Source: Rhodobacteraceae bacterium HTCC2150
GTDB lineage: Bacteria > Pseudomonadota > Alphaproteobacteria > Rhodobacterales > Rhodobacteraceae
NCBI GenBank assembly: GCA_000169395.1
Contig: AAXZ01000002.1
Location: 372,001-436,000, forward strand
Direction: 5' to 3'
Length of the DNA: 64,000 nucleotides
Shown piece after piece: positions 1 through 64,000 of the stretch. Under the pieces are notes generated by a model. The model searched no databases and was not told where the DNA came from. It saw only the letters and a program-made list of their open reading frames with translations. Numbering within the stretch: the stretch's first letter is position 1; every line of letters begins with the position of its first letter. A program made the position numbers and the translations under genes.

Positions 1-264
1 AACCTTTTGTTGGCTGAAGCGGAAATTTTGGAATCAGAAGCACCGGACACCGTACGTTTTACCCGCCAGATTAAAGAAGCGGTAGCCTATGATGATCGCC
101 TTTGCGTGATTGAGGCGATGTGGACAGTAGCATTGGCAGATGGCAGCCGAGAAACTGAAGAAAACGCGATGTTGCGCCTTGTGGCTGGATTGCTAGGAAT
201 TGAAGATGTCGACAGTAACATGTCGCGTCAAAAAGTCGAAAAACGCATGGCTGATGGTCAATAA
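1..264 (+). CDS. TerB family tellurite resistance-like protein, C-terminal part
   Basis: The reading frame is open from the first base, so the gene begins upstream of the window; only the last 87 or so residues are seen. They resemble the end of the TerB/DjlA-N helical domain: an acidic helical stretch, then a segment reading AMWTVALADGSRETEEN, which is the second metal-binding-type helix turn of this family (acidic residues after ALADG). TerB proteins are small, cytoplasmic and helical and are linked to tellurite and stress responses, but most chromosomal copies have no proven role. The next gene starts 163 bases downstream, so they need not share a transcript. The family call is fairly good; the function is open. 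Confidence 0.7.
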   Translation, partial: NLLLAEAEILESEAPDTVRFTRQIKEAVAYDDRLCVIEAMWTVALADGSRETEENAMLRLVAGLLGIEDVDSNMSRQKVEKRMADGQ

Positions 265-384
265 GCCTTAAGAGATAAAGTTGTGCGCTGATACTTGACC
301 CAGCGACAAGTTTTTTGGCTAAGTATTTACCAATATTTGACTGATGAACTGGTGCTGTTAATCCTTATTGCATTACAGAAGTGA

Positions 385-405
385 ACACGCCAAAACTTGG
401 CGTGT
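385..405 (+). other. strong hairpin in the leader of the first glutamine synthetase-like gene
   Basis: ACACGCCAA (385-393) pairs perfectly with TTGGCGTGT (397-405) around a three-base loop. It ends 22 bases before the preferred ATG at 428 and is followed by a poor T-run. It may end transcription from the upstream gene or be part of the leader. A start at the TTG at 368 would translate through this stem, which argues for the start at 428. Confidence 0.5.
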
Positions 406-427
406 ACTTTATGCAAAAGGCCACTAC

Positions 428-1735
428 ATGCCCAATCCCCCTTTAACGCAAGTCGGTGTCGTTGACATCAATGGCCAATGGCGCGGAAAGGCTTCGCCAA
501 AATTTGCTGAAGAGAAGATCCAAGATGGCATGCGTTTACCGCTGTCTGTGATTTTCGTCGACATGTGGGGCGAAGATATCGAAAATCTACCGCTTGTATT
601 TGCCACAGGCGATGCCGATGGTCGATTACGCCCAACGGGACGTGGCCCTGTTTCCTTGCCTTGGCGCAAAACGCCTGCTGTGCTTTATCCAATGGATATG
701 TATCTAGAGGATGATACCCCCTTCAGGGCCGATCCGCGCCACGCATTAGCCGAAATTTTGCGCCGATACGCTTCACGTGCTTGGCAAGTTAAGGCCGCAA
801 CCGAACTTGAGTTCTATTTGTTGCACCCAGACATAAGCGAAATTCGACCTGCGATAAATCCCAAGACAAATTTGCCAATTGATCGGGCCGACGTAAATTC
901 ATTGACCCTATTGGATGCATTTGAAGAATTTTTCGCGGATCTGTTTGATGGCGCAAAAGAGATGGGCATTGATGCTGAGGCTGGCATGTCAGAGGCAGGG
1001 TTGGGTCAATTTGAGGTGAATTTAGTTCACACCGATGCCATGAAAATGGCGGATGACACGCTGTTATTCAAACGATTGGTCCATGGCACAGCACGCAAAC
1101 ACGGCATGGCGGCCAGTTTCATGGCCAAACCGTTTAAAGATGATGCAGGCAATGGATTGCATATGCATTTTTCGGTGCTGGATGAAAACGGCAGAAACAT
1201 TTTTGATGATGGCACCGAAAAAGGCACTGATTTGCTGCAAAACGCCGTGGCGGGTTGTCTTAATTTTCTAGCTGATAGTACCCTGTTTTTTGCGCCTCAC
1301 GCCTCATCATACGATCGATTTGTTCCGGGCGCACATGCCCCCGTTGGTATTTCTTGGGCTTATGAAAACCGCACAGCCGCTGTTCGTATTCCCGGTGGCT
1401 CAACCAAAGCCCGCAGAATTGAACATCGCGTCGCTGGCGGTGACATAAACCCATACTTGTTAATGACGGCCGTTTTGGGTGCCGCTATTTGTGGCATCGA
1501 AGATTGTGCAACACCGCCTGCTGCCCTTGTGGGCAATGCCTATGAACAGGACCTGCCCGAGGTGCATAGAAATTGGAATGACGCCATAAATGCAGTTGAA
1601 GAAAGCGTGCTTTTACCTCGGATCATGCCGCAAGATTTGTTGGATTATTTGGTACTCGCCAAACGACAAGAACAAACGAAATATGCCAAATTGCATGATA
1701 TAGAAAAAGTTGGGCTTTACGTGGAAAGAGTCTAA
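428..1735 (+). CDS. glutamine synthetase family protein (PuuA/GlnA-like ligase), first copy
   Basis: This 435-residue protein belongs to the GS-III/PuuA-like branch of the glutamine synthetase superfamily, which makes ATP-dependent gamma-glutamyl amides. Seen: a short beta-grasp N-domain, the metal-binding ELEFY strand near residues 126-130, the ATP/metal segment GNGLHMHFS at about 241-249, and ENRTAAVRIP near 313-322 (substrate and phosphate binding). The tyrosine-adenylylation loop of assimilatory GlnA is absent, as usual in gamma-glutamylpolyamine synthetases. An upstream TTG at 368 would add 20 residues, but it lies ahead of a hairpin. The ATG at 428 has AAAGGCC upstream and starts with the usual MPNPP end. 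The gene leads an apparent operon with an amidotransferase, a second GS and an FAD enzyme, which points to polyamine or amine catabolism. The true amine substrate is unknown. Confidence 0.85.
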   Translation: MPNPPLTQVGVVDINGQWRGKASPKFAEEKIQDGMRLPLSVIFVDMWGEDIENLPLVFATGDADGRLRPTGRGPVSLPWRKTPAVLYPMDMYLEDDTPFRADPRHALAEILRRYASRAWQVKAATELEFYLLHPDISEIRPAINPKTNLPIDRADVNSLTLLDAFEEFFADLFDGAKEMGIDAEAGMSEAGLGQFEVNLVHTDAMKMADDTLLFKRLVHGTARKHGMAASFMAKPFKDDAGNGLHMHFSVLDENGRNIFDDGTEKGTDLLQNAVAGCLNFLADSTLFFAPHASSYDRFVPGAHAPVGISWAYENRTAAVRIPGGSTKARRIEHRVAGGDINPYLLMTAVLGAAICGIEDCATPPAALVGNAYEQDLPEVHRNWNDAINAVEESVLLPRIMPQDLLDYLVLAKRQEQTKYAKLHDIEKVGLYVERV

Positions 1736-1769
1736 CGCTAGCCTCCCGTTAACTCCAACCTGGTGACTT

Positions 1770-2480
1770 ATGAAAATCGGTATATTGCAATGCGGTCATG
1801 CAATCGACGAAGTGTTAGACACTTTCGGCGATTATGATCGTTGGTTCCAAACCCTCTTGTCTGATCAAGGGTTTGAATTTGAAACGTACAATGTTGTGGA
1901 CATGGAATTTCCTGCCTCGATCAACGATTGCGATGGCTGGCTACTGACAGGGTCACGTCACGGCGCGTATGAAGATCATCCTTTTATTCCGCCACTGTCT
2001 GAAATGGTTCGCGAAGCCTATTCAAAACATATACCAATCGTTGGGGTTTGCTTTGGTCATCAGCTTATCGCGCAAGCGTTGGGTGGCAAAGTTGAAAAAT
2101 TCAAAGAGGGTTGGGCCGTTGGGCACCAGACCTATAACTGGTCTGGATTGGGCGACGTTTCAATGAACGCATGGCACCAAGACCAAGTGACACAGTTACC
2201 CGATGGTGCCACCCCGATTGCCACAAGTGATTTTTGCGAATATGCCGCCCTAGTTTATGATGATCGCGCATGGACAGTTCAGGCACATCCAGAAATCAGC
2301 AATCCAATAGCTTCTGATTATTTGGACATACGCGGCAAACAGGCAACCTATCCAGACGAGGTGATTGCTGAGGCAAAAACCAAAACCACGCAATTGATCG
2401 ATGATAATACGATCGCTGACGAAATCGCGGGCTTCTTTAGAATGAAGAACGAAAAGAACAAAGGCGAAAACAATGTCTGA
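1770..2480 (+). CDS. class I glutamine amidotransferase (GATase1) domain protein
   Basis: A stand-alone 236-residue class I amidotransferase. The nucleophile elbow is GVCFGHQ with Cys94, and the rest of the triad is in AHPE (His173, Glu175). The family hydrolyses gamma-glutamyl amide bonds. In a Puu-type pathway this fold is used by PuuD, gamma-glutamyl-GABA hydrolase, though this protein looks closer to the GMP-synthase-like GATase branch. It starts 34 bases after the first GS gene and overlaps the second by 8 bases, so translation is probably coupled. Inferred role: removal of glutamate from a gamma-glutamylated intermediate, or delivery of ammonia to the neighbouring ligases. Confidence 0.85.
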   Translation: MKIGILQCGHAIDEVLDTFGDYDRWFQTLLSDQGFEFETYNVVDMEFPASINDCDGWLLTGSRHGAYEDHPFIPPLSEMVREAYSKHIPIVGVCFGHQLIAQALGGKVEKFKEGWAVGHQTYNWSGLGDVSMNAWHQDQVTQLPDGATPIATSDFCEYAALVYDDRAWTVQAHPEISNPIASDYLDIRGKQATYPDEVIAEAKTKTTQLIDDNTIADEIAGFFRMKNEKNKGENNV

Positions 2481-3834
2481 TTGGCTGGATAAGGTCCCCG
2501 AGGCCGCACGCGCCTACATTGAAAATCATCGATTGGACGAGGTGGAATGCGTCATTTCTGATTTGCCCGGCATTGCCCGAGGCAAGGCGATGCCTGCAAC
2601 CAAATTCAGCAAGCAAAACCATTTCTATTTGCCAAATTCGATCTTCTTTCAAACCATAACTGGTGATTGGGGTGAAGCTGCGGGCGAAGAAGGCTGGACA
2701 GAACCTGACATGGTCTTAAAGCCCGATTATGCCACAGCGACAGCAGCACCTTGGACGGGAGATTGGACTCTGCAAGTGATCCATGATGCCTATGATCAAC
2801 AAGACAACCCCATCGCCGCGTCCCCACGAAACGTCTTGAAACGTGTGTTAGAATTATATGAGGCCAAGGGTTGGAAGCCGGTTGTTGCCCCTGAAATGGA
2901 ATTCTATTTGGTGGCACCAAATGTGGATCCGGCAAAACCGATCGAGGCGATGATGGGCCGTTCTGGGCGACCCGCCGCGGCGCGCCAAGCCTATTCCATG
3001 TCTGCTGTTGATGAGTTTGGGCCGGTAATCGACGACATCTATGATTTCGCCGAGGCACAAGGTTTTGAAATAGATGGCATCACCCAAGAAGGTGGCGCAG
3101 GACAGTTGGAAATAAACTTAGCCCACGGCGATCCTGTCGATTTGGCCGACCAAGTGTTCTATTTGAAACGTTTAATCCGCGAGGCGGCGTTACGTCACAA
3201 ATGTTTCGCGACATTTATGGCCAAACCGATTGAGGGCGAACCCGGCAGTGCGATGCACATTCACCAATCAATCTTGGATGTAAAAACTGGTAAAAACATA
3301 TTCTCCGACGCAAACGGTGAAAATACAGATGCGTTTCACCACTTTATTGCTGGCCTACAAAATCACTTGCCATCCGTTATTAGTCTGTTGGCACCATATG
3401 TGAATTCTTATCGTCGTTACGTCAAAGATCACGCTGCACCGATTAACCTAGATTGGGCGCGTGATAATCGCACCACAGGCATTCGCATACCCCTTTCCAG
3501 ACCCGAGGCAAGACGCGTTGAAAACAGATTGGCGGGTATGGACTGTAATCCATATCTGGGAATTGCGGCATCACTGGCCGCAGGTTACCTTGGTTTGATC
3601 GAGGGTGAAGACCCTGCCCCACAAGCAACTGGAGATGCCTATACAGATGGCGAGGACAGTATTCCCCGCGGTCTGGGTCGTGCGCTTGATTTGCTAGACG
3701 AGGCAACCTTGATGCACGATATTCTGGGTGCCGAATTTACGCGGGTTTATTCCATTGTGAAACGCGCAGAGTACGAAGAGTTCTTGCAAGTCATTTCACC
3801 TTGGGAACGGGAACATTTGTTGATCAACGTATGA
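2473..3834 (+). CDS. glutamine synthetase family protein (PuuA-like ligase), second copy
   Basis: A 453-residue glutamine synthetase-like ligase, clearly paralogous to the first copy. It has the classical PuuA-type N-terminus (SDWLDKVPEAARAYIENH), PEMEFYL at 140-146 and GSAMHIHQS at 258-266. PuuA joins glutamate to putrescine with ATP in the cytoplasm. The start overlaps the amidotransferase by 8 bases and the stop overlaps the next start as ATGA, so the three genes are tightly coupled. Two diverged copies in one operon suggest different amine substrates or a hetero-oligomer; the sequence does not decide which. Confidence 0.88.
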   Translation: MSDWLDKVPEAARAYIENHRLDEVECVISDLPGIARGKAMPATKFSKQNHFYLPNSIFFQTITGDWGEAAGEEGWTEPDMVLKPDYATATAAPWTGDWTLQVIHDAYDQQDNPIAASPRNVLKRVLELYEAKGWKPVVAPEMEFYLVAPNVDPAKPIEAMMGRSGRPAAARQAYSMSAVDEFGPVIDDIYDFAEAQGFEIDGITQEGGAGQLEINLAHGDPVDLADQVFYLKRLIREAALRHKCFATFMAKPIEGEPGSAMHIHQSILDVKTGKNIFSDANGENTDAFHHFIAGLQNHLPSVISLLAPYVNSYRRYVKDHAAPINLDWARDNRTTGIRIPLSRPEARRVENRLAGMDCNPYLGIAASLAAGYLGLIEGEDPAPQATGDAYTDGEDSIPRGLGRALDLLDEATLMHDILGAEFTRVYSIVKRAEYEEFLQVISPWEREHLLINV

Positions 3835-5132
3835 ACCTGCTGTTTTCGAACGACAAACAAGGCCAGTACCCCGACAGTTGGTATGCCGCGACCACGCCAA
3901 AACTTGATGCTTTCCCAGAGCTTACAGGCGAGCATCGCGCAGATGTTTGTGTCATTGGTGGTGGATACACTGGGCTTTCGGCTGCTTTGCATTTGGCACA
4001 ACTTGGCCGCAAGGTCATTTTGCTTGAGGCGCATCGCGTCGGTTTTGGTGCATCGGGTCGCAACGGGGGTCAGATGAGTTCGGGGCAGCGCGTTGATCAA
4101 GATACACTTGAAGACAGCTTTGGATTAGACGCAGCACATGCCCTTTGGGATATGGGAGAGGCCGCCAAAACACTGTGTCGTGATTTGATTAAAACCCATT
4201 CGATTGACTGTGATCTAAAAAATGGTGTCGCAGAGGCTGAAATACAAACGCGGCACCTGCCTGCAATGCAGAAATATGCCGAGAAACTTTCGCGCGATTA
4301 CAACTATGATCAAATTGAATGTTTTGAGGGCGACGCCTTTCGTGAAATGGTCAAGTCCCCGACCTATCAAGGTGGAATGCTCGACCGTGGATCAGCGCAT
4401 TTAAACCCATTGGCGTTCACATTGGGTTTGGCCCGCGCGGCGCAATTGGCTGGCGTGACAATTTGTGAGAACACAGAGGTTACTAAAGTCGATCAAGGAA
4501 ACACAGCGGTTGTGCATAGCAAACATGGTAATGTCCGTGCTGAAAATGTTGTATTTGGTTGCAATGGTTACCTAGGCGACATCAGCCCCAAAGTAGCTAA
4601 ACGTGTGATGCCCATCAATAACTTCATTGTTGCGACGGCACCGCTTCCTGATCCAAGCGTAATTCTGGGCCAAGACATTGCGGTGGCGGACAGTAAGTTC
4701 GTCGTAAATTATTTCCGTCTGTCGCCTGACAATCGACTGCTTTTTGGGGGGCGAGAAAATTACGGTTATCGTTTTCCACGCGATATCGCTGCGAAAGTTC
4801 GCGTACCGATGGAACAGATATTCCCCCAGCTTGCAGGAATAAAAATTGACTATTCTTGGGGTGGTACCCTTGGCATAACCACCAATCGGATGCCCGCATT
4901 TTTACGCATAAGCGGCAACATGTTAGCCGCTGGTGGCTATTCTGGCCAAGGGGTGGCCTTGGCAGTTTTGGCCGGAAAATTAATGGCTGATACAATACAA
5001 GGGCAAGACAAATCATTCAATCTAATGGCAAATTTGCCGCAAATGGGTTTCCCTGGTGGGCCTAGGATGCGCAGTCCTTTGTTAAAAATGGCCATGCTTT
5101 GGTATGTAGCCCGCGACAAATTAGGGCTTTAA
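3831..5132 (+). CDS. FAD-dependent oxidoreductase, DAO family (PuuB/OrdL-like)
   Basis: A 433-residue D-amino-acid-oxidase-fold flavoenzyme. The dinucleotide-binding motif GGGYTG is at residues 43-48, followed by the GASGRNGGQ segment typical of the gamma-glutamylputrescine oxidase group. PuuB oxidises gamma-glutamylputrescine to the aldehyde, releasing ammonia and peroxide. The start is the ATG at 3831, overlapping the stop of the second GS gene as ATGA; an upstream TTG at 3801 would lie inside that gene. The GGTLGITTNRMP segment near the C-terminus fits the second FAD-binding region of this family. Position and family support amine oxidation after gamma-glutamylation; the substrate is inferred. 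Confidence 0.88.
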   Translation: MNLLFSNDKQGQYPDSWYAATTPKLDAFPELTGEHRADVCVIGGGYTGLSAALHLAQLGRKVILLEAHRVGFGASGRNGGQMSSGQRVDQDTLEDSFGLDAAHALWDMGEAAKTLCRDLIKTHSIDCDLKNGVAEAEIQTRHLPAMQKYAEKLSRDYNYDQIECFEGDAFREMVKSPTYQGGMLDRGSAHLNPLAFTLGLARAAQLAGVTICENTEVTKVDQGNTAVVHSKHGNVRAENVVFGCNGYLGDISPKVAKRVMPINNFIVATAPLPDPSVILGQDIAVADSKFVVNYFRLSPDNRLLFGGRENYGYRFPRDIAAKVRVPMEQIFPQLAGIKIDYSWGGTLGITTNRMPAFLRISGNMLAAGGYSGQGVALAVLAGKLMADTIQGQDKSFNLMANLPQMGFPGGPRMRSPLLKMAMLWYVARDKLGL

Positions 5133-5200
5133 CGCCAATCATACTTTAAATTTTTCCGAAATGTCTTTATTGATTTATTGAATCTATGGGGCCTTTTTCA

Positions 5201-6391
5201 ATGACACACGACCGTAATCCACCAAATGTTTATGATGCCGAAGCAATTCCAGCGAAGGTTCGTTCAGAAATTGAATTGTTGTTGCAATCAGGTGATCTGT
5301 TTAGATACACGCGCAAATCCGATGCCCCTGTTACATTACTAGAACAAGAATTCGCCGACATGTTGGGCTGTAAGTTTGCATTGGCGGTTTCATCGTGTTC
5401 TGCGGCATTGTTTCTGTCGCTTAAGGCATTGGATCTACCTGCCAAAGCAAAAATTTTGATACCAGCATTTACATTTGCCGCCGTGCCAAGCGCGGTTGTC
5501 CATGCGGATTGCGAACCTGTACTCGTTGAAGTTGCCAGCAATTTTCGCGTGGATATTGATGATTTCAAGAAAAAACTAACCTCAGAAATATCGGCTGTTC
5601 TGATCAGTCATATGCGTGGCCATACATCAGACATGGATCAAATCATGACACTAGCAAACGCCGCAGGCGTGCCGGTAATTGAGGATGCAGCCCACTCTTT
5701 GGGCACACAATGGGGCGATCAAAATATTGGCACCATCGGAAAAATCGGCTGTTTTTCATTTCAATCTTATAAACTGATCAATGCCGGCGAAGGGGGCATT
5801 ATGGTTACAGACGATGCCGAATTGATTGCCCGCGCAATCATTATGTCTGGTGCATATGAGGAAACGTGGAAAAAGCACCCAAAACTTCAGCAGGCATGTG
5901 CAAAATGGCAAAATAAATTGCCGCTGTATAACTTACGGATGCAGAACCTATCCGCGGTGGTCGTCAAAGCCCAATTGGGCGAGGTGCCAAGACGGGTCGC
6001 AGATGGACGTCGAAATCACGATCATGTCGCGGCTCAACTGAATACCAGCCCCTGGTTTGAAGTTCCTGCCCCACTTGCAAAAGAACTGCGCGCGCCGGAT
6101 TCGATACAATTTAACCTGATTGGCTTTAACGATGAACAGGCCCGCGAATTTGAAATCAAATCCAAAGAGAATGGTGCGCCTGTTCAAATTTTCGGATTGA
6201 CCGAAGGAAACGCCCGCGCATTTTGGAATTGGCAATTTATCGAAGGTGAAACACCAGATTTACCTAAAACGCGGAATATGTTGATGCGCGCTTGTGACAT
6301 GCGGCTGCCTGCTCGACTAAAAGAAACTGAATTGGATTTCATCGCTTCAGCCATCAAAAATGCGGCAACATTCGTAATGGAAAAAAGCTAG
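5201..6391 (+). CDS. DegT/DnrJ/EryC1/StrS family aminotransferase
   Basis: A PLP enzyme of the DegT/StrS fold, about 396 residues. VIEDAAHS carries the aspartate that contacts the pyridine nitrogen (about residue 162) and SFQSYKLINAGEGG carries the Schiff-base lysine (about residue 191). The family usually transaminates keto-sugars, so its place after a polyamine-type operon is unusual; it may act on an aldehyde from the flavoenzyme. Neither start has a good ribosome site. The ATG at 5201 has GGGG eight bases upstream; the ATG at 5186 would add five residues. It follows the FAD gene by about 70 bases on the same strand and ends 38 bases before the convergent LysR gene. Family is confident, substrate unknown. 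Confidence 0.82.
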   Translation: MTHDRNPPNVYDAEAIPAKVRSEIELLLQSGDLFRYTRKSDAPVTLLEQEFADMLGCKFALAVSSCSAALFLSLKALDLPAKAKILIPAFTFAAVPSAVVHADCEPVLVEVASNFRVDIDDFKKKLTSEISAVLISHMRGHTSDMDQIMTLANAAGVPVIEDAAHSLGTQWGDQNIGTIGKIGCFSFQSYKLINAGEGGIMVTDDAELIARAIIMSGAYEETWKKHPKLQQACAKWQNKLPLYNLRMQNLSAVVVKAQLGEVPRRVADGRRNHDHVAAQLNTSPWFEVPAPLAKELRAPDSIQFNLIGFNDEQAREFEIKSKENGAPVQIFGLTEGNARAFWNWQFIEGETPDLPKTRNMLMRACDMRLPARLKETELDFIASAIKNAATFVMEKS

Positions 6392-6429
6392 TTACAGGCT
6401 GCCTTTTTTCTAGAATATGCCAAATTCCG

Positions 6430-7392
6430 TTAGGAAATGACCTTCAGCAAATCGCCCAGCCAAGGTTTGTCTTTCACTAAAGGGTCGATAATAATTTTTG
6501 AAACCAGAACGCGCAGCTCGTTCGCCACCTTTTCTGGCATATTTTGCAAGACACCTTTGCGGGCCGTTAGGCTTATGCGGCGCGAAAGCGGTTCAAACGG
6601 CAAAGGGAGCATATCAACATCGCCCAAAAACCTGTGGGCATGCATGAATCCTAAAGGCGTGATTATCGTCCACCCCTCGCCCGCGGCCACCATCGACATG
6701 ATGGCGTGGTAACTATCAAGTTCAAATCGCTGGTTAAGTGTCAGGTTTTGCCGTGCTAAATGATCCCCAATTACACGCCCCATATGGTGACGAGATGTAT
6801 ATTGAATAAGCGGCATTCGACGTAATTCACGTAAAGTGTCATCACCTTTGATTGCCCCTTTCGGGCACACAGCAATAAAAGGTTCCTCGATTAACGGATG
6901 AACCTCCATCCAATCCGCCGCCGCCCCCATGTCAGCGGCTACGATGACGTCTAATGCGCGGGTATCAAGATGATCAAACAGTTGATGACTGGGGCCTGTT
7001 TCCAACAAAAACTGGCATTGACGTAATTCTACGGACATATCTGACAACAGGCGCGGTGTCACTTCGGCATCAAATTCCTCGATCATTCCAAGCCGGAAAC
7101 GCGTCAGGCGTGAAATATCTCGCATCGCCAATTCAGCGCGCGCTTGCATAGCCTCGTTTTGAATTGTCTGGGCACGGACGCGGAACAATTCACCCGCTGG
7201 TGTCAATAAAACGGGCCTTGTCGAGCGATCCAACAAAATGGCCCCAAGTGCCCCTTCAAGGTTGGTCAACTGTTGAGAAACAGCCGAGGCTGACGCCCCA
7301 AGACGCCTTGCCGCAGCAGAAATTGCACCCTCGTCCGCGGTGGCGAGGAACACTTCGATCCCCCAAAGGGTGATTTTTCCACTTGGCTGCAT
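6430..7392 (-). CDS. LysR family transcriptional regulator
   Basis: A 320-residue LysR-type regulator. The N-terminal winged helix-turn-helix spans roughly residues 8-66 (AAARRLGASASAVSQQL is the recognition region), followed by the linker helix and a periplasmic-binding-protein-like effector domain. It is divergent from the class III aminotransferase, with about 115 bases between starts, and convergent with the DegT gene. Divergent LysR regulators commonly control the neighbouring gene with a small-molecule co-inducer; here an amine or amino acid is the obvious guess. No clear T-N11-A box could be singled out by eye. Confidence 0.9.
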   Translation of the reverse strand: MQPSGKITLWGIEVFLATADEGAISAAARRLGASASAVSQQLTNLEGALGAILLDRSTRPVLLTPAGELFRVRAQTIQNEAMQARAELAMRDISRLTRFRLGMIEEFDAEVTPRLLSDMSVELRQCQFLLETGPSHQLFDHLDTRALDVIVAADMGAAADWMEVHPLIEEPFIAVCPKGAIKGDDTLRELRRMPLIQYTSRHHMGRVIGDHLARQNLTLNQRFELDSYHAIMSMVAAGEGWTIITPLGFMHAHRFLGDVDMLPLPFEPLSRRISLTARKGVLQNMPEKVANELRVLVSKIIIDPLVKDKPWLGDLLKVIS

Positions 7393-7508
7393 TGTCAGCC
7401 CTCCAATAGGCTAAAAAGTATCATGTCAGAACGCGAAGATAGGTCAACAAGGATTGCGTAACTAATATCCTAAGCGTAGCTTTGCGCAAACTGTTAAGGA
7501 GCAACAAA

Positions 7509-8876
7509 ATGAACGATGATACACCAAACTCATGGGAAGCGCGTGCCGATGCATCGTCGTTTTATGGCTTTACTGATTTACCCACGGTGAACGAGCGCGG
7601 TTCAACTGTATTGACGCACGGCAAAGGCCCCTATGTGTTTGATGTGCACGGACGCCAATATTTGGACGCAAATTCCGGTCTATGGAACATGGTTGCTGGG
7701 TTTGATCATTCAGGTCTGGCCCAAGCCGCAAAGGATCAATTTGATCGTTTTCCAGGTTATCATTCGCTGTTTGGGCGCCAATCTGATCAAACAGTTATGC
7801 TGTCAGAAAAGCTGGTAGAAGTATCCCCTTTTGAACGTGGCAAAGTTTTTTACACCAATTCAGGTTCCGAAGCGAATGACACAATGGTCAAAATGCTTTG
7901 GTTTTTACACGGTGCCGAAGGCAACACTACTAAACGTAAAATCATTACCCGTAAAAACGCCTATCATGGCGTCACGGCGGTGGCGGCGTCCATGACGGGT
8001 AAACCCTACAATTCTGTCTTTGGCTTGCCCTTGGATGGATTTCTGCACTTAACTTGCCCTCATTACTGGCGCGAAGGTCGCGATGGTGAAACCGAAGCTG
8101 AATTCACGCAACGCTTGGCCCAAGAGCTTGAAGATATGATCGCAAGCGAAGGCCCCGATACAATCGCGGGTTTCTTTGCAGAACCTGTTTTGGGCGCAGG
8201 TGGTGTGATCACGCCACCCGTTGGTTATTTCCAAGCGATCCAAGCTGTTTTGAAAAAGTACGGTATCCCAATGATTTCAGACGAGGTTATCACCGGATTT
8301 GGGCGCACGGGTTCGCTTTGGGGGTGTCAGGCATATGATTTCATGCCCGATGCAATTATTTCTTCAAAAAACCTAACAGCTGGATACTTCCCTATGGGTG
8401 CCATTTTGTTGGGGCCAGCGTTAAGCGATCGTTTACAGGATGCTGCCGACGCAATCGAAGAATTCCCCCATGGATTTACGGCCTCGGGCCATCCTGTTGG
8501 CTGTGCAATCGCGTTAAAATCCATTGATATTATAATGAATGAAGGCTTGATTGAGAATGTGAACGAAATGTCCCCGCGGTTTTGGGATCATATGAACCGT
8601 TTGGCACAAAACCCCAATATCGGCGAAGCACGCGGCATTGGTCTGATGGGCGCGCTAGAGGCCGTTCAGGACAAAGCGACAAAAACACCTTTTGCCGGTG
8701 ATCTGTCCATCAGTGAGGCAATTGCAAATACATGTACGGATCATGGATTGATCTGTCGTCCTTTGGGTCAAGCAATCGTTCTTTGCCCGCCATTCATTCT
8801 GAACAACGCGCAAATGGATGAAATGTTCGACAAGCTTGAAACAAGCTTGAACAAGGTCTTTGCTAAATTTGCGTAG
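7509..8876 (+). CDS. class III PLP aminotransferase (omega-amino acid/polyamine:pyruvate type)
   Basis: A 455-residue class III aminotransferase. Seen: the substrate and PLP segment YTNSGSEAND, ISDEVITGFGRTG with the cofactor aspartate at residue 258, and the Schiff-base lysine in ISSKNLTAGY (residue 287). This family includes putrescine:pyruvate (SpuC), beta-alanine:pyruvate and taurine:pyruvate enzymes; paralogues are hard to separate by eye. The start is the ATG at 7509, behind AAGGAG at about 7496-7501; a further nine upstream codons in frame are unlikely to be translated. It is divergent from the LysR gene and downstream of the glutamylpolyamine cluster, so polyamine or omega-amino acid transamination is the likely role. 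Confidence 0.87.
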   Translation: MNDDTPNSWEARADASSFYGFTDLPTVNERGSTVLTHGKGPYVFDVHGRQYLDANSGLWNMVAGFDHSGLAQAAKDQFDRFPGYHSLFGRQSDQTVMLSEKLVEVSPFERGKVFYTNSGSEANDTMVKMLWFLHGAEGNTTKRKIITRKNAYHGVTAVAASMTGKPYNSVFGLPLDGFLHLTCPHYWREGRDGETEAEFTQRLAQELEDMIASEGPDTIAGFFAEPVLGAGGVITPPVGYFQAIQAVLKKYGIPMISDEVITGFGRTGSLWGCQAYDFMPDAIISSKNLTAGYFPMGAILLGPALSDRLQDAADAIEEFPHGFTASGHPVGCAIALKSIDIIMNEGLIENVNEMSPRFWDHMNRLAQNPNIGEARGIGLMGALEAVQDKATKTPFAGDLSISEAIANTCTDHGLICRPLGQAIVLCPPFILNNAQMDEMFDKLETSLNKVFAKFA

Positions 8877-8885
8877 AAATTAAAT

Positions 8886-8907
8886 GCGGGGGGAGAAATC
8901 CTCCCGC
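8886..8907. terminator. bidirectional hairpin terminator between the aminotransferase and phaR
   Basis: GCGGGGGGA (8886-8894), loop GAAA, then TCCTCCCGC (8899-8907) form nine pairs with one G-T wobble. It sits exactly between two convergent genes, 10 bases after one stop codon and next to the other. The T-runs are short on both sides. Confidence 0.6.
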
Positions 8908-9468
8908 CTATTTCCCTAGATTAGAAAGCTTTGACTGAAGTTCGGCCAATTGCTTTTTAATGTCGTCTAGTCCTTCGGATTTCTCTTCGGCTTTGGGCTT
9001 TTCTTCGGGCGTTGCTGCCTTTTCACCCATCCATCCACCAGACATCGCCTTTAAGAAGGCCTGTTGCTGCGCTTGCATCGCTTCAAAACCTGGAACGGCC
9101 GCCATTGGATTCGGTATATTTGGCATGCCTTGCGTTAGATTGGTCTGACCATCACGCAACATCTGAAAAGACATCTCTAGGAATTGCGGCACCACGGATT
9201 GGGCCTTGTCAGTGTAACTGCGCACCAAGTCTGTTAACACATCAACGGGTAAAACGTTTTCGCCGCGCCCCTCGTGTTCCGCGATAATTTGCAACAAATA
9301 CTGGCGTGTAAGGTCATTACCGCTTTTCAAATCAATGATCGAGACTTCACGTCCTTCACGAATAAATCCAGCAACATCATCCAGCGTCACGTAGTCACTG
9401 GTTTCGGTGTTGTATAGGCGACGGCTTGCATAACGCTTGATTAACAGCGGGGATTCATTCTTTTTCAC
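8908..9468 (-). CDS. phaR: polyhydroxyalkanoate synthesis repressor PhaR
   Basis: PhaR is a DNA-binding repressor that also binds PHA granules, so phasin genes are released when polymer forms. The N-terminal PHB_acc DNA-binding domain is obvious (LLIKRYASRRLYNTETSDYV, then LDDVAGFIREGREVSI), followed by the second PHB_acc region and a charged, coiled-coil-prone C-terminus. The frame is open further upstream to 9543, but that would read through the phasin terminator at 9532-9556. The GTG at 9466-9468 gives the usual MKKNESP start and a 186-residue protein, the family's normal size. A TGC-rich box lies about 25-35 bases upstream (9491-9504), so autoregulation is likely. Confidence 0.92.
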   Translation of the reverse strand: MKKNESPLLIKRYASRRLYNTETSDYVTLDDVAGFIREGREVSIIDLKSGNDLTRQYLLQIIAEHEGRGENVLPVDVLTDLVRSYTDKAQSVVPQFLEMSFQMLRDGQTNLTQGMPNIPNPMAAVPGFEAMQAQQQAFLKAMSGGWMGEKAATPEEKPKAEEKSEGLDDIKKQLAELQSKLSNLGK

Positions 9469-9490
9469 CTGAGCGTCCGATCTCAAATTG

Positions 9491-9504
9491 TTGCACTGCA
9501 GCGT
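9491..9504. promoter_or_regulatory. putative PhaR box upstream of phaR
   Basis: TTGCACTGCAGCGT reads ACGCTGCAGTGCAA on the other strand, nearly the same as the box upstream of the phasin gene at 10154-10167. PhaR is known to bind TGC-rich sequences of the CTGC-N3/4-GCAG kind. The site is 23 bases upstream of the phaR GTG. Confidence 0.5.
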
Positions 9505-9531
9505 ATGGTAGGACAGCCCTAGACAAAAAGA

Positions 9532-9556
9532 AAGGGCGTGCATCGAGCACGCCCTT
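9532..9556 (-). terminator. rho-independent terminator of the phasin gene
   Basis: AAGGGCGTGC and GCACGCCCTT form a perfect 10-bp stem around a five-base loop. Read on the minus strand it is followed by TCTTTTTG, and it lies 54 bases after the phasin stop codon. Confidence 0.85.
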
Positions 9557-9609
9557 AAAAAATCGAAGATCTGAAGGAGGGAGGAGTATCAGATCAATTC
9601 AATTTGAAT

Positions 9610-10053
9610 TTATTTAGCAGCAGCTTTTTTAGAAACTTTTGCTACTTCTTCAGTTGCTTTTTTAACAGCTGCAGAAGCTTCTTTTTGGATGTCTTTGCCA
9701 GAAGCCATCATCAATTCAACTGTTTCCATTTGAACTTTTTTGGCGATTTCAGCGAAAGCAGCCATGTTTTCAGCGGCAGCTTCTGAAGAAGTTGTTGCGA
9801 AGTCTGCAACAGCTTTTGAATAATCTGCAGGCTCTTCTTTAGTCGCAGCAACAACACCCATTTTGTTCAATGTGTCTTTTGTCCATGCGTTGGATACTTC
9901 AGCAGATTTTTCTGCAGCTTCCAAAGCAACTTGTGACATTTTCTGACCCAAAGCAGCAGAGTTTTTGAACGCGTCGTCAAACGCAGACGTGTCAAATTTC
10001 AAGTTAGCGAATGCATCTTGGAAGGCTTTTGTGAAATCAGCAGGGTTGTTCAT
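9610..10053 (-). CDS. phaP: phasin family protein (PHA granule surface protein)
   Basis: A 147-residue alanine- and lysine-rich helical protein of the phasin family. Phasins coat polyhydroxyalkanoate granules and set their number and size. The sequence is almost entirely amphipathic helix without cysteine, and the C-terminus is a lysine/alanine tail. The ribosome site AGGA stands about 8 bases before the ATG. It lies between phaC and phaR on the same strand, with its own terminator downstream and two TGC-rich boxes upstream, the arrangement expected of the main PhaR-repressed gene. Its low-complexity codon use (many GCT, GCA and AAA) suggests high expression. Confidence 0.9.
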   Translation of the reverse strand: MNNPADFTKAFQDAFANLKFDTSAFDDAFKNSAALGQKMSQVALEAAEKSAEVSNAWTKDTLNKMGVVAATKEEPADYSKAVADFATTSSEAAAENMAAFAEIAKKVQMETVELMMASGKDIQKEASAAVKKATEEVAKVSKKAAAK

Positions 10054-10123
10054 TTTATTTTCCTAATCAGTGAAACATCGGGGAGGGACAATGTTTCGTT
10101 TCAATTCTGAAAATAGATATAGA

Positions 10124-10137
10124 TGCTGCGGTGCGGC
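10124..10137. promoter_or_regulatory. putative PhaR box, first of two upstream of the phasin gene
   Basis: TGCTGCGGTGCGGC matches the local consensus GCTGCAGTGC with two changes. It lies 71 bases upstream of the phasin start, in the right place to overlap a promoter. Confidence 0.42.
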
Positions 10138-10153
10138 ATATCAAGTATTTTTT

Positions 10154-10167
10154 CTGCACTGCAGCAT
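10154..10167. promoter_or_regulatory. putative PhaR box, second of two upstream of the phasin gene
   Basis: CTGCACTGCAGCAT contains an exact CTGC-N3-GCAG, the TGC-rich arrangement reported for PhaR binding. It lies about 100 bases upstream of the phasin start and is the best of the four copies seen here. Confidence 0.55.
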
Positions 10168-10190
10168 ATTTTATTTTTTATTGTTATAAT

Positions 10191-11987
10191 TCAATTTTTT
10201 GATTTTGATAAAACATAAGTACCAGGTGCTTCGCATAACACCGGAAACGTTTTTGTTCCGACTTTTCGCGCCGGAATCATATCCTCGGAGCGGCCGGACA
10301 ACCATTTTTCCCACACAGGCCACCATGAACCAGCTGTCAATTCAGCGTTCTCGCGCCATGTTTCAGGATCAGTTAGGTTGGTGTTCGTATAATGGCCGTA
10401 TTTATTTTTGCTGGGTGGATTAACAATACCCGCGATATGCCCAGATTGGCTCATGACGAATGTTTTATCTTTGCTGCCCATTTGGCGTACGCCATTCAAG
10501 CTGGCATCCCAAGCGGCGATATGGTCGGTTTCACAACCGATGGCAAAGATTGGCTGTTTTACGTCGGCCAAGGTTACACTGTCGTCACCAAGGGGAAATC
10601 CATCAAGTGCAAATTCGTTTTTCTGACACAGCTGACGCAGATATTTCACCGCCATGCGGCCAGGCAGATTGGTGCTATCGGAATTCCAGTATAACAAATC
10701 AAAAACGGGCGGGGCCTCACCCATCATATAAGATTTGATCGCCGGTCCATAAATTAGATCATTTGGGCGCAGGTATGAAAACGTTCTGGTCATGAACACA
10801 GATTCCAAAACGCCCGTTTCCACGACTTGGCGCTCAATACCATCCACAAAATCATCATCCAAGAACACGGCCATTTCGCCTTGATCAGAAAAATCGGTAA
10901 TGGTCGTAAACAACGTCACTGATTTAATGCTGTCATCCCCGCGTTGGGAAAGCAAAGCTGCCGTCAAGGACAGCGTGGTGCCACCAATGCAGTATCCAAT
11001 GGCATTAACTTGCGGCTCATTCGTGATGCTTTTTACCGCTTCAATGGCTTTGAGATATCCATTGTGGACGTAATCAACCATGCCAGTGTCGGCATAGCTG
11101 GCGTCAGGGTTAACCCAAGACACCATGAAAACTGTATACCCTTGTTCTGTCAGCCACTTCACAAACGAATTGGCTGGTTTCAAATCGAGAATATAATACT
11201 TGTTGATCCACGGCGGGAAAATCACGATGGGTGTTTTATGGACTTGCTCGGTTTTCGCTTCATATTGGATAAGTTCCAACATTTTGTTGCGGAAAACCAC
11301 ACCACCGGGTGAATTGGCTAGGTTTTCACCAACTTCAAACGCGCCTTGATCGGCGAGAGTGACCAACAACTCGCCATTGTTGTTTTCCAAATCGCGCACC
11401 ATGTTTTCCATGCCGTCGACCAAGGATTGCCCTTCGGTTTCCATGGCTTTTTCTATGGCAGCAGGATTAGTCGCCAAGAAATTGGTCGGGGCCATCATAT
11501 CGACGATTTGTTTTGAAAAGAACGTGAGACGGTTTTTTTCACGCGCTGAAAGCCCCTCCAAATCCGCAACACTGTCTTCCACAGCCTGCGAGGACAATAG
11601 ATACTGTTGTTTCACCATATTGAAAAACGGATTATCCTGCCACATCGGGTGGGAAAAACGGCGATCAGCCTTTGTTTCAGTAACGGCGGTATCATCACCT
11701 GTCAGTGACTTTCCCGTTTCCACAACTTGCGCCATGGACTTGGTCCAATATTCAGCCTGTTGGGCAAATATCTTTGCAGGATTGCTCATCGCGTCGCTGA
11801 AATATGCCTCAAAGGCTTTGCTGAACAACTCGTTACCCGGCCCTGCCAAACCTGGATCAGCGGATTTCTTGTTAGCAATGGCGGTTGTCATGCGTTCAGA
11901 CAATTTTTCCATCTTAGCAATATTAGCCTGAAAGGCCGCAATATGTTCGCCAGTTGGTTCAGTTTCAGAAGCCATTGTAATCGCCAT
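10191..11987 (-). CDS. phaC: class I poly(3-hydroxyalkanoate) polymerase PhaC
   Basis: The 598-residue size is typical for class I synthases, which polymerise (R)-3-hydroxyacyl-CoA at the granule surface. The lipase-like box is GYCIGG with nucleophile Cys333. The other catalytic residues are Asp488 (in CETDHIAAW) and His517 (in SQSGHIAGIVNPP). The variable N-terminal domain comes first, then the PhaC N-domain (about 110-270) and the alpha/beta-hydrolase core. The start at 11987 begins MAITMASE; a second ATG four codons later is possible. It is divergent from phaZ, with about 100 bases between them and a TGC-rich box in the gap, and is followed by the phasin and phaR. Confidence 0.97.
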   Translation of the reverse strand: MAITMASETEPTGEHIAAFQANIAKMEKLSERMTTAIANKKSADPGLAGPGNELFSKAFEAYFSDAMSNPAKIFAQQAEYWTKSMAQVVETGKSLTGDDTAVTETKADRRFSHPMWQDNPFFNMVKQQYLLSSQAVEDSVADLEGLSAREKNRLTFFSKQIVDMMAPTNFLATNPAAIEKAMETEGQSLVDGMENMVRDLENNNGELLVTLADQGAFEVGENLANSPGGVVFRNKMLELIQYEAKTEQVHKTPIVIFPPWINKYYILDLKPANSFVKWLTEQGYTVFMVSWVNPDASYADTGMVDYVHNGYLKAIEAVKSITNEPQVNAIGYCIGGTTLSLTAALLSQRGDDSIKSVTLFTTITDFSDQGEMAVFLDDDFVDGIERQVVETGVLESVFMTRTFSYLRPNDLIYGPAIKSYMMGEAPPVFDLLYWNSDSTNLPGRMAVKYLRQLCQKNEFALDGFPLGDDSVTLADVKQPIFAIGCETDHIAAWDASLNGVRQMGSKDKTFVMSQSGHIAGIVNPPSKNKYGHYTNTNLTDPETWRENAELTAGSWWPVWEKWLSGRSEDMIPARKVGTKTFPVLCEAPGTYVLSKSKN

Positions 11988-12001
11988 TTTTCAATTATTT
12001 C

Positions 12002-12014
12002 GCACCTGCAGCAT
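12002..12014. promoter_or_regulatory. putative PhaR box in the phaC-phaZ divergent promoter region
   Basis: GCACCTGCAGCAT reads ATGCTGCAGGTGC on the other strand, the same core as the phasin boxes with one extra base in the middle. It lies 15 bases upstream of phaC and 76 bases upstream of phaZ. Confidence 0.42.
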
Positions 12015-12089
12015 AATTCAACTTGCCAAAATTAGCAAAGGCGAGGATTGTCACAGGCAACAACGTGTACTTAGGATGGGTGTTTTTTA

Positions 12090-13382
12090 ATGGAATATAT
12101 GGCTCGATACGACTTTATGGACACCATCAGAATCACAAATCAGTGGTTTGGCGCCAGTACAAAAGCCATGGCTTCTTATCCAATGTTTGGGATTATTCCT
12201 AATCCTGCAATAGAATGGGCTGCGGCATTTGGTCAGGTCGTGGAACACAGTTTTGCGCGCATAGATGTTAAACCCGATTGGAACATCAGCACCATCATCG
12301 GCCCCAAAGGAAATGAACGTGTTGTACGCGACGAAATCGTTGTTGCGCGGCCATTTGGGGATTTGATCCGTTTCCGCGTTCAAGGACGGCCAGAACAATC
12401 GCGCAAAGTTCTGCTGGTTGCGCCCATGTCCGGTCATTATGCAACATTGCTTCGCTCAACCGTGAACAGCCTATTGCCCGATGCCGAGGTGTTCATAACT
12501 GATTGGCACAATGCCCGCGATATTCCGGTTTCCGAAGGCAAGTTTGATATTGAAGATTACACGCAATACCTAGTTGATTTCATGAAGGAAATGGGCCCAG
12601 ACACGCATGTAATTGCTGTTTGCCAACCCGCCCCTCTTGCGCTTGCTGCAACGGCTTTGTTGGCCGAAGAACAGCCAGAGGCACAACCACGCACTTTGAC
12701 ACTAATTGGTGGCCCGATTGATCCGGACGCAACGCCAACCGATGTGACAGATTTTGGCGCTCGTGTAACGATGGGCCAACTTGAAAAAACGGCTATTCAA
12801 CGGGTCGGTTACAAATACAAGGGTGTGGGCCGCAAGGTTTACCCAGGTCTGTTGCAATTGACGTCGTTCATATCAATGAATGTTAAAACGCATTCAAAGG
12901 CTTTTGCGGATCAAATCACGGCTGTTGCCAATGGAACAGCGTCAGATCACGACAAACATAACAAGTTTTACGACGAATACCTTGCCGTGATGGACATGAC
13001 AGCTGAATTCTACCTTTCTACAGTAGAGCGTATTTTCAAGGGCCGTGAAATTGCCGACAACAAGTTTACCGTTGGTGGTAAATTGGTCGACATCAGCAAA
13101 ATCACAACCGTTGCTGTAAAAACCGTCGAAGGCAGCAAGGATGACATTTCCGCACCAGGTCAATGTGTCGCCGCCTTGGATTTGCTGACTGGATTGCCAG
13201 ACAGCAAAAAGCGTCAGCATCTAGAAGACGGCGCAGGTCACTATGGCATTTTTGCAGGCAAGTCTTGGCGCAACAACATTCGCCCGATGGTTTTAGAGTT
13301 TATCGACGAAAACGCTAACGTTGCACCAGTTGAAAAACAGAAAAAAGTTGTCGCAATTAAGCCTGCTGCATCCAAGTCATAA
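12090..13382 (+). CDS. phaZ: intracellular polyhydroxyalkanoate depolymerase PhaZ
   Basis: A 430-residue protein of the intracellular PHB depolymerase family (PhaZ1 type), which mobilises stored polymer. No signal peptide is seen. The nucleophile is a cysteine in place of the usual lipase serine: VIAVCQPA, Cys178, as in the Ralstonia enzyme family. The GHYGIFAGKSWR segment near residue 385 holds the catalytic histidine. The ATG at 12090 has no strong ribosome site. The last 26 bases overlap the 3' end of the convergent hydrolase gene. Divergence from phaC lets synthesis and breakdown share a control region. Confidence 0.94.
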   Translation: MEYMARYDFMDTIRITNQWFGASTKAMASYPMFGIIPNPAIEWAAAFGQVVEHSFARIDVKPDWNISTIIGPKGNERVVRDEIVVARPFGDLIRFRVQGRPEQSRKVLLVAPMSGHYATLLRSTVNSLLPDAEVFITDWHNARDIPVSEGKFDIEDYTQYLVDFMKEMGPDTHVIAVCQPAPLALAATALLAEEQPEAQPRTLTLIGGPIDPDATPTDVTDFGARVTMGQLEKTAIQRVGYKYKGVGRKVYPGLLQLTSFISMNVKTHSKAFADQITAVANGTASDHDKHNKFYDEYLAVMDMTAEFYLSTVERIFKGREIADNKFTVGGKLVDISKITTVAVKTVEGSKDDISAPGQCVAALDLLTGLPDSKKRQHLEDGAGHYGIFAGKSWRNNIRPMVLEFIDENANVAPVEKQKKVVAIKPAASKS

Positions 13383-14058
13383 GCGCGGCGTTCACAGCAC
13401 GGGGTTGTTCGGCAGACGCTATGTAAGCCGAATTTGGGATAATCTCGATCGATGCATCTTCGATCAGGTTAGCAGCAAACTCGTGACGTTTTATTTGGGT
13501 TTGTTGATTTAGCTGACCGCACATAATCATCGTTTTAAATCCTCGCATTCGACGTAACATGCCTTGTTGATCTGGTCGACGTTGCAATGCGCGGGCTTGG
13601 TTTTGGTAATAATCAGGGCCCAAGTCGGTGGCCATTGCCAGTACAAATTCAAGATATTCATTGCTGGGTTGTTGGTCTTGTGGAAAGTGCGCCAAAATAT
13701 CCTCGCGCATTACGTCACGAAGACGCCCTGCCCGTACACGCGCCATCTGAACGTCTCGTTCTGCAGCAATGGTAGCGGTTTCATACATATAGTGTGCGTC
13801 AATCAAAGCCAATCGTGTCAGTCGACCTGGCGCGCGTCGCGCAATTTCCAAAGCTACGGTGCCGCCCAAGCCAAACCCGGCCAGCGCAAATTTTTCTGGT
13901 GCTGCTTCCAGCGCAGATTGCGCCATCGCCTCAATTGAATCGACATTTTTCAAAGGTGGAAAATGCAATGCACATTCCCGGCTCAGTCCCATCAACTGTG
14001 GTTGGAACGCCCGAAAATCACACATCATCGGGGGTAAAAGGACCAATGGCTCGTTCAT
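13357..14058 (-). CDS. alpha/beta hydrolase fold protein without the nucleophile serine
   Basis: A 233-residue cytoplasmic alpha/beta hydrolase. The strand-turn-helix that should hold the nucleophile reads LAGFGLGGTVAL, so the G-x-S-x-G position is Gly63 (codon GGC) rather than serine. AGC would need a single base change. The fold otherwise looks whole: LALIDAHY follows, and there is an oxyanion-type N-terminus (LLPPMMCD). It may be a non-catalytic pseudo-hydrolase or use another residue. Its 3' end overlaps phaZ by 26 bases in convergent orientation; GGGGAACA precedes the ATG. A link to PHA turnover is only positional. Confidence 0.8.
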   Translation of the reverse strand: MNEPLVLLPPMMCDFRAFQPQLMGLSRECALHFPPLKNVDSIEAMAQSALEAAPEKFALAGFGLGGTVALEIARRAPGRLTRLALIDAHYMYETATIAAERDVQMARVRAGRLRDVMREDILAHFPQDQQPSNEYLEFVLAMATDLGPDYYQNQARALQRRPDQQGMLRRMRGFKTMIMCGQLNQQTQIKRHEFAANLIEDASIEIIPNSAYIASAEQPRAVNAALMTWMQQA

Positions 14059-14141
14059 TTCAGTATGTTCCCCTGTATTTCTATTTTGTTTTTCTTATTT
14101 TGGCACCTATGCCTAGAAAATCGTTATAGGTCGAGAATATT

Positions 14142-14894
14142 TTAACTAATTATCTCAAAAACATCTGTGATAGCGTCCTCGGTGGCTTTCAGGGATGGTG
14201 CGTCGGAAAAACGATGGTCCGCGCCTTTGAACAGGGAAAGACGCATATCTGGTCCTGTTGCATGTTCCAAAAGCCTAAGCGCCACAGTCATATCCACATC
14301 GGCATCCGCAGTGCCTTGCAGGAACCGAACTGGGAAAGGCAAATCAAGCGGGCTGCGCAAGACCAAATTATCGCGTCCCTCGGTGATTAGCTTTTCCGTT
14401 ATGACGTACGGTTCGCCGTATTCCGACGGCAATGCCACCTGCCCATCAACCTTTAGTGCCTCGCGTTGCGCTTCATCAAATCCTGCCCACATACTGTCCT
14501 CGGTGAAATCAGGGGCCGCCGCTATCGTGACAAGACCTGCAAACTTCGCGGGCATTTCACGGGCTAATAACAACGATATCCAGCCCCCCATTGAGGAACC
14601 CACAATTACTTGCGGTCCTTGGGTTACGGCCTTAACAATTTCAGCGGCATCCGCGGCCCATTCGCCAATGGCGCCCTTGGTAAATTCGCCTGACGACTGC
14701 CCATGCCCCGAATAATCAAACCGCAAAAATGCACGGCCTTGTGCAACGGCCCATTTTTCTAAATGAACCGCCTTAGTGCCGCCCATGTCAGATTTAAAAC
14801 CACCCAAAAAGACAACACCAGGCTGTTTGCCATCTGTGTAATGATAAGCAAGGGTACGGTTTGTTTGTGTTTGGAAATATTTGAGCGATTGCAT
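14142..14894 (-). CDS. alpha/beta hydrolase (ABHD10-like serine esterase family)
   Basis: A 250-residue soluble alpha/beta hydrolase with an intact elbow, GSSMGG (nucleophile Ser101). The catalytic acid is probably the aspartate in GTADADVD and the histidine is in GADHRFSD near the C-terminus. The N-terminal FLGGFKSDMGGTKA and RFDYSGHGQSSG segments are characteristic of the ABHD10/mitochondrial palmitoyl-thioesterase-like group. It follows the previous gene on the same strand by 83 bases. The substrate is unknown; short acyl esters or thioesters are plausible. Confidence 0.85.
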   Translation of the reverse strand: MQSLKYFQTQTNRTLAYHYTDGKQPGVVFLGGFKSDMGGTKAVHLEKWAVAQGRAFLRFDYSGHGQSSGEFTKGAIGEWAADAAEIVKAVTQGPQVIVGSSMGGWISLLLAREMPAKFAGLVTIAAAPDFTEDSMWAGFDEAQREALKVDGQVALPSEYGEPYVITEKLITEGRDNLVLRSPLDLPFPVRFLQGTADADVDMTVALRLLEHATGPDMRLSLFKGADHRFSDAPSLKATEDAITDVFEIIS

Positions 14895-14968
14895 GAGAAA
14901 CCTTTTTACGCCAGCGTGTTAGATACGCGTCAATAAAAGGTTATTCTTTTATCACGTCAACCGACAGC

Positions 14969-15727
14969 CTAGCCCGATCGACGTTTTGCCAACTTCTCTG
15001 CAAAGGACGATGAAACAGGCACTTCATACCCGTCCTGCATCACAAGGAAAGTTTTACCATCGCGCGCAACCTTTTTTTGTACCTTTCGTGTAGCAATCCA
15101 ATGGGAACGATGCACTTGCAAGCCTGGGTAACCTGACAGTTCTTTGATCGCATCAGCGAGGCGCATACGTACCATTTCATGACCCTGATCGGAATAAACG
15201 TCCAAATAATGATCAGATGCACTGATACGGATTAAACGTGACCGACCGCGTTGCCGTAAACGCAATAAAAAGGGTGAACGTTGGATCGCTGGATCTTTCG
15301 TCGTGGCGCGAAAGGTGATGTGTTCAGTTGCTCGTAAAATCATCGCAATAGAAAAATTGGCGGCAAAAAAACGAATGTACTCTGGAATTGTCCAAGCAAT
15401 GTCAAAAAACAACGCAAAAATACCAATCTGCGTCAGGGTCAAAACCGGTGCCAAAACCATTTGCATGATCAAGCTTCGCTTGGTGTATGTCACCCCCCGC
15501 AGAAGATTTTCACCAACAATGTCGGCAACAAGATAGGTAAGGGTCCAAACGATGATTGCGGTGGAAAGATAGGAAAAACAGTACAGATTGATTTCGCCAA
15601 TCGGGCTCCACATTGGCATAGCCGCAACGCCAACGCCTATACAGCCCAACACAAAAACCGCCACAAGGGGATCAAATAATCTGCGTTCGGATTCAAAGTT
15701 CTGGATTATATTACTTGCTGGCACCAC
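14969..15727 (-). CDS. membrane-bound LytTR DNA-binding domain protein
   Basis: A 252-residue protein. The N-terminal half has about four hydrophobic segments (roughly residues 20-40, 48-70, 86-108 and 116-136). The C-terminal half is a LytTR DNA-binding domain, with IRISASDHYLDVYSDQGHEMVRM and VHRSHWIATRKV as its hallmark strands. It is an orphan one-component regulator tethered to the membrane; no histidine kinase is next to it. It is divergent from thrS with about 230 bases between. The signal and targets are unknown. Confidence 0.85.
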   Translation of the reverse strand: MVPASNIIQNFESERRLFDPLVAVFVLGCIGVGVAAMPMWSPIGEINLYCFSYLSTAIIVWTLTYLVADIVGENLLRGVTYTKRSLIMQMVLAPVLTLTQIGIFALFFDIAWTIPEYIRFFAANFSIAMILRATEHITFRATTKDPAIQRSPFLLRLRQRGRSRLIRISASDHYLDVYSDQGHEMVRMRLADAIKELSGYPGLQVHRSHWIATRKVQKKVARDGKTFLVMQDGYEVPVSSSFAEKLAKRRSG

Positions 15728-15960
15728 AATTCCACACTCAACCTACTACTCTTACGATACGTTTATAACTGATCAAAAACCATTGGATAGTTATCTCAAA
15801 GTACAACTAGGGGCCAAGGGGAACAGCCAAGATCTTTTGACAACTCACCTATGCACGGCATGCAGAACTTGACACTGCCGCCAAGTCGCCTAAATGTGCG
15901 GGCACAAACATACCCGCAACCGGGCGTTCAGTGGGCGCCAAACCGACGAGGAGCAGTCAT

Positions 15961-17910
15961 ATGCCCAACAATGTCACCCTTACATTTCCTGACGGCAATA
16001 CACGCGAGGTTCCTGCGGGAACAACCGCTGGCGAAGTTGCGTCAGGTATTTCAACATCCCTCGGCAAGAAAGCGATTTCCGCGCAGGTTAATGGCGAACA
16101 TTTCGATCTGGCCTGGCCGATTGAAAATGATGCCAGCATTGCCATCAACACCATGAAAGAAACCGGTCCAGCACTCGAGCTGATCCGTCACGATTTCGCA
16201 CACGTCATGGCCCGCGCTGTTCAAGCCCTTTGGCCAGATGTGAAGGTTACAATTGGACCAGTGATTGAAAACGGTTGGTACTATGACTTTGATCGTACAG
16301 AGCCTTTCACACCAGAAGATTTGGGTGCCATCGAGAAGAAGATGAAAGAGATCATCAATCTTCGTGATGTTGTCAAAACCGAGGTTTGGGATCGCGCGCG
16401 CGCCATTCAGCACTACAATGATTTGGGCGAGCCATACAAAGTAGAACTGATTGAATCCATTCCAGGTGACGAACCATTGCGCATGTATTGGCATGGCGAG
16501 TGGCAAGATTTGTGCCGTGGGCCACACTTGCAACACACAGGGCAATTGCCAGCTGATGCCTTTAAATTGATGTCGGTTGCTGGTGCCTATTGGCGCGGCG
16601 ATTCCGATCGCGCCATGTTGCAACGCATCTATGGTGTGGCTTTCCAAAACAAAGAGGGTCTTCGCGACCACATGACATTTCTTGAGGAGGCCGCCAAACG
16701 GGATCACCGCAAGTTGGGCCGCGATATGGATTTGTTCCACATGCAAGAAGAGGCACCAGGTCAAGTATTCTGGCATCCCAACGGATGGCGTATCTATACA
16801 ACTTTGCAAGACTTCATGCGTCGCAAACAAGTTGCGGGTGGTTATGTCGAAGTGAACACACCGCAAGTTGTTGATCGTAAATTGTGGGAAGCATCCGGCC
16901 ACTGGGAAAAATACCAAGAAAACATGTTCATTGTTGAGGTCGATGAAGAACATGCCCGTGAAAAAGCGGTCAACGCGCTTAAGCCGATGAACTGTCCGTG
17001 CCACGTTCAGATTTTCAACGTTGGTTTGAAATCCTATCGTGATCTGCCCATTCGTATGGCGGAATTTGGATCTTGTAACCGGTATGAACCCTCTGGTGCC
17101 TTGCACGGTATTATGCGCGTGCGTGGATTTACACAGGATGATGGGCATATCTTCTGTGAAGAAAGCCAAATCGAAGAAGAAACAGCCATTTATATTGAAT
17201 TCCTAACGAGCATTTACAAGGACCTTGGCTTTGAAAATTTCCGCGTGAAGTTTTCTGATCGCCCAGAAGTGCGCGCCGGTTCGGACGAGGTGTGGGATCG
17301 CGCAGAAACCGCTTTGCTAAATGCAACGCGTGCTGCGGGCATTGAACCTGAAATGAACCCAGGCGAAGGGGCGTTCTACGGACCCAAATTGGAATTTGTG
17401 CTTACAGATGCAATTGGCCGAGATTGGCAGTGCGGCACGCATCAAGTTGATTTCGTTTTACCCGAACGTCTGGACGCAAACTATGTTGGTCAAGACGGTG
17501 CTAAACATCGCCCCGTTATGTTGCACCGTGCAACGCTGGGATCATTTGAACGCTTCATTGGTATCTTGATCGAAGAACACGCAGGCAAACTGCCATTCTG
17601 GCTGGCCCCTCGTCAGGTTGTTGTGGCCTCCATTGTCACTGATGCAAATGATTACGCACAAGAAGTGGTTGCTGAATTGCGCGCCGCTGGTGTTCTTGCA
17701 GAAGCGGATATCCGCAATGAGAAGATCAACTATAAGGTCCGCGAACATTCACTGGGCAAAGTGCCGGTGATTCTGGCCGTGGGTATGAAAGAAGTCGCCG
17801 AACGGACCGTCTCGGTACGTCGTTTGGGTCAAAAACAATCAACTGTCCAAGAATTGGGCGAAGTAGTCCCCGCGTTGGCCATTGAGGCCACACCCCCTGA
17901 TTTGGTGTAG
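15961..17910 (+). CDS. thrS: threonyl-tRNA synthetase
   Basis: A 649-residue class II synthetase. It has the TGS domain (first 60 residues), the editing domain ([14 protein letters not shown] holds the HxxxH-type zinc site) and the catalytic core with [10 protein letters not shown] (the zinc cysteine). Motif 2 is [19 protein letters not shown], and the C-terminal anticodon-binding domain is intact. The ATG at 15961 follows GACGAGGAG; an in-frame upstream codon at 15931 is not needed. A strong terminator follows 33 bases after the stop. It charges tRNA-Thr and is housekeeping. Confidence 0.98.
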
Positions 17911-17942
17911 TTATCACGCACCATCAAACGCTTAGATCTTTT

Positions 17943-17976
17943 AACACCGTCCCAATGACATTGGGGCGGTGTTTTT
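17943..17976 (+). terminator. rho-independent terminator after thrS
   Basis: AACACCGTCCCAAT (17943-17956) pairs with ATTGGGGCGGTGTT (17960-17973), 14 positions with one T-G wobble, around loop GAC and followed by TTTTT. Confidence 0.92.
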
Positions 17977-18050
17977 CCCCGTAACATTTTATCTATTAAT
18001 TGGCATTTAGTCCCTGTGTCCTAAGCATGTTGCTTAACTGGGGAACTGAA

Positions 18051-18680
18051 ATGAACGATCTAGCGGAACTAGCAATAACGAACGAAAGCGTCTTTGACCC
18101 TGCCAAAGATAGCTTCACGTCGCGTGTGAAACCACCCAAACGCCCTTGGTCAAAGCCGACACCTGTTGCCCCCAGGGATAAACCAGCGCAAACCAGCTGC
18201 TTGCCTGAACTCGCGTTGATGCAAACACCCGACGGCATTCGTACATTGGACGAACTTTATGCCGGTGATAAATTGCTAACCAAAGACGGTCGTGCCGTAA
18301 CTATTCGCTGGATGGGCACCGGCTATGTGCGCTCAGCCGCGTTCCCAATGAACAGCCAATGCGACGACATCATCATCCCCAAAAATAGCCTAGGCTTAGG
18401 CTTACCTTTGATGGACCTACAAATTCCGGGCAATCAATTAGTCCAATTGTCCGAAGATCAAATTGTGCAAGCTGCATCCTTGAAAAAACGACGGGCTTTT
18501 GTACAAGAAGCGTGGGAAAACAATCTGCGACCGATACATGTTCACTTGGAACAGGATGAATTGGTCAATGCGAATGGCGTTTGGGTCAAACTGTTAGGGC
18601 GATGCCCCGACCCACGTATTTCATTATCCTTGCGACAACGCGAAGAGATTGCATCGCTTTACACTGGGTTCGTCGGCTAA
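18051..18680 (+). CDS. Hint domain-containing protein
   Basis: A 209-residue protein with a Hint (hedgehog/intein) fold. The start of the fold is visible as CLPELALMQTPDGIRTLDELYAGDKLLTKDG followed by VTIRWMGTGYVRS, the pattern shared with many Rhodobacterales Hint proteins that are not true inteins. The C-terminal part has HVHLEQDELVNANGVWV. No extein or secretion repeat is attached, so this is a stand-alone or degraded Hint protein. The ATG at 18051 follows GGGGAACTGAA; in-frame upstream codons lack a ribosome site. Function unknown. Confidence 0.78.
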   Translation: MNDLAELAITNESVFDPAKDSFTSRVKPPKRPWSKPTPVAPRDKPAQTSCLPELALMQTPDGIRTLDELYAGDKLLTKDGRAVTIRWMGTGYVRSAAFPMNSQCDDIIIPKNSLGLGLPLMDLQIPGNQLVQLSEDQIVQAASLKKRRAFVQEAWENNLRPIHVHLEQDELVNANGVWVKLLGRCPDPRISLSLRQREEIASLYTGFVG

Positions 18681-18830
18681 ATGTTTCAATTTTGGGCATC
18701 TTCGAAATTACGTCTGATCAAAATATTCTAAAACTGAAACATTTGACCCCGCTTTTGTTGCAAAATCGGCCAAAAATGTAACGTAACCCCCAAAAACCCT
18801 ACAAAACAACGATAAGTAGGCGCTTTTTTC

Positions 18831-18871
18831 CTCACATCAGATAACCGCCGCGTGAACCACGCTTCTGTGAG
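18831..18871 (+). other. nested hairpin in the leader of the bufferin operon
   Basis: CTCACA (18831-18836) pairs with TGTGAG (18866-18871), enclosing GCGTG-AAC-CACGC (18850-18862). It sits 81 bases upstream of the precursor start, in a 271-base gene-free stretch that has no other recognisable element. It may be a leader structure. Confidence 0.35.
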
Positions 18872-18951
18872 TGGCAATAATTCCACCCTCGACGTAAATC
18901 TGTTCCATCGCTTCGGCGAAAGAGAATTTCAACCAACTAAGGAAAAATACC

Positions 18952-19242
18952 ATGTCTACAACTGTTAAATCACTGGCTGTTGCCGCTTCTGTTGCAGCTG
19001 CTCTTGCTGCCGCTGCTACTATTCCTGCACACGCTCAAGCAAAAGAAAAATGCTACGGCGTTTCCTTGGCTGGTGCCAACGATTGTGCGGCTGGCGCAGG
19101 TACAACATGTGCCGGCACTTCAACTGTTGATTACCAAGGCAATGCTTGGACATTCGTAGAAGGCGGCACCTGCGAAACTATGGAAGTAATGGGCGACCGT
19201 ATGGGTTCTTTGGAAGCACTAGACCGCGACCTACCTGCATAA
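18952..19242 (+). CDS. bufA1: BufA1/DUF2282 bufferin-type metallophore precursor
   Basis: A 96-residue secreted precursor. A long signal peptide (about residues 1-29, ending PAHAQA) precedes a small core with four cysteines at residues 34, 45, 53 and 74 (KEKCYG, NDC, TTC, GTC), the DUF2282 pattern. Bufferins are RiPPs whose core cysteines are modified by an MNIO enzyme and which bind copper in the periplasm. AAGGA stands 8 bases before the ATG. The genes for the MNIO enzyme, its partner and a DoxX protein follow in order. A terminator-like hairpin comes right after the stop, suggesting the precursor is made in excess over the enzymes. No other precursor copy is present in the window. Confidence 0.9.
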
Positions 19243-19249
19243 TATCATT

Positions 19250-19284
19250 AAGGGTGTCAGGCTTTGGTTTGGCACCCTTTTTTT
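19250..19284 (+). terminator. intercistronic terminator/attenuator between the bufferin precursor and its enzyme
   Basis: AAGGGTGTCA (19250-19259) pairs with TGGCACCCTT (19270-19279), 10 pairs with one T-G wobble and a ten-base loop, then seven T. It begins 7 bases after the precursor stop and ends 28 bases before the next start. A partial terminator here would lower enzyme expression relative to the precursor. Confidence 0.8.
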
Positions 19285-19312
19285 GTGCAAAAATGAATAT
19301 GGAATTTTTGAT

Positions 19313-20170
19313 ATGCTGGACGCAAGCGCACCGCAACAACACCCAATGCCAAACGCACCTGGTGTTGGATATAAACCCCAGCATTTCCAAGATATCCTAG
19401 CTGACGCTGGCCCAGTAAAATGGCTGGAGGTTCATGCCGAAAACTATATGGGACAAGGCGGTCGCCCGCTTGCCCAATTGCGCCATCTAGCTGAAACTTT
19501 TCCTATTTCGTGCCACGGCGTTGGGCTATCTATCGGCAGCGAAGGTGATCTTGATGCAGATCACCTTGCACGACTTAAGCATTTGGTTGATTGGCTTAAT
19601 CCCGCGCTTTTCTCTGAACATTTGGCGTGGTCCAGTCACAACAGTCACTTTCTAAATGATCTGCTTCCCCTGCCCTACACAGAAGAAACGTTGGCGACAG
19701 TCGCACGGCACATCGATCAAGTTCAAGAAACCGTTGGCCGGCAAATGCTGCTGGAAAATCCGTCTACATATTTGGCATTTGATCAATCCGACATCTCAGA
19801 AATCGATTTTTTGGCCGAGGTTACGCGCAGAACCGGTTGCGGTTTACTGCTGGATGTAAACAACGTGTTTGTTTCGGCGATAAACCAACAAACGGATCCG
19901 CGCGCCTATATCGATGCCTATCCTTTGGCCTCTGTGGGTGAAATACATTTAGGTGGACATGATGCCGACCACGACGAGGCAGGCGCCCCTTTGCTGATCG
20001 ACAGTCATGGTGCCGAGATTGTCGATCCAGTTTGGGCGCTTTATGCCTATACGATTGCAAAATCAGGACCACGCCCTACGTTGATCGAATGGGACAACAA
20101 CCTTCCGGATTGGTCTACCCTTGCCGCCGAAGCGACCCGCGCTAAAACGGCTTTGGCAGAGGTCGCTTGA
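19313..20170 (+). CDS. bufB: MNIO-family (DUF692) multinuclear iron oxygenase, BufB
   Basis: A 285-residue TIM-barrel protein of the DUF692/MbnB family, which modifies cysteines in peptide precursors using an iron cluster. Metal-ligand stretches are present: [33 protein letters not shown] and EIHLGGH. It is the expected maturase for the upstream precursor. The in-frame TTG at 19283 falls in the terminator T-run and is rejected; the ATG at 19313 has GGAA about 8 bases upstream. Its stop lies one base before the start of the next gene. Confidence 0.9.
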
Positions 20171-20171
20171 T

Positions 20172-20933
20172 ATGAGCAATGTCGGGCAACTTGAGTTTTC
20201 AGAGGCGATATTGGATCCAACGTCTGAGGTGCCTATGGGTCTTTCTAATCCAGACGGTCGACCGGCGCAAAAACGTTTTGATGTTTATCGCAATAACGTC
20301 ATTTTAAGCCTGCTTGATGCAATGGCCACCGGCTTTCCAGTTGTTAAAAAGCTGCTTGGTGATGACTTTTTTCGTGCGATGACATTGGAATTTGTCCGCG
20401 CTAACCCACCAAGTTCACCATTGATGATGCATTTTGGTACGGCTTTGCCAAATTTTCTAGAGGGTTTTGAGCCCGCTCAAAAACTTGGTTTTTTGCCTGA
20501 TATCGCCCGAATTGAAATCGCAATGCGCGAAAGTTATCACGCCGCAGATGCGGAACCTGTTTCTGGTGATTTATTGCAAACGACACCCCCAGACCAATTG
20601 ATGGAAATGCAATTTAAACTTGCGCCTTCGGTTCGCATGCTTAGGTCACGTTGGCCCATCTATAGCATCTGGCTTGCCAATCAAGAACCAGCTGGACCAA
20701 CACCTGAACCTGGTGGGCAGGCTGTCCTAATAACACGGCCAGAATTTGACCCTTGGCCAAATTTGCTGCCAGCAGGTGCCGCAACGTTGGTTATGGCCAT
20801 AGAAAATGGCGCTACTTTTGGCAACGCAATCGAGCAAACAACTGAAAAAGTGCCACACTTTGACCTTAGCCAAACCTTGGCCCTGTTATTACAGGCCAAG
20901 GCTCTTTGCCCCTTTAAGAAAGAAACCCCATGA
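20172..20933 (+). CDS. bufC: DUF2063 protein, partner of the MNIO enzyme (BufC)
   Basis: A 253-residue protein with the N-terminal DUF2063 domain (RFDVYRNNVILSLLDAM and FPVVKKLLGDDFF are hallmark segments) and a C-terminal domain that resembles a peptide-leader-binding module. In bufferin and methanobactin clusters this partner presents the precursor to the MNIO enzyme. It starts one base after the enzyme gene, and its stop overlaps the DoxX start as ATGA. Residues 1-110 are best conserved in the family. Confidence 0.87.
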   Translation: MSNVGQLEFSEAILDPTSEVPMGLSNPDGRPAQKRFDVYRNNVILSLLDAMATGFPVVKKLLGDDFFRAMTLEFVRANPPSSPLMMHFGTALPNFLEGFEPAQKLGFLPDIARIEIAMRESYHAADAEPVSGDLLQTTPPDQLMEMQFKLAPSVRMLRSRWPIYSIWLANQEPAGPTPEPGGQAVLITRPEFDPWPNLLPAGAATLVMAIENGATFGNAIEQTTEKVPHFDLSQTLALLLQAKALCPFKKETP

Positions 20934-21487
20934 ACAATCTACTGACCATGTACCAATCCATTTTTGCAAAGATAGAAACCGCCACCAACAATTGGTTTTT
21001 GCCAAGCGCTGCGCGACTGGTTTTTGCAGGAACACTTTTCGTATATTTCATCAAATCAGGCATGACAAAATTAGGCGATGGTTTTTTTGGCTTCCTAAGC
21101 CCTTCTACGGGCGCCTATGGTCAAATTTTCCCCAAAGCAATGGAACTTGTTGGGTTTGATACATCACAGTTAAGTTGGTTTCATTGGTTGGTGGCTGTGG
21201 CTGGTACATGGGCAGAATTCATTCTACCGGTGGCCGTCCTTTTGGGCCTATTCACACGGTTCGCGGCATTCGGCATGATCGGTTTTGTGTTCGTACAAAG
21301 CTATGTTGATGTATTCGGCCACGGTTTGGGGGCAAAATTCATCGGTACTTGGTTCGATAGCAACCCCTCCGCAATCATCTTTGATCAACGTGCCTTCTGG
21401 GTATTGATGTTGCTAATTCTAGTTGTACGTGGTGCAGGGCCTCTTTCGTTGGATCGCGTGCTTGGCATTGAAAAGACCGCTGAATAA
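20930..21487 (+). CDS. DoxX family membrane protein of the bufferin operon
   Basis: A 185-residue membrane protein with about four transmembrane helices and the DoxX pattern (RLVFAGTLFVYFIKSG near the start, VAGTWAEFILPVAVLLGLFTR in the middle). DoxX proteins are frequently the fourth gene in bufferin operons; their role is unclear, possibly membrane-linked redox or transport. Translation is coupled to the previous gene by an ATGA overlap, and a strong terminator follows. Confidence 0.85.
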   Translation: MNNLLTMYQSIFAKIETATNNWFLPSAARLVFAGTLFVYFIKSGMTKLGDGFFGFLSPSTGAYGQIFPKAMELVGFDTSQLSWFHWLVAVAGTWAEFILPVAVLLGLFTRFAAFGMIGFVFVQSYVDVFGHGLGAKFIGTWFDSNPSAIIFDQRAFWVLMLLILVVRGAGPLSLDRVLGIEKTAE

Positions 21488-21490
21488 ACA

Positions 21491-21518
21491 AAAATGGGCC
21501 CAAACGGGCCCATTTTTT
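21491..21518 (+). terminator. rho-independent terminator of the bufferin operon
   Basis: AAAATGGGCCC (21491-21501), loop AAAC, GGGCCCATTTT (21506-21516), then more T. It begins four bases after the DoxX stop. Confidence 0.92.
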
Positions 21519-21544
21519 CGTCGCATCCAATTCTTACGTCTGAA

Positions 21545-21913
21545 CTAAAAGTGGCTTTTGGGCGTGTCAGGTTTACCTGCCGCCAATGCCAAAATGCCAG
21601 CTAATGCCGTCATGCCCTCTGGGAACATCGTGAATACGTTAAATCCAAATGCATGATACATGCCCGCGGCTGATAGCAGTAACAAGATGCCGCCAACCAG
21701 CGCATTTGAACGTGCCATTGCACCACCAGCAATTGCCAACAAAGGTGCTAGAAAACTAACTGTGCGAATGAGTGTTCGGTTTTCAACCTGCTCGGCCACG
21801 TCTGGAATTTCACCGAACCAATCAACAAATTCTGTATAGCCAAAGCTGAAAAATCCGACGATCAGTCCGATTAAGCCGCCAATAATACCTAGCATAAGTG
21901 CCGCGTTGCGCAT
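21545..21913 (-). CDS. small integral membrane protein (possibly DUF4064)
   Basis: A 122-residue protein with about four hydrophobic helices (near residues 5-28, 48-66, 70-90 and 97-113). It has a short loop between the first and second helix (TEFVDWFGEIPDVAEQVENR). The pattern fits a small uncharacterised membrane family. It is on the strand opposite to the bufferin operon and convergent with it, and upstream of the ArsC-like gene in the minus-strand direction no overlap is seen. Function unknown. Confidence 0.7.
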   Translation of the reverse strand: MRNAALMLGIIGGLIGLIVGFFSFGYTEFVDWFGEIPDVAEQVENRTLIRTVSFLAPLLAIAGGAMARSNALVGGILLLLSAAGMYHAFGFNVFTMFPEGMTALAGILALAAGKPDTPKSHF

Positions 21914-21949
21914 GTTCTCTCCTGTTTCGTTTATTGTCAGATAGTCACT

Positions 21950-22285
21950 TTAGGCCTGATCGCCAAGTAGCGATTGTTGAACATCCGCGGTCCATCCCAA
22001 AAACAACGCCCCATCGTGGCGAATAACCGGCCGTTTCATTAGTGTTGGGTTTTCCTGTAACAGCGCTAATTGTGGCTTGGCACGCTCGTTATCCGAAAGG
22101 CCACGCCAAGTCGTTGAGCGTGTATTAACCAGTTTATCACCAAAGAATTTCAAAAATTCTTTCAATTCGGCAACCGGCACCCCATCGGCACGCACATCGA
22201 AATACTCCACAGATATATCCGCTGCCACCAATGTTTTTAGCGCCTTCTTGCAAGTATCGCAGTTTTTAAGCCCATAGAGTTGCAT
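21950..22285 (-). CDS. ArsC/Spx-like thioredoxin-fold protein
   Basis: A 111-residue protein of the ArsC/Spx/YffB family. The redox motif NCDTCKKAL has cysteines 9 and 12. The conserved KFFGDKLVNTRSTTWRGL segment and RPVIRH (the arsenate-reductase-like arginine) follow. Chromosomal copies of this type in alphaproteobacteria are usually annotated as arsenate reductase or as Spx-like regulators; the presence of both cysteines fits a reductase, but no arsenic genes are near. It lies 36 bases upstream of the small membrane protein on the same strand. Confidence 0.82.
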   Translation of the reverse strand: MQLYGLKNCDTCKKALKTLVAADISVEYFDVRADGVPVAELKEFLKFFGDKLVNTRSTTWRGLSDNERAKPQLALLQENPTLMKRPVIRHDGALFLGWTADVQQSLLGDQA

Positions 22286-22452
22286 TGAAAACGCTCCGTT
22301 TTATTTATTTCGGAACCGGCAATTTCACGAAACTGCGACGGCTTTAAGAAATCTGTTAACAAATTCCATAAGCACAGTACACTGGCCATTGGGATGTCGC
22401 GCATAACTTGGCATTTCAAATGAAAGACAGAATGAACAGGAGGAGACTTGCG

Positions 22453-22659
22453 ATGCCTAATGGTACCGTAAAGTGGTTCAATCAAACCAAAGGTTTTGGC
22501 TTTATTGCACCAGAAGATGGTGGATCTGATGTTTTTGTACATATTTCTGCCGTTGAACGCGCAGGACTGACAGGTCTTAGCGACAACCAAAAAGTACAAT
22601 ATGACCTAGAAGAAGGACGTGATGGGCGCTCGCTGGCGGCCAACATCGTGCTTACCTAA
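22453..22659 (+). CDS. CspA-family cold-shock protein
   Basis: A 68-residue single cold-shock domain. The RNP motifs are visible (KGFGFIAPEDG and DVFVHISAV). Cold-shock proteins are cytoplasmic RNA chaperones. The start at 22453 follows AGGAGGAG at 22438-22445, a near-perfect ribosome site; upstream in-frame codons would make an unlikely long tail. A leader of at least 150 bases precedes it, as usual for thermosensing cspA mRNAs, but no further structure was resolved by eye. Confidence 0.94.
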   Translation: MPNGTVKWFNQTKGFGFIAPEDGGSDVFVHISAVERAGLTGLSDNQKVQYDLEEGRDGRSLAANIVLT

Positions 22660-22761
22660 CACAAACGCGTCTTATTGATTTACTCGAGGCCCCGTGCTTG
22701 CGGGTATCATTTGTGTGCCTATGGTCTTGCATTGCCTCTAAAACAGGCCTAGCGCGGATAT

Positions 22762-24096
22762 ATGAAACATCTTCGCCCACATTTCAAATCCATGTTGCTG
22801 GTTGGCTTGCCTCTTGTTGGCGGTAACCTTGCTCAGTTTTCGATTTCAATTGTCGATACCGCAATGCTGGGTCGTTATAACGCCGAGGCGTTGGCTGCAT
22901 CTATTCTTGCCGGATCATTCTATTTCATTGTTTTCATTGTAGGTGGTGGGTTTTCGTTTGCTGTGATGCCCATGGTCGCGGCCCATGATGTACGCGGAGA
23001 AGACGCGCAGGTTCGTCGTGTCACGCGCATGGCCCTTTGGTTGTCATTTATCTACGCTGCGGCCAGTTTCCCCTTACTGTTCTTTTCCAAGCCAATTTTT
23101 CTAGCCCTTGGGCAATCGGAAATACTGTCAACACTGTCTCAAGATTATCTGCAAATCGCCGCCTTTGGCATGTTCCCTGCTTTGTTGGGCATAACATTTC
23201 GCAATTACTTGTCAGGTTTGAAACACACCAGCATTGTTCTTTGGGCAACTTTGGCCGGATTGGTTTTAAACATCCTGATGAACTGGATATTGATTTTTGG
23301 GCGCTTTGGCGCGCCTGAAATGGGCATACGCGGGGCGGCAACAGCATCCGTGGGCGTACAATTATTGGTGATGCTGGTTATGATTGCCTATATCAATCGC
23401 CACCTTGCCCGCCATGAATTATTCAAAAATCTTTGGCGACCAGATTGGGCGGCTTTGATAACGGTTTCAAAGCTTGGATTGCCCATCGGACTAACCTATT
23501 TGGCCGAGACAGGTTTGTTTTCAGCAACCGCCGTGATGATGGGGTGGATTGGCACGATTGAGTTGGCTGCACACGGAATTGCACTGCAACTAGCGGCGAT
23601 CACCTTTATGGTGCATCTGGGCCTGTCCCAAGGGGCAACAACACTGGTGGGCAACGCTTATGGATTGAATGACAGATCGGCCCAAAGACGATTGGGAGTC
23701 GTTTCAATCGCAATGACAACGGCCTTTGCCGCTGTTGCAATATTGGTGTTTCTTACTATTCCTGGTCCGTTGCTGGCGTTATTCTTAGACACCAGTCAAG
23801 CAACCAGTCCCGCAATTTTGGCCAGTGGCATTGGTCTGATCACTGTGGCAGCAGCTTTTCAATTGGCTGATGGCCTGCAAGCCGCCGGATTGGGTCTGCT
23901 ACGCGGCATCCAGGACGTTCGCATACCCTTTATTTATGCGGCAATCAGCTATTGGCTTATTGGCATGCCAACCAGTTATTTTCTGGGCTTTACGCTTGGC
24001 TATGGTGGCAAAGGTGTTTGGGCTGGGCTGGTGACTGGATTAACCGCTGCCGCTATACTTTTGTTGGCCAGATATTGGCGCAAGACCCGAGCCTAG
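22762..24096 (+). CDS. MATE family efflux transporter
   Basis: A 444-residue inner-membrane protein with about 12 transmembrane helices and the two MATE repeats. Family segments are LPLVGGNLAQFSISIVDTAMLG and QGATTLVGNAYG in the second half. MATE proteins export cationic drugs or metabolites in exchange for Na+ or H+. It is about 100 bases downstream of the cold-shock gene and likely transcribed on its own; the convergent ABC operon's terminator follows. The substrate is unknown. Confidence 0.92.
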   Translation: MKHLRPHFKSMLLVGLPLVGGNLAQFSISIVDTAMLGRYNAEALAASILAGSFYFIVFIVGGGFSFAVMPMVAAHDVRGEDAQVRRVTRMALWLSFIYAAASFPLLFFSKPIFLALGQSEILSTLSQDYLQIAAFGMFPALLGITFRNYLSGLKHTSIVLWATLAGLVLNILMNWILIFGRFGAPEMGIRGAATASVGVQLLVMLVMIAYINRHLARHELFKNLWRPDWAALITVSKLGLPIGLTYLAETGLFSATAVMMGWIGTIELAAHGIALQLAAITFMVHLGLSQGATTLVGNAYGLNDRSAQRRLGVVSIAMTTAFAAVAILVFLTIPGPLLALFLDTSQATSPAILASGIGLITVAAAFQLADGLQAAGLGLLRGIQDVRIPFIYAAISYWLIGMPTSYFLGFTLGYGGKGVWAGLVTGLTAAAILLLARYWRKTRA

Positions 24097-24158
24097 CTAA
24101 CCTGAAAAGTAGGTATCATTCCACCAAATTTTACACGATAGTTTCCGCATTAAGGAAC

Positions 24159-24191
24159 AAAAAAGGCCACGCTGAAATTCAGCGCGGCCTT
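24159..24191 (-). terminator. rho-independent terminator of the glycine betaine transporter operon
   Basis: AAGGCCGCGCTGAA and TTCAGCGTGGCCTT, read on the minus strand, form a 14-position stem with one G-T wobble, followed by a T-run (AAAAAA on the plus strand at 24159-24164). It lies 32 bases after the ATPase stop. Confidence 0.9.
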
Positions 24192-24222
24192 CTCACTTTG
24201 GGTAGTCACCCTTGTAAATATC

Positions 24223-25260
24223 TTACGACTTGGTAGACGACAAGCGAGGTACCAACGCTTTTACGAGATCGCGCATGTTCAGTTCACCAACTGGTTCGCC
24301 ATTTTCAGTCACACGGTAATGTAGTGTTGTGTCACCTTCAGAACGACCAATCAAAGATTCTAGGTTGTCACGGATATCGACATCCCCAGCAAATTCGGTA
24401 CCGGTTATTGGCTGCATCACCGATTGCACACGCAAAACACGGGCGCGGTTAATGTCGCTTACAAAATCCTCGATATAAGGATCAGCAGGGTTCAAAAGAA
24501 TGCCCTGAGGCTCGCCCTGTTGAACAACTGCACCGTCTTTTAGGATCACAAGGTGATCCGCAAGTTTAAGCGCTTCGTCCAAGTCATGCGTGATGAACAC
24601 GATTGATTTGTGCAATTCATCTTGCAGTTCAAGCAATAGGTTCTGCATGTCTGTACGGATCAACGGGTCAAGTGCTGAAAACGCTTCATCCATCAACATG
24701 ATGTCAGTGTTTGCGGTTAACGCGCGCGCAATGCCCACACGTTGCTGCATACCACCAGACAATTGCGCCGGATAATGGTTCTCATATCCGCCTAAACCAA
24801 CCCGCTCTAGCCACTTCATGGCTTCGGCGTCTTGCGTCGCCTCATCCATTCCGCGAACCTTTAGAGACATCGCTGCATTTTGCTTTACAGTCCGGTGTGG
24901 AAGCAAAGCGAACTTTTGAAACACCATCGACATTCTGGTTTGGCGAATTTCGCGCAAACCATCTTCTGACAGCTTGCGCACATCTTCACCGTCAACCAGA
25001 ATTTCACCAGCTGTAGGTTCAATCAGACGGTTCAGGTGGCGGATCAATGTTGATTTGCCAGAACCAGAAAGGCCCATGACAACAGTGATTTCACCCGCCT
25101 GCATATCAACGTTGATGTCCTGCAAACCCAACACATGTTTATGTTGCGCCAACAGATCGTCTTTGCTGAGACCCGCTTTCACATGTTCCAGGGCGGCTTG
25201 GTCGTCGGCCCCGAAAATTTTGTAGAGGCCACGTAGACTTACTTTAGGAGTTTTCGTCAT
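24223..25260 (-). CDS. proV: glycine betaine/proline ABC transporter ATP-binding subunit
   Basis: A 345-residue ABC ATPase of the ProV/OpuAA type. Walker A GLSGSGKST is at 63-71, the signature LSGGMQQRVG near 169-178, and Walker B IMLMDEAF near 190. A C-terminal CBS-like region (from about residue 275) is shorter than the tandem pair of E. coli ProV. It powers uptake of osmoprotectants. Its start is 12 bases after the permease stop. Confidence 0.94.
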   Translation of the reverse strand: MTKTPKVSLRGLYKIFGADDQAALEHVKAGLSKDDLLAQHKHVLGLQDINVDMQAGEITVVMGLSGSGKSTLIRHLNRLIEPTAGEILVDGEDVRKLSEDGLREIRQTRMSMVFQKFALLPHRTVKQNAAMSLKVRGMDEATQDAEAMKWLERVGLGGYENHYPAQLSGGMQQRVGIARALTANTDIMLMDEAFSALDPLIRTDMQNLLLELQDELHKSIVFITHDLDEALKLADHLVILKDGAVVQQGEPQGILLNPADPYIEDFVSDINRARVLRVQSVMQPITGTEFAGDVDIRDNLESLIGRSEGDTTLHYRVTENGEPVGELNMRDLVKALVPRLSSTKS

Positions 25261-25271
25261 TTTCAGCGTCC

Positions 25272-26300
25272 CTAGTGTTTCATATGGGTCATATCGACCC
25301 GAGATAGTGCAGCCTTGGAAACGCGATCCAAGATTACCGCCAACAATACGATCCCGATACCAGCAACGATACCAACACCCAACTCAAGGTTACGAATACC
25401 GCGCAAAACGTTCACACCCAAACCAGGGGCAGAAACAAGTGACGCAATAACAACCATAGCAAGGGACATCATGATGGTTTGGTTGATACCAGCCATGATA
25501 TTTGGCAATGCCAGTGGCAGTTCAACACCTGTCAAACGCTGACGCGAAGTCATACCAAAGGCGTTCGCCGCCTCGATAACGTCCTTGTCAACAAGACGAA
25601 TACCCAGATCCGTCAAACGAATAACCGGCACGATCGCATAAAGAATAATCGCGATACCGTACAGTTTGGATTCTGTCACAGAGAACAAGAAGATCAGTGG
25701 GATCAGATAAACAAAGGTCGGTAACGTTTGCAGCAAGTCCAAAATCGGCACGACTGATCGTTGTAAGCGGTCAGATTTTGACATCGCGATGCCGACAGGC
25801 ACACCCAGCATGACCGAAATGCTCGTACAAACAAAGATGATTGAGAGCGTTTGCATGGCCACATCATAGTGGTCAACCAATCCCAACAACATAATTGAAA
25901 TAAGAACAAAGATTGTTACGGGTTTGGATTTTGATGCAAACCATGAAATGGCCACCAAAATCGGAACCATGATAAACCAAGGCGTACTTGCGAAAAGCCA
26001 CAAAGCCCCGTCCAACATCCAACTTAGGGGTTGAGTGATCGGGTCAAGTACATTTTTCAAGGCAGGTTTTGCAGCAAGAAAACCATTTTCGATGCCTTTG
26101 GTCACATCGCGTGACTGAATAATGCTAGAGCAGCTTTCACTCAAATTATCCAAGGATGGGAATGGAAAAAATTCACCCTCGGCTTCTTTACCACTACTTT
26201 TCGCAAGTAGATCTGCCATTGACATTGGTGCATCTGAACTTTTTTCACCACACCAGTTTGACATGCCAAACGTTTTGAAGAGACCGTCATAAAAGGCCAT
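25272..26300 (-). CDS. proW: glycine betaine/proline ABC transporter permease
   Basis: A 342-residue permease. A soluble N-terminal stretch of about 100 residues, as in ProW, precedes about six membrane helices with the BPD-transport EAA loop (EAANAFGMTSRQRLTGVELPLALPNIMAG). Partner of the ATPase downstream. The gap of 68 bases from proX holds a hairpin that may reduce expression of the two membrane-complex genes. Confidence 0.93.
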   Translation of the reverse strand: MAFYDGLFKTFGMSNWCGEKSSDAPMSMADLLAKSSGKEAEGEFFPFPSLDNLSESCSSIIQSRDVTKGIENGFLAAKPALKNVLDPITQPLSWMLDGALWLFASTPWFIMVPILVAISWFASKSKPVTIFVLISIMLLGLVDHYDVAMQTLSIIFVCTSISVMLGVPVGIAMSKSDRLQRSVVPILDLLQTLPTFVYLIPLIFLFSVTESKLYGIAIILYAIVPVIRLTDLGIRLVDKDVIEAANAFGMTSRQRLTGVELPLALPNIMAGINQTIMMSLAMVVIASLVSAPGLGVNVLRGIRNLELGVGIVAGIGIVLLAVILDRVSKAALSRVDMTHMKH

Positions 26301-26324
26301 TTTTTTCTCCCATATACAAAAGAA

Positions 26325-26351
26325 AACCTTCCCACCGATGGCGGGAAGGTT
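26325..26351 (-). other. intercistronic hairpin between proX and proW
   Basis: AACCTTCCC (26325-26333) pairs with GGGAAGGTT (26343-26351); on the minus strand it is followed by TTCTTTTG. It may act as a partial terminator or a stabilising 3' end for the proX message, giving excess binding protein. Confidence 0.6.
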
Positions 26352-26368
26352 CGTGTAAGCCTAAAGAC

Positions 26369-27337
26369 TTAGTTAAGGATGGCAGCCAAACGTGATTTGG
26401 CGTCGTCGCTCAACCAACCAGCCCAAACGTCTTTGTAGTTTGTTAGGAAGTAAACAGCAGCTTCGTCATAAGAAGCGTTGTTGTCCAAGCGCCATGCCAA
26501 CACTTCGCCCATTTGAGCGTTAGTGAATGCAACATTGCGCATTAGCTCAGCAGCGGCTGGCTCACGCTCAACGAATGAACCGGCAGCAGCTGTAACAACT
26601 TTTGATGCTGGGTAAGCGCCAAATACTGGGTTTTCACAACCGTCAACACCGTTACAAGCGTGACCTTCGGCGTTGTATGCTGGAACTTCAACAGCGACCA
26701 TTGGGTATTTACCCAAAACAGCTGTTGGCGCCCAGTAGTAACCGAACCAAGGTGCTTTGTCTGCATATGCAGCAGCGATTGATGTTTGAAGTGTTTCACC
26801 AGAACCGTGCTGGAAACGCTCAAGACCACCAGCTTCGGCGCCAGCAGCGATCAAGTTGTTGTTGTTGATGATGTCACATGCCCAACCTGATGGACAATCG
26901 TGGAATTTGCCGCCAACTGCTGCTGGGTTGGCCATGATGCCTTCCCAAGTTGTTAGCTCTGGGTTTGATTCAGCAAGATACGCTGGGATCCACCAAGCTT
27001 CTACACCACCGTCGGAAAGAACGTCAGCCAACTCAACCAATTTACCTTCGGCAACAAGGCCAGGGTAAGATGGTGTTGAGTTTGACCAAACTTCAGTCAG
27101 AATGTCAGGCTCGCCTGTTTCTGTGATAGAAGTGATCGCAGTAACTGTTGATGAAGGAACTTTTTGTACGGAACAGCCGTAGCCTTGTTCCATAATAAAT
27201 GTCGCAACCGCAGTCACAACGGCAGATGATGCCCAGTTCATTTCAGTGATTGTGACGTCGCCACAATCTGCATAGGCAGCATTCGCGCCCATTGTCAGTG
27301 CTGCCGCTGCGGCAACTCCAGTAAACATTTTTTTCAT
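26369..27337 (-). CDS. proX: glycine betaine/proline ABC transporter substrate-binding protein
   Basis: A 322-residue periplasmic binding protein of the OpuAC/ProX family. A Sec signal peptide ends near AYAD (residue 24). Conserved tryptophans and aromatic segments of the quaternary-amine cage appear (ITEMNWASSAV, LTEVWSNSTPSY, WWIPAYLAE and PWFGYYWAPT). The first gene of a proXWV operon; GGGAG stands 8 bases before the ATG. It captures glycine betaine or a related osmolyte. High expression is suggested by the hairpin downstream. Confidence 0.94.
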   Translation of the reverse strand: MKKMFTGVAAAAALTMGANAAYADCGDVTITEMNWASSAVVTAVATFIMEQGYGCSVQKVPSSTVTAITSITETGEPDILTEVWSNSTPSYPGLVAEGKLVELADVLSDGGVEAWWIPAYLAESNPELTTWEGIMANPAAVGGKFHDCPSGWACDIINNNNLIAAGAEAGGLERFQHGSGETLQTSIAAAYADKAPWFGYYWAPTAVLGKYPMVAVEVPAYNAEGHACNGVDGCENPVFGAYPASKVVTAAAGSFVEREPAAAELMRNVAFTNAQMGEVLAWRLDNNASYDEAAVYFLTNYKDVWAGWLSDDAKSRLAAILN

Positions 27338-27755
27338 TTTTTTCTCCCTGATTTTTCTTTCGCAATACGCGCAAAAGAAATGTTCTTAGAAAAAAACATG
27401 AATCGCGTTAGATAGTAAGTGGAAAACGGCTATTTTTATCAATTAGCGACAAAATTCTTTGTGAGTTGGAGCCAAAATTATCAAAAAGTAGTGAAAATTG
27501 AGATTTCCACGAATCCAACTAAATTTTCTAAGATACGTAAATAAATTAATATTGATGTTTACCACCAGATAAATCGAAGATCTGGTCGTTTTCACCGTAA
27601 CTGCATCATGATTGAGGTGAGTTATATGATAGAAATTGTAGAGCGATTTCTTTGAGCGTTTCCAACATCAAGATCGCCACGATGAAGACACATCGCTTAG
27701 ACAAAAATTTCCAAACGGAAACGATCACAATGGCCGGACGGCAAGCTTGCCAATA
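27338..27755. other. 418-base gene-free stretch upstream of proX
   Basis: AT-rich, with the proX leader and promoter at the left and the 3' end of the next minus-strand gene at the right. A weak hairpin CCAGAT...ATCTGG is at 27565-27585. No convincing ORF, tRNA or riboswitch was seen. Osmotic promoters often lie in such regions but none could be assigned. Confidence 0.45.
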
Positions 27756-28166
27756 TTACTCGGCGGCTTTCTTCAAAATTCGATCACCCTTTTTGCGGAT
27801 CAAAACGGAACGCAAGTCGTGCATGGCCAACAGCAAACTATCGGTCACCTCTTCTAACTGTTCTTCTTTGGCATTTGATTGTGCCCAATGGGTTGTCAAA
27901 TTCAGATAATCGATGGCGCGGAAGATGTCGTCTATGTCGCGCTCTTCAAGAACCAAAAGGCGATCTTCCATCCAGTCGCGGATGACTTGAACCTCGCCTT
28001 CTGTCAGCTTGTGGTCGCCATGCGGTTTGATCTGACCATTGCGGACATTCACGACCGCAATTTGGTTCATTTCAATGCGCCGCTGCCTATTTTCGGTATC
28101 CACAAGATACACGAAAGCCCCGTTTTCACGGACCCGAAAATAAAATTCTGGCAGCTCTAATGACAT
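27756..28166 (-). CDS. conserved hypothetical protein
   Basis: A 136-residue soluble, acidic protein with no recognised domain. The N-terminal half reads like a small beta domain (EFYFRVRENGAFVYLVDTENRQRR); the C-terminal half is helical and charged (EEQLEEVTDSLLLAMHDLRSVLIRKKGDR). It ends a transcript that begins 8 bases from the aspartate aminotransferase stop on the same strand. Similar ORFs sit beside aspartate aminotransferase in other Rhodobacterales as far as I recall, but I cannot confirm that here. Function unknown. Confidence 0.7.
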   Translation of the reverse strand: MSLELPEFYFRVRENGAFVYLVDTENRQRRIEMNQIAVVNVRNGQIKPHGDHKLTEGEVQVIRDWMEDRLLVLEERDIDDIFRAIDYLNLTTHWAQSNAKEEQLEEVTDSLLLAMHDLRSVLIRKKGDRILKKAAE

Positions 28167-28173
28167 AAGGCCC

Positions 28174-29727
<1,554 letters not shown>

Positions 29728-29817
29728 ATCAATTTTTCTGTAATTCTACGCGTCCATTTACAATATATTTTGCTTTTCCCGTCAAAACTCAGTCAACAAA
29801 CATGACGGAGTTACAGC

Positions 29818-30315
29818 ATGAGCATTCATTCGGTTCCAGGACCAAAACTAAACGCCAGTTTTATGACTGGATATTTGGAAAGTTTGGCCCTTGTCGAACG
29901 ATTGCACCGATTGTTGCTCGACGTCATCAAAGACGAATTTGAACGCATCGGTATGCTAGAAATCAATGCGGTACAGGCGTTGTTGCTGTTCAATATCGGC
30001 GAAAACGAGGTAACAGCCGGCGAATTAAAATCCCGCGGATATTATCAGGGGTCTAATGTTTCCTATAACTTAAAAAAGCTGGTGGAAACAGAATTTATGC
30101 ATCATCAACGTTGTGAAATTGATCGTCGATCCGTGCGTGTTCGCCTTACTCAAAAAGGGCGAAAAGTACGGGACACAGTTGAGGAACTTTTTTCCCACCA
30201 CGCCGGTGCCCTTGAAAGCAAGGGTGTTTTGGGCCCGCAAGGCATTGAGGACATCAACACAAGCCTGAGGCGTGTCGAGCGGTACTGGGCAGATCAAATT
30301 CGGTACATCTATTGA
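29818..30315 (+). CDS. ldtR: MarR-type winged-helix regulator, LdtR family
   Basis: A 165-residue regulator of the MarR superfamily. The core winged helix is at about residues 48-115 (ALLLFNIGENEVTAGELKSRGYYQGSNVSYNLKKL), closely matching LdtR of alphaproteobacteria. LdtR is reported to control an L,D-transpeptidase and stress tolerance; no transpeptidase is next to it here. GGAG lies 9 bases before the ATG. It is convergent with the DUF1194 gene, overlapping it by 7 bases. Confidence 0.85.
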   Translation: MSIHSVPGPKLNASFMTGYLESLALVERLHRLLLDVIKDEFERIGMLEINAVQALLLFNIGENEVTAGELKSRGYYQGSNVSYNLKKLVETEFMHHQRCEIDRRSVRVRLTQKGRKVRDTVEELFSHHAGALESKGVLGPQGIEDINTSLRRVERYWADQIRYIY

Positions 30316-31064
30316 TCTGAACTTTCCAATTTTGCCAATCTGGGAACATCACGCGAATTGGAACTGATGGCGATTACGGGAATTTCACGCAACAACTTTC
30401 GTTGCATAGCCTCGTAATAGTCACCAAAACCAAACGCTGTTTCAACGAACGCGTCGGTTCCTCGGATCACGACATCTTCATAATACTTGGCGAGTTTCCG
30501 CGTTTCATAGACCATACCCTGACTGCCATTCTTATTGGCGGCCCCGATGATCAACCCATTGATCACGATATTCTCTATGCCCTCACCTCGAAACAACGTG
30601 CTGGGAAAAGGGCCGTCGTTTGCAATGCCATCACCAGAAATATCCAAAGTGCGTCGCCAACATCCCGATTGGTTTTTCAATTGTGACACACCAAATTTCA
30701 TCGCCCCAGACAACCCTGTTGAATATGGCCGCTTTGATTGGGGGGCCAAAACCAAACTCTTGGAAAATGCCTCTAAATCGGACGGGGTATTCATATCCTT
30801 CCAATCGACTAAGACGCTTTGGTAACTTGCGGCGCTCCATTCAAAAACCATCAGTTTAATGAGGGCATTCGGCATCGCAAATATTGCTTGTTGAACCATT
30901 GGGGAAAGCAAAGCATTGGCTAATCCCTCTCGTTGCAGGATATATTCCTGTTCACTAACCGATCCTGAAACATCTAACCCAAAGGCCAATGCCCGACGGC
31001 AATTGGCATACGCACTTGAAGATGCAAAAACCACAAAAACGAGTGCGACAATAGTTTTTGCCAT
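30309..31064 (-). CDS. DUF1194 von Willebrand factor A-like secreted protein
   Basis: A 251-residue protein: a Sec signal peptide (about residues 1-20, ending AYA) and a VWA-like domain with a MIDAS-type motif DVSGSVSEQEY. Typical of the DUF1194 family in Rhodobacterales, predicted periplasmic metal-dependent adhesion-like proteins. The frame extends 50 codons upstream, but the ATG at 31064 gives the signal peptide and overlaps the stop of the DUF817 gene by one base. Function unknown. Confidence 0.85.
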   Translation of the reverse strand: MAKTIVALVFVVFASSSAYANCRRALAFGLDVSGSVSEQEYILQREGLANALLSPMVQQAIFAMPNALIKLMVFEWSAASYQSVLVDWKDMNTPSDLEAFSKSLVLAPQSKRPYSTGLSGAMKFGVSQLKNQSGCWRRTLDISGDGIANDGPFPSTLFRGEGIENIVINGLIIGAANKNGSQGMVYETRKLAKYYEDVVIRGTDAFVETAFGFGDYYEAMQRKLLREIPVIAISSNSRDVPRLAKLESSDQ

Positions 31065-31897
31065 TAAGGCACCACATCCTTTTTCGAACGAATTTCCAGC
31101 GCCTGTCTTTGGACCAAAGTCACTGTTGCGAATGCTACATAAATTAGGAGATACCACGAGCCCATTTTTGAAAAACTGACCAACTCGCCACTCAACTGCC
31201 CTGCATAAATCCAAGTTTTGCTATAAGTTCCAACATTTTCAGCTACCCAAAGACCGAAAGCCGCCATTAAAACAGCAATCGGAAACGGTGCCCACATCGC
31301 CTGATTTCCAACATGGAGCCAAACACGACAGCGCCCATAAACAAGCACGGTCAGTGCGATCAGAACCCACCTGAAATCGTAAATATAGTGGTGCGCAAAG
31401 AAGTTTACGTAGATAGCGCCAGCAAGTAAGAAACTAACGCCTAAGGGTGGATAGGAAGCAAAGCGTATGTTGAAAATCCGTATCGCCCGAGCGATGTAAC
31501 TGCCGACAGTTCCGTACATAAATCCAGTAAAAAGGGGCACACCCAGGATTTTTAAAACACTGTCTTCTGGGTATGCCCATGATCCGGCCCCCACTTTGAA
31601 AAATTCCATAACCGTGCCGGTAATGTGAAACAGAATGATAACTTTGACTTCGGTCTTGGTTTCAAGCCGAAAAACAACCATCAGAATTTGCGTCACTACG
31701 GCAAATATGACCAACCCATCATAGCGCGCCAATGCCCAGTCTGGTTGCCAAATTGCTTTGCTAAGCAATATTGCAGCAAGGAAAACGCAACCAAATAACG
31801 CCGCCCACAACTGTTTCAGAATGAAAACAATAACGCCCCCACCCTTTCGGTTGGTCAGCCAGTTTTCAAATCCCAATGATTGCATATCTGTCATCAT
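31064..31897 (-). CDS. DUF817 integral membrane protein
   Basis: A 277-residue membrane protein with about seven or eight helices. FHITGTVMEFFKVGAGSWAYPED and VPLFTGFMYGTVGSYIARA are family hallmark stretches. It is the first gene of a pair with DUF1194, sharing one base. DUF817 proteins have no proven role. Starts at an ATG at 31897 or one codon later. Confidence 0.87.
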   Translation of the reverse strand: MMTDMQSLGFENWLTNRKGGGVIVFILKQLWAALFGCVFLAAILLSKAIWQPDWALARYDGLVIFAVVTQILMVVFRLETKTEVKVIILFHITGTVMEFFKVGAGSWAYPEDSVLKILGVPLFTGFMYGTVGSYIARAIRIFNIRFASYPPLGVSFLLAGAIYVNFFAHHYIYDFRWVLIALTVLVYGRCRVWLHVGNQAMWAPFPIAVLMAAFGLWVAENVGTYSKTWIYAGQLSGELVSFSKMGSWYLLIYVAFATVTLVQRQALEIRSKKDVVP

Positions 31898-32017
31898 CCA
31901 GTCCTACGCCGAGCGAACATTTCCGTCCAGCGTTGGGGATCGGTTTTTTCTGAAAACAGATTTGAATCATCAAAATTATATTGTAGGTAACGAGTCACTT
32001 ATACTTTGGGGGGCGAA

Positions 32018-32923
32018 ATGGCGCTGTCAGACGAACAAAAAGAAGAAATCGCTGCGCAACGGTCGCAAACCAACCAAACCCGCCGCGCAACCGTGCAAGG
32101 CATGGAAGATCATCTTTATACGGCCTATCCAGTTTTAGATCACGGTTTTATCCGTGTGATTGATTATATGGGTGACGATAACGCCATCACACAAGCAGCC
32201 CGCGTTTCATATGGCAAAGGTACAAAGTCTGTTCAAAACGACGAGGGCTTGATCCGCTATTTGATGCGTCACTGGCATTCAACGCCCTTTGAAATGTGCG
32301 AAATCAAACTGCATGTGAAACTGCCAGTTTTTGTAGCCCGTCAGTGGATTCGCCACCGGACAGCCAACGTGAATGAGTATTCCGCGCGCTATTCCATCCT
32401 GGATCGCGAATTTTACATTCCAGCTCCCGAACACATCAACGCGCAATCCGTGATAAACAATCAGGGCCGCGGTCAAGTTCTTGAAGGCGAAGAAGCCGCC
32501 CGCGTTTTGGATATCTTGAAAACAGATTCCGAACGCAGCTATGACAATTATGAGTCGATGATTTCTGATGAGGGGCAAAATGGCCTTGCACGGGAATTGG
32601 CGCGCATGAATTTACCTGCCAACATCTATACGCAATGGTATTGGAAGGTTGATTTACACAATCTGTTCCATTTCTTGCGTCTGCGGGCTGATGCCCATGC
32701 CCAATATGAAATTCGCGTCTATGCGAATGAGATTTGCAAAATCGTCGCCGATTGGGTTCCTTTCGCCTATCGCGCGTTTGAAGATTATCGTTTGGGCGGC
32801 GCACAAATGTCAGCAACAGCGCTGGATTGCGTACGTCGGATGTTAAAGGGCGAAGCCGTTACACAAGAAAATTCCGGCATGAGCAAAGGCGAATGGCGTG
32901 AATTCGAAGGCGCTATCAAATAA
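32018..32923 (+). CDS. thyX: flavin-dependent thymidylate synthase ThyX
   Basis: A 301-residue FAD-dependent enzyme that makes dTMP from dUMP using methylenetetrahydrofolate and NADPH. The ThyX motif [14 protein letters not shown] (RHR-x7-S) is intact, as is the C-terminal [15 protein letters not shown] region. The ATG at 32018 stands behind GGGGGGCGA; a TTG four codons upstream is less likely. Rhodobacterales commonly use ThyX in place of ThyA, and no thyA is in this window. Confidence 0.96.
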
Positions 32924-32971
32924 GCTGTTAATCGGCGCGATCTAAGTCACTGAGAACAAAGCATCGCTTAA

Positions 32972-33000
32972 TACGCCAATTTATTGTATAAATTGGCGTA
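32972..33000. other. 29-base near-perfect palindrome downstream of thyX
   Basis: TACGCCAATTTAT (32972-32984) and ATAAATTGGCGTA (32988-33000) form a perfect 13-bp stem around loop TGT. There is no T-run on either strand. It could be a rho-independent-like transcript end, an operator, or a mobile-repeat remnant. Confidence 0.55.
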
Positions 33001-33023
33001 AACTTCTGTCAGAATCTCACCAA

Positions 33024-33044
33024 GGTTGCCCGACAAGGGCAACC
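33024..33044 (+). other. second hairpin, just before the DUF1761 ribosome site
   Basis: GGTTGCCC (33024-33031), loop GACAA, GGGCAACC (33037-33044). It ends 20 bases before the ATG and 7 bases before GAGGGAG, so it may affect translation. Confidence 0.55.
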
Positions 33045-33064
33045 AAATCAGAGGGAGTATCAAA

Positions 33065-33451
33065 ATGGAAGAAATCACAACAAATATCAGTTGGCTTGCA
33101 GTAATCGTCGGGGCAGTTGCTTCTTTCCTAGTAGGTTGGCTTTGGTATTCTGAAAAACTATTTGGTAAAAAATGGGCCGAAGGTTTGGGCCTAAATCTGG
33201 GCAGTGCCAGCGAAATGCCTGCCCTTGCCATGATCTTACAGCTTTTAGGATTATTGCTGATGTCATGGTTTGTTGCCGTGACCGCCGCCAATGACGCCTT
33301 GTTGACTGTAATACTAGGCACGGTTGCTTTCACTGTTCTGGCCTATTCTGGCGGCACATTCGCCAAACAAACCAGCTATGTACGTAATGTGAATGCCGGA
33401 TTTTGGATCGTTGCGCTGGTTGTGATGATCATCGTTCAAGGCATTTTGTAG
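33065..33451 (+). CDS. DUF1761 small membrane protein
   Basis: A 128-residue protein with about four membrane helices. The N-terminal pattern ISWLAVIVGAVASFLVGWLWYSEKLFGKKWAEG is the DUF1761 hallmark (VGxxWYSxxLFGKxW). The ATG at 33065 follows GAGGGAG. Function unknown. A terminator follows 12 bases downstream of the stop. Confidence 0.87.
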   Translation: MEEITTNISWLAVIVGAVASFLVGWLWYSEKLFGKKWAEGLGLNLGSASEMPALAMILQLLGLLLMSWFVAVTAANDALLTVILGTVAFTVLAYSGGTFAKQTSYVRNVNAGFWIVALVVMIIVQGIL

Positions 33452-33463
33452 AAACAAACTGCG

Positions 33464-33492
33464 AAAAGGGCTGTTCTCTATCAGTCCTTTTT
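33464..33492 (+). terminator. rho-independent terminator after the DUF1761 gene
   Basis: AAAAGGGCTG and CAGTCCTTTT form 10 pairs (one G-T) around an eight-base loop, with T at the end. Confidence 0.85.
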
Positions 33493-33585
33493 GACTTCAC
33501 GCACCGAACACTGAAATGCGACGTTGCGCATGGTCGCCGCGCCTGTCAAAATAAGACAACAATTCCAAAAATACAGAGCAGCCCA

Positions 33586-35547
33586 ATGGCAAACGATCTA
33601 CTGACCACGCCCAAAGACGACCCAACTTATGATGCTTCTTCCATCGAGGTTCTTGAGGGTTTGGAACCTGTGCGTCTACGCCCCGGCATGTATATCGGCG
33701 GCACGGATGAACGCGCATTGCATCACTTGGTTGCCGAAGTTCTCGACAACTCTATGGATGAAGCGGTTGCAGGACATGCAAACCGCATTGAGGTTGAACT
33801 GCACGCTGATTATGCAGTTACAATTCGCGACAACGGGCGCGGCATTCCGATCGACCCGCACCCAAAGTTTCCTGATAAATCTGCCTTAGAAGTGATCCTT
33901 TGCACACTGCATGCTGGCGGTAAGTTTTCGGGCAAGGCCTACCAAACATCTGGTGGCTTGCACGGCGTTGGTGCCTCGGTGGTGAATGCACTTTCAGACA
34001 GCATGGTTGTTCAAGTCGCACGGAACAAAGAACTTTATGAGCAACGTTTTTCCCGCGGTATTCCTCAGGGACCAGTTGAGAAAGTCGGTGCCGCCCCAAA
34101 TCGTCGCGGCACATCCGTTACTTTTCATGCGGATGAACAAATTTTTGGGCATCACCGCTTCAAACCCGCTCGTTTGTTCAAATCCATCCGCTCAAAGGCG
34201 TATCTGTTTTCCGGTGTGGAAATTCGGTGGAAATCTGAAATTGACGATGGCACCACCCCAACTGAGGCAACATTCCACTTTCCAGGTGGCCTTTCAGACT
34301 ATTTGAATGAAACACTAGGCACGGCAACGACGTATGCCGAAAAACCATTCGCGGGCACCGTGGATTTTCAAGAAAAATTCGGTGTTCCAGGCAAAGTTGA
34401 ATGGGCGATCAATTGGACGCCAAGCCGAGATGGCTTCATTCAATCCTATTGTAATACCGTTCCCACGCCCGAAGGCGGCACCCATGAAAGCGGTTTTTGG
34501 GCCGCCGTTCTAAAAGGCATCAAAGCCTACGGCGAATTAATCAATAACAAAAAGGCCACTCAAATCACGCGCGAAGATTTAACAACGGGCGGATCAGCGC
34601 TTGTTAGTTGTTTTATCAGTGAACCAGAATTTGTTGGACAAACTAAGGACCGCCTTGCCACGGTTGAAGCACAGCGTTTGGTCGAAAATTCAGTGCGTGA
34701 CCATTTTGATAACTGGTTGGCGGCGGATACAAAATCAGCCGGCGCGATTCTAGATTTCCTTGTGTTGCGTTCAGAAGAACGTCTGCGCCGAAAAATGGAA
34801 AAAGAAACCGCGCGCAAATCAGCAACGAAGAAGCTGCGCCTTCCGGGCAAACTAACCGATTGCTCAAATTCAAACCGCGAAGGTACTGAACTGTTTATCG
34901 TAGAGGGCGACTCTGCGGGTGGTTCAGCCAAAATGGCGCGGGATCGTAAAACGCAGGCTTTGCTTCCATTACGCGGTAAAATTCTGAACGTCTTGGGTGC
35001 CGCCAGTTCCAAGATGGGACAAAACGCCGAAATCAACGACTTATGCCAAGCTTTGGGTGTGGGTTTAGGCACGAAGTTCAACGTCGACGATTTACGTTAT
35101 GACAAGATTATCATCATGACCGATGCGGATGTTGACGGGGCGCATATTGCGGCCCTTTTGATGACGTTCTTTTACACACAAATGCGGCCGATGATCGATA
35201 ACGGCCACCTTTATCTGGCTTGCCCACCGTTGTTTCGCCTGACGCAAGGAGCAAAACGAGTTTATTGTTTGGACGAAATTGAAAAGAACAATCATTTTGA
35301 AAAAGGGTTGGGTGGAAAAGGTAAAATTGATGTGTCTCGATTTAAGGGTCTTGGCGAGATGGACGCGAAAGATCTGAAAGACACCACAATGAACCCGCTG
35401 ACCCGCAAACTTATCCGCGTCACGATTGATGAGGATGAACCGGGCGAAACCGGCGATTTGGTGGAACGTTTAATGGGCAAAAAACCTGAGAAACGATTTG
35501 AATACATTCAAGAAAACGCGAAATTCGTAGAAGAACTGGACGTTTAA
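33586..35547 (+). CDS. parE: DNA topoisomerase IV subunit B
   Basis: A 653-residue GHKL ATPase subunit. The ATP-binding loop is LDNSMDEAVAG and DNGRGIPID, followed by GGLHGVGASVVNALS. The Toprim motif EGDSAGGSAKMARDRKTQALLPLRGKILN and the metal DADVDGAHI are intact. The ATG at 33586 is chosen as the family start; the frame is open for another 60 codons upstream across the previous gene's terminator. It decatenates chromosomes with ParC, which is not in the window. Confidence 0.97.
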   Translation: MANDLLTTPKDDPTYDASSIEVLEGLEPVRLRPGMYIGGTDERALHHLVAEVLDNSMDEAVAGHANRIEVELHADYAVTIRDNGRGIPIDPHPKFPDKSALEVILCTLHAGGKFSGKAYQTSGGLHGVGASVVNALSDSMVVQVARNKELYEQRFSRGIPQGPVEKVGAAPNRRGTSVTFHADEQIFGHHRFKPARLFKSIRSKAYLFSGVEIRWKSEIDDGTTPTEATFHFPGGLSDYLNETLGTATTYAEKPFAGTVDFQEKFGVPGKVEWAINWTPSRDGFIQSYCNTVPTPEGGTHESGFWAAVLKGIKAYGELINNKKATQITREDLTTGGSALVSCFISEPEFVGQTKDRLATVEAQRLVENSVRDHFDNWLAADTKSAGAILDFLVLRSEERLRRKMEKETARKSATKKLRLPGKLTDCSNSNREGTELFIVEGDSAGGSAKMARDRKTQALLPLRGKILNVLGAASSKMGQNAEINDLCQALGVGLGTKFNVDDLRYDKIIIMTDADVDGAHIAALLMTFFYTQMRPMIDNGHLYLACPPLFRLTQGAKRVYCLDEIEKNNHFEKGLGGKGKIDVSRFKGLGEMDAKDLKDTTMNPLTRKLIRVTIDEDEPGETGDLVERLMGKKPEKRFEYIQENAKFVEELDV

Positions 35548-35556
35548 AGGGCGATA

Positions 35557-36009
35557 ATGGATCTAACCACAACCACCGCAAAATACGCCGCAATCATGCT
35601 GGCGGTGGGCATTGCCGTGCCAATCATGGCCGCAATGAATGCTGGGTTGGGGCAACGATTGGCAAACCCGGCCGCCGCGGCCAGTGTTTTGTTCGCCATG
35701 GCATTTATCACCGCATTTGGTACGATGTTGTTAAGCGGTGTTCCATCAAAAGGCATGTGGCAAGCGGCACCGGTTGCGCTGTTTTTTGCAGGAATTCTTA
35801 TTGCATTTTACGTGCTTGCAATCACCAGCATTGCCCCCAAATTTGGCGTGGGCAATGCGGTGTTTTTTGTTCTGCTTGGTCAAATGATTTCGGCTGCAGC
35901 AATTGATCATTTTGGTTTGATGGGCGCGCGTGTTGATCCCATTACATGGACACGCGCAACTGGCATTGCAGTTATGGCATTAGGTGTTTTCATCACCCAA
36001 CGCGGTTAA
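35557..36009 (+). CDS. YdcZ/DUF606-type membrane transporter (DMT superfamily)
   Basis: A 150-residue membrane protein with about five helices, matching the DUF606/YdcZ half-size DMT proteins (NAGLGQRLANPAAAASVLFAMAF and AIDHFGLMGA). It follows parE by 9 bases and may be cotranscribed. AAAGGGCG precedes the ATG. Its stop overlaps the 3' end of the convergent Ldh-family gene by four bases. The substrate is unknown. Confidence 0.82.
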   Translation: MDLTTTTAKYAAIMLAVGIAVPIMAAMNAGLGQRLANPAAAASVLFAMAFITAFGTMLLSGVPSKGMWQAAPVALFFAGILIAFYVLAITSIAPKFGVGNAVFFVLLGQMISAAAIDHFGLMGARVDPITWTRATGIAVMALGVFITQRG

Positions 36010-36983
36010 GAACCTGCCAAAGCGGCCAGTTTTTCGACCATGGCCCTATCAACATCAACAGGATCCATTGATGTATCCGAAGCCCCTGGAATTCGTGCAC
36101 CCTCGTCGGCTTCTACCGCATCAAAAACCCGCTTTAATCGGTCTTGAAACGCTGCCTGAAAACCAGGATCGATAAGAATATATGTCTGCCCCAAATCATG
36201 TGGTTTGCCGTCCGGTAATTTCAATCCCGCCACATCAAGCGAATTCACAGAACCAGTTAAACCAGCCGCCAGAATTTCAACCATGAGGCCCAAACCCCAT
36301 CCTTTGTATCCACCGGCAGAAACCAGCGCGCCTTCAATTGCGGCGGCTGGATCATCTGTTGGGTTTCCATCTTTATCAACGGCCCAACCCAGCGGAATTT
36401 TTTGCCCCGCGGCCTTGGCCATTGTGATTTTACCCAAAGCAACAGCAGACGTTGAAAAATCAAATTTCATTGCTACGCCACCAGATGCGTCTGGAACAGC
36501 AAAGGACATTGGGTTTGTGCCCAAAATGCGATCCTTACCACCTGGGGCGGAAACGATAGATGATGCGTTCGTCACGCCCAATCCAATCAACCCCTCGGCG
36601 GCAATTTGTTCGGTAAAGAAACCAAGGCTGGTGCAAGTATGCGCTTGGCCAACAGCCAGCAAACAAATGCCATTCTTACGTGCAACTTCAACTGCCTTTG
36701 GCAATCCGCGCGTAAAACCAGCTTGTGCAAAACCAAATCCTGCATCGACCTTAACAACGCCATCTTTAGGTTGAGAAACTACAGGTTCCACCGTGCCTGA
36801 AACTCGCCCCGTTACCAATTGCTGACAATAGCTTTCCAGATAATAAAGCCCACAGATTTTGTTTCCCGTGGCCTCGGCCCGACGAACGGCTTGTGCAACT
36901 GTATCGGCAACCCAAGGTGCAGCACCATGCGTGATTAACGCGGCGCGAGATTGATCAAAAATGCTGGCGAGACTGATTTCCAT
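36006..36983 (-). CDS. Ldh family (malate/L-lactate dehydrogenase type) oxidoreductase
   Basis: A 325-residue NAD(P)-dependent dehydrogenase of the MDH/LDH-2 family (YlbC, DlgD and YiaK type). Conserved signatures: GTNPMSFAVP, FDFSTSAVALGKI and KGWGLGLMVEILA. Members reduce 2-keto acids or imines (2,3-diketo-L-gulonate, ureidoglycolate, sulfolactate, delta-1-piperideine-2-carboxylate), so the substrate cannot be told here. The frame runs 20 codons further upstream, but MEISLASIFDQS is the family's start. It lies 81 bases downstream of lolD on the same strand. Confidence 0.88.
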   Translation of the reverse strand: MEISLASIFDQSRAALITHGAAPWVADTVAQAVRRAEATGNKICGLYYLESYCQQLVTGRVSGTVEPVVSQPKDGVVKVDAGFGFAQAGFTRGLPKAVEVARKNGICLLAVGQAHTCTSLGFFTEQIAAEGLIGLGVTNASSIVSAPGGKDRILGTNPMSFAVPDASGGVAMKFDFSTSAVALGKITMAKAAGQKIPLGWAVDKDGNPTDDPAAAIEGALVSAGGYKGWGLGLMVEILAAGLTGSVNSLDVAGLKLPDGKPHDLGQTYILIDPGFQAAFQDRLKRVFDAVEADEGARIPGASDTSMDPVDVDRAMVEKLAALAGS

Positions 36984-37064
36984 TGGATTTCCTTTGAGAC
37001 AAGCAATTGGATGTGTGCATAGCAATCTTGAAACAAAAATCAATATTGAAATTGCTGGTTCGAT

Positions 37065-37742
37065 CTACACCAATCGACCATTTTCCAAATGCAATGTCCG
37101 GTCCATTCGTGCAGCCAGTTCAGGATTATGCGTGGCAATCAGTGCTGAAAGCCCAGAACCTCGAACAAGTGTCATCAATGCCTCAAAAACTTGATCAGAA
37201 GTGGATGGATCAAGATTACCTGTTGGTTCATCAGCCAACAAAAGTGCGGGCCGGTTTGCCAAGGCACGACAGAAGGCCACCCTTTGCTGTTCACCACCAG
37301 ACATTTCAGCAGGCCGGTGATCCGCCCGTGACGCAAGACCAACCTCGCCAAGCAAATGCCGCGCATATTCATCGGCTTCGTTGCGTGAAACGCAATTTGC
37401 CAATTGTGGAAGCACAATGTTTTCCAGTGCCGTGAATTCAGCAAGCAAATGATGAAACTGGTAGATGAACCCAACATCTTGACGTCGTGCAGCTGTGCGA
37501 CGACGGTCACTTTTGTCTGAATAATCCTGTCCTTTAATGGTCACGCGCCCACTGTCAGGCGTGTCGAGCAGGCCTGCAATATGCAACAACGTTGATTTCC
37601 CAGCACCCGATGGCGCAACCAATGCCACCAATTCACCTCGACCAACAGTAACCGAGGCATCATCCAGCACCTTGATTTGGCTTTCTTTACCTTTGTGATA
37701 GGCCTTTGATATGCCCTTTAAGATTAACACATCATCACTCAT
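37065..37742 (-). CDS. lolD: lipoprotein-releasing ABC transporter ATPase LolD
   Basis: A 225-residue MacB-type ATPase. Walker [10 protein letters not shown] is at 43-51, the signature is [11 protein letters not shown] and Walker [14 protein letters not shown]. With LolC/E it extracts outer-membrane lipoproteins from the inner membrane. Its start overlaps the permease stop by 8 bases. Confidence 0.93.
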
Positions 37743-39021
37743 ATCGCAGCGCCTCTACTGGGTTCATTCGTGCCGCGCGTCGGGCGGGGAAAATGGTCAC
37801 GATGAACGATAGACCAAGCGAAAGACTAACCGCTGTAATAACATCCGCAACTTCTAGTTTTGCGGGCAAATGGTAAAGGCCACGAATAGATGCATCCCAA
37901 ATGCCGCCTTCTCCAATTGAGTTAACCAAACCAAATATCGGGTCAATATAAAGAGCAAACAAGCACCCCAAAACGGTTCCAAGCAACGTGCCAACAACGC
38001 CAACCGAAGCACCGCATATAAAAAACACGCGCAAAATTGAACCTTCTGACAGTCCAATGGTGCGCAATATCCCTATGTCGCGTCCTTTGTTTTTCACCAA
38101 CATAATCAGGCCAGAAACAATATTCATCGTGGCAATCAAAACAAGGATCGAAAGAATAATAAACATCACATTATCCTCAACTTCTAGCGCACGTAAAAAG
38201 GAACCAGAGCTGTCTTGCCAAGTCCAAAGAATGGCATCAGTGCCGGCGGCTCTGAGAATTGGTAATTCGTATTGTTCAATTAATTCAGGCCGGTCAACCA
38301 TCACTTCTAATTCTTCAACGCGTTCCTCGGCATTGAAAAAGCTTTGCGCCTCAGTCAAAGGCATATAGATGCGGACTCGATCAATGTCATAGCGGCCAAG
38401 CGAAAAAATATAGGTAATTTCATAGGTTTTCACCCGCGGGCTGGTACCAAAGGCGGTTTTCACGCCGTCGGGTGACAGAATTTTGATGCGATCCCCCAGC
38501 CCTGCGCCCAGCTGTCGTGCAACACCTGACCCAATTGCCAGTCCTTCGCCAAATCGATTAATGTCGCCGATGGCTTGATCGCTGTTCACCATACCTGGCA
38601 GACTAAGCAAATCATTGGGCGACATGCCGTAAATCTGAACGCCTGCACTCCGATTGCGCAGACTGACAAGAACTTCGCCCTTTAAAATTGGCGCTACCCG
38701 AACGACACCATCAACAGCGCGAACCCGTTCAGCCATTTCATCATAATCCGCAATCAGGCGTGTTGTTTTTCCAAATTCATCCACCCGTAATGGCGAATAA
38801 ACGGCGACATGCGCATTGGCCCCTAAAATCGTGTCAACAAATTCACTGCGAAAGCCAGAGCGAACAGCCAAGGTAGCAATCAGCGCAAATACGGCCAAGG
38901 CAATGCCGATTAGACTGATCCACGTCATGACCGAAATTCCACCTTCGGAACGACGTGCACGTAAATAACGCCACGCAATCATCCATTCAAATCGCGAAAA
39001 CGGGGCAGGAGAAGTTGCCAT
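37735..39021 (-). CDS. lolC: lipoprotein-releasing ABC transporter permease LolC/LolE
   Basis: A 428-residue permease with an N-terminal membrane helix, a large periplasmic domain and a C-terminal three-helix FtsX domain. The start of the family is clear ([34 protein letters not shown]). Only one permease is found here, the LolF-like or LolCE-homodimer arrangement common in alphaproteobacteria. Operon with lolD. Confidence 0.9.
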
Positions 39022-39039
39022 CAGGTCAGTCTTCCATCT

Positions 39040-39579
39040 TTAAGGCCGTATGTCGGGAAATTCCCGAACTTTGGCTGAAATTTTTTGAGGTTTTGATTTA
39101 CGGCGAAACAATCGCCCGAAAATGGCAAATATGCCACCGAATGCAAACCAACTTGCAACAAAACCAATGGCGGCAAAACTTGCCCCTTCAAAGGTCAATG
39201 GCAGCGCGGGTTTATAATCAGAATACGCCGCTACAGCGACGTCACCATCACGAAGACGCGGAAAATTCATCAAACGCCCAAAAGGGCCTGCGTCCCTAAG
39301 TATGACCAGATCGGCACTTAGATTTTCAAAGCGAGTAAACGAGCGCGTCATATCCTGTCGACGATTAATCAGGAACTCTGTACCGGTCAGGGTCTCAAGT
39401 GCTTCATCTCGGCTCAAGCCAGCATTACTGGCCGAGCGATCAAAATCCTCAACCACAATTGAAAGTTCGCCAACGGCACCCGCCAAACGTTGCGTATATT
39501 GCTGCGTGAATTCTGGAAACTGCGAAAGCCCAGCTGCTCCAAGCATTCCACCGCTTAACGTCAGCATTCGAACAATCAC
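39040..39579 (-). CDS. DUF2937 family membrane protein
   Basis: A protein of about 179 residues. It begins with a short hydrophobic segment (LTLSGGMLGAAGL), then FPEFTQQYTQRLAGAVGEL, the DUF2937 hallmark, and ends with a second membrane helix (FVASWFAFGGIFAIFG) and a basic tail. The GTG at 39579 (MIVRMLTLSGG) matches the family start better than the ATG at 39642. It is between proS and lolC on the same strand. Function unknown. Confidence 0.78.
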   Translation of the reverse strand: MIVRMLTLSGGMLGAAGLSQFPEFTQQYTQRLAGAVGELSIVVEDFDRSASNAGLSRDEALETLTGTEFLINRRQDMTRSFTRFENLSADLVILRDAGPFGRLMNFPRLRDGDVAVAAYSDYKPALPLTFEGASFAAIGFVASWFAFGGIFAIFGRLFRRKSKPQKISAKVREFPDIRP

Positions 39580-39702
39580 ATTCAGCCCCTTTGTCTCAAC
39601 ACCACCCAAGCGGTCCAACGCGTTGCTGCTGAAAAGCGGCAACGCAATCTAACCAGCGAGGCGAAGCCTCTCAATTCTTAGAAAGCCACGCGAAAAAAAG
39701 CG

Positions 39703-41040
39703 CTAGTGGTTTTCATAGACCTTCACCACCGCTTCAACTGCGGCTTCGATCGATAATTCTTGGCTTTCGCCAGTACGGCGAGACGTTAATTCAACGACAC
39801 CATTTTTCAATCCGCGTGGGCCAACAGTAATACGCCAAGGCAAACCAATCAAATCCATAGTTGCGAACTTGGCGCCTGCCCGCTCATTGCGGTCATCATA
39901 AAGTGGTTCAAGACCCGCTGCCGTTAACGCCTCGTACAATGCGCCGCATGCGCCATCCGTGGCCTCATCACCTTGACGAAGGTTCACAATTCCGCAGTGG
40001 AAAGGCGTAACACCTTCTGGCCAAATGATGCCGTTGTCATCGTGGCTGGCCTCAATGATTGCACCAAGCAACCTTGAAACGCCAATGCCGTGGCTGCCCA
40101 TGTGAACAGGCACTTTGTTTTGTTCGCCATCGACAACAGAAGCCCCCATAGAGTCTGAATATTTAGTACCAAAATAAAAAATTTGGCCGACTTCAATGCC
40201 GCGCGATGATTTACGACGGGCTTCTGGAATATCGTTATACAGGGCTTCGTCATGGGTTTCATCAGTACGCGCGTACGGCGTTGTCCATTCAGTGACCACT
40301 TCAGCACAGGCTGAAACATCATCAAAATCAACGACGCGATCCCCAAAATTCAAATCAAGAATGTCGCTGTCATAAAACACTTCGCTTTCGCCGGTGTCAG
40401 CCAACACCAAAAACTCGTGAGTATCTTCACCACCGATGGGTCCTGAATCCGCGCGCATTGGGATCGCTTTCAGACCCATACGTTCGTAGGTACGCAGATA
40501 GGCAACCATGTGGCGATTATAAGCGTGCATCGCACTGTCATAATCAATGTCAAAATTATAACCATCTTTCATCAAAAATTCGCGGCCACGCATCACACCA
40601 AAACGAGGGCGACGTTCATCGCGGAATTTCCACTGAATTTGATACAGCGTGAGTGGCAAATCTTTGTAAGAATGAACATGCGCGCGGAAAATATCCGTGA
40701 TTTGTTCTTCATTCGTTGGGCCATACAGCATGTCATGACCGTGGCGATCCGAAATCCGCAGCATCTCCTCGCCGTAGTCATCATAACGCCCACTTTCACG
40801 CCACAAATCTGCCGATTGAACTGTGGGCATCAAAACCGGAATATGTCCCGCTTTGGCTTGTTCTTCGTGAACGATGCGCTCAATATTTCGCAAAACCTTG
40901 AGGCCCAGCGGCAACCAGCTGTAAATACCTGCACTTGCTTGCTTAATCATACCAGCACGCAACATCAAACGATGGCTGACGATCTGTGCGTCAGCGGGAT
41001 TTTCTTTCAAAACAGGCAGGAAGTAACGGCTTAGTCGCAT
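39703..41040 (-). CDS. proS: prolyl-tRNA synthetase, short alphaproteobacterial type
   Basis: A 445-residue class II synthetase. Motif 2 ([22 protein letters not shown]) and motif 3 ([14 protein letters not shown]) are intact, and the anticodon-binding domain ends the protein. The editing insertion between motifs 2 and 3 found in E. coli ProS is missing, as is typical of alphaproteobacteria, which rely on free trans-editing proteins. The ATG at 41040 ([10 protein letters not shown]) is the family start. Confidence 0.96.
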
Positions 41041-41195
41041 AAATTGGCCCCATATGGCGTTTCGTTGCGCAACATCTATGCCAAGGGGCCAAGTGAAACA
41101 AGGCAAAGCACCCAATTCTTGGTAATTTCAGTTTCGGCTTAGGCCTTGCACCATCAAGGTACATAGGCGACAATCGCGCCAAACATAAATCGAGG

Positions 41196-42269
41196 ATGAA
41201 AATGGGCTTACCTGTTCAACAACAAGCTAAATATTGGGGCATCGTCGTTGCCGTCATTCTTGGCATTTTGTGGGTCCTTGGTGATGTGATCATGCCGTTC
41301 CTTTTAGGCGGTGCAATTGCGTATTGTCTTGATCCGATTGCGGATCGCCTGGAGCGTATGGGATTGTCTCGGACAATTGCGACCACGTTGATTACATTGC
41401 TTGCCATATTGGTGTTCATCGTAATGGCACTGCTTGTGGTACCAACATTGGTTCGCCAGTCCGTTGCCTTGGTTGAATTTGCGCCACAGGCGTTTAGTGA
41501 TCTACAAAAATTTCTGACCGAAAAATTTCCGTCCCTTATGGATGCTGAAAGTACGCTGCGCCAATCGCTGCAATCGCTTGGCGAAACTATTCGCGCCAAA
41601 GGAGGCGATCTGTTGAATGGGTTGGTCACTTCTGCAGTGTCACTTCTTAACATATTGGTATTAGTAGTTATTGTTCCAGTTGTTGCCTTTTACCTGTTGC
41701 TTGATTGGGACAATATGGTTGCCAAAATCGACGACCTGATGCCACGCGAACATCGCGACGTGATACGACAACTGGCCCGCGAAATTGACAGAACACTTGC
41801 GTCTTTCATTCGTGGTCAAGGAACAGTTTGTGCCATTCAAGGCGCCTATTATGCAGCGGCCTTAATGTTGGCCGGTCTACAATTTGGCCTTGTCGTTGGT
41901 TTCGTCGCTGGTTTGATTTCCTTTATCCCCTATATTGGCGCACTGTTTGGCGGTGTCTTGGCCATTGGTTTGGCCTTGTTTCAATTCTGGGGAAATTGGT
42001 TAATGATCGGCATCGTCGTCGTTATCTTTGCCGTCGGTCAGTTTGTTGAAGGCAATATTTTGACACCAAAACTGGTTGGCGAAAGTGTTGGCCTCCATCC
42101 AGTGTGGTTGCTTTTCGCGCTATCGGTTTTCGGCCTTTTGTTTGGTTTCGTTGGCTTGTTGGTTGCGGTTCCTTTGGCGGCGTCTTTGGGCGTGATCATT
42201 CGATTTGCCATCGTTCAATATAAATCCGGCCTGCTCTACCAAGGCCCCGGATCAGATACGCAAGACTAA
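41196..42269 (+). CDS. AI-2E family transporter (PerM/YdiK-type permease)
   Basis: A 357-residue inner-membrane protein with about eight helices. The family hallmarks VVGFVAGLISFIPYIGALFGG and the C-terminal FVEGNILTPKLVGESVGLHPV are intact. Members have been tied to AI-2 or ion efflux, without agreement. It ends three bases before hdaA and probably shares a transcript with it. The start may be 41196 or the second ATG at 41202. Confidence 0.9.
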   Translation: MKMGLPVQQQAKYWGIVVAVILGILWVLGDVIMPFLLGGAIAYCLDPIADRLERMGLSRTIATTLITLLAILVFIVMALLVVPTLVRQSVALVEFAPQAFSDLQKFLTEKFPSLMDAESTLRQSLQSLGETIRAKGGDLLNGLVTSAVSLLNILVLVVIVPVVAFYLLLDWDNMVAKIDDLMPREHRDVIRQLAREIDRTLASFIRGQGTVCAIQGAYYAAALMLAGLQFGLVVGFVAGLISFIPYIGALFGGVLAIGLALFQFWGNWLMIGIVVVIFAVGQFVEGNILTPKLVGESVGLHPVWLLFALSVFGLLFGFVGLLVAVPLAASLGVIIRFAIVQYKSGLLYQGPGSDTQD

Positions 42270-42272
42270 TCA

Positions 42273-42953
42273 GTGGCCGAACAACTAATCTTTGACTTGC
42301 CTGTTAAGCAAGCACTTGGGCGCGCCGATTTTTTCATTTCGCCATCGAACCAGCATGCCGTGGCGATGTTAGAAGGTTGGCGTGACTGGCCGGAGCGCAA
42401 GGTGATTTTAACCGGCGCTGCCGGCTCTGGAAAATCTCATCTGGCCCAAATTTGGGCTGACGAAGTGGGGGCACGGATTGTGCCGGCTACCGAAGTTCCC
42501 TTACTTATGATGGAGGAACTTGATGGTTCCTCAATTATTGTCGAAGACGCGGATCAACCTTTGGAAATGGCCGCCGAAACTGGATTGTTCCATCTGCATA
42601 ATTTAGTTCTGGCATCTGGTGGGTACTTGATGGTGACAGCGAAAACGCCGCCCAGTCAGTGGGGGCTAAAACTTGCTGATCTAAACAGCCGCATGTTGGC
42701 CACACCTCAGGCGGCCCTATTGGCACCGGATGAGGGGCTATTACAGGCCGTTTTGATGAAGCATTTTGATGATCACCAACTGTCTGCGACACCCAAACTT
42801 TTGACTTATATGCTGAAACGGATGACGCGTTCTTTGTCTGCAGCGCGTGAAATTGTTGATGAGATGGACCGTCTTGCCCTTTCGCAAAAACGCAAGCTCT
42901 CGATTGAATTGGCAAGCGAAGTTCTGGACAAATTGGCCCCAGAAGCGCAATAA
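42273..42953 (+). CDS. hdaA: HdaA, DnaA-related regulator of replication initiation
   Basis: A 226-residue DnaA-like AAA protein without the DNA-binding domain. The N-terminus QLIFDLPVK is the sliding-clamp-binding motif of the Hda family, and the P-loop is TGAAGSGKSH at about 47-56. It promotes ATP hydrolysis by DnaA when bound to the clamp, which limits re-initiation. It starts with GTG, three bases after the permease stop, and stands before ppk, an order seen in other alphaproteobacteria. Confidence 0.9.
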   Translation: MAEQLIFDLPVKQALGRADFFISPSNQHAVAMLEGWRDWPERKVILTGAAGSGKSHLAQIWADEVGARIVPATEVPLLMMEELDGSSIIVEDADQPLEMAAETGLFHLHNLVLASGGYLMVTAKTPPSQWGLKLADLNSRMLATPQAALLAPDEGLLQAVLMKHFDDHQLSATPKLLTYMLKRMTRSLSAAREIVDEMDRLALSQKRKLSIELASEVLDKLAPEAQ

Positions 42954-42983
42954 TCACACAAAAGCACAAACGAAAGAACCCGT

Positions 42984-45182
42984 GTGAACATAGCTGCCCC
43001 CTCAGTTTTGGCGACGACCAACTTCCTTGAAACACCAACACCCGTGCCAACGGTGTTGGATGCATCAGAGTTTGCGGGATCAAAACGGTTCATGAATCGC
43101 GAATTAAGTTGGCTCTCGTTTAACTGGCGTGTTCTTGAAGAAGCAAAAAACCCAAGGGTACCATTGTTGGAACGTGTGAAATTTCTGTCGATTTCCGCCA
43201 GCAATTTGGATGAGTTTTACACAGTGCGCGTGGCAGGTTTGCGTGAACTTGCTCGGGCTGGAAATACCAACCCTGCCGCCGATGGGATGACCCCAGCAGA
43301 GCAACTTTCAAAAATCAATGTAAACGCGCGCGAATTACTGGCAAGTCAGCAAGAGGTACGTCAAGAACTTCAGGGTTTATTGTCTGAGGCAGGGATTAAA
43401 ATTCTCGATCACAAAAACCTGACCGACGCTGACGTGAAATGGTTACGCGCATTTTTCATCGAGCAAGTATTTCCGATTGTTTCACCACTAGCCATCGATC
43501 CAGCCCACCCATTTCCGTTTCTGCAAAACGGTGGATTTTCGCTGGCACTCAAACTTAAGCGCAAGGCCGATGGGCGCATTCTTCAGGCACTATTGCCTGT
43601 GCCAAACCAAATCGAACGTTTTGTACGCCTCCCAAATTCAGGTGATGAAATTCGTTTCTTGCCCTTAGAAGATTTGCTTTTACTTAATGTCCCTGCCCTT
43701 TTTGCAGGCTATGAAATTCGTTCGCACTGTGCGTTTTTGGTATTACGCGACAGCGACCTTGAGGTCGAAGAAGAAGCCGAAGACCTTGTTCGAGAATTTG
43801 AAACGGCCCTTAAACGACGGCGTCGTGGCGAAGTGATCCGTCTTAAAATTTCCTCTGGTGCGCCAAGTGACTTGCGCCGTGTTATCGTTGAAAACTTACA
43901 CGTTAGCGAAGACGAAGTTGTCGAAATCAAAGGTCTTATTGGTCTTGCGGATCTGGCCGAACTGGTGATTGAGGATCGCAGCGATTTGCTGTGGCCAAAA
44001 TTCACCCCCCGTGTTCCGGAACGTGTTCAAGATCACGACGGCGATATGTTTTCTGCCATCAAACAAAAAGACATGTTGCTGCACCATCCTTATGAAACAT
44101 TTGACATGGTGGTGCGTTTCTTGGATCAAGCCGCCCGTGATCCAAACGTGGTTGCTATCAAACAAACGCTCTATCGCACCTCAAGCGAAAGCCCGATTGT
44201 AACAGCCCTTTGTGATGCGGCAGAAGCGGGTAAATCCGTAACTGCGCTGGTTGAACTAAAGGCCCGCTTTGATGAGGCCGCAAATATTCGCCAGTCACGC
44301 CGTTTGGAACGCTCTGGTGCGCATGTTGTCTATGGGTTTCTGAACTATAAAACACACGCAAAAATTTCGATTGTTGTGCGCCGTGAAGGTAAAAAACTGG
44401 TCACTTACACGCATTTTGGCACCGGCAATTATCACCCGATAACGGCCAAGTTTTATACCGACGTTAGTTTTTTCACCTGTGATGCCGCCTTAGGGCGCGA
44501 TGCAACCAAGGTTTTCAACTACATCGGCGGCTACGCGCCGCTTGAGGGTTTGGAAAACCTTGCCATTTCACCAGTGAACTTAAAATCGACACTTCTAAAA
44601 AACATAAAGGCGGAAATTGAATACGCTCGTAAGGGAAAGCCTGCTGAAATTTGGGCCAAGCTTAACTCTCTGATTGAACCAGATATTATCGACGCCCTTT
44701 ACGAGGCCTCTCAGGAAGGCGTCAAAATTGAATTGGTGGTCCGTGGCATTTGTGGCCTAAGGCCAGGTATCAAGGGCCTTTCCGAAAACATTCGCGTTAA
44801 ATCCATCGTCGGTCGATTTTTGGAACACTCCCGATTGGTCTGCTTTTCCAACGGTGGCGGATTGCCCTCGAAGAAAGCGAAAGTATACATCTCATCCGCC
44901 GATTGGATGGGGCGAAACCTGTCGCGGCGGGTTGAAACGCTGGTTGAAATCAAGAACGCCACAGTGAAGGCCCAAATTGTCAGCCAAATCATGGCCGCCA
45001 ACCTTGCTGATCAATCCCAAAGCTGGGTGATGAACGCCATGGGTGATTTTGAAAGACAATCTGATTTCACAGACAGGCAACAGTTTAATTGCCACAGATT
45101 TTTCATGGAAAACCCATCACTTTCTGGGCGCGGAACCGCCGGCGCGGCGGATGTGCCTAAACTGGCGCACTCCAAAGATTGA
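42984..45182 (+). CDS. ppk1: polyphosphate kinase 1
   Basis: A 732-residue PPK1. Both phosphohistidine-region signatures are visible: YKTHAKISIVV (catalytic histidine) and the second domain's SADWMGRNLSRRVE. The N-terminal RELSWLSFNWRVLEEA is typical. The enzyme makes polyphosphate from ATP at the membrane or in the cytoplasm. The start is the GTG at 42984, about 30 bases after hdaA. The partner ppx follows but is frame-shifted (see that entry). Confidence 0.95.
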   Translation: MNIAAPSVLATTNFLETPTPVPTVLDASEFAGSKRFMNRELSWLSFNWRVLEEAKNPRVPLLERVKFLSISASNLDEFYTVRVAGLRELARAGNTNPAADGMTPAEQLSKINVNARELLASQQEVRQELQGLLSEAGIKILDHKNLTDADVKWLRAFFIEQVFPIVSPLAIDPAHPFPFLQNGGFSLALKLKRKADGRILQALLPVPNQIERFVRLPNSGDEIRFLPLEDLLLLNVPALFAGYEIRSHCAFLVLRDSDLEVEEEAEDLVREFETALKRRRRGEVIRLKISSGAPSDLRRVIVENLHVSEDEVVEIKGLIGLADLAELVIEDRSDLLWPKFTPRVPERVQDHDGDMFSAIKQKDMLLHHPYETFDMVVRFLDQAARDPNVVAIKQTLYRTSSESPIVTALCDAAEAGKSVTALVELKARFDEAANIRQSRRLERSGAHVVYGFLNYKTHAKISIVVRREGKKLVTYTHFGTGNYHPITAKFYTDVSFFTCDAALGRDATKVFNYIGGYAPLEGLENLAISPVNLKSTLLKNIKAEIEYARKGKPAEIWAKLNSLIEPDIIDALYEASQEGVKIELVVRGICGLRPGIKGLSENIRVKSIVGRFLEHSRLVCFSNGGGLPSKKAKVYISSADWMGRNLSRRVETLVEIKNATVKAQIVSQIMAANLADQSQSWVMNAMGDFERQSDFTDRQQFNCHRFFMENPSLSGRGTAGAADVPKLAHSKD

Positions 45183-45232
45183 CGCATGTATTTTACGTCG
45201 AAGACTACGAAAAAACACTAAAGGGGCCTTAA

Positions 45233-46792
45233 ATGGACGCCGTATCAGACAACACGATTGAGGATTGGGGGCCCTTTGGCCGCCCATTGTTTGATGACCC
45301 ATCCAGTCGCGCACTCAGCCGTGTTGGCGTTGTTGATGTGGGATCAAACTCTGTAAGTTAGTAGTGTTTGACGGTGCCGCGCGTTCCCCGGCTTATTTCT
45401 TCAACGAAAGATTTGTGCGGGTTAGGTGCGAACATGGCCGAAACTGGCCGCCTTAACCCAAGTGGTCGAAAACGCGCACTTGCAGCCATTAAACGTTTTG
45501 TTTTGTTAGCAGAATCCATGGGAACAGGCCCTTTGACAGCTATTGCCACGGCCGCTGTTCGCGAAGCGACAGATGGTCAAGAATTCATAAGCGAAGTGAA
45601 GGCACAAACAGGTCTGAAAATATGGAAAATCGACGGTAAAGAAGAAGCGCGTCTGTCTGCACAAGGTGTTTTACTCGGCTGGCCCGAGGCCGACGGACTT
45701 GTATGTGATATTGGCGGTTCCTCCATGGAACTTGCCATTGTGAAGAACGGCAAAGTAGGCGCGCGCGTTACCTCCCCCCTTGGCCCCCTTAAATTGAGTG
45801 GTATTTCAGGTGGCCAAAAAGGATTAAAGGCGCACATAAAATCCGTCATCAATGGGCTGGCCGAAAACATCGGCACTCAACATCAACGTTTGTATTTGGT
45901 GGGTGGCTCGTGGCGGGCAATTGCGCGCGTAGATATGGAACGGCGCGAATATCCAATGCATGTTTTGCATGAATACGAGATGACACCCAGTTCGGTAAGT
46001 AAAACCGTTAAGTTTGTTCGTGAAAATGACATGGATAGAGTACGTGAAAATACCGGCACAAGTGCCGAACGTATGGCTTTAGTGCCAACGGCTGCCCTTG
46101 TCTTACAACAGTTGGTGTCAGTTTTTGGGCCCAAAAAGATCAGTATTTCCAGTTTTGGGATTCGTGAAGGTATGCTTTACGAACAAATGCCGCAAAAATT
46201 GCGTGCACGTGACCCTTTGATCGAGGCATGCCGTTTTGATGAACGCCAAAATGCAAGGCAAGCTGGTTTTGGCAAAAAACTGTTTAATTTCATCACGCCG
46301 TTGTTTGGTAAAATGTCCGATCAACGCCGCCGAATTGTTATGGCGGCGTGCCTTTTGCATGACGTTTCTTGGCGGGCACATCCGGACTACCGCGCCGAAG
46401 TGTGTTTTGAAAACGCGACAAGGGCAAACCTTGGGGGATTAAAGCATTTTGAACGTGTTTCGTTGGGATTTGCCCTATTGCACCGTTACAAAAATAATAG
46501 ACCAGGCCAATTTGAACCATTGGCCGAAATGTTAACCGAACAGGAATTGAACCAAGCGGTTATTTTGGGGCGCGCCATGCGATTTGGTTCGATGTTGGCA
46601 GGTGCTGCACCAGAATCGCTGGCACAGTTAAAATGGCAACCTAAGAAAAAGGTGCTGACGCTGATCCTTGATCCAAAATATGCTGATCTTTATGGCGAGG
46701 TCGCCGAGGCCCGTTTCCAATCACTTGCCAACGCGCTTGGGGCGACAATTGATATTTCGCACAAAAAACTTCCTACAGCGAAGGTTAACTAA
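45233..46792 (+). pseudogene. ppx: exopolyphosphatase (Ppx/GppA), frame broken near the N-terminus
   Basis: The ATG at 45233, behind AAGGGG, opens a frame that gives the family start DAVSDNTIEDWGPFGRPL and GVVDVGSNSV, then meets TAG TAG at 45359-45364. The next 17 codons of the family sequence (LVVFDGAARSPAYFFNE) continue in the -1 frame at 45359-45408. After that the original frame resumes with LCGLGANMAETGRLNP and runs to 46792, carrying the remaining Ppx and HD-like domain. This fits one base missing near 45356-45358 and two bases missing near 45408-45412 (net one codon lost), or a sequencing error. A restart inside the gene would lose the phosphate-binding motif. The product, if whole, would release phosphate from polyphosphate. 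Confidence 0.88.
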
Positions 46793-46798
46793 ACAGCA

Positions 46799-47197
46799 CT
46801 AGTTAACGCGCGTCCACGTTCCGCCATCACGACAAACAACCAGAACACATCCCTTTACCGACAGTTTATTTCCGTTCAGTTGCATTTTTGATTTATAGGT
46901 TTTGTCGCGATCAGGTGACCAAATTTTGCCGCCACTATAGGCACCATCACCTTGGGCTATCATGTCCCAAATGATCTTTTTACCAATATTATCAGTAGCA
47001 ATCGGCGCGCCGTTTCCATCAAAAGACGCAATCAACGTACCACATATTTTGTCCCCACAAGGTGCAACTTGAATGATCCCCGAATTTCCGTTGTCGTCTT
47101 TCGTCGTGCGCCACTGCCCCTCAACCGCGTCGCCCGCAAATGCAGGAAAGATCAAAGTCGCCGAAATGGCCATCGTCAAAGCAAGAATTTTCATCAT
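46799..47197 (-). CDS. DUF2147 domain protein, periplasmic
   Basis: A 132-residue secreted protein with a Sec signal peptide (about residues 1-21, ending AFAG) and the DUF2147 pattern: EGQWRTTKDDNGNSGII, CGDKICGTLI, GGKIWSPDRDKTY and the final GGTWTRV. It has four cysteines, probably two disulfides. It is convergent with ppx (six bases apart) and divergent from hisA. Function unknown. Confidence 0.87.
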   Translation of the reverse strand: MMKILALTMAISATLIFPAFAGDAVEGQWRTTKDDNGNSGIIQVAPCGDKICGTLIASFDGNGAPIATDNIGKKIIWDMIAQGDGAYSGGKIWSPDRDKTYKSKMQLNGNKLSVKGCVLVVCRDGGTWTRVN

Positions 47198-47346
47198 GTT
47201 CCTCCTATTTCATCTGAACCCTGTAATTTTTCGAATTTTGTTTCAAGGATTACCTTGCGCGAAGCAAGTGCCACAAAACCAGTTGGCATTCCTACGTTGT
47301 TCATGGCAAACAGCCGCAACTTTTACAGCCCACGGCGGACCCAATC

Positions 47347-48069
47347 ATGATCCTTTATCCAGCAATCGATTTGAAAGATGGCAACTGCGTACGCCTTTAT
47401 AAGGGCGAAATGGATCAAGCGACGGTATTCAATGACAATCCTGCAGCCCAAGCCAAGGCATTTCAGGATGCAGGTTGTGAGTGGTTGCATTTGGTGGACC
47501 TTAACGGCGCATTTGCGGGAACGCCTGTCAATGGCGCAGCGGTCGAGGCGATCTTGGCCACCTGTTCTGTTCCTGCCCAACTTGGTGGTGGCATCCGCGA
47601 TATGGCAACTATCGAAGGTTGGCTGGATAAGGGTTTGGCACGCGTTATCCTGGGAACCGTAGCCGTAGAAGACCCTGATCTTGTGCGCGAAGCAGCTCGT
47701 GCGTTTCCTGGTAAAGTGGCTGTTGGACTAGATGCACGTGACGGACGCGTGGCCACACGCGGTTGGGCCGAAGAAACCAACATCATGGTCACCGATTTGG
47801 CAAAATCTTTTGAAGACGCAGGAGTCGCGGCAATCATTTACACCGACATCAACCGTGATGGTGCAATGCAAGGGCCAAACACCGACGCCACAGCCGCATT
47901 GGCCCATGCCGTTTCTATTCCAGTCATCGCCTCTGGTGGCGTTTCATCAATGGATGATTTGATTGCACTGCGGGACTGTGGTGCCGATCTAAATGGCGCA
48001 ATTTCAGGCCGTGCGCTTTATGATGGCGCAATCGATCTTACGAATGCGCTTAAAGAACTGAACGGCTAA
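47347..48069 (+). CDS. hisA: phosphoribosylformimino-AICAR ribotide isomerase HisA
   Basis: A 240-residue (beta-alpha)8 barrel. The first catalytic aspartate is in AIDLKDG (Asp8) and the second in [12 protein letters not shown]. It catalyses the fourth step of histidine synthesis (ProFAR to PRFAR). It is followed by an opposite-strand gene and then by hisF, so the run of his genes is interrupted. Confidence 0.96.
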
Positions 48070-48078
48070 TCCAAAGGT

Positions 48079-48810
48079 CTATTTTTTCTTTAAGGCCGCT
48101 AACGCCTCTTCGGCGTCCCGTTTGTTTTTATTTTCTTGTTCAAGTAAATCTTTCAGACGTTTGATATGTTCTTTAGAATAAGCAATATCTAGCTTCTTAC
48201 CTTTGCGGCAAATTTTGCGCCCTTTTTCCTGATCAACGATCACGGGAATTTTCCGGTCCAAGAACTTAACTTCGTTGTCTTTTATGAATTCTTCGGATTT
48301 TTCACCATCTATACATTTGCCAAAAGGCCAAACAATCATCGAAATGGCATGAGGAACTGACAAAATAAGGTTAGTGGACCACGTTTCAGGCCCACTAAAT
48401 AAGGCATACCGATAATATCTAGCCTTCAGGCTGAACTTCAAACAATATTTTTTGCCAAAGACATCCACAATTTTTTGAACCGGTATTTCAACTTTTGCTT
48501 TACCGACCTTTTTTTGAATTTCTGTGTTCACTGCTGTTTCAGACACCAGCCCAGTTTCTTGCGTAAATTCTCGGATGACCTCATACACAAGATCCGGCCG
48601 TTTGCCTTGATAATCATCTGCATAGATTAAAAATTTCGATTCCAATGAAATAATGGGGTCTGGCTTTTTTGTGGTGTACTCTTGCTTCTCACAATCCCAA
48701 GCATACACACTAAAGTAGTCGCTTTCTTCCGCTTTGTGAGATGCCTTGTTGTAATATTCCCTTCGCAACGAAACGAGATTGTATTCTTTATTTCCCAATT
48801 TCAACTTCAT
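48079..48810 (-). CDS. unrecognised lysine-rich protein between hisA and hisF
   Basis: A 243-residue soluble protein, rich in Lys and Glu, on the strand opposite to the his genes. Its stop lies 10 bases from the hisA stop, and hisF starts 130 bases past its ATG. No family is recognised. The N-terminus is beta-like (KLKLGNKEYNLVSLRREYYN), one hydrophobic patch is in the middle (TNLILSVPHAISMIVWPFG), and the C-terminus is a coiled-coil-like tail (residues 205-243). There are five cysteines. The DNA is visibly more AT-rich and AAA-rich than the neighbours, which suggests acquisition by transfer. Function unknown. Confidence 0.75.
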   Translation of the reverse strand: MKLKLGNKEYNLVSLRREYYNKASHKAEESDYFSVYAWDCEKQEYTTKKPDPIISLESKFLIYADDYQGKRPDLVYEVIREFTQETGLVSETAVNTEIQKKVGKAKVEIPVQKIVDVFGKKYCLKFSLKARYYRYALFSGPETWSTNLILSVPHAISMIVWPFGKCIDGEKSEEFIKDNEVKFLDRKIPVIVDQEKGRKICRKGKKLDIAYSKEHIKRLKDLLEQENKNKRDAEEALAALKKK

Positions 48811-48940
48811 AAATCCATCCTCACTCGATCAAATGCCTTCATTCTACGAGGAAAAGTAGCAATCACCAAATCCATGGTTTGGATTGCGGGTCGATGCCCA
48901 AGGCGTTATGACAAGGCGAATATTCAAAGGCGACAAACAA

Positions 48941-49702
48941 ATGCTTAAAACTCGGATCATTCCCTGTCTGGATGTCAAAGATGGTCGCGTCGTCAAAGGC
49001 GTGAATTTTGTGGGCCTACGCGATGCGGGTGATCCAGTGGATGCGGCACGTGCCTATGACGCCGCTGGCGCGGATGAATTGTGTTTCCTCGATATTAACG
49101 CGACACACGAAAATCGTGGCACAATGTTTGATTTGGCGCGGCGTACGGCCGAGCAATGTTTTATGCCACTTACCATTGGCGGCGGTGTTCGCACCGCTGA
49201 TGATGTGCGCAATTTGTTGCTGGCTGGAGCGGACAAAGTCTCTTTTAACTCAGCCGCCGTTGCTAACCCAGACGTCGTTTCTGACAGCGCCAATCGTTTT
49301 GGCAGTCAGTGCACGGTTGTAGCGATTGACGCCAAAACAGTGTCACCCGGAAAATGGGAAATATTTACACACGGCGGGCGCAAGGCCACGGGGATTGATG
49401 CCATAGAATTTGCAAAGCTGGTGGTTTCCAAGGGCGCTGGTGAAATTCTTCTCACGTCAATGGACCGTGATGGTACCAAGGCTGGGTTCAACTTGCCTTT
49501 GACACGCGCCATTTCAGATGCTGTTAGCGTACCGGTTATTGCATCTGGTGGTGTTGGTAATCTGGATCACCTCGTTGAAGGCGTCACAAAGGGCGGCGCA
49601 TCAGCAGTACTTGCCGCGTCAATTTTTCACTTCGGCGATTACACAATTCAAGAAGCCAAGGATCACATGGCCGCCGCCGGTATCCCTATGAGGATGTCAT
49701 GA
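48941..49702 (+). CDS. hisF: imidazole glycerol phosphate synthase subunit HisF
   Basis: A 253-residue barrel, the cyclase subunit of the HisFH complex. Catalytic aspartates are in IPCLDVKDG (Asp11) and LLTSMDRDG (Asp130 region). The ATG at 48941 is the family start; an in-frame start at 48884 has no support. It overlaps hisE by 4 bases (ATGA). Confidence 0.96.
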
Positions 49703-50007
49703 ACGTTTTAGATGAACTTTTTGCCACAATAATTGCCCGCAAAACGGCTGATCCAACCAGCAGTTGGACCGCGCAATTACTGGCAAAAGGTCCCGAAAAA
49801 TGCGCCGAAAAATTTGGCGAAGAGTCGATTGAGGCAATTATTGAGGCCGTAAAGGGTGACAAAGCCGCCATGACAAACGAGGCCGCCGATGTTCTTTATC
49901 ATCTATTGGTGATGCTGGCGTCGCGCGACGTAGAATTGAACGATGTGCTTGAAAATCTCGCGGCCCGTCAAGGGCAATCAGGAATCGCTGAAAAAGCCAG
50001 TCGTTAA
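49699..50007 (+). CDS. hisE: phosphoribosyl-ATP pyrophosphatase HisE
   Basis: A 102-residue MazG-like helical protein. The metal-binding EExxE-type motif is in [13 protein letters not shown] and the second acidic helix is [14 protein letters not shown]. It hydrolyses PR-ATP in the second step of histidine synthesis. Coupled to hisF by overlap. Confidence 0.95.
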
Positions 50008-50073
50008 AAAATACTTGCACCTACAGGCAACTTGGTTTCATGTGCGCGCGGCACTGAAATAAAGGAATCTGTC

Positions 50074-51198
50074 ATGGTATGGTCCCCAGAAAAAACCGAA
50101 GTCAAAAGTTGGAATGAGTGGGATACCCTGCGCCACGTGATCGTGGGTCGCGCGGATGATTGCCATATTCCACCAGAAGAACCCGCCCTAGACGCCAAAG
50201 TGCCCGAGGATTCTGACATGCGTGGCCAATGGGGCCGTCGTCCGCAAGAAACAATTGATCGCGCCAATGAACTGCTCGACAATTTTGCCGACATGTTGGC
50301 GAAACGTGGCCTGCGCGTAGACCGCCCGACGCCAACCGATTTTTCATTGCCGGCAACGACACCGGATTTCCATACGGACTGTCAATTTGGCTGTATGCCG
50401 CCACGCGACGTTTTGCTAACCGTTGGCCACGAAATTCTAGAGGCAACCATGTCCTATAGGTGTCGTTGGTTTGAATATCTGTGCTATCGCCCGTTGATGC
50501 AGCAGTATTGGAATGAAGACACAAAATTCCGTCACGAAGCCGCACCAAAACCACGCCTTACGAATGAAGATTACCACCCAGATTATCTGTCCGAAAAAAT
50601 TGGCGTTGAGAAACGCCTAAAATGGGCGGCGGAAAAATTCTTCGTAACGACCGAAGAAGAGCCTCTTTTTGATGCGGCTGATGTTTTGCGATTTGGTCGC
50701 GATCTGGTGGTACAGCACGGCTTTACCACCAATCTAAAAGGCATCGAATGGCTGCGCCGTCACTTCCCTGACCACCGCGTTCACACCGTCAACTTTCCAG
50801 GTGATCCTTACCCAATCCATATCGACGCAACCTTTACGCCTTTGCGCCCCGGTTTGATCCTGAACAACCCACAACGTCGTTTGCCCGATGAACAACGTAA
50901 AATGTTCAATGACAACGGATGGGAAATCGTTGACGCGGCACAACCAGCCCACAACGCGCCACCTGCTCTTTGTTATTCATCCACTTGGTTGTCGATGAAT
51001 GTACTGGTTTTAGACCCAAAAACAGTTTGCGTTGAGAAGTCAGAGGTTTATCAAGCCGAACAAATGGACAAGCTTGGCATGAATGTCATCCCAGTAGATT
51101 TGCGCGATGCCTATGCATTTGGCGGTGGTTTACATTGTTGCACAGCAGACGTTTATCGCGACGGCGATTGTGAAGACTATTTCCCCAACTTAAAATAG
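50074..51198 (+). CDS. amidinotransferase of the glycine amidinotransferase family
   Basis: A 374-residue enzyme of the AGAT/amidinotransferase (pentein) fold. GLHCCTADVYRDG near the C-terminus contains the catalytic cysteine (Cys355, equivalent to Cys407 of the human enzyme), and the His-Asp partners lie in the RHFPDHRVHTVNFPGDPYPIH region. The family moves an amidino group from arginine to glycine or another amine. The ATG at 50074 follows AAGGAATC; 14 in-frame codons upstream lack a ribosome site. It is 66 bases after hisE and may be independent. Product (guanidinoacetate or other) is unproven. Confidence 0.85.
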   Translation: MVWSPEKTEVKSWNEWDTLRHVIVGRADDCHIPPEEPALDAKVPEDSDMRGQWGRRPQETIDRANELLDNFADMLAKRGLRVDRPTPTDFSLPATTPDFHTDCQFGCMPPRDVLLTVGHEILEATMSYRCRWFEYLCYRPLMQQYWNEDTKFRHEAAPKPRLTNEDYHPDYLSEKIGVEKRLKWAAEKFFVTTEEEPLFDAADVLRFGRDLVVQHGFTTNLKGIEWLRRHFPDHRVHTVNFPGDPYPIHIDATFTPLRPGLILNNPQRRLPDEQRKMFNDNGWEIVDAAQPAHNAPPALCYSSTWLSMNVLVLDPKTVCVEKSEVYQAEQMDKLGMNVIPVDLRDAYAFGGGLHCCTADVYRDGDCEDYFPNLK

Positions 51199-51287
51199 CA
51201 AATTCGCCCTTGGCCCCACTGAACCAGAAACCAGTGTGGGCCGAAGGCACACCCAATTTGGTCATGCATCCCTCACAAAAAACAAAG

Positions 51288-51314
51288 ACGCCCAAGGCGG
51301 GAAACCTCGGGCGT
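51288..51314. terminator. bidirectional hairpin terminator between the amidinotransferase and the YHS gene
   Basis: ACGCCCAAGG (51288-51297) and CCTCGGGCGT (51305-51314) pair at nine of ten positions, the tenth being an A-C mismatch that is a G-T wobble on the minus strand. On the minus strand the stem is followed by a T-rich run (CTTTGTTTTTTG). The 239-base gap between the convergent genes has no other feature. Confidence 0.7.
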
Positions 51315-51437
51315 GAGTTTTGGAACGAGGGACAGTAATCCAAACGCGCAGTTCCAGTTCGCGTCTGCACGTTCAACCTAAGTCAGACAGCCCATAAAAA
51401 TAAGGAAATGTCGCGCTTTTGTGATCAATTGTTAACG

Positions 51438-51899
51438 TCATCCTAATACCGCGGGCCAATTGGCCTCGGCTTTTGCGACATTCCCAGGAATGTCTTGTTT
51501 CCAAATACCACGCACGGTTTTGTTGTAATTTAGATAAAGGCGATCATTCCAAATCGTCCAGGCATCTGGCTGCGTTGATGCCGTGCTGCCTTTGGAAACA
51601 GCATAGGCACAATACCCCCCAAATTGAGGCATATATGCAAGTGGATCGGCGATGAAATCATCAAGATTTTCAGCACTGGAAAATTGCCAAGTAACGCCGC
51701 CCATATTTGTCGAAAATTCTGCACTTCCCTCTACTGGCCCTGCGACCTTGAAATAGGCAACAGGATCGTACCCACGAATTGCCAAACCATCAGGGGCAAA
51801 CCATTTGGATTTCGTAGCAGCCAAAATCGGGCTTGCCAAAATACCGCCTAAAGGTGTCACAACAGTCAGTTGCAATAATTTACGACGAAATAAATTCAT
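51438..51899 (-). CDS. YHS domain protein with a twin-arginine-like signal
   Basis: A 153-residue exported protein. The N-terminus NLFRRKLLQLTVV looks like a twin-arginine signal. The YHS domain runs from about residue 37 (AIRGYDPVAYF, then EFSTNMGGVTWQFSSAENLDDFIADPLAYMPQFGGYCAYAVSKG) and contains the cysteine of the FGGYCAYA pattern. YHS domains are often metal binding. It ends near a bidirectional terminator. Function unknown, possibly metal or redox stress. Confidence 0.88.
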   Translation of the reverse strand: MNLFRRKLLQLTVVTPLGGILASPILAATKSKWFAPDGLAIRGYDPVAYFKVAGPVEGSAEFSTNMGGVTWQFSSAENLDDFIADPLAYMPQFGGYCAYAVSKGSTASTQPDAWTIWNDRLYLNYNKTVRGIWKQDIPGNVAKAEANWPAVLG

Positions 51900-52009
51900 A
51901 ATTTTCCTCCGGTTTCATTTGCGCTCAAACTGTCATGGCCCAATCAATTCGGCCAGTAGCATCGCAAAAACGTGAAGGAATGTGTGGTTTGTTGGGGAAA
52001 CGCCGATTA

Positions 52010-52810
52010 TCAGACCGACTTATTCTGCAAACTCGCATAAAGAGATACAGCCGCCGCATTGGAAACATTCAACGAGCCAAAGGCCCCCGCACTATCAATG
52101 CGCATGAGGGCATCACAGGTGGCTTTCGTCTTGTCACGTAATCCAGGTCCTTCGGCACCTAGAACCAATGCAATGGGGCGCGGGCCATTCGCCAAAGTCG
52201 AGGCAATCACCGTTTCCATTGTATCCTCAGCCTCGCCATCTAGACCCAACAGAATGTAACCCAGAGCTTTCATTTCTTCCATTGTATCCGCCAAATTTCG
52301 AATGCGCACATAAGGTTGACGTTCAAGGGCGCCTGAAGCCGTTTTGGCCAAAGCACCCGTTTCAGGTGCCGCATTGCGTTTGGTGGCAATCACGGCTGCT
52401 GCACCCAAAACTTCGGCGGATCGCAGGATTGCACCGACGTTATGTGGGTCGGTCACGCGATCCAAGAAAAGCAAACGACCATGAGGACCTGCATCAATGG
52501 CAATACTTTGTAGATCCGTCCATTTAAGTGGTTTCACTTCAAGTGCTGCACCTTGGTGAACAGAACCTGCATCAAGAGGTGCTGAGAACTTTCGAGGTTC
52601 ACAAATTTCCGGCGTTATACCTGATTGCTCAATTGCATCTGCCAAACGATCAGCGGCATTTTTGGTCACAACCAGCTTTAACAGCTCGCGTTTTGGATTA
52701 AGAAGTGCATCGCGCACGGCGTGTATGCCAAAAAGCCAAACTGTTAGCGCATCCTCTGCACGTTTTTGGCGTTCTTTTTCGACAATCCAAGTTGGTTTTT
52801 TCGTGGCCAT
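52010..52810 (-). CDS. rlmB: 23S rRNA 2'-O-ribose methyltransferase RlmB (SpoU/TrmH family)
   Basis: A 266-residue SPOUT methyltransferase. It has the N-terminal RNA-binding domain (WLFGIHAVRDALLNPKR), and the SpoU motifs LFLDRVTDPHNVGAILRSA, LVLGAEGPGLRDK and SLNVSNAAAVSLYA in the trefoil-knot C-domain. It methylates Gm2251 in 23S rRNA in known members. Divergent from tRNA-Tyr. Confidence 0.93.
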   Translation of the reverse strand: MATKKPTWIVEKERQKRAEDALTVWLFGIHAVRDALLNPKRELLKLVVTKNAADRLADAIEQSGITPEICEPRKFSAPLDAGSVHQGAALEVKPLKWTDLQSIAIDAGPHGRLLFLDRVTDPHNVGAILRSAEVLGAAAVIATKRNAAPETGALAKTASGALERQPYVRIRNLADTMEEMKALGYILLGLDGEAEDTMETVIASTLANGPRPIALVLGAEGPGLRDKTKATCDALMRIDSAGAFGSLNVSNAAAVSLYASLQNKSV

Positions 52811-52991
52811 GGTTTCACAAGCTTTCTAAATGCAGTGCAATTCAGCACCTTTTACGCCCCTTAGGCGCAATCATCCAGACCTGATGAACAAATCTAAAAA
52901 TCAGCCAAAAAAGAGATACAAAAATAAATTCCAAAACAAGTACATGCCCGCTTGACGCCCCCCAATGGTATTGGTACTCAGCCCTCGGTTA

Positions 52992-53075
52992 GGGCGACAG
53001 GCCGCAAGGTGTGGCAGGGGACTGTAACTCCCTCGCGGAGACGCACGCCTGGTTCGATTCCAGGGTCGCCCACCA
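52992..53075 (+). tRNA. tRNA-Tyr (anticodon GTA)
   Basis: The acceptor GGGCGAC (52992-52998) pairs with GTCGCCC (53065-53071), followed by the discriminator A and an encoded CCA to 53075. The D-arm is GCC-GCAAGGTGT-GGC, the anticodon arm GGGGA-CTGTAAC-TCCCT (loop anticodon GTA), then a long class II variable arm and T-arm CCTGG-TTCGATT-CCAGG. Class II type with 84 bases, as expected for tyrosine. Confidence 0.97.
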
Positions 53076-53385
53076 CTTTCTCAACATTTTGATGCGGCAA
53101 TTATTTCATCCTCTGGATGATTATTTTGGTTTGTTGTCATTATTTCCATTGTCAATTGTTACGTTATAACGTAACACTTTCTCAAATCTCGAAAGAAACA
53201 CCATGCGCTTTCCAAATGCTATGCGACTTGTCGTTGCTCTGAACTTTTTGAAATCATCAAGCGCCATTTCCAGCGACGCAAAATTTAACATCTTTAATAC
53301 GCAAAACCGTCTTTCGTTAACTTTGCGCACGAACTGTTGAACAACATACAAAGAATAAACATCTAACTAAAACGGAAACTCTCTT
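53076..53385. other. 310-base gap between tRNA-Tyr and the zrgA-like gene
   Basis: The gap holds the Zur-like palindrome at 53157-53176 and a T-rich stretch after the tRNA. A possible 76-codon ORF on the minus strand (53121-53351) has no recognisable product and crosses the palindrome, so it is not called. The rest is an AT-rich leader of zrgA. Confidence 0.5.
53157..53176. promoter_or_regulatory. 20-base perfect palindrome resembling a Zur box
   Basis: TGTTACGTTATAACGTAACA is a perfect inverted repeat with the GTTA-TAAC core of alphaproteobacterial Zur sites (GTTATGTTATAACATAAC type). It is about 210 bases upstream of the ATG of zrgA, so the transcript would have a long leader. Its match to Zur is inferred from family knowledge. 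Confidence 0.6.
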
Positions 53386-54096
53386 ATGAACAAATGCTTC
53401 CCTATTGTGTTGGCCCTATTGGCCTCCCCTGCTGTTGCAGAAGAAACCCGTGAACTAGACAGTCATGAACATGGTGTCGGCGAACTTAACATTGCCTTTG
53501 ATGGCAATTCGGTTGCAATGGAACTTCACGCCCCTGGCGCGGATATCGTCGGGTTTGAATATGAGGCCCAAAGTGAAACTGATCACGCGGCAATTGATGC
53601 GGCAATTGCCATGCTTGCTAAGCCTTTTGATCTTTTCGCTATTCCATCGGCCGCTGCCTGTACCGTGATAGAAGCCAGCGCAGAACTTGAAAGCGAAGGC
53701 GAGCATGATGAGCATGATGAGCATGATGAGCATGATGAGCATGATGAGCATGATGAGCATGATGAGCATGATGAGCATGATGAGCATGATGAGCATGATG
53801 AGCATGATGAAGATCATGACAACCACAAAGATGACGATGGTGACCATGATGACGAACATGCAGAAGAGCATCACGACGACGACGAACATGCAGACGAAGC
53901 TGGTCATACAGAATTTCATGCCGAATACACATTCACTTGCGAAAATCCGGCTGCTTTGACAGATATTGCATTTACATACTTTGATGTTTTTGAGAATGCT
54001 CGCGAACTAGAGGTACAAATCGTTTCTGCAACAGGTGCACAGGCATTTGAAGTTGAACGCACGGAACCAAAACTGGATCTAAAAGGACTGTTCTGA
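53386..54096 (+). CDS. zrgA: ZrgA-like zinc uptake protein with a His-rich repeat (DUF2796)
   Basis: A 236-residue secreted protein. The Sec signal peptide (about residues 1-18, ending AVAE) precedes a DUF2796-type domain (HEHGVGELNIAFDGNSVAMELHAPGADIVGFE). From residue 106 comes a low-complexity tract with 12 perfect EHD units and then further His/Asp runs, and finally the C-terminal half of the domain (FTCENPAALTDIAFTYFD). The known zrg operons encode a second zinc importer besides ZnuABC, with ZrgA as a periplasmic zinc-binding protein. Three genes in operon order follow. The first cysteine at residue 97 and the FTCEN cysteine may form a disulfide. Confidence 0.88.
   Translation: MNKCFPIVLALLASPAVAEETRELDSHEHGVGELNIAFDGNSVAMELHAPGADIVGFEYEAQSETDHAAIDAAIAMLAKPFDLFAIPSAAACTVIEASAELESEGEHDEHDEHDEHDEHDEHDEHDEHDEHDEHDEHDEHDEDHDNHKDDDGDHDDEHAEEHHDDDEHADEAGHTEFHAEYTFTCENPAALTDIAFTYFDVFENARELEVQIVSATGAQAFEVERTEPKLDLKGLF
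53701..53808 (+). repeat. twelve tandem copies of a 9-base unit coding for Glu-His-Asp
   Basis: Twelve perfect copies of GAGCATGAT in frame within zrgA (codons 106-141), followed by degenerate copies. The exact identity of the units implies recent slippage and length variation between strains. Confidence 0.97.
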
Positions 54097-54098
54097 TT

Positions 54099-54797
54099 TT
54101 GTCAAAAGACTCGATCATTGATTTAAAGGATGCCCGATTTCGCTGGCCGGGTCGGGCATCCTTTGCACTTTCAGTACCTGAATTTCTTGTGGAAAAAGGA
54201 CAATCTGTTCTGTTGCTTGGGGAAAGTGGATCTGGAAAATCCACACTACTTTCAATGATCTGCGGCACGATCCTTGCTGATAGTGGGTCAGTGTCAGTAA
54301 ATGGAACCGACTTAAAAACCCTTTCGGGTTGGTCTCGGGATCGGTTCCGCGCCGAGCAAATTGGCGTTATTTTTCAACAATTTAACTTGCTACCCTTCGG
54401 GTCGGTGACAGACAACATTTTACTGCCTTTGAAATTTGCGCCTTCACGCCGCAAACGATGCCACAATCCATCACGTCAAGCCGCCGAGTTATGTCAGGCG
54501 CTTGGGTTACCTGAAGGCATTGCATCATCCAAAGCGGCCAATTTAAGCGTCGGACAACAGCAGCGTGTCGCCGTTGCGCGGGCCCTAATTGGCGCGCCCC
54601 CTATTCTTATTGCCGATGAACCGACGTCATCATTGGATGAACTAGCGCAATCAAATTTCTTGGATTTGATGTTTCATCAAGTCGCGGCTCAGGAAACGAC
54701 ACTTATTATGGTCAGTCACGATCCCCGTTTGGCCGACAGGTTTGATCGTACAGTTCACATGAATGATATCGCAACAATTCAAAGGCAGGCATCATGA
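54099..54797 (+). CDS. zrgB: ABC transporter ATPase of the zrg operon
   Basis: A 232-residue ATPase of the LolD/MacB/FtsE type. Walker A GESGSGKST is at about 41-49, the signature LSVGQQQRVAVAR and Walker B PILIADEPTSSLDE. It probably starts at the TTG at 54099, three bases after the zrgA stop, behind AAAGGAC. The overlap with the permease is ATGA. In this operon it would energise zinc export from the periplasmic carrier or import through the FtsX-like permease; the direction is not known. Confidence 0.85.
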   Translation: MSKDSIIDLKDARFRWPGRASFALSVPEFLVEKGQSVLLLGESGSGKSTLLSMICGTILADSGSVSVNGTDLKTLSGWSRDRFRAEQIGVIFQQFNLLPFGSVTDNILLPLKFAPSRRKRCHNPSRQAAELCQALGLPEGIASSKAANLSVGQQQRVAVARALIGAPPILIADEPTSSLDELAQSNFLDLMFHQVAAQETTLIMVSHDPRLADRFDRTVHMNDIATIQRQAS

Positions 54798-56044
54798 TTT
54801 TGCGGCTTGCATTTGGCTCTTTGCTGGCACGAGCCTTAACCGTTGGCATGACAATTTTGGCCATTGCTCTATCCGTTGCTCTGTTCCTTGGTGTGGAAAA
54901 AATCCGAACTGGAGCCAAGGCAAGTTTCGCTGATACTATTTCAGGCACCGATTTGATCGTCGGTGCGCGTTCAGGGTCAGTTCAATTATTGCTTTATTCT
55001 GTTTTCCGCATCGGAAACGCAACAAACAACGTGACATGGGAAAGCTATCAAGATTTGGCGAACCGGCCTGAATTGGAATGGATTGTTCCAATATCCTTAG
55101 GGGACAGCCACAGACAATTCCGCGTCATGGGCACAAGTGCAGCATTCTTTGAGCACTACAAATATCGTCAGGGTCGTAGCCTAGAATTTGGCATAGGCGT
55201 TGTCATGGATGATCTTTTTGACACGGTCATTGGCCACGACGTTGCACAAACGCTTGGATACAATGTGGATGACCCTATTGTCGTCGCACACGGCTTGGCC
55301 TCTTTTGCAAAACACAAGGATCAGCCTTTTCGCGTATCTGGCATCCTAGAAAAGACGGGCACACCAGTAGACAGAACCGTCATCGTGTCCATGCAAGCCA
55401 TTGAGGCTATCCATGTAGATTGGCAGAGTGGCGCAAAAACGCCAGGTAAATCGACACCGATTGATGCCATCAGACAAATGGACCTTACACCCAAAGCCGT
55501 AACCGCGGCACTTGTTGGGGTGAAAAGTCCTCTCAAAACCTTTAGCCTTCAACGTGCCATCAACGAATACCCCGAGGAGCCGCTTCTTGCGATATTACCA
55601 GGTGTGGCATTGCAAGAATTATGGGGAATTGTAGGGATAGCCGAAACCGCATTGCTTGCCGTATCCATGATGGTTGTTGTCACCGCACTGATTGGGATGA
55701 TGGCCACTATTTTTTCAAGCCTGAACGAGCGTCGCCGCGAAATGGCGATATTTAGGGCCATGGGTGCCAGTCCAATTGCGATTTTAGGTCTGCTCATATT
55801 AGAGGCCACATTAACAGCGGCGGCCGGTGCTGTTTTGGGTCTGGGATTGCTTTATGTCGGGTTGTTCATCGCCCAACCATTGATCGATAGTGCCTTTGGG
55901 CTTTACTTGCCGATCGAGGCACCCGCCACACGTGAATTATTGGTTCTAGTAGCGGTAATATTTGCTGGCGCAATTGTGAGCATGGTTCCAGCCCTTCGGG
56001 CCTATCGCCTTTCATTAGCAGATGGTATGATGGTTAGATCATGA
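54794..56044 (+). CDS. zrgC: FtsX/MacB-like permease of the zrg operon
   Basis: A 416-residue permease with an N-terminal membrane helix (LLARALTVGMTILAIALSVALFLG), a large periplasmic part and a C-terminal FtsX domain (helices at about 288-310, 335-360 and 382-405). It starts inside the ATPase stop and ends four bases inside the next gene. It belongs with the ATPase rather than with ZnuB-type importers. Confidence 0.86.
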   Translation: MILRLAFGSLLARALTVGMTILAIALSVALFLGVEKIRTGAKASFADTISGTDLIVGARSGSVQLLLYSVFRIGNATNNVTWESYQDLANRPELEWIVPISLGDSHRQFRVMGTSAAFFEHYKYRQGRSLEFGIGVVMDDLFDTVIGHDVAQTLGYNVDDPIVVAHGLASFAKHKDQPFRVSGILEKTGTPVDRTVIVSMQAIEAIHVDWQSGAKTPGKSTPIDAIRQMDLTPKAVTAALVGVKSPLKTFSLQRAINEYPEEPLLAILPGVALQELWGIVGIAETALLAVSMMVVVTALIGMMATIFSSLNERRREMAIFRAMGASPIAILGLLILEATLTAAAGAVLGLGLLYVGLFIAQPLIDSAFGLYLPIEAPATRELLVLVAVIFAGAIVSMVPALRAYRLSLADGMMVRS

Positions 56045-56547
56045 CACACATAAATCGGCGATATCTTATGGCTTTGGGTTTGGCTGGGGTTTTCACTCCG
56101 CGCCTCGGGCTTGCAGCCACACCACGTGAAATCTCTTGGGATGACCTTATCCCACCAGGCGTGCCATATGCCGATATCATTGGTGAAGGTGAGATTAACG
56201 AGGCAACAGATACCTGGCGCCCAATTTTTGATGAAAATGCGACCAAGCTAAACATCTTGCTAAACGGTGAAAATATTCGCCTTCCAGGCTTCATTGTACC
56301 GCTTGAGCAGGGATCCGAAGGCGTAACCGAGTTTGTTTTGGTGCCATATGCAGGCGCGTGCATCCACACGCCCCCGCCGCCCCCCAATCAACTTATCCTG
56401 GTTCGTGCGATTGATCCTTGGCCAACAGACAATATTTGGGATCCAGTTTGGGTAGAAGGCAAGATCAGCACGCAATTGATGACAACAGAAGTTGCTGAAA
56501 CTGGATATGCTATGACAGCTGACAAAATAGAAGCCTACGACTGGTAA
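56041..56547 (+). CDS. DUF3299 periplasmic protein of the zrg operon
   Basis: A 168-residue exported protein with a Tat-like or Sec signal (NRRYLMALGLAGVF, ending LAATP). The DUF3299 hallmarks are ISWDDLIPPG, GFIVPLEQGSEGVTEFVLVPYAGACIHTPPPPPNQ and a conserved Cys-x-His (ACIH). This last gene of the zrg operon is usually taken as part of the zinc system (ZrgD/ZrgE type). The CIH segment may bind metal. Confidence 0.85.
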   Translation: MTHINRRYLMALGLAGVFTPRLGLAATPREISWDDLIPPGVPYADIIGEGEINEATDTWRPIFDENATKLNILLNGENIRLPGFIVPLEQGSEGVTEFVLVPYAGACIHTPPPPPNQLILVRAIDPWPTDNIWDPVWVEGKISTQLMTTEVAETGYAMTADKIEAYDW

Positions 56548-56589
56548 GTCTGCTTACCATTTTTTAGAAACATATAGTTGGTAACCTCG

Positions 56590-56609
56590 AGGCGCAAAAA
56601 TGCGCCTCA
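56590..56609. terminator. hairpin between the zrg operon and the convergent minus-strand operon
   Basis: GAGGCGCA (56590-56597), loop AAAA, TGCGCCTC (56602-56609). There is no good T-run on either strand, but the position between two convergent operon ends fits a bidirectional terminator. Confidence 0.55.
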
Positions 56610-56643
56610 AGTGATTATCCCAAAGATCTCAGATGTTTTTGAT

Positions 56644-57483
56644 CTAAGCTTTACCGGTATCGTCTTTGTTTAAATTCAATGCAGACATAGCACTGTTGCC
56701 CAACTCTATGCCGGCAAACGGGCCACCGTGACATGCGTTGTTCGTATCATGTGGATCCAGCGGGCCGTATTGTGCGAAAATTTCTTTAGCATGCTCTTCG
56801 GCATTGTCTTTTGGACGATATCCAAGGTGTCGCGCTTTTGCATTATCTACCGGTGCTCGATCATTGTCGGACACACCGTAAACGATGGAAAAACCGGTCA
56901 CAGGCGTATCAATAGCCCGCGTTACAAGTTGCACCAGATCATCATAACTTAGCCATGTTCCAACGGCCCTTGGGTTGGTAACCTGCGCACAACTTAGAAT
57001 GCGCATGCAAACACTTTCCAATCCACATTTATCCCAATACATGCTGCCCAAATCCTCGGAAAAACACTTGGCTAAACCATAGAAAGTATCGGGTCTGTGT
57101 GGCGCATCGATGCCTATGAAATCTGTCTTTTTGTGCATACCGACCGCATGGATGGACGATGCATAGACAACCCGACGCAGACCGTGTCGGCGTGCACTTT
57201 CCCAAATGTTATATGAACCGATAAAATTTGGACCCAAAAGGGTTTCAAACGGTGCCTCGTCCACAATCGCGCCAAAATGCACAACCATATCAGCACCTTC
57301 CAGCATGTTAAAAACCGCATCAAAATCGGCAATATCAGCCTGAACATAAGTTTCGTTCGCCAAAAGCGTGGCTGGCGCTTCAGCAATGTCGGTTGTAACC
57401 AATTCATCGCACATTTTTGATAATGGTTCGCGAAGATAAGAGCCAAGCCGCCCTGCGGCACCAGTAAGTACAAGTTTTTTCAT
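56644..57483 (-). CDS. NAD-dependent epimerase/dehydratase family protein (uronate dehydrogenase-like)
   Basis: A 279-residue short-chain-type enzyme. The Rossmann motif is GAAGRLG at residues 8-14, the catalytic Ser is in YASSIHAVG and YxxxK is YGLAK. Overall length and the SSIHAVG/YGLAKCFSEDLG pattern match uronate dehydrogenases. It lies last in the hydantoinase operon direction, 88 bases after the flavoenzyme gene. Whether it oxidises a uronate or an epimerisation substrate is not known. Confidence 0.82.
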   Translation of the reverse strand: MKKLVLTGAAGRLGSYLREPLSKMCDELVTTDIAEAPATLLANETYVQADIADFDAVFNMLEGADMVVHFGAIVDEAPFETLLGPNFIGSYNIWESARRHGLRRVVYASSIHAVGMHKKTDFIGIDAPHRPDTFYGLAKCFSEDLGSMYWDKCGLESVCMRILSCAQVTNPRAVGTWLSYDDLVQLVTRAIDTPVTGFSIVYGVSDNDRAPVDNAKARHLGYRPKDNAEEHAKEIFAQYGPLDPHDTNNACHGGPFAGIELGNSAMSALNLNKDDTGKA

Positions 57484-57571
57484 AAGACAGGTCTTTCTTT
57501 GAGATTTGAAACCGAAGACGTTTTAACGTCCATTGCTGAACCAAGTTTTTTGGCCACAGAGTTCATCGTTG

Positions 57572-58783
57572 CTAGATAATTGCTTTTTCAATGATTTTGC
57601 GGCCTGCTGGGATACGATCATAATGGAATTGGGACATATCCAGCGTTTTATAGGTACCATGCACCATAATTTCAGCCGTCCCTCGCCCCATTGCCGGGGA
57701 TTGCTGCAAACCGTGACCAGAGAAACCATTAAGGAAGAAGAAATTTTCAACCTCCATATGCGGCCCTAAAATCGCGTTGTGATCAAAGGTATTCATTGAA
57801 TAATGACCGGCCCATTCCGATTGAACCTTGATCGCTTCGAATTGCGGAATTCGGGTCGCAAGAATTGGCCAGACATGATTTTCCCAAATGGAATGATCCA
57901 TCACAAAATCATCGTAATCGACTGCGGGGTCTATGTCTGAATGACCGCCACATTGATAGGTGCCACCACCGTTTTCACGCACGTGGACACCAGACGGGTC
58001 AATCGTCAGCGGCAGATCTCGATCCAAGGGTTGCTCTGCTGAAAAAATCCATGAAAAACGCTTGCGAGGTTCAACAGGCACATTGATGCCTGCCATTTGT
58101 GCAGTACGTGCAGCACGTGGTCCAGACGCATTCAAAAGTTGGCCACAGGCAATAACCTCACCTGATTTCAACGTAACACTTTCAACCCGCGTACCCGGCG
58201 CATTTTTAGTAATCGCGACGACTTCGTTTTCGATGTATTCAACACCTCGTTCACGCGCTGACCTGCGCCACCAATCAAAGACAGCGGTTGCATCCCAAAA
58301 GCCCTCGTCCACTAAATTAATTGATCCCAAAACAATATCGTCGACATTATAGAAAGGATAAGCTGCCCTGATTTCATTAGGTGTCATCAACTGTGTAGCT
58401 GCGCCGGCGGCTAATTGAGTTTGTTGGCTTTCGCGTAGAACATTTGCAAAACCATCATTGTCAGCCAAATACATGTAACCAAATGAGCGAATGGAAAGAT
58501 CGGGAACACGATCATCATTTCCCATGTAACGAGGCAGGTTCTTGACAAAATCCGCAGCAAATTGACTGATCCGCACATTCAACTCGCCTGAAAACTGCTG
58601 TCGCATGCAGGAATTGGTGTGCATCGTCGAGGTATTTTCAAAACTCAGGTCTCGATCAACGACCAATACTCTTCCATCGAAATCTTTGTCGTCTGATAGG
58701 AACCACGCGGCGGATGCGCCCATCATGGCACCGCCGATAATAACGACATCATAAGACGCGGTTTGAGGGGTTTGGGTTTTCAT
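57572..58783 (-). CDS. FAD-dependent oxidoreductase, DAO family (sarcosine/dimethylglycine-oxidase-like)
   Basis: A 403-residue flavoenzyme of the D-amino-acid oxidase fold. The FAD motif is VVIIGGAMMGASAAW (residues 13-27, GGAMMG at 17-22), and HAILGPHMEVENFFFLNGFSGHGLQQSPAMG near the end is the second FAD-binding strand. The next gene in the transcript, the hydantoinase B gene, ends four bases inside it (ATGA). Substrate inferred to be an N-methyl or D-amino acid, perhaps sarcosine. Confidence 0.87.
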   Translation of the reverse strand: MKTQTPQTASYDVVIIGGAMMGASAAWFLSDDKDFDGRVLVVDRDLSFENTSTMHTNSCMRQQFSGELNVRISQFAADFVKNLPRYMGNDDRVPDLSIRSFGYMYLADNDGFANVLRESQQTQLAAGAATQLMTPNEIRAAYPFYNVDDIVLGSINLVDEGFWDATAVFDWWRRSARERGVEYIENEVVAITKNAPGTRVESVTLKSGEVIACGQLLNASGPRAARTAQMAGINVPVEPRKRFSWIFSAEQPLDRDLPLTIDPSGVHVRENGGGTYQCGGHSDIDPAVDYDDFVMDHSIWENHVWPILATRIPQFEAIKVQSEWAGHYSMNTFDHNAILGPHMEVENFFFLNGFSGHGLQQSPAMGRGTAEIMVHGTYKTLDMSQFHYDRIPAGRKIIEKAII

Positions 58784-60489
58784 ATCATTTCTCCCTTGGC
58801 AACGGCTGCCTGAACTTCGTCAATTTCTGCGACTGAAAGGTTGTAGTCCTGCGCGGCGGTCTTTGCAGAAATGTACCCACGCGCAAGATCGCGTTTTATT
58901 AAGTCCACCGATCGTTCCGATGGGTCGCCGTAACCAGCCCCACCAGGGAAGGCCATAACCACTTTGCGCCCATGTGCTACAAACTGTTTGCCCTTGCCGT
59001 TCATTGTGCCGCCATCATCTTGCACAATTGTAGTGGGCGCACCGGCGCCACCACCACGTCGGCCACGTGCAGGATGATCAACACGATCAAACATGGCCTG
59101 GATATCAAATTCATGCCCTTCTTGTGCACCAACTTCCATATATTGCCCAAGTCCACCACGCGTTTTGCCAGCACCACCTGAATCAGGGCGCAGTTCTTTG
59201 CGCCAAATGATCACTGGGCCTGCGTGTTCTGTTGCCTCGATCGGCATGGTCATCACACCAGACGGAAAGGCCGTTGCATTTAGCCCGTCATGGTCTGGGC
59301 GTGCGCCAGAACCACCAGAATTAAAGGTTAGTACCTCGCTTCGTCGGGCGTTGATTGGTGCAGGTGCATCCGTACGTGGGCGCAAGGAAACTTGGAAATT
59401 GCATAGACACCCTGCCCCTTCGGCTGGAACCAAGCCGGGTACAATCTTATCAAACGCATCAAAAACCGCGTCTGGCACGAAATGGCCCACGATGTGACGC
59501 AAGGCAACTGGTGCCGGATGCAACGCATTCACGATGCTGTTTTCAGGAGCGACAATCTCAAACGGTGCAAGAGATGCTGCGTTGTTGGGGATTTCCGGTG
59601 CAATGGCCACCTTCAGTGCGTAACAAGCATAGGCTTTGGTATAAACCAACGGGCAATTAATACCCTTTTTGTCCAACCCAGTTGTCCCAGTGAAATCAGA
59701 CACAATTTTATCGCCTTCAACACTGACCTTCACCTTTAGCGTGATCGGGCTATCAAACCCGTCGACGGTCATCTCGCCTGTCGCCGATTGTTGTGGCAAG
59801 GCTGCAATTCGTTCAATCGTGGCACGGCGGGAATTATCAAGGATAAACTCAGCAATGCCAGCGAGATCGACAAGGTCAAATTCATTCATCATCTCAATCA
59901 AACGGCGGTGACCAATTTCATTGCATGTGGCCAACGCATAGACATCACCAATTAGCTGATCAGGCTCGCGAACATTGCCGCGGATTATCCGCGTCAGTGT
60001 TTCATCCACCGTGCCTTTGTCGGCGAACTTCATGATCGGAATGTACAAGCCTTCTTCGTGTACGGAATGGGCATCTGCGCCAAAACCACGTCCGCCAATA
60101 TCAACGATGTGTGCAGTACACGCAAAAAAACCAACATGCGTGCCATTATGAAATGACGGCGTGACCATGGTGATGTCATGCAGGTGACCTGTACCCTCCC
60201 AAGGGTCATTGGTAATATAAATGTCGCCTTCGCATATATTTGGGCGCCCAATCCTGCGAATAAAATGGGCGACGGCATCCGCCATGGCATTCACGTGACC
60301 GGGCGTTCCCGTGACGGCTTGGGCTAACATCTGCCCACCAACGTCATAGACCCCAGCAGATAAATCGCCTGCTTCGCGAACTGACGTTGAAAATGCAGTT
60401 CGGACGAGCGCCTGTGCTTGTTCTTCAACAACCGAGATCAACCGGTTCCACATAACTTGGTAGGCGACGTTTGAATGTTCATTTGTCAT
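58780..60489 (-). CDS. hydantoinase B/oxoprolinase family protein
   Basis: A 569-residue HyuB-type subunit. Family segments are TNDPWEGTGHLHDIT, GVMTMPIEATEHAGPV and GGRGGGAGAP-like glycine-rich parts; TAHIVDIGGRGFG is a typical HyuB motif. With HyuA it forms ATP-dependent hydantoinase, N-methylhydantoinase or 5-oxoprolinase. It starts 4 bases after the HyuA stop and ends overlapping the flavoenzyme. The substrate cannot be told. Confidence 0.9.
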   Translation of the reverse strand: MTNEHSNVAYQVMWNRLISVVEEQAQALVRTAFSTSVREAGDLSAGVYDVGGQMLAQAVTGTPGHVNAMADAVAHFIRRIGRPNICEGDIYITNDPWEGTGHLHDITMVTPSFHNGTHVGFFACTAHIVDIGGRGFGADAHSVHEEGLYIPIMKFADKGTVDETLTRIIRGNVREPDQLIGDVYALATCNEIGHRRLIEMMNEFDLVDLAGIAEFILDNSRRATIERIAALPQQSATGEMTVDGFDSPITLKVKVSVEGDKIVSDFTGTTGLDKKGINCPLVYTKAYACYALKVAIAPEIPNNAASLAPFEIVAPENSIVNALHPAPVALRHIVGHFVPDAVFDAFDKIVPGLVPAEGAGCLCNFQVSLRPRTDAPAPINARRSEVLTFNSGGSGARPDHDGLNATAFPSGVMTMPIEATEHAGPVIIWRKELRPDSGGAGKTRGGLGQYMEVGAQEGHEFDIQAMFDRVDHPARGRRGGGAGAPTTIVQDDGGTMNGKGKQFVAHGRKVVMAFPGGAGYGDPSERSVDLIKRDLARGYISAKTAAQDYNLSVAEIDEVQAAVAKGEMI

Positions 60490-60493
60490 TGTC

Positions 60494-62572
60494 TTATCCT
60501 TTCGTCACAACATCGATACAACCATCAGGCTGGCGAATTGCATTACGGCTGGCGGGAACAATAATGGTGGTTTCATCTTCTACAATTGCAACCGGGCCCG
60601 CTGCACGCGCGCCAACGGCCATATCCAAACGGTTCACAACGTTTGCATCCAGATACTTAGCCGACGCCGCATCAAATATGGGACGAGTGTCTGAAATCGG
60701 GGCTGCATCACCCCCATTTGTTTCGCTAATCCTTGCCACCTTTTCTGGCGGAGTCGTGGCGTTCACAGACCAAACTGTAATTTCGATATCCATGCCCTGA
60801 ACAGGACGACCAAATAGTTTAGAATAATCTTCAATAAAGCGCGCCTCAAATGTTCCAACATCGGGGTTCATTGCTTGATCCTCGGTCAGCTCAATTGGGA
60901 TTTCCCAACCTTGCCCCGTGTACCGCATGTAAACCTTAAACTCTGACAAAATCGGGCTAACTTCATCGCATGTGCGCACGAAACCTGTAGCCTCAGCCTT
61001 TAGGTCTGTAAGGAGCGATCTAATGCGATCTCCGTCAAAATCAGAAAGCTTCATGTAAACCGACCGGTTCGCCTCAAAACTAAAGGGTGCCCGCAAGAAC
61101 CCAATCGCCGATCCAACACCTGCCCCTTCGGGCACCAGTAAACGATCAACGCCCAGCTTTTCACACAAACGCGCCGCATGAAGTGGTGCTGCCCCACCAA
61201 AGGCAATCATTGTGTATTCTGATAAATCTTCGCCATTTTCAACGGCATGAACACGCGCAGCATTGGCCATGTTTTCATCCACAACCTCGGCCACACCAAA
61301 GGCGGCCCCTACCGCGTCCATTTCAAGGGTGTCGCCAACTTGGTTTGACAATGCCAATTTGGACGCCTCAGAATGCAGCTTTATCGAACCACCGGCAAAA
61401 TTGTCGGGATCAAGTTTGCCCAAAACAAGGTCAGCATCGGTAACAGCAGGATTTTCACCGCCCCGACCATAACATGCAGGACCCGGTTCAGAACCAGCAC
61501 TTTCAGGACCAACGCGGATTTGGCGCATAGCATCGACATGGGCCAATGATCCGCCGCCCGCGCCAATTTCGACCATATCAATCACAGGGATCGAAATAGG
61601 CATGCCTGACCCCTTCTTAAAACGGTAAGTTCGTGCCACCTCAAAGACCCGCGATGTTTTGGGTGTTTGATTTTTAATCAAGCAAATCTTAGCTGTGGTT
61701 CCGCCCATATCAAAGGACAGAACCTTATCCAGCCCGTAACGCGCCGCCACATGTGCCGCAAAAACTGCACCGCCCGCAGGGCCAGATTCAACCAATCGCA
61801 CAGGGAAGTCGGCGGCGTTTTGAATGGATATAATTCCACCACCAGAATGCATCAAAAATATACGACAAGATACGCCTTCGTTCTTCAACCGATCCTCAAG
61901 TCGTCCCAGATAAGATGCCATAAGTGGTTTGATATAAGCGTTTGCAACGACAGTATTAAAGCGTTCGTATTCACGCATTTGCGGCGACACTTCTGAGGAA
62001 ATTGATACTGCTACATTTGGCAATTTTTCCGCAATAACCTCGCGGACAAGTTTTTCGTGTGTTGGGTTAAGATATGAGTGGATCAAACCAACCGCGATAC
62101 TTTCCACGCCCATTGCTGCGATCTGGTCAACGACAGCTTCGATTTCGGTGCGATCCATATCAATTAGCACGTGACCGTTCGCATCAACGCGACCTTTAAC
62201 TGTGAAACGCATCTGACGCGGTAAAAGAGGTTCAGGCAAATTTAGATTTAGATCGTATTGTTCAAATCGGCTTTCGGTGCGCATCTCAATCACATCACGA
62301 AACCCTTCGGTTGTGATCAACGCAGTTTTTGCCCCGCGCCGTTCGATCAATGCGTTCGTGGCCAATGTAGTGCCGTGAATGATTTGATCTATCTGAGATG
62401 GTTTTATGTCCGCTTTTGCAAGCACTTGATGCATGCCATCAATAATCGCGTCCTCTGGTGCAGTATAAGTGGTCAATACTTTTGTAGAAAAAGTTTGGCC
62501 GCTATGTTCCAGTACGACGTCGGTAAATGTGCCGCCAATATCGACGCCAAGGCGAACAGATGATGTGGCCAT
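60494..62572 (-). CDS. hydantoinase A/oxoprolinase family protein
   Basis: A 692-residue HyuA-type subunit with an actin-like ATPase fold: GVDIGGTFTDVVLE at the N-terminus, SGPAGGAVFAA and DMGGTTAKICLI (phosphate loops), and the HyuA C-terminus. It couples ATP hydrolysis to opening a cyclic amide with HyuB. It begins 77 bases after the LysR gene and is probably the first enzyme gene of the operon. Confidence 0.91.
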   Translation of the reverse strand: MATSSVRLGVDIGGTFTDVVLEHSGQTFSTKVLTTYTAPEDAIIDGMHQVLAKADIKPSQIDQIIHGTTLATNALIERRGAKTALITTEGFRDVIEMRTESRFEQYDLNLNLPEPLLPRQMRFTVKGRVDANGHVLIDMDRTEIEAVVDQIAAMGVESIAVGLIHSYLNPTHEKLVREVIAEKLPNVAVSISSEVSPQMREYERFNTVVANAYIKPLMASYLGRLEDRLKNEGVSCRIFLMHSGGGIISIQNAADFPVRLVESGPAGGAVFAAHVAARYGLDKVLSFDMGGTTAKICLIKNQTPKTSRVFEVARTYRFKKGSGMPISIPVIDMVEIGAGGGSLAHVDAMRQIRVGPESAGSEPGPACYGRGGENPAVTDADLVLGKLDPDNFAGGSIKLHSEASKLALSNQVGDTLEMDAVGAAFGVAEVVDENMANAARVHAVENGEDLSEYTMIAFGGAAPLHAARLCEKLGVDRLLVPEGAGVGSAIGFLRAPFSFEANRSVYMKLSDFDGDRIRSLLTDLKAEATGFVRTCDEVSPILSEFKVYMRYTGQGWEIPIELTEDQAMNPDVGTFEARFIEDYSKLFGRPVQGMDIEITVWSVNATTPPEKVARISETNGGDAAPISDTRPIFDAASAKYLDANVVNRLDMAVGARAAGPVAIVEDETTIIVPASRNAIRQPDGCIDVVTKG

Positions 62573-62649
62573 GACAGCCTCCTACAATTGAGTTTAATTG
62601 CAGAAAGCCCGATTTTAGATGAAAGATCAAATTGATTAAACTAATCACC

Positions 62650-63567
62650 CTAATCATTTTTTTTGATCAATGGTGTTTGCATCGCCACCTTGGCCAATTG
62701 CGCAGCTTTTTCAACATATAGGGCCGCACGCGTCGGCGCATACCGCGCGTGAAAAGAAAGTGGATCAGGCAACCAATCCATTTCAATTTTGTGCAAATCA
62801 CCTGACGCAAGCTCTGGTTTCAAAAGCCGTTCGGGTAATAAAGCGACACCCAATCCCTCTAGTACCATAGGCACACATGCAGAAAGCGCGCTTGAATGAA
62901 CAATTCGCTCTCGCCGTAGGCCGTTCTTTTCAGCCATTAAATGAAGTGCCGCACAAGCTTGCGTATGTTTGGCATGGGTCAATATTGTTAATTCAAATAG
63001 GTCTGCCAAAGTTGGTTTGCCATCGATCTGTCCGGCCAACATTCTATTGGCAAACCAACAATAATTTTCGTGCCCTAACGCTTCATTGGCAAATGTAGTC
63101 GATTTGAAAGGGCCACTTTGTAATGCCAAATCAAGCTGACCTTGCATCAAACGTGCGTCAATTTCGGTTGCGAGATCAACCTCAAGCTGGATACGGATAT
63201 TTGGATAGGTTTCGCGCATAAGTCGCAAAAAATCTTGCAACCAAGTACATGCTACCAATTCGGTAACACCCAATCGCAGGGTTTCGTCTATCAATTCTTG
63301 ACGGCCAGCTTCTTGGATTAGGGCCTCGCCGGCCCATAATACTTCTCTGGCCTTTTTTAATAGTTTCTCACCATGTTCAGTCAATCGAACCGGACCAGAG
63401 TCGCGGATCAAAAGCGGTGCACCAAGTGCTGTTTCAAGCGCGGCGATACGGGCGGAAATATTGGGTTGTGTGGTGCCAAGGGCCGTGGCTGCCGCCCGAA
63501 ACGTGCCGGCATCAATAACGAATGTGAATGCCTCTAGCTGCTTAAAGGTGATCTGACTCTTTATCAT
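62650..63567 (-). CDS. LysR family transcriptional regulator of the hydantoinase operon
   Basis: A 305-residue LysR regulator. The winged helix is at residues 5-64 (TFRAAATALGTTQPNISARIAALE), followed by the effector-binding domain. The ATG at 63567 (MIKSQITFKQLEAF) gives the family start; 27 in-frame codons upstream are not supported. It is 77 bases upstream of HyuA on the same strand, so it likely controls the cluster. Confidence 0.9.
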   Translation of the reverse strand: MIKSQITFKQLEAFTFVIDAGTFRAAATALGTTQPNISARIAALETALGAPLLIRDSGPVRLTEHGEKLLKKAREVLWAGEALIQEAGRQELIDETLRLGVTELVACTWLQDFLRLMRETYPNIRIQLEVDLATEIDARLMQGQLDLALQSGPFKSTTFANEALGHENYCWFANRMLAGQIDGKPTLADLFELTILTHAKHTQACAALHLMAEKNGLRRERIVHSSALSACVPMVLEGLGVALLPERLLKPELASGDLHKIEMDWLPDPLSFHARYAPTRAALYVEKAAQLAKVAMQTPLIKKND

Positions 63568-63678
63568 TCTTGATCCATCGATAGAAATAACTGATTGCCA
63601 GAGTATAACGTATTCATACGTTAGCAACCCGCTAGTGTGCCAACGCAAAAATTGACGAGTTACCCCAGAATGACAAAA

Positions 63679-64000
63679 CTATTTTTGCAAAATCGAGCTT
63701 TCCCAGTTCCGAACAAAAGCTTTGCGTTTCAATCGATCCAGAAACACCAGCAAGCCCGGGCCAAGACGGATTGGACGCAATGCCTTTTGACTATCGGCTA
63801 TCTGTCCGAAAATTGGGGGAAACCCTGTTGTTTGGGCCAGTTTTGTCTGTGTATTTTCATCCAAGAGAAAATCTATCATACGCCCTGCAACATGTGGGCT
63901 TTCTGCTGTTTTCGGAATTAAAGCTGTGCGCATCATCACAGTCAAATAATCCTGCATAGGGACAATCGTAATGCCGCCTTCACGTGCCAAACGGTTTTCG
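63679..64000 (-). CDS. ABC transporter extracellular solute-binding protein, C-terminal fragment
   Basis: The frame is open to the right edge, so the gene continues beyond it. The visible C-terminal 107 or so residues have the pattern GRMIDFLLDENTQTKLAQTTGFPPI and RPIRLGPGLLVFLDRLKRKAFVRNWE, found in iron(III)- or putrescine-type solute-binding proteins (SBP family 1/6). It is on the minus strand upstream of the LysR gene and may start a separate operon. Substrate unknown. Confidence 0.75.
   Translation of the reverse strand, partial: ENRLAREGGITIVPMQDYLTVMMRTALIPKTAESPHVAGRMIDFLLDENTQTKLAQTTGFPPIFGQIADSQKALRPIRLGPGLLVFLDRLKRKAFVRNWESSILQK

Follow-up and report, generated by a model that had tools for sequence, protein, structure and literature searches.

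The window analysed here is a 64,000-nucleotide stretch of the genome of Rhodobacteraceae bacterium HTCC2150, and its positions 18952-21487 are a complete Buf1 bufferin operon, bufABCD. The operon is of a known and common kind; its control is the new part. All four genes lie on the forward strand. The first, bufA (18952-19242), encodes a Buf1 (DUF2282) precursor of 96 amino acids with four cysteines (PF10048, 81.9 bits against a cutoff of 22.4, E 3.1e-23). It is followed by bufB (19313-20170, with its ATG at 19313), which encodes an MNIO (DUF692) bufferin maturase of 285 amino acids that exceeds the cutoff of the NCBIfam equivalog NF050167, 'MNIO family bufferin maturase' (384.6 bits against 310), and matches PF05114 at E 2.3e-108. 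A DUF2063 partner protein is encoded by bufC (20172-20933; PF09836, 86.2 bits against 27.2, E 1.8e-24), the 3' end of which overlaps by 4 nt the 5' end of bufD (20930-21487), the gene for a DoxX-family membrane protein (PF07681, 29 bits against 23.6, E 1.6e-6). A sequence-only reading of this DNA had described a bufferin-type operon with a four-cysteine DUF2282 precursor, a DUF692 MNIO enzyme, a DUF2063 partner and DoxX, and the family cutoffs and whole-genome searches uphold all of these assignments. PF10048 and PF05114 each match once across the 3.58 Mb HTCC2150 genome, so that the single precursor described there is single genome-wide.

The mature part of BufA has exactly four cysteines, as it does in all 84 family loci read, and the leader, judged by eye, has a basic start, a hydrophobic stretch and AHA-Q, which give it a Sec-type appearance. 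Among solved structures, those nearest to BufB by sequence are the DUF692 proteins 3bww (E 1.3e-45) and 8hci and several MbnB entries. Residues invariant in 83 family BufB sequences include H68, H103, E148, D181, N184, H212, D230, H232 and E259, some of which we take to be iron ligands. The equivalog cutoffs of the Hvf (oxazolin) proteins were missed by BufB (HvfB, 248.5 against 360), BufC (HvfC, 48 against 142) and BufD (HvfX, 32.3 against 80), and BufB also fell under the cutoff for the methanobactin enzyme MbnB (TIGR04159, 50.8 against 325).

The tight gene order of the sequence-only reading stands elsewhere in the operon but not between bufA and bufB, where a 70-nt intergenic gap holds a terminator-like hairpin with a T tail (19250-19279, forward strand; 13 pairs, six of them G-C). 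At 17 of 84 loci a comparable hairpin lies no more than 75 nt from the bufA stop, whereas shuffles give 1.1. The hairpin may lower enzyme expression relative to the precursor, which would let the precursor outnumber the enzymes. A second terminator-like stem follows bufD (21490-21517; 12 pairs, six of them G-C); it was reported on the reverse strand, and a T run follows it on the forward strand too.

Genomic setting and spread of the operon

In HTCC2150 the operon is flanked upstream by the threonyl-tRNA synthetase gene, thrS, and downstream by ArsC-family and cold-shock genes. The seven neighbours scanned encode the threonyl-tRNA synthetase, a Hint-domain protein, a DUF4064-like protein, the ArsC-family protein, the cold-shock protein, a MatE transporter and an ABC ATPase; among these seven there is no sigma factor or copper gene, as had been noted from the sequence. 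The bufferin precursor is present in 85 of 120 sampled Rhodobacteraceae genomes (one per genus, the genomes still being related to one another), usually near thrS, and the family scores together with this conservation rule out chance for the operon. Promoter counts use 84 of the 85 genomes, G098 being omitted because its contig begins inside bufA. At 61 of the 84 loci thrS lies upstream, on the same strand and no more than 5 kb away, and for 53 of these the fetched stretch includes arsC. Being so common and so often in this setting, the operon is a standing chromosomal part and not a recent import. Named relatives from a second collection agree with a placement in Rhodobacteraceae; the best full-length BufB identity among the matches listed was 76%, to Thalassobium sp. 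R2A62.

Promoter types upstream of bufA

In Caulobacter, the genes CC3254-CC3257 encode the same four families in the same order (DUF2282, DUF692, DUF2063, DoxX) and are under sigma-F control from a GTAACC-N16-CGAA promoter, with sigF and the gene for its negative regulator as CC3253 and CC3252 (PMC3511200). HTCC2150 differs from Caulobacter in being without NrsF and without a sigma-F promoter, and in having a repeated CGTGA element instead. NrsF (PF06532) had no match in the HTCC2150 genome at E 0.001, while a Caulobacter control matched, and the 400 nt read upstream of HTCC2150 bufA held no relaxed sigma-F motif (GTAACC-N16-CGAA type). A scan for the sigma-70 consensus gave six promoter-like sites, none of them upstream of bufA.

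The whole CGTGA element spans 18842-18874 on the forward strand. Dyad 1, TAACC-N4-CGTGA (18842-18855), was placed by the consensus and by a sequence model (R1), and dyad 2, CCACG-N4-TGTGA (18857-18870), by the consensus; they are putative activator sites about 60 and 44 nt before the likely transcription start. GTGG follows dyad 2 directly at 18871-18874, and a weak -10-like element, TAAATCT (18895-18901, forward strand), is predicted from the place of TAnnnT in 60 aligned promoters. The sequence GTGANNCACGNNNNNGTGA at 18852-18870 is the sole zero-mismatch match in the HTCC2150 genome. In this strain dyad 1 and the -10 at bufA are imperfect, as is dyad 1 at msrA, a gene treated below.

In order to compare promoters across the family, the sigma-F motif was searched as G[TG]AAC-N16-18-CG[AT][AT] and the CGTGA element as YGTGAnTGG or GTGA-N11-GTGA, expressions that were composed after inspecting 41 of the 84 upstream regions. 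Chance expectations were taken from single-base shuffles and, for the bufA motifs, from dimer shuffles as well, which altered them little. NrsF is present in 14 of the 85 bufA-positive genomes (HTCC2150, 40 and a further 44 searched), in 13 of them on the same contig as bufA and no more than about 3 kb away, and in G083 on another contig; it also occurs in two of 14 bufA-lacking genomes searched. The sigma-F motif precedes bufA at 11 of 14 NrsF-positive loci (shuffle mean 0.36) and at 4 of 70 NrsF-negative loci, which is near chance (shuffle mean 2.0). The CGTGA element shows the opposite distribution, with 53 of 70 NrsF-negative loci (shuffle 0.8) and none of the 14 NrsF-positive ones, and its repeated form GTGA-N11-GTGA alone was found at 37 of 70 (shuffle 0.24) and 0 of 14 (shuffle 0.02), respectively. 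Sixty loci chosen by an iterated matrix give the consensus TnACG-N4-CGTGA-NN-CACG-N4-YGTGAnTGG, about 21 nt, TAnnnT.

By expression, the element is missing from 17 of the 70 NrsF-negative loci; it was found at 48 of the 60 near thrS and at 5 of the 10 elsewhere. By the matrix, itself built on NrsF-negative loci, ten of the 70 score below 6, six of them away from thrS. A relaxed dyad, CAC-N6-G[TC]G[AT], occurs within the 100 nt around the promoter at 12 of 14 NrsF-positive loci (shuffle 0.36), in ten of which it stands 5-6 nt upstream of the GTAAC that belongs to the sigma-F -35, and the strict form CAC-N6-GTGA occurs anywhere in 400 nt at 7 of 14 (shuffle 0.28). The dyad is thus probably older than the switch of promoter type. 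G010 is intermediate, with thrS, then an ECF sigma factor gene and nrsF, then bufA, and a promoter of the sigma-F type. A BufB tree made by a quick method, with one of 84 rows dropped for length and an outgroup that no branch set apart from the rest, shows three to four changes of NrsF state, a number compatible with few switches and neutral as to gain or loss. Outside the family, a reading uncontrolled for chance also showed the relaxed dyad together with the sigma-F motif at some loci (e.g., L209, L210 and L212).

R1 was built from 38 of 60 tandem segments, with weak, odd and near-duplicate ones left out, and the HTCC2150 site (C24:390841-390876, equal to 18841-18876 of the window) is a member of its training set. 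Searched over 20 genomes, R1 ranked the bufA promoter first in all 17 NrsF-negative, bufA-positive genomes, a result that is circular for the 16 in the training set, G052 being the one outside it. In two NrsF-positive genomes and one bufA-lacking genome its matches were all weak (E 0.26 to 0.72). Single dyads in the HTCC2150 genome are no commoner than a reversed control pattern (14/12 against 12/10), so that a wide regulon is not seen in this strain, and eight single-dyad sites read in context, including the four perfect TCAC-N6-GTGA ones, had no consistent targets.

The dyad at exported msrA and further candidate genes

A weak R1 match at one locus, L243 (E 0.086), precedes a gene for MsrA (PF01625) with an exported-looking leader. 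The dyad expression for msrA was composed after this one site and was left unaltered in all later counts. MsrA matches were found in 23 of 24 bufA-positive genomes searched, and among the 21 best loci read, 17 have the dyad upstream of exported msrA (shuffle 0.96). The exported type is also present in 15 of 35 bufA-lacking genomes, nine of these 15 with the dyad before it (shuffle 0.75). As the dyad is kept in genomes without bufA, the factor that reads it at msrA would be independent of bufferin. In control searches the same expression matched 72 of 3029 random windows of bufferin loci, and before other genes it matched at cspA 2/54, arsC 3/54, thrS 0/55, bufD 1/78 and DUF4064 4/29. In sixteen aligned msrA segments, counting from where the first TCAC begins, +31 is always T and +33 always G, and 15 of the segments have TTG, which resembles the start of a -35. 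The tandem dyads have a period of 15 nt at bufA, as against 16 nt at msrA; given this difference we infer, rather than observe, that the site is the same.

In HTCC2150 the msrA site (C25:255283-255321) matches a second model, R2, at E 0.0023. R2 was built from 16 of 20 msrA segments, again leaving out weak, odd and near-duplicate ones; the HTCC2150 site was in its training set, and owing to such membership R2 matches are circular at most msrA loci. The site lies between a sulfotransferase gene and msrA, and since these are divergent, the sulfotransferase gene could be the target instead. Also near this msrA are gyrB, a pfkB-family kinase gene, mutS, grpE and, about 4 kb away, the repressor gene hrcA; no DNA-binding protein gene stands directly beside bufA or msrA.

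Over 25 genomes, R2 returned msrA plus weak, scattered matches. Two of the weak ones, in HTCC2150 (E 0.10) and G031 (E 0.40), precede orthologous alpha/beta hydrolase-OsmC fusions (OsmC, PF02566) and have the same 31 nt to TTGCG. Two plasmid-borne Rhodobacterales OsmC copies, read among 643 matching records listed, had no dyad. The two weak sites are no more than suggestive of an OsmC-type enzyme gene as a third target. Fifteen loci were read among the weak R1 and R2 matches listed, and most of them fall within genes or precede unrelated ones. In G034, which is NrsF-positive, a perfect dyad (R1 E 0.51) precedes a di-haem cytochrome c peroxidase gene.

Candidate control and role of the bufferin operon

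Regulation, which the sequence-only reading had left open, is narrowed by these results: no sigma-F promoter precedes HTCC2150 bufA, and another conserved element, related to the one before msrA, is present. Taken as a whole, the best explanation is that bufA transcription in HTCC2150 is independent of the sigma-F/NrsF system, the Buf1 operon having a sigma-70-like promoter and a putative dyad-bound activator shared with msrA; we give this reading a probability of roughly two in three. It is hypothesized that the two tandem TnACG-N4-CGTGA dyads at about -60 and -44 are sites of a trans-acting stress activator, and that the same putative activator controls exported MsrA and possibly the OsmC-type enzyme. 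A shared activator would tie copper buffering to the repair of oxidised protein. We infer binding of the dyads by one protein shared by bufA and msrA, as well as its activating effect and its signal. At bufA, the placing of the dyads at about -60 and -44, together with a -10-like element and the lack of a TTGACA-like -35, suits an activator but does not prove one.

The product, termed a metallophore in the sequence-only reading, is predicted by analogy with characterized systems. In Buf1 bufferins, the two central cysteines are modified, the outer two are disulfide-linked, and the cysteine-derived thiooxazoles sequester periplasmic copper (PMC12452194), and a related MNIO heterodimerizes with its partner; three irons copurify with the complex, and 5-thiooxazoles are the products (PMC13097082). 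In HTCC2150, BufB with BufC would likewise oxidise the two central BufA cysteines to thiooxazoles, Sec would export the peptide, and the exported BufA would chelate excess periplasmic copper, with BufD (DoxX) as a likely accessory membrane protein. That the peptide instead serves another metal or stress (gold, silver, cadmium, sulfite or hypochlorite), its copper binding being incidental, is in keeping with the roles beyond copper expected by the authors of the bufferin survey (PMC12452194) and with the predicted partner msrA, which suggests oxidation no less than copper; we nevertheless consider it unlikely, as the same gene set of Caulobacter is in the core copper response and a sigF mutant is copper-sensitive (PMC8224329).

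The Caulobacter sigma-F regulon, part of that core copper response, includes two bufferin operons together with a homologue of MsrPQ (PMC8224329, PMC3511200), and couples bufferins to periplasmic methionine sulfoxide repair via MsrPQ (PMC8224329). In HTCC2150, by comparison, the candidate shared element is the dyad and not a sigma promoter, and the repair gene is that of an exported-looking MsrA. With related dyads at bufA and msrA, the pairing of bufferin with methionine sulfoxide repair would recur under different control. Together with conservation, this parallel speaks most strongly for a functional dyad and for a role of the operon in copper or oxidation stress. The gig ('gold-induced genes') operons of Cupriavidus metallidurans, which the survey authors regard as bufferin clusters (PMC12452194), are reported to be upregulated by gold, silver and copper (PMC8224329), and are likened here by description alone. 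The 'captophorins' (Haemophilus oxazolin, fontiphorin and gonophorin) also have an MNIO and a DUF2063-type partner, with 5-thiooxazoles as products, and DoxX and DUF2282 are frequent in clusters of this type (PMC13097082). Captophorin precursors carry EGKCG repeats (PMC13097082), and, as given above, HTCC2150 BufB, BufC and BufD fall under the HvfB, HvfC and HvfX cutoffs. Among the papers listed from the open PMC library, none has a title or abstract dealing with such a Rhodobacteraceae bufferin promoter, a search on the dyad motif and copper listed nothing relevant, and bufferin-related terms were not found in the portion used of the paper on Sinorhizobium RpoE1 and RpoE4 (PMC3511301).

The dyads could also be repressor operators in an otherwise ordinary bufferin operon, with bufA and msrA blocked until copper or an oxidant removes the repressor. 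Palindromic tandem sites fit repressors equally well, and the co-regulation of bufA and msrA would be as we propose. However, both the -10 and the -35 position lie downstream of the dyads, and no TTGACA-like -35 is seen when the bufA promoters are aligned, a layout that activation fits better; the T, G and TTG kept after the first TCAC in the aligned msrA segments also count against a repressor, and we judge this reading improbable. These genomes probably encode other ECF factors, and the NrsF-negative element lies close to the position of the sigma-F -35 in NrsF-positive genomes, yet the notion that CGTGA elements are unusual -35s of another extracytoplasmic sigma factor that replaced sigma-F is very unlikely, given that GTGA stands 25 nt from the conserved TAnnnT, too far for a -35/-10 pair, and that the relaxed dyad also occurs by 12 of 14 NrsF-positive bufA promoters and, at msrA, before TTG.

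The reading of a sigma-70-like promoter with a dyad-bound activator can be extended, tentatively and at slightly less than even odds, to the family: an activator binding tandem TCACG-N4-CGTGA would run a Rhodobacteraceae stress regulon of bufferin, exported MsrA and OsmC and would have replaced sigma-F in the thrS-linked majority, so that the pairing of bufferin with methionine sulfoxide repair would be under two unrelated regulators across the Alphaproteobacteria. If the majority of bufferin operons in this large, mainly marine family lack sigma-F control and have a site in common with methionine sulfoxide repair, copper buffering there would be part of an oxidation-repair response, and the dyad site would be a direct handle on the regulator of sigma-less bufferins.

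Genes in the gaps flanking the bufferin operon

The gap between thrS, encoding threonyl-tRNA synthetase, and the precursor gene bufA is occupied in the window by a gene for a Hint_2-domain protein (18000-18680, + strand). Among the 40 loci compared, a weakly similar gene (25% identity) was found in the same gap of locus L043 (genome G007), and no similar gene was found in the others. Between bufD, the DoxX gene, and the ArsC-family gene arsC lies a gene for a DUF4064-like small membrane protein (21545-21913, - strand), its domain match falling below the cutoff. Many relatives also carry a DUF4064-like gene in this gap, and the dyad expression was found upstream of it in 4 of 29 loci.

Wider surroundings and genes near other dyad candidates

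Genes for an ABC transporter whose binding protein is of the OpuAC glycine betaine type (24223-27337, - strand), and a polyphosphate kinase gene next to a Ppx/GppA gene (42984-46792, + strand), are ordinary housekeeping surroundings. Also in this genome, an M24-family peptidase gene (L332, 99-1439, on contig C24), whose product may resemble the DMSP lyase DddP, lies upstream of the alpha/beta hydrolase-OsmC fusion. In the NrsF-positive genome G034, a di-haem cytochrome c peroxidase gene (L236) is preceded by a perfect TCACG-N4-CGTGA dyad.

Copy number of bufA and descent of BufB

Tandem bufA pairs precede a single bufB, the MNIO maturase gene, in two genera (L043, G007; L064, G100). In the BufB tree, the protein of family member L066 (G077) clusters with L199 and L201 (Hyphomicrobiales MAG and Mesorhizobium), and this placement of the sequence suggests transfer between orders.
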